Below, one piece after another: positions 1 to 8,376 of a DNA stretch of 8,376 bases; position 1 is the stretch's first letter; the number at the start of each line of letters is the position of its first letter. This DNA is from Planctomycetota bacterium. Lineage in GTDB: Bacteria > Planctomycetota > Phycisphaerae > WQYP01. The stretch is taken from contig JAJZOA010000315.1 of the NCBI GenBank assembly GCA_021852225.1, forward strand, positions 1 to 8,376, read 5' to 3'. The translations under genes were made by a program, and so were the position numbers. The notes beneath the pieces are model-generated. The model made no database searches and was not told where the DNA came from. It was given only the letters and a program-made list of their open reading frames with translations.

Positions 1-321
1 CCCACACTCCGCGGATTCCGCATTTTTGTGCGCACTGGCATGGCCGGTGGGATGGCGCTGCCCGCGACGGGACAATTTGTCCTTGAAGCGTTTGACCTGG
101 CGGCACCGGCCGGGCGGGAACGCGTCGGCCGGTGGGTGTTTACACCCATGGAATCAAAGAAAGACTGGTATGGCATGTTCGGCATAAATGCATTTGCGTT
201 TGATTGCCCGTGGAAACTGCCGCCGTCACACCGGCAAATAACGTTTAAGGTTGCATTTACCGACGCTTTGACCGGGCAAGTCTTTACAGCGCAGCGTCTG
301 GTGAAGGTACGCATCAAATAA
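1..321 (+). CDS. 3' end of an unrecognised protein (partial, beta-rich C-terminus)
   Basis: The frame is open from the first base of the window and stops at TAA 319-321, so 106 C-terminal residues are visible and the start lies outside. An internal GTG at 28 is not a credible start: it has no ribosome binding site and the frame continues upstream. The visible part alternates hydrophobic strands with turns (QFVLEAFDL, RVGRWVFTP, AFAFDCPWKLPP, QITFKVAFTD) and ends with a strand rich in Val/Arg/Lys. That pattern suggests a beta-sandwich. From memory it resembles the C-terminal domain of planctomycete proteins of unknown function, often lipoproteins, but I cannot name a family or a role. It converges with the caspase-like gene, whose stop lies 57 bases further on. 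I see no convincing terminator between them. Confidence 0.75.
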   Translation, partial: PTLRGFRIFVRTGMAGGMALPATGQFVLEAFDLAAPAGRERVGRWVFTPMESKKDWYGMFGINAFAFDCPWKLPPSHRQITFKVAFTDALTGQVFTAQRLVKVRIK

Positions 322-378
322 TTCAGGGGGCGGCGTCCATCGCATAAAGTGAACTCGCGCGCTGCCGCGGCGGTGGGG

Positions 379-1062
379 TCAGGGCTTGAAAAATCTCAGG
401 TCCGCATGTTTTGGATACATATTCCGGACGTACCGATAGGCGACGTAGGCGGTCACGCCGTCGCAGAACAGTTTTTTGTAAAATAGCTGGCTTACCAGAG
501 CGGCATCGGCCCAGCGAATTTCCCTCCGCGGACTGATAAATGCGTCCGCTCCGGTGCCGCGGACAAAGGCTTCCCCGAAGGCGTCATTACCGGTCAGACA
601 ACTGGAAGAGAAAACTGTCTTCCCGCGCAGGTCTCCAGCCAGAGAAATGACTTCATCAACGTCAACTTCTTCCAGTTGAAGCACCAGTTTTCGCTGCAAA
701 CCGTGCATGGAAAGGTGAATGTGGCGACTGGTCGAAAGGCGTGCCAGCCTCAGGAAATGTCCAAGTTCCAGTTTGGTGCGGATAAACGAATAGAGCGGTC
801 TTGCGCCGATCATGCGGAGAAATTCACCGAGCAACCGACCTTCCGACCAATACTTTTCGGTGGGTTTGCGGGAAACGGATTCTATCAGGAACACTTTATT
901 GGAAGGCTGAAGGCGACGCGCCGGCATGCGATCTGTTTCGCCGTCCTGATAGGCGAAATAGGCGGTTCCATTTGCCAGAAAAGTGATGCGCGCCGGGAAT
1001 AACCGCTCCCGGTTCCACGGGGCGTATACGCGATCACCTATATGCAAGTTTCTGCCGACCAT
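379..1062 (-). CDS. Tudor/SH3-like domain fused to a caspase-like (CHAT-type) peptidase domain
   Basis: This is a predicted 227-residue cytoplasmic protein with no signal peptide or membrane segment. Residues 7-55 form a small barrel-like unit (IGDRVYAPW, then FPARITF, AYFAYQDG and MPARRLQPS). It has the G-x-V-x-A, P-A-x-I, Y-x-DG rhythm of Tudor/SH3-like domains, with several aromatics that could form a binding cage. Residues 57-216 read as a caspase-like fold. A first strand (KVFLIES) and a helix (EGRLLGEFLRMIG) precede the strand HIHLSMHG, which carries the likely catalytic His120. The strand KTVFSSSCLTG follows and carries the likely nucleophile Cys155. Next come a GADAFISP strand and the WADAALVSQLFYKKLF helix, as in CHAT and related C14-like proteins. 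I chose ATG 1062 because AAGGG/AAAGG stands just upstream. A longer TTG start at 1140 has no such site and would run through a TATAAT box. Substrate and activator are unknown. The fold calls are motif-based and the dyad is the firmest part. Confidence 0.72.
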   Translation of the reverse strand: MVGRNLHIGDRVYAPWNRERLFPARITFLANGTAYFAYQDGETDRMPARRLQPSNKVFLIESVSRKPTEKYWSEGRLLGEFLRMIGARPLYSFIRTKLELGHFLRLARLSTSRHIHLSMHGLQRKLVLQLEEVDVDEVISLAGDLRGKTVFSSSCLTGNDAFGEAFVRGTGADAFISPRREIRWADAALVSQLFYKKLFCDGVTAYVAYRYVRNMYPKHADLRFFKP

Positions 1063-1065
1063 AAG

Positions 1066-1075
1066 CCTTTCCCTT
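1066..1075 (-). promoter_or_regulatory. Ribosome binding site deciding the caspase-like start
   Basis: Read on the minus strand this is AAGGGAAAGG, giving AAGGG 8 bases or AAAGG 3 bases before ATG 1062. The alternative upstream TTG at 1140 has no purine-rich stretch in front of it. The site therefore favours the 227-residue protein over a 253-residue one. Confidence 0.6.
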
Positions 1076-1119
1076 TTCGCATCCGGTCCGCGCCTGACGC
1101 AAGCGGACCGTAACAAGAG

Positions 1120-1125
1120 ATTATA
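1120..1125 (-). promoter_or_regulatory. Candidate -10 box for the caspase-like gene
   Basis: The minus strand reads a perfect TATAAT here. Transcription would start near 1113 and leave a leader of about 50 bases before ATG 1062. No good -35 match lies at 16-18 bases spacing (CGCAGT is the best placed) and there is no extended TGn element. If real, the promoter is weak or activator-dependent. It is supported mainly by its position in front of the gene. Confidence 0.3.
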
Positions 1126-1278
1126 TTCGGTGAACCGCAATAACTGCGATTACAGTTCTTTATAGACAGATACCCATTGAAACGGTGTATTATCGGACTT
1201 TATATGCCAAGGGCGCTGGCCGGGGCGTACACCGGGCAGAATCTTTTCTGTCGCGCGAAAAAAATAATCCCAATTCAA

Positions 1279-1470
1279 TCAGCGATTCATTTCCAGTAAA
1301 TCGGCCGCCGCCGCCACGCGCAGTGCCGTGAAATGATTTTTATCAGTCGCGGAAATATGGGGCGTTGAAACAGGCAATTTAGCCAATGAAATCATATTGC
1401 CCGTGCCAAACAGCTGCCGATAGTTTGTGCGGAGCCAAATTCGGCTCTTCTTGAATATCGCTGCCAGGCA
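1279..1470 (-). pseudogene. Possible remnant of the 3' end of a decayed gene
   Basis: On the minus strand 63 codons are open from 1470 to the TGA at 1279-1281, but no start codon with a ribosome binding site precedes them. The translation has a protein-like look, with [14 protein letters not shown], then LPVSTPHISATDKNHF, and an alanine-rich C-terminal helix ending LLEMNR. One TGA (1471-1473) separates it from a further in-frame stretch, NLIAAVAK. This could be the eroded C-terminus of a gene once placed between its neighbours, or a chance open frame. I do not recognise the family, and the evidence is composition and appearance only. Confidence 0.2.
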
Positions 1471-1568
1471 TCACTTCGCAACGGCCGCGATCAGATTAAA
1501 AATGTCCGTCCTTCAATCCGTGGAAGTTGCTTTTCCGCGGAATGTTTCGGAGGTTCGGTTCTAAAATC

Positions 1569-1573
1569 AGGAG
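1569..1573 (+). promoter_or_regulatory. Ribosome binding site of the pseudopilin gene
   Basis: AGGAG lies 5 bases before ATG 1579, a near-ideal Shine-Dalgarno arrangement that fixes the start 11 residues before the prepilin cleavage glycine. Confidence 0.75.
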
Positions 1574-1578
1574 CAGTC

Positions 1579-2334
1579 ATGGCAGGTATTAAGAGAGTTA
1601 CAGCACCGCAAGGCTTCACGCTGATGGAACTTCTGGTCGTTATCAGTATCATCGCACTTCTGATTTCGCTGCTGCTTCCGAGTTTAAGTCAGGCTCGTTC
1701 ACTGGCCAATCGGGTTGACTGTGCATCCAATCTCCGGTCGATCGGTCAATGTATGCACATTTATGCCGACGAAAACCAGAACCAATATCCGGTTAATATG
1801 AAGAATTCCATTTTCACTTTTGGTCCGGTCGTGGCAGGTTACACCAAAACCTTCCAGCCGATCCCGGGCAGTTTCGGAGCGCTGTACACCAACGGCATCC
1901 TCACCAATTCCACTATGTTGTACTGCACGCAGCCGGGCTTTTTCGGACCGGCCATGGCCCATTACAACCTGTATCTCCCGACGGAAGTGGAATCTGGCGC
2001 TCCAATCAGTTGGTGGAGCATTTATTATGGCTATTCCTACTGGTATCAGCAGCAGCCGGGCAATCCGTTTTCGCCAAATGCTCTGACCAATCCGAATATT
2101 CAGTACACCCAAATTGTCAACGACAGCCCGAATACAATTCTGGCTTCGGATATCACCGCCAATCTGGCTGGCAATTGGAACTGGCCATATAACATGCCTA
2201 CATCCAATCACGTAAGCGGCAACAACGGCAAGCCGGATGGTGGAAATATCTTGAAAAACGACGGTTCCGTCAATTGGAAAAATATTGGTGATATGTCGGT
2301 CGGACGCAGTTGGATTTTCAATTATTATCAGTAA
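1579..2334 (+). CDS. Pseudopilin-like protein with type IV/type II secretion N-terminal methylation motif
   Basis: This 251-residue protein begins with a short basic leader ([12 protein letters not shown]). The prepilin peptidase site follows, cleavage being expected between Gly12 and Phe13. Phe13 would be N-methylated and Glu17 is the conserved fifth residue of the mature protein ([10 protein letters not shown]). The hydrophobic stretch 13-34 serves first as membrane anchor and then as the core helix of the pilin. [23 protein letters not shown] continues the alpha-1 helix in the way typical of Planctomycetota pseudopilins. The C-terminal region (His211 to Trp233, with [11 protein letters not shown]) matches the H...DG signature of these proteins, in which a strand with the DG turn ends the globular domain. 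The middle part is rich in Tyr, Trp, Asn and Pro, as in secreted surface proteins. Such genes occur in dozens of copies per planctomycete genome and their substrates or roles are largely unknown. It is followed by a strong terminator and appears to be a single-gene unit. Confidence 0.92.
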
Positions 2335-2380
2335 GGCTGTGCCCCACCGCTGCAACACAATTTAACAGCTATTCATCCAG

Positions 2381-2418
2381 AAGGGGCCGGACCGCGCAGG
2401 TCCGGACTCCTTTTGTTT
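2381..2418 (+). terminator. Intrinsic terminator after the pseudopilin gene
   Basis: A perfect 7-base-pair GC-rich stem, CCGGACC at 2387-2393 and GGTCCGG at 2399-2405, closes a 5-base loop. Outer AAGG (2381-2384) and CCTT (2409-2412) can pair as well. The run TTTTGTTT (2411-2418) follows on the plus strand. In the minus direction no T-run follows the hairpin, so it should stop pseudopilin transcripts rather than those of the convergent glycan operon, whose last stop codon (2417-2419) touches it. Confidence 0.85.
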
Positions 2419-3145
2419 ATACGCCGGTCCTTGGCATAGACAGATCGCCAAAACCGATCAGCCTTATGCCACGAGCCATGATGGCGTTGCGTACTGCCGG
2501 ATCGCAAAGCGTCCGAACTTCAGTTAATCGTTCCTCGCGATACTGGGATTTTATTGTCAGATCCAGTCCCGGATGACAGCTCAATTCGGTCACGCCCTGG
2601 TCAAGCTTTTGCAGAATCCACACCATTCCCTTCACGCTGATATTCTCCGGCGTCGGTTCCAGATATTCATTTTGTCCAAAAAACGCGCCCCAGAACCGGA
2701 CGTACGGGTCGGCACCGCGCAGCACCACACCGAGTTCTCTTGCCAGCCGTTGCATTTCAGCGCCCGCCGCCGGACCTTTGTGCACGTGCTGATGTGAATC
2801 CAGGTGGGTCGGATTGGTGCCGGTTAACTGACGGAATCGATCCAGTTGCCGGCAAATTTCGTCGCGCACTGATGTCGGGTCATGTGTGGGAACAACTTCA
2901 TAAATTGTTTTCCATTCGCCGTGGGAAAATATCCATTCGCCCAGCTCCACATGCAGGCCGAGGCTCAAATGGCCGTCGTCTCGCCAAAGCTCAACAGCTT
3001 CCAGTGCCGCCGGTGATCGGACCATCAGGCTGGCGCTGGTCAGAATTCCGTCGCGGCGGCATTTCATAATGCCGGCATTGGTCAATGAGCTAAGGCCGAA
3101 ATCGTCCGCATTCACGATAAGTTGAGGCGCTGAACCTGCATGCAC
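2417..3145 (-). CDS. YdjC/ChbG/HpnK-family carbohydrate deacetylase
   Basis: This 242-residue protein has the YdjC-fold signature. NADDFGL (residues 12-18) carries the paired aspartates. GLHVELGE (63-70) carries a metal-ligand histidine, His65. HLDSHQHVH (114-122) carries further metal/catalytic histidines, and ELSCHPG (187-193) and YREERLTEV (202-210) complete the active site. In this family (ChbG on chitooligosaccharides, HpnK in hopanoid synthesis) the enzyme removes N-acetyl groups from acetylated sugars using a divalent metal. The length is typical and no signal peptide is seen, so it should act in the cytoplasm. The start is GTG 3145. GGAG lies 10 bases upstream, inside the end of the preceding gene, whose stop is only 5 bases away. 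As the last gene of the glycan operon it probably deacetylates a HexNAc residue of the operon's product, but the exact substrate is inference. Confidence 0.9.
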   Translation of the reverse strand: MHAGSAPQLIVNADDFGLSSLTNAGIMKCRRDGILTSASLMVRSPAALEAVELWRDDGHLSLGLHVELGEWIFSHGEWKTIYEVVPTHDPTSVRDEICRQLDRFRQLTGTNPTHLDSHQHVHKGPAAGAEMQRLARELGVVLRGADPYVRFWGAFFGQNEYLEPTPENISVKGMVWILQKLDQGVTELSCHPGLDLTIKSQYREERLTEVRTLCDPAVRNAIMARGIRLIGFGDLSMPRTGV

Positions 3146-3150
3146 TTCGG

Positions 3151-4326
3151 TTAAACTCCAATCTGCCGCATGACTTTGGCTAGAACCTTAGGCGCGGAAA
3201 AATATTCTTCTGCTATGTCCCTTGCGGCACGGCAGTTGCCGGCGTAATCGCGCCGAATTTCAGCAACCGCATGCGCAATATCCTCCATGGTTTCAAATGC
3301 AAACAGCCCCCGACCTGTCGGCAGGTGATTGCCAAACCCGGTCTGTTGATTGATGACGGGCCGGCCTGCCGCCAGGTAGCAGGCACTGCGGTCCGAAAAC
3401 CAGCCGCTGCGCAGCCGGATATTCTGATCCTTGGCCACGCTGAATTCTCCACGCGATCCCCGAATATAATCGCGGTAACGGGCCATATCCCGTGAAAGAT
3501 GGACCGGATCCCGCAACGTCCAGCCGTGATCCGTCAGAAGGCGGCGGGTTGGTTCATCCACACCGGCGGCGATTTCAAATGCGGCACCGGTGATTTGCGG
3601 GGCCTGAAGAAATTTTAAGAATTCGCGGTCCTTGGACCAGTAATAGGTTTCGCCGGCATATTCAATGTCCCGACCTTTGTTCCGCCAGGTGGCGATTGTA
3701 TTAAACGATTCTCCAGCTTCGGAGGGCTGGCTGTTCCAGAAGTCCAGCACCACAGGCTGGCGCGTGGAATGCCACTTGTAGCGCCCGGTCGGCAGTCGGC
3801 AATCCGGGCATCCCAGGTTTTCACCATAAGTGAAATGATGCGTATGTGCATCCAGCGCTGCAATCACATTTTCGTTACCCTGTGCGATCTGAATCTGAGA
3901 AACGACCGGGTCGGTTTCCAGATACACCCGGATGGGGCAATCCAGATGTTCCGTGCGAAGTTCCTGCGCACCCGTGACGTTAAGAATAATGTCCGCGGTT
4001 TTATACAACTCCGCCAGCCGCTGTTCGGTTTGACCGTAACATTTTCCACCTTCGTAATGACCGCGGAAAATCCATCTGTCGGCCAGGCCGTGTTCCTTGA
4101 GAATCGGTACGATGGCGGCAATGTTGGCGTCGGCATCCGGTGTGCTGTCGCCGAGTGTCGGGCTGTAAACCCAGCGGGCGGAATCTTCCACGTACCAGGG
4201 ATCAAACCCCAGTTGGCGCAGGCCCAGCATAAAATGCAGAAATTGCCAGGTTACTCCGGCCAGTGGATACCAGAACAAAATGCCACACACAATGATGCGC
4301 GGTCGCGGGCGCAATGGGTCAGTCAT
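3151..4326 (-). CDS. GT-B-like glycosyltransferase (CgeB/family-1-like)
   Basis: This 391-residue protein has two Rossmann-like halves. The N-terminal half starts with the strand IIVCGILFWYPLAGVTWQFL (residues 11-30), then LRQLGFDPWYVED, the usual 'find the donor/acceptor cleft' pattern of GT-B enzymes. It goes on with ADIILNVTGA (111-120) and a PIRVYLETDP strand (131-140). The C-terminal half contains LRSGWFSDRSACYLAAGRPV (305-324), QTGFGNHLP (328-336) and GLFAFETMEDIAHAV (340-354), then a helix with CRAARDIAEEYF. In GT-B enzymes this region holds the nucleotide-sugar site. Donor and acceptor cannot be read. The start ATG 4326 is set by AGGAG 7 bases upstream. A longer frame to 4674 exists but its extra 116 residues are a Pro/Arg-rich shadow of the gene before. 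It overlaps the preceding acyltransferase by 8 bases (ATGACTGA), implying coupled translation in the glycan operon. Confidence 0.8.
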   Translation of the reverse strand: MTDPLRPRPRIIVCGILFWYPLAGVTWQFLHFMLGLRQLGFDPWYVEDSARWVYSPTLGDSTPDADANIAAIVPILKEHGLADRWIFRGHYEGGKCYGQTEQRLAELYKTADIILNVTGAQELRTEHLDCPIRVYLETDPVVSQIQIAQGNENVIAALDAHTHHFTYGENLGCPDCRLPTGRYKWHSTRQPVVLDFWNSQPSEAGESFNTIATWRNKGRDIEYAGETYYWSKDREFLKFLQAPQITGAAFEIAAGVDEPTRRLLTDHGWTLRDPVHLSRDMARYRDYIRGSRGEFSVAKDQNIRLRSGWFSDRSACYLAAGRPVINQQTGFGNHLPTGRGLFAFETMEDIAHAVAEIRRDYAGNCRAARDIAEEYFSAPKVLAKVMRQIGV

Positions 4327-4933
4327 GGTAATTCTCCTGTTGTTCGGCCGGCGCGTTTGCGGGGGCGATGGAACGAATGAATTTTGCCGGATTTCCCGCA
4401 AAAATGCAGTTTGGTGGCACCTGCCCGCCCACCACGGACCTGGCCCCAATAATGGTCCCGTCGCCAATGGTTGTGCCGGGCAGAATGCAGCAATCGAACC
4501 CAATCCACACATTGTTGCCGATGGTAACCGCTTTCGTCGCCTGTCCAGCGAATGCCTCCGGTGACCGCGTGCCGGCGAACTGGCGCAACATGGCGCGTCG
4601 CCGGTCCGACCGGGGCGAGGCGCGGTAGGTATCCATAATAACCACGTTCCAGGACAGGAGACAGGAATCGCCAATGGTTACGCGCTGGTCGCAAATAAGC
4701 CATAACCCGTTGAGCAGCGTATTTTCGCCGGTTTGAAAACAGGCCTTGGTGCCCAGATCAAACATGCAGCCCATATACGCGGATGAATTCGCGCCTAGAA
4801 TCATGCCAACGGGCAGACGGCTGCGGTAAAACTGAAAGCTGTAGGTGGTTTCAAGATATGCGCCGGTTCGCAATTCCACGTTTTCCGGAATAACGCCCGG
4901 ATGCCAGTCCCATGGAAGTGTGCGTGCGGTCAT
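4319..4933 (-). CDS. Left-handed beta-helix acyltransferase lacking the usual catalytic histidine
   Basis: This 204-residue hexapeptide-repeat protein of the WbbJ/maltose-O-acetyltransferase type has repeats seen as VTIGDSCLLSWNVVI (86-100) and VTIGNNVWIGFDCCI (136-150), with the following coil TTIGDGTIIGARSVV. The closing NPAKFIR (181-187) is the family's C-terminal signature. Such enzymes are trimers that transfer acetyl or other acyl groups from CoA to sugar hydroxyls or amines. The catalytic His normally found after the loop (as DSDFHP in the gene before) is replaced here by DTYRAS (101-106). The only histidines are His11 and His203, outside the core. ATG 4933 is preferred over 4972 because it gives a 4-base ATGA overlap with the stop of the preceding gene. 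An N-terminal segment of about 40 residues precedes the helix. Family assignment is firm; activity and substrate are open. Confidence 0.85.
   Translation of the reverse strand: MTARTLPWDWHPGVIPENVELRTGAYLETTYSFQFYRSRLPVGMILGANSSAYMGCMFDLGTKACFQTGENTLLNGLWLICDQRVTIGDSCLLSWNVVIMDTYRASPRSDRRRAMLRQFAGTRSPEAFAGQATKAVTIGNNVWIGFDCCILPGTTIGDGTIIGARSVVGGQVPPNCIFAGNPAKFIRSIAPANAPAEQQENYHD
4334..4338 (-). promoter_or_regulatory. Ribosome binding site deciding the glycosyltransferase start
   Basis: AGGAG on the minus strand stands 7 bases before ATG 4326 and selects it over far-upstream in-frame starts that would lie wholly inside the acyltransferase gene. It sits within the last codons of that gene. 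Confidence 0.75.
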
Positions 4934-5511
4934 GGCGTATCCACCGCTTTGGCAGGGTTCCCCGCGACGCAAGCGCCCGCGGCCACGTCACGCGTGACCA
5001 CGCTGCCCGGGCCGATCCATGCGCCACGACCTATGCGGACGCCCTTGAAAATAGCACAATTCGGCCCGATCCAGACATCATCCTCTATTATGACCGGCGC
5101 GCGGCGTACCGGCGGACGCGGATTGCCCGCCCCCGCGGGCGAGCAGGCTACCGCATCGGCAATGCGCAGAGCCGGCTCGATGGGGTGAAAGTCGCTGTCG
5201 GCGATGACCGTGTTCCACCCGATTAATACATAGCTTCCTATGCATATATATTCTTCCGCCATCAGTACCGCACTGGTGAAGCAGCAGTAATCGCCTATGC
5301 GTATGCGGGCACCGGGTCCAATTGAAAACTGCACGCCATCCATCGTGGCATTTGCCCCGATAACCAGCGCATCGGGTTGCCGCGAGGCAACCCGGCGGAA
5401 GGCCGCCTTTCCGTTCACCACCGTGTTGTCGCCCAGCGTGACGCCGACGGGCAGTTGGCCGCCTTCCCAGGCGTTGGGGCGGGGGGGAGTCATGTCGTTC
5501 GCTGGATTCAT
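4930..5511 (-). CDS. Left-handed beta-helix (hexapeptide) acyltransferase
   Basis: This 193-residue protein has hexapeptide-repeat coils: VTLGDNTVVNG (24-34), ARIRIGDYCCF (68-78), YICIGSYVLIGWNTVI (88-103), then VIIEDDVWIGPNCAIFKGV (140-158) and AWIGPGSVV (164-172). It closes with the family signature AGNPAKAV (183-190). His109 in DSDFHPIEP is in the place of the acetyltransferase catalytic histidine. A Gly/Ala/Pro/Arg-rich loop (119-138) lies between it and the next coil, as in many WbbJ-like enzymes, where this loop helps form the acceptor site. It probably O- or N-acylates a sugar of the operon's glycan, using an acyl-CoA. ATG 5511 has AGGAG 4 bases upstream and overlaps the exporter's stop by 4 bases (ATGA). 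The acceptor is unknown. Confidence 0.9.
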   Translation of the reverse strand: MNPANDMTPPRPNAWEGGQLPVGVTLGDNTVVNGKAAFRRVASRQPDALVIGANATMDGVQFSIGPGARIRIGDYCCFTSAVLMAEEYICIGSYVLIGWNTVIADSDFHPIEPALRIADAVACSPAGAGNPRPPVRRAPVIIEDDVWIGPNCAIFKGVRIGRGAWIGPGSVVTRDVAAGACVAGNPAKAVDTP

Positions 5512-7397
5512 GGTTCTCCTGCCGCCGGAACGTCAGGCGGGAATTGCAGGTTATGCAGCGTGCGGTAAAGCCCCTTTCCCGCCAGCAACTGCTCATGCGT
5601 ACCTGATTCCCGAATTTTTCCCTGTTCCAGCACCACAATTTTATCCACATGCCGCACCGTGCCAAGGTGATGAGAAATAACCACAGTGGTTCGGCCGGAC
5701 ATCAGCGTGCGCATGGTGGTTAGCAGGTCGGCTTCGGTCTGCGCGTCCAGACCGGTGGTCGGTTCATCCAGAATAATGACAGGGGCATTCTTAAGGAATG
5801 CCCGCGCCAGTGAAAGCCGTTGCCGCTGGCCACCCGAAAGCATTACGCCGCGTTCGCCGATGGGTGTTTCGAACCCCAACGGCATCCGGCTGATAAAATC
5901 CCAGGCCCCTGCGGCGCGGGCCGCGGCATGGACCTGTTCAATCGTGGCGCTGGGTTGCGAATAGGCAATATTTTCGCGGACGCTTACATCAAATAGAACC
6001 GGTTCCTGCGGCACGATGGTAATCTGCTCTCGCAGTGTTTGCAGTGTAATATTCTTCAGCGGTTGGCCATCCAGTAGAATCGTGCCGATTTGCGGGTCAT
6101 AAAAACGTGGAATTAATGCCGCCAATGTGCTTTTGCCCGCACCCGATGCGCCCACAAGTGCCAGAGAGGTTCCCGCCGGAATGATCAGGTCGATGCCAGC
6201 CAGAACCGTCGAGTCCGGCCGATAGCCAAAGGTGACTTCCTTAAAATGAATTTCGCCGCGTGCCGGTGCTGTCAGCGGCCGGGCCGACGGAGAGTCGGAT
6301 ATGGCTGAACTCCGGTCAAGAATTTTGAAAACGCGGTGTGCACCGGCCACCGATCCCTGAATGGATGATACGGTATAGGACAGCGTTTCCAGCGGCTTGA
6401 AAAGCAGGGCGGTATATCCGGCCAGCAGGACGACATCCCCCGGCGTCAATTGGCCATGAATGACACGTTCCGCCGCCAGCCAAATGACCGTCGCGGTTCC
6501 CGCCGCCAGCAGCAGCGCTACTCCGCTTTGTGATGCGGTCTGAAGCACTGTTAGCCGCAGGCTCGCCAGCAGGCTGCGGCGGGCATCTTGTGCGAAATGG
6601 CCGGCTTCATGTGCCTCCCCGCCGAATGCCTGCACCGCCCGAATTCCCGTCAGCGTCTGCTGGACACGGGTGCTGACCAGGCTTTCATTTTCATGCACGC
6701 GGGTGGCGAAATCGGTGGTGGGCTTTTCCAGTCGCCGTACCATTATCAGGAGCAGCATTCCAACGATCAGTGCCACAATGCCGATGCTCCAATCCTGACT
6801 GACCATCACCACGGAAATGCCCACCAGTGTGACCGCCGCCGATACACCGGGCACCAGCCCTTCATTAAAAAGGCTCTGAACTGAATATGTGTCCCAGGTG
6901 ACGCGGTAAAGCGAATCGCCCACGGTGGTTGCATCGTGAAAGCCCAGTTCCATTCGTTGAATATGTTCAAATACGCGGCAGCGCAGTTTGAACACCATCC
7001 GCAGGCCCGCGGAAATCAGCATCCAAGTGCTTAATACGCTGATTCCCGCCGCCAGAAGGCTGATCAGCACCAATGCAATGCACAAAACTGTAATCAATCC
7101 CGATTTTCCGGTTCCGATGGGAATGATCGCCGCAATAAAATGTTGCGTTCGTGACAAAAATTCCGGCGGTGCCGTTTTTGATGTCACACTGTCAATGATG
7201 AATTTCATCGGCCATGGCTGAAGGAGTCCCACCAGCGAACCACATAACATCAGAGCCATGCCTGTCAGCGTGCCGGTTCGCTCTCCGGGCATACACATTT
7301 TCAGAAGCCTGGCGGCTGTCACCAGAGATCCGGCGCGATGCGGATTGTGCGCGGCCGGGCGGCCGGCCGATGGAGAATCTTCCGCTGGCGCATTCAT
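5508..7397 (-). CDS. MsbA-type ABC exporter (fused permease and ATPase half-transporter)
   Basis: This 629-residue protein has an N-terminal six-helix exporter domain (about 43-345; clear hydrophobic segments near 43-63, 101-131, 184-222, 291-310 and 322-336) and a C-terminal ATPase domain (about 380-615). All ATPase motifs are intact. They are Walker A GASGAGKST (416-424), the Q-loop VPQE (462-465), the signature LSGGQ (520-524), Walker B VIILDEP (540-546), the D-loop GLDAQT (549-554) and the switch His576 in ISHHL. It is expected to work as a homodimer in the inner membrane, moving a lipid, lipid-linked saccharide or peptide outward. The setting between glycosyltransferase and acyltransferase genes points to a glycolipid or lipid-linked glycan. 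The start ATG 7397 has AGGAG 6 bases upstream and overlaps the previous stop by 4 bases. The length is slightly above MsbA's usual 580 or so because of a 40-residue polar N-terminal extension. Confidence 0.93.
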   Translation of the reverse strand: MNAPAEDSPSAGRPAAHNPHRAGSLVTAARLLKMCMPGERTGTLTGMALMLCGSLVGLLQPWPMKFIIDSVTSKTAPPEFLSRTQHFIAAIIPIGTGKSGLITVLCIALVLISLLAAGISVLSTWMLISAGLRMVFKLRCRVFEHIQRMELGFHDATTVGDSLYRVTWDTYSVQSLFNEGLVPGVSAAVTLVGISVVMVSQDWSIGIVALIVGMLLLIMVRRLEKPTTDFATRVHENESLVSTRVQQTLTGIRAVQAFGGEAHEAGHFAQDARRSLLASLRLTVLQTASQSGVALLLAAGTATVIWLAAERVIHGQLTPGDVVLLAGYTALLFKPLETLSYTVSSIQGSVAGAHRVFKILDRSSAISDSPSARPLTAPARGEIHFKEVTFGYRPDSTVLAGIDLIIPAGTSLALVGASGAGKSTLAALIPRFYDPQIGTILLDGQPLKNITLQTLREQITIVPQEPVLFDVSVRENIAYSQPSATIEQVHAAARAAGAWDFISRMPLGFETPIGERGVMLSGGQRQRLSLARAFLKNAPVIILDEPTTGLDAQTEADLLTTMRTLMSGRTTVVISHHLGTVRHVDKIVVLEQGKIRESGTHEQLLAGKGLYRTLHNLQFPPDVPAAGEP

Positions 7398-8376
7398 CGG
7401 CTGCTCCTGACTTCACATTCTCCCTCGCGCTGACGGCCGACAAACATGAAAATCATGGACAGGGCGCCGCCGGCATCCATACTTCCGCGCAGCATCATCA
7501 GCGCTGCAAGAATAAGCATGGGAATCGCTCCCGGCCAGCCTTTGGCGAACAGATCAAACAGGCCCAGCACCGCCAGAACGCAGATAATGACCAGATAAAG
7601 CTGCGGAAACACTGGCCACGTTCGCAGGCGCACGAGTTGTTTACCGGAACCATGTTCCTCAATCGCCATGCGCAGACGAATCGAACCAAACACACCGCTG
7701 CGCAGCGAAAGGTCCCAGCGGTCAAAATCACCGCCGCGCTGTACGCACAGGCCTTCAGTCTTCAGATAGGCTTCAATTTCCGTCAACCGGTCATCCGTGC
7801 TTCGCCAGCGTTCCGACCAGATCGCAAATTCACGCGGTATTGGAATATCCAGGCCGCGCGGAAATCGCATGCGCCAGGGGTTCAATCCGCGGGAAAGTCG
7901 CCCGCTTAAGCGGGCGACCGGTTGAATCAGATAGCACCACATCGTCAGCAGACGCAATTTAAACAATTCGCTGCCGGTCCGGGGGATTTCGCTGAACGGA
8001 CTGTACATCGCGCCGATCACCGCCTGAGTCACCGTGGCCCCGGCGGCGGCCACCAGCATCAGTCCCAGAAAAATTGGATGCCAGTAAAAGCCGGCCATGA
8101 ATATCACGCTTAGCGCCAAAACCATCAGATACCATTCCGGCATCATGGCCAGCGACATGAGTACGCCCGGGTTTCCATGGTAAACCGACTGGAATAGCGC
8201 ACTACCCCATGAACCATGGTAAATTTTCCGTCGGCCCCAGTTAAGAAACTGCCATATTCCCCGGCCATAAAGCCTTCCATGCCAGGCAATATGTCCCATA
8301 CCATTATATTTTTCCGGCCATTTGCGTTCCAGCATCGCTTCGGCTTTGCCGTAGTTAAGTTGCTGCCGCCAGTAAG
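7394..8376 (-). CDS. C-terminal part of a membrane family-2 glycosyltransferase (5' end outside window)
   Basis: The frame is open to the window edge, so the 326 visible residues are the C-terminal part of a longer protein. ATG 8335 is an internal Met: upstream codons continue with YWRQQLNYGKAEAM, and no ribosome binding site is seen. The run from there through ERKWPEKYN, GHIAW and GRLYGRG is, from memory, the segment just after the catalytic domain of bacterial GT2 enzymes (their QxxRW-like region reads YWRQQ.YG.AE). Hydrophobic helices follow at about visible residues 80-97 and 100-121. A cytoplasmic-looking segment of about 130 residues comes next, then two more helices (about 259-276 and 281-296). 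The catalytic DxD part is not in the window, so the GT2 call is an inference from the C-terminal pattern. Its stop TGA (7394-7396) overlaps the exporter's ATG. It is the first visible gene of the operon and probably extends the sugar chain at the inner membrane. Confidence 0.75.
   Translation of the reverse strand, partial: YWRQQLNYGKAEAMLERKWPEKYNGMGHIAWHGRLYGRGIWQFLNWGRRKIYHGSWGSALFQSVYHGNPGVLMSLAMMPEWYLMVLALSVIFMAGFYWHPIFLGLMLVAAAGATVTQAVIGAMYSPFSEIPRTGSELFKLRLLTMWCYLIQPVARLSGRLSRGLNPWRMRFPRGLDIPIPREFAIWSERWRSTDDRLTEIEAYLKTEGLCVQRGGDFDRWDLSLRSGVFGSIRLRMAIEEHGSGKQLVRLRTWPVFPQLYLVIICVLAVLGLFDLFAKGWPGAIPMLILAALMMLRGSMDAGGALSMIFMFVGRQREGECEVRSSR
7897..7918. repeat. 22-base perfect palindrome inside the membrane glycosyltransferase gene
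   Basis: GTCGCCCGCTT and AAGCGGGCGAC are exact reverse complements with no spacer. In RNA they can form a 9-base-pair GC-rich hairpin with a UUAA tetraloop. In the protein it covers the residues V-A-R-L-S-G-R (about visible residues 153-159), between the membrane helices. It is not followed by a T-run in either direction, so it is not an intrinsic terminator. No second copy was seen in the window. Confidence 0.85.

Follow-up and report, generated by a model that had tools for sequence, protein, structure and literature searches.

The window, i.e., the whole stretch of DNA that was analyzed (contig JAJZOA010000315.1 of assembly GCA_021852225.1, 8,376 nt, Planctomycetota bacterium), contains a gene for a protein of two predicted domains, which is called the tudor-caspase gene in the following. 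Its features are compiled in Table 1, and residue numbers refer to the 227-aa protein. The original prediction had described an open reading frame of this position and length with the motifs HLSMHG and SSSCLTG, and all of this was found, but on the minus strand, as the plus-strand reading of 379-1062 contains two stops. The first motif includes His116 and His120, the second Cys155, and the spacing between His120 and Cys155 is 35 residues. The start codon is consistent with the starts of the orthologues. The existence of 19 orthologous loci together with low dN/dS values (see below) showed that the open reading frame is a real gene.

Table 1. Features of the tudor-caspase gene in the window.
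Feature	Positions	Strand	Remarks
tudor-caspase gene	379..1062	minus	227 aa, ATG at 1062, stop codon 379-381
Tudor-like barrel	898..1044	minus	residues 7-55
Caspase/CHAT-like domain	382..897	minus	residues 56-227
W16 codon	1015..1017	minus	counterpart of PHF20 cage residue W97 in the alignment; the same in all 20 orthologue rows
F22 codon	997..999	minus	counterpart of PHF20 cage residue Y103 in the alignment; the same in all 20 orthologue rows
Y38 codon	949..951	minus	counterpart of PHF20 cage residue F120 in the alignment; the same in all 20 orthologue rows
D40 codon	943..945	minus	aligned with D122 of PHF20/PHF20L1 Tudor2; invariant in 20/20 orthologue rows
His120 codon (HLSMHG), predicted catalytic histidine	703..705	minus	invariant in 20/20 orthologue rows and 120/120 listed relatives
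Cys155 codon (SSSCLTG), predicted catalytic cysteine	598..600	minus	invariant in 20/20 orthologue rows and 120/120 listed relatives
TATAAT, putative -10 box	1120..1125	minus	58 bases before the ATG

Further genes of the window encode an N_methyl pseudopilin-like protein, a YdjC-like protein, two hexapeptide transferases, an ABC transporter, and three proteins without a Pfam match. The pseudopilin-like protein (1579-2334), with an N-methylation motif and a Gly- and Asp-rich C-terminal stretch, is of a type that is common in Planctomycetota. The open reading frame at 3151-4674 (507 aa) starts far upstream in comparison with its 391-aa relative at locus L001, and translation probably begins at the ATG at 4326 instead.

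Orthologues were found at 19 loci of the genome collection (81-90% identity), all in metagenome-assembled genomes labelled Planctomycetota or Phycisphaerae/Phycisphaerales, one of them as Phycisphaera mikurensis. Locus L001 is most closely related to the window; it has related genes on both flanks and the same neighbors, and thus the window belongs to the same group. The most divergent locus, L039, is absent from the 20 rows that were used for the dN/dS, cage, TATAAT, dyad and fusion counts. The protein database yielded eight matches with 76-90% identity, including P0007, which is frameshifted after about residue 150 and therefore lacks the cysteine in register, and P0008, a fragment of 149 aa; both were kept in alignment A1 and left out of A2. 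The gene was present in a single copy in each of the 13 genomes searched via the loci and in each of the 20 out of 28 family genomes that carry it.

The N-terminal domain had been proposed to be barrel-like, and profile as well as fold matches indeed identified it as a Tudor-like barrel. For residues 4-55 the best match of both kinds was the second Tudor domain of PHF20/PHF20L1, which are methyl-lysine readers. By alignment, the three aromatic residues of the cage (one Tyr replaced by Phe, one Phe by Tyr) and the aspartate of that domain have counterparts in W16, F22, Y38 and D40, all of them invariant. The window barrel differs in that it is bacterial, only 23-24% identical and fused to a protease. 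The Pfam Tudor families did not match the window row, and among 16 orthologue rows there were weak matches to Tudor_3 (9 rows, best E 0.0043) and to DUF4537 (5 rows, best E 0.029). The family aRib matched all 16 rows and scored better than Tudor_3 (best E 5e-4 versus 4e-3), but aRib and EAD10 (E 0.15; 0.019 in the row scan) were rejected because they cover the barrel only in part. Profile matches to streptococcal adhesin structures were confined to residues 22-50 and were read as a shared hairpin motif. AlphaFold2 predicted the N-terminal segment to be an ordered barrel when it was modelled alone (mean pLDDT 84.7), whereas residues 1-60 of the full-length model reached a pLDDT of only 45-74 per ten-residue block. 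In each of the two runs only the best of five models was above pLDDT 70.

The C-terminal domain had been predicted to be caspase-like, with an intact dyad, and both statements were supported. The predicted structure was a caspase-like alpha/beta sandwich, its best structural matches were CHAT-domain proteases, i.e., SAVED-CHAT (8tl0) and TPR-CHAT/Csx29 of Craspase, and His120 and Cys155 follow the strands 114-118 and 149-152 of the model, in line with the His behind strand 3 and the Cys behind strand 4 of clan CD. All 143 aligned sequences have retained the histidine and the cysteine, in contrast to many other positions, which are variable. Separase, gingipain and metazoan caspases share the clan CD fold; in the rows listed they were 7-14% identical, and the matches spanned the C-terminal domain. 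At the level of sequence families, scans of the window protein with Pfam, NCBIfam and PADLOC gave nothing above the cut-off. It matched neither Pfam CHAT (PF12770) nor DUF6642 (PF20347), and its stand-alone relative P0009 remained below the gathering scores of both (12.2 bits versus 24, E 0.12, and 18.9 bits versus 27, respectively). Three further relatives, P0037, P0073 and P0092, contain a DUF6642 domain according to precomputed annotation.

P0009 represents a family of stand-alone CHAT-like proteins of about 200 aa, close to DUF6642, which is homologous to the C-terminal domain of the window protein (profile E 1.1e-14; hhalign 99.5%, E 1.6e-22, with a shallow query profile of Neff 1.35). 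The same E, E, H, H, C and Y are invariant in both families, but the 120 listed members of the P0009 family did not match the Tudor profile, and they have a median of 8 and a maximum of 51 residues ahead of the protease domain. The profile search scored the best 7995 candidates, and the P0009 search listed and aligned the best 120 of 846 matches; among the latter, the named hosts include Bacteroidota and Gammaproteobacteria, and some copies are located on plasmids and islands. Three plasmid records were found, namely a Paracoccus megaplasmid, a Vibrio plasmid with SIR2 and AAA genes nearby, and a small Salmonella plasmid. The DNA of the Salmonella plasmid relative matched 6 of 5426 E. coli genomes, in each case in the chromosome. 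In four E. coli regions the dinD-yicC interval contains a relative; an integrase gene is found on the same stretch, and a divergent HTH gene directly upstream of the relative. Among these distant stand-alone relatives from Enterobacteriaceae (L053:803-1387; L056-L059), P0129 has retained both histidines and the cysteine.

The original prediction had regarded the architecture as unusual and had asked whether the two domains stay fused. The Tudor domain and the protease were found together in 20/20 orthologue rows, and the Tudor profile matched none of 123 relatives without the fusion (E <= 10). A search of 120 genomes of the class with the Tudor profile detected orthologues in 12 of them and one additional match of 16 residues (E 0.008). 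The full profile detected the 20 known carriers and one protease-only relative, L040, in 298 genomes of the class, and the profile of the stand-alone family had three matches in 294 genomes of the phylum, one of which was an orthologue. Based on these searches, the fusion was seen only in one planctomycete family within the genomes and listed matches that were covered. Among open-licence PMC papers, none was found that joins a bacterial Tudor domain with a CHAT/caspase domain, and none on DUF6642. The protease-only relative (L040:1483-2034) overlaps, in the ORF call, the start of an open reading frame of 387 aa (1904-3067) with a SAP-like stretch, as read from the sequence, and the two are a possible partner pair.

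Next to the constant fusion, the gene behaves like a slowly evolving, vertically inherited chromosomal gene. The median dN/dS was 0.02-0.04, with only 20-43 of 190 pairs scorable; it was 0.04 for the barrel (43 scorable pairs) and 0.03 for the protease (24 pairs). Across 11 loci, the protein distances correlated with the DnaG distances (r 0.98, a value reached in none of 5000 permutations), and the mean difference was 14%, compared to 42% for DnaG. Among 18 neighbor clusters with at least four usable loci, only RpoD was more conserved (97.1% versus 96.4%, at five closely related loci). Between clades, the identity at fourfold sites was 0.27-0.38, with 0.31 expected from composition, and thus these sites are saturated, whereas the proteins are 79-84% identical. 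This rules out recent transfer as the cause of the high identity and indicates long purifying selection on both domains. A virus-borne origin was also rejected, because viral contigs contained no relative of the window protein and P0055 had no match in phages. The stand-alone family profile detected two relatives in IMG/VR; one of them (L055:5968-6459) is divergent to an open reading frame of 788 aa that appears primase/helicase-like from its sequence, and it looks frameshifted near its end, since the tblastn match continues to 6536.

The gene is missing from 8 of the 28 family genomes. The dnaG gene was found in seven of these eight, so that mere incompleteness is an unlikely reason for the absence in these seven; some incompleteness exists, as dnaG was missed in 2 of the 20 carriers. 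The family can therefore do without the tudor-caspase gene. When presence and absence are mapped onto a DnaG tree of 25 genomes, which has long branches, three changes are required, and thus clade-level loss or gain has occurred, either one gain with losses or several gains.

The neighborhood of the gene differs between clades. The dnaG gene is divergently oriented beside it at 11 of the 19 loci, based on BLAST clusters of called ORFs, and at five of these eleven rpoD follows beyond dnaG. Pfam confirmed dnaG at L009 and rpoD at L010, and at L012 a called ORF of 75 codons lies between the gene and dnaG. At seven loci a desaturase-like gene, as read from the sequence, is located upstream and one or two shared unnamed genes are located downstream; the L039 stretch contains no dnaG. 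Apart from dnaG, no neighbor recurs across clades; several neighbors have no Pfam match. The adjacent downstream ORF is convergent in 18/20 cases according to simple ORF calls, and the other two are unverified ORFs. With at least four kinds of upstream neighbors (dnaG, desaturase-like, the type of the window and L001, and L039) and mostly convergent downstream ORFs, a conserved operon was rejected. In contrast to the neighbors, a TATAAT travels with the gene across the differing neighborhoods: it is present 40-110 bases ahead of the conserved IGDR codon at 20/20 loci, against a background of 0.33 per kb on both strands.

The suggested link to cell death, gasdermins or CRISPR was not borne out by these neighborhoods, because they vary by clade and the genes that were read or scanned for families belong to metabolism, replication and transcription. 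PADLOC applied to eight neighboring proteins matched only the ABC transporter of the window, which was read as cross-hits. No Cas7-11 of a Type III-E CRISPR system (Craspase) adjoins the gene: the called ORFs in the flanking stretches (up to 7 kb per side, shorter where a contig ends) do not exceed 985 codons, and Cas7-11 is much longer than that.

The reading that we favor, tentatively and with not quite even confidence, is that of a Tudor-gated small cysteine endopeptidase that binds a protein partner via a cationic side chain and has a conserved regulatory or housekeeping role. The protein would be an enzyme of the caspase/CHAT fold, probably cytosolic, with the Tudor domain as its sole extra part, and the gene would be expressed from its own promoter. 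The pocket formed by W16, F22, Y38 and D40 may bind the partner, most likely through a lysine or arginine that is methylated, or through another side chain of similar cationic character. Binding would position or switch on the His120-Cys155 protease. This may then make a limited cut, probably C-terminal of a basic residue, either in the partner itself or in a second protein that is bound to the partner. Barrel and protease are joined by a short link, which, together with the invariant pocket and the invariant dyad, suggests that the two form one unit, in which ligand binding directs or gates cleavage. The original prediction had already contained a ligand switch, and a set of cage residues that is complete by alignment and invariant sharpens this idea. 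The CHAT proteases offer a likeness that includes the fold, the dyad and the combination of a sensor with a protease, but their sensors are SAVED or TPR domains, while the window protein has a Tudor barrel and no recognized CRISPR or defense gene adjoining. Csx29 is a CHAT protease that is switched allosterically and has a sigma-factor inhibitor as substrate, according to PMC10028731. Caspase-fold proteases with varied sensor domains are already known; the present one is set apart by having a Tudor domain as sensor and by evolving slowly and vertically.

Of the readings that the pocket, as deduced from the alignment, would allow, a methylated protein as ligand is the boldest. That a methyl-lysine or methyl-arginine reader gates or directs a caspase-like protease within one polypeptide, inherited vertically and under a constraint near that of RpoD, is possible but rather unlikely. 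The results on methyltransferases speak against it, and co-occurrence with one was rejected: SET proteins were found in 0 of the 28 family genomes, and DOT1 in one, below the cut-off and in a genome without the tudor-caspase gene. No lysine methyltransferase of these two types is therefore available as the writer in the genomes covered; methyltransferases other than SET and DOT1 exist.

The main rival is that the barrel docks on RNA polymerase or other machinery of transcription or translation and the protease trims a sigma factor, an anti-sigma factor or another transcription regulator. The bacterial Tudor-like domains described in PMC5397179 do bind RNA polymerase or other machinery; those of PcrA/UvrD, Mfd, CarD and RapA share the general fold of the window barrel, and PcrA keeps two cage-like aromatics. 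PcrA has this part of a cage together with a conserved lysine. The Pfam matches of the barrel rows included no RNA polymerase-interaction family. Such a domain of PcrA, CarD or Mfd was also absent from the 50 fold matches that were listed, although so short a list does not rule out a relationship, and dnaG is not adjacent at 8/19 loci or in the window. We consider docking of this kind unlikely. The barrel could also bind DNA or RNA, so that a nucleic acid instead of a modified protein switches the protease. The tandem Tudor domains of PHF20L1 bind DNA strongly and lose their methyl selectivity on nucleosomes, according to PMC13285377, and a PWWP domain with ssDNA (6kco) was among the fold matches of the barrel. 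As a purely electrostatic surface would not need a pocket in which all four residues are invariant, a nucleic acid as ligand appears distinctly unlikely.

Defense effectors usually evolve fast and turn over, and the tudor-caspase gene, which is single copy, vertically inherited, conserved close to RpoD and equipped with its own TATAAT, fits this pattern badly; moreover, no defense genes recur among the annotated neighbors. That the protein is a domesticated defense effector, namely a protease for suicide or abortive infection that a phage product triggers, is thus quite improbable, in spite of the kinship to CHAT effectors and of the distant stand-alone relatives on plasmids, one of them close to SIR2 and AAA genes, and on integrase islands in the four E. 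coli regions. The mobile, defense-like setting of these relatives contrasts with that of the planctomycete gene. A pseudoprotease, in which caspase fold and barrel serve as a scaffold or binding module without catalysis, would be in line with the lack of recorded activity among the listed relatives (best 120 of 846), which are named "hypothetical protein" or "CHAT domain-containing protein", and with DUF6642, the nearest Pfam family, being of unknown function. It is very improbable in view of the conservation of both dyad residues against a background of many varying positions.

To our knowledge, few readers of bacterial protein lysine methylation have been proposed. A bacterial Tudor domain in which all cage residues can be aligned and which is fused to a protease would provide a bacterial reader that can be tested and that has its output built in, and with 227 residues it is a small and tractable sensor-protease fusion. 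If the methyl-reader interpretation is true, it would represent signalling in bacteria in which a modification is read and a protease writes. For the planctomycete family, the role of the protein would be a conserved regulatory or housekeeping one and not mobile phage defense, and a caspase-fold protein encoded by a slowly evolving chromosomal gene bears on the regulatory use of caspase-fold proteases.
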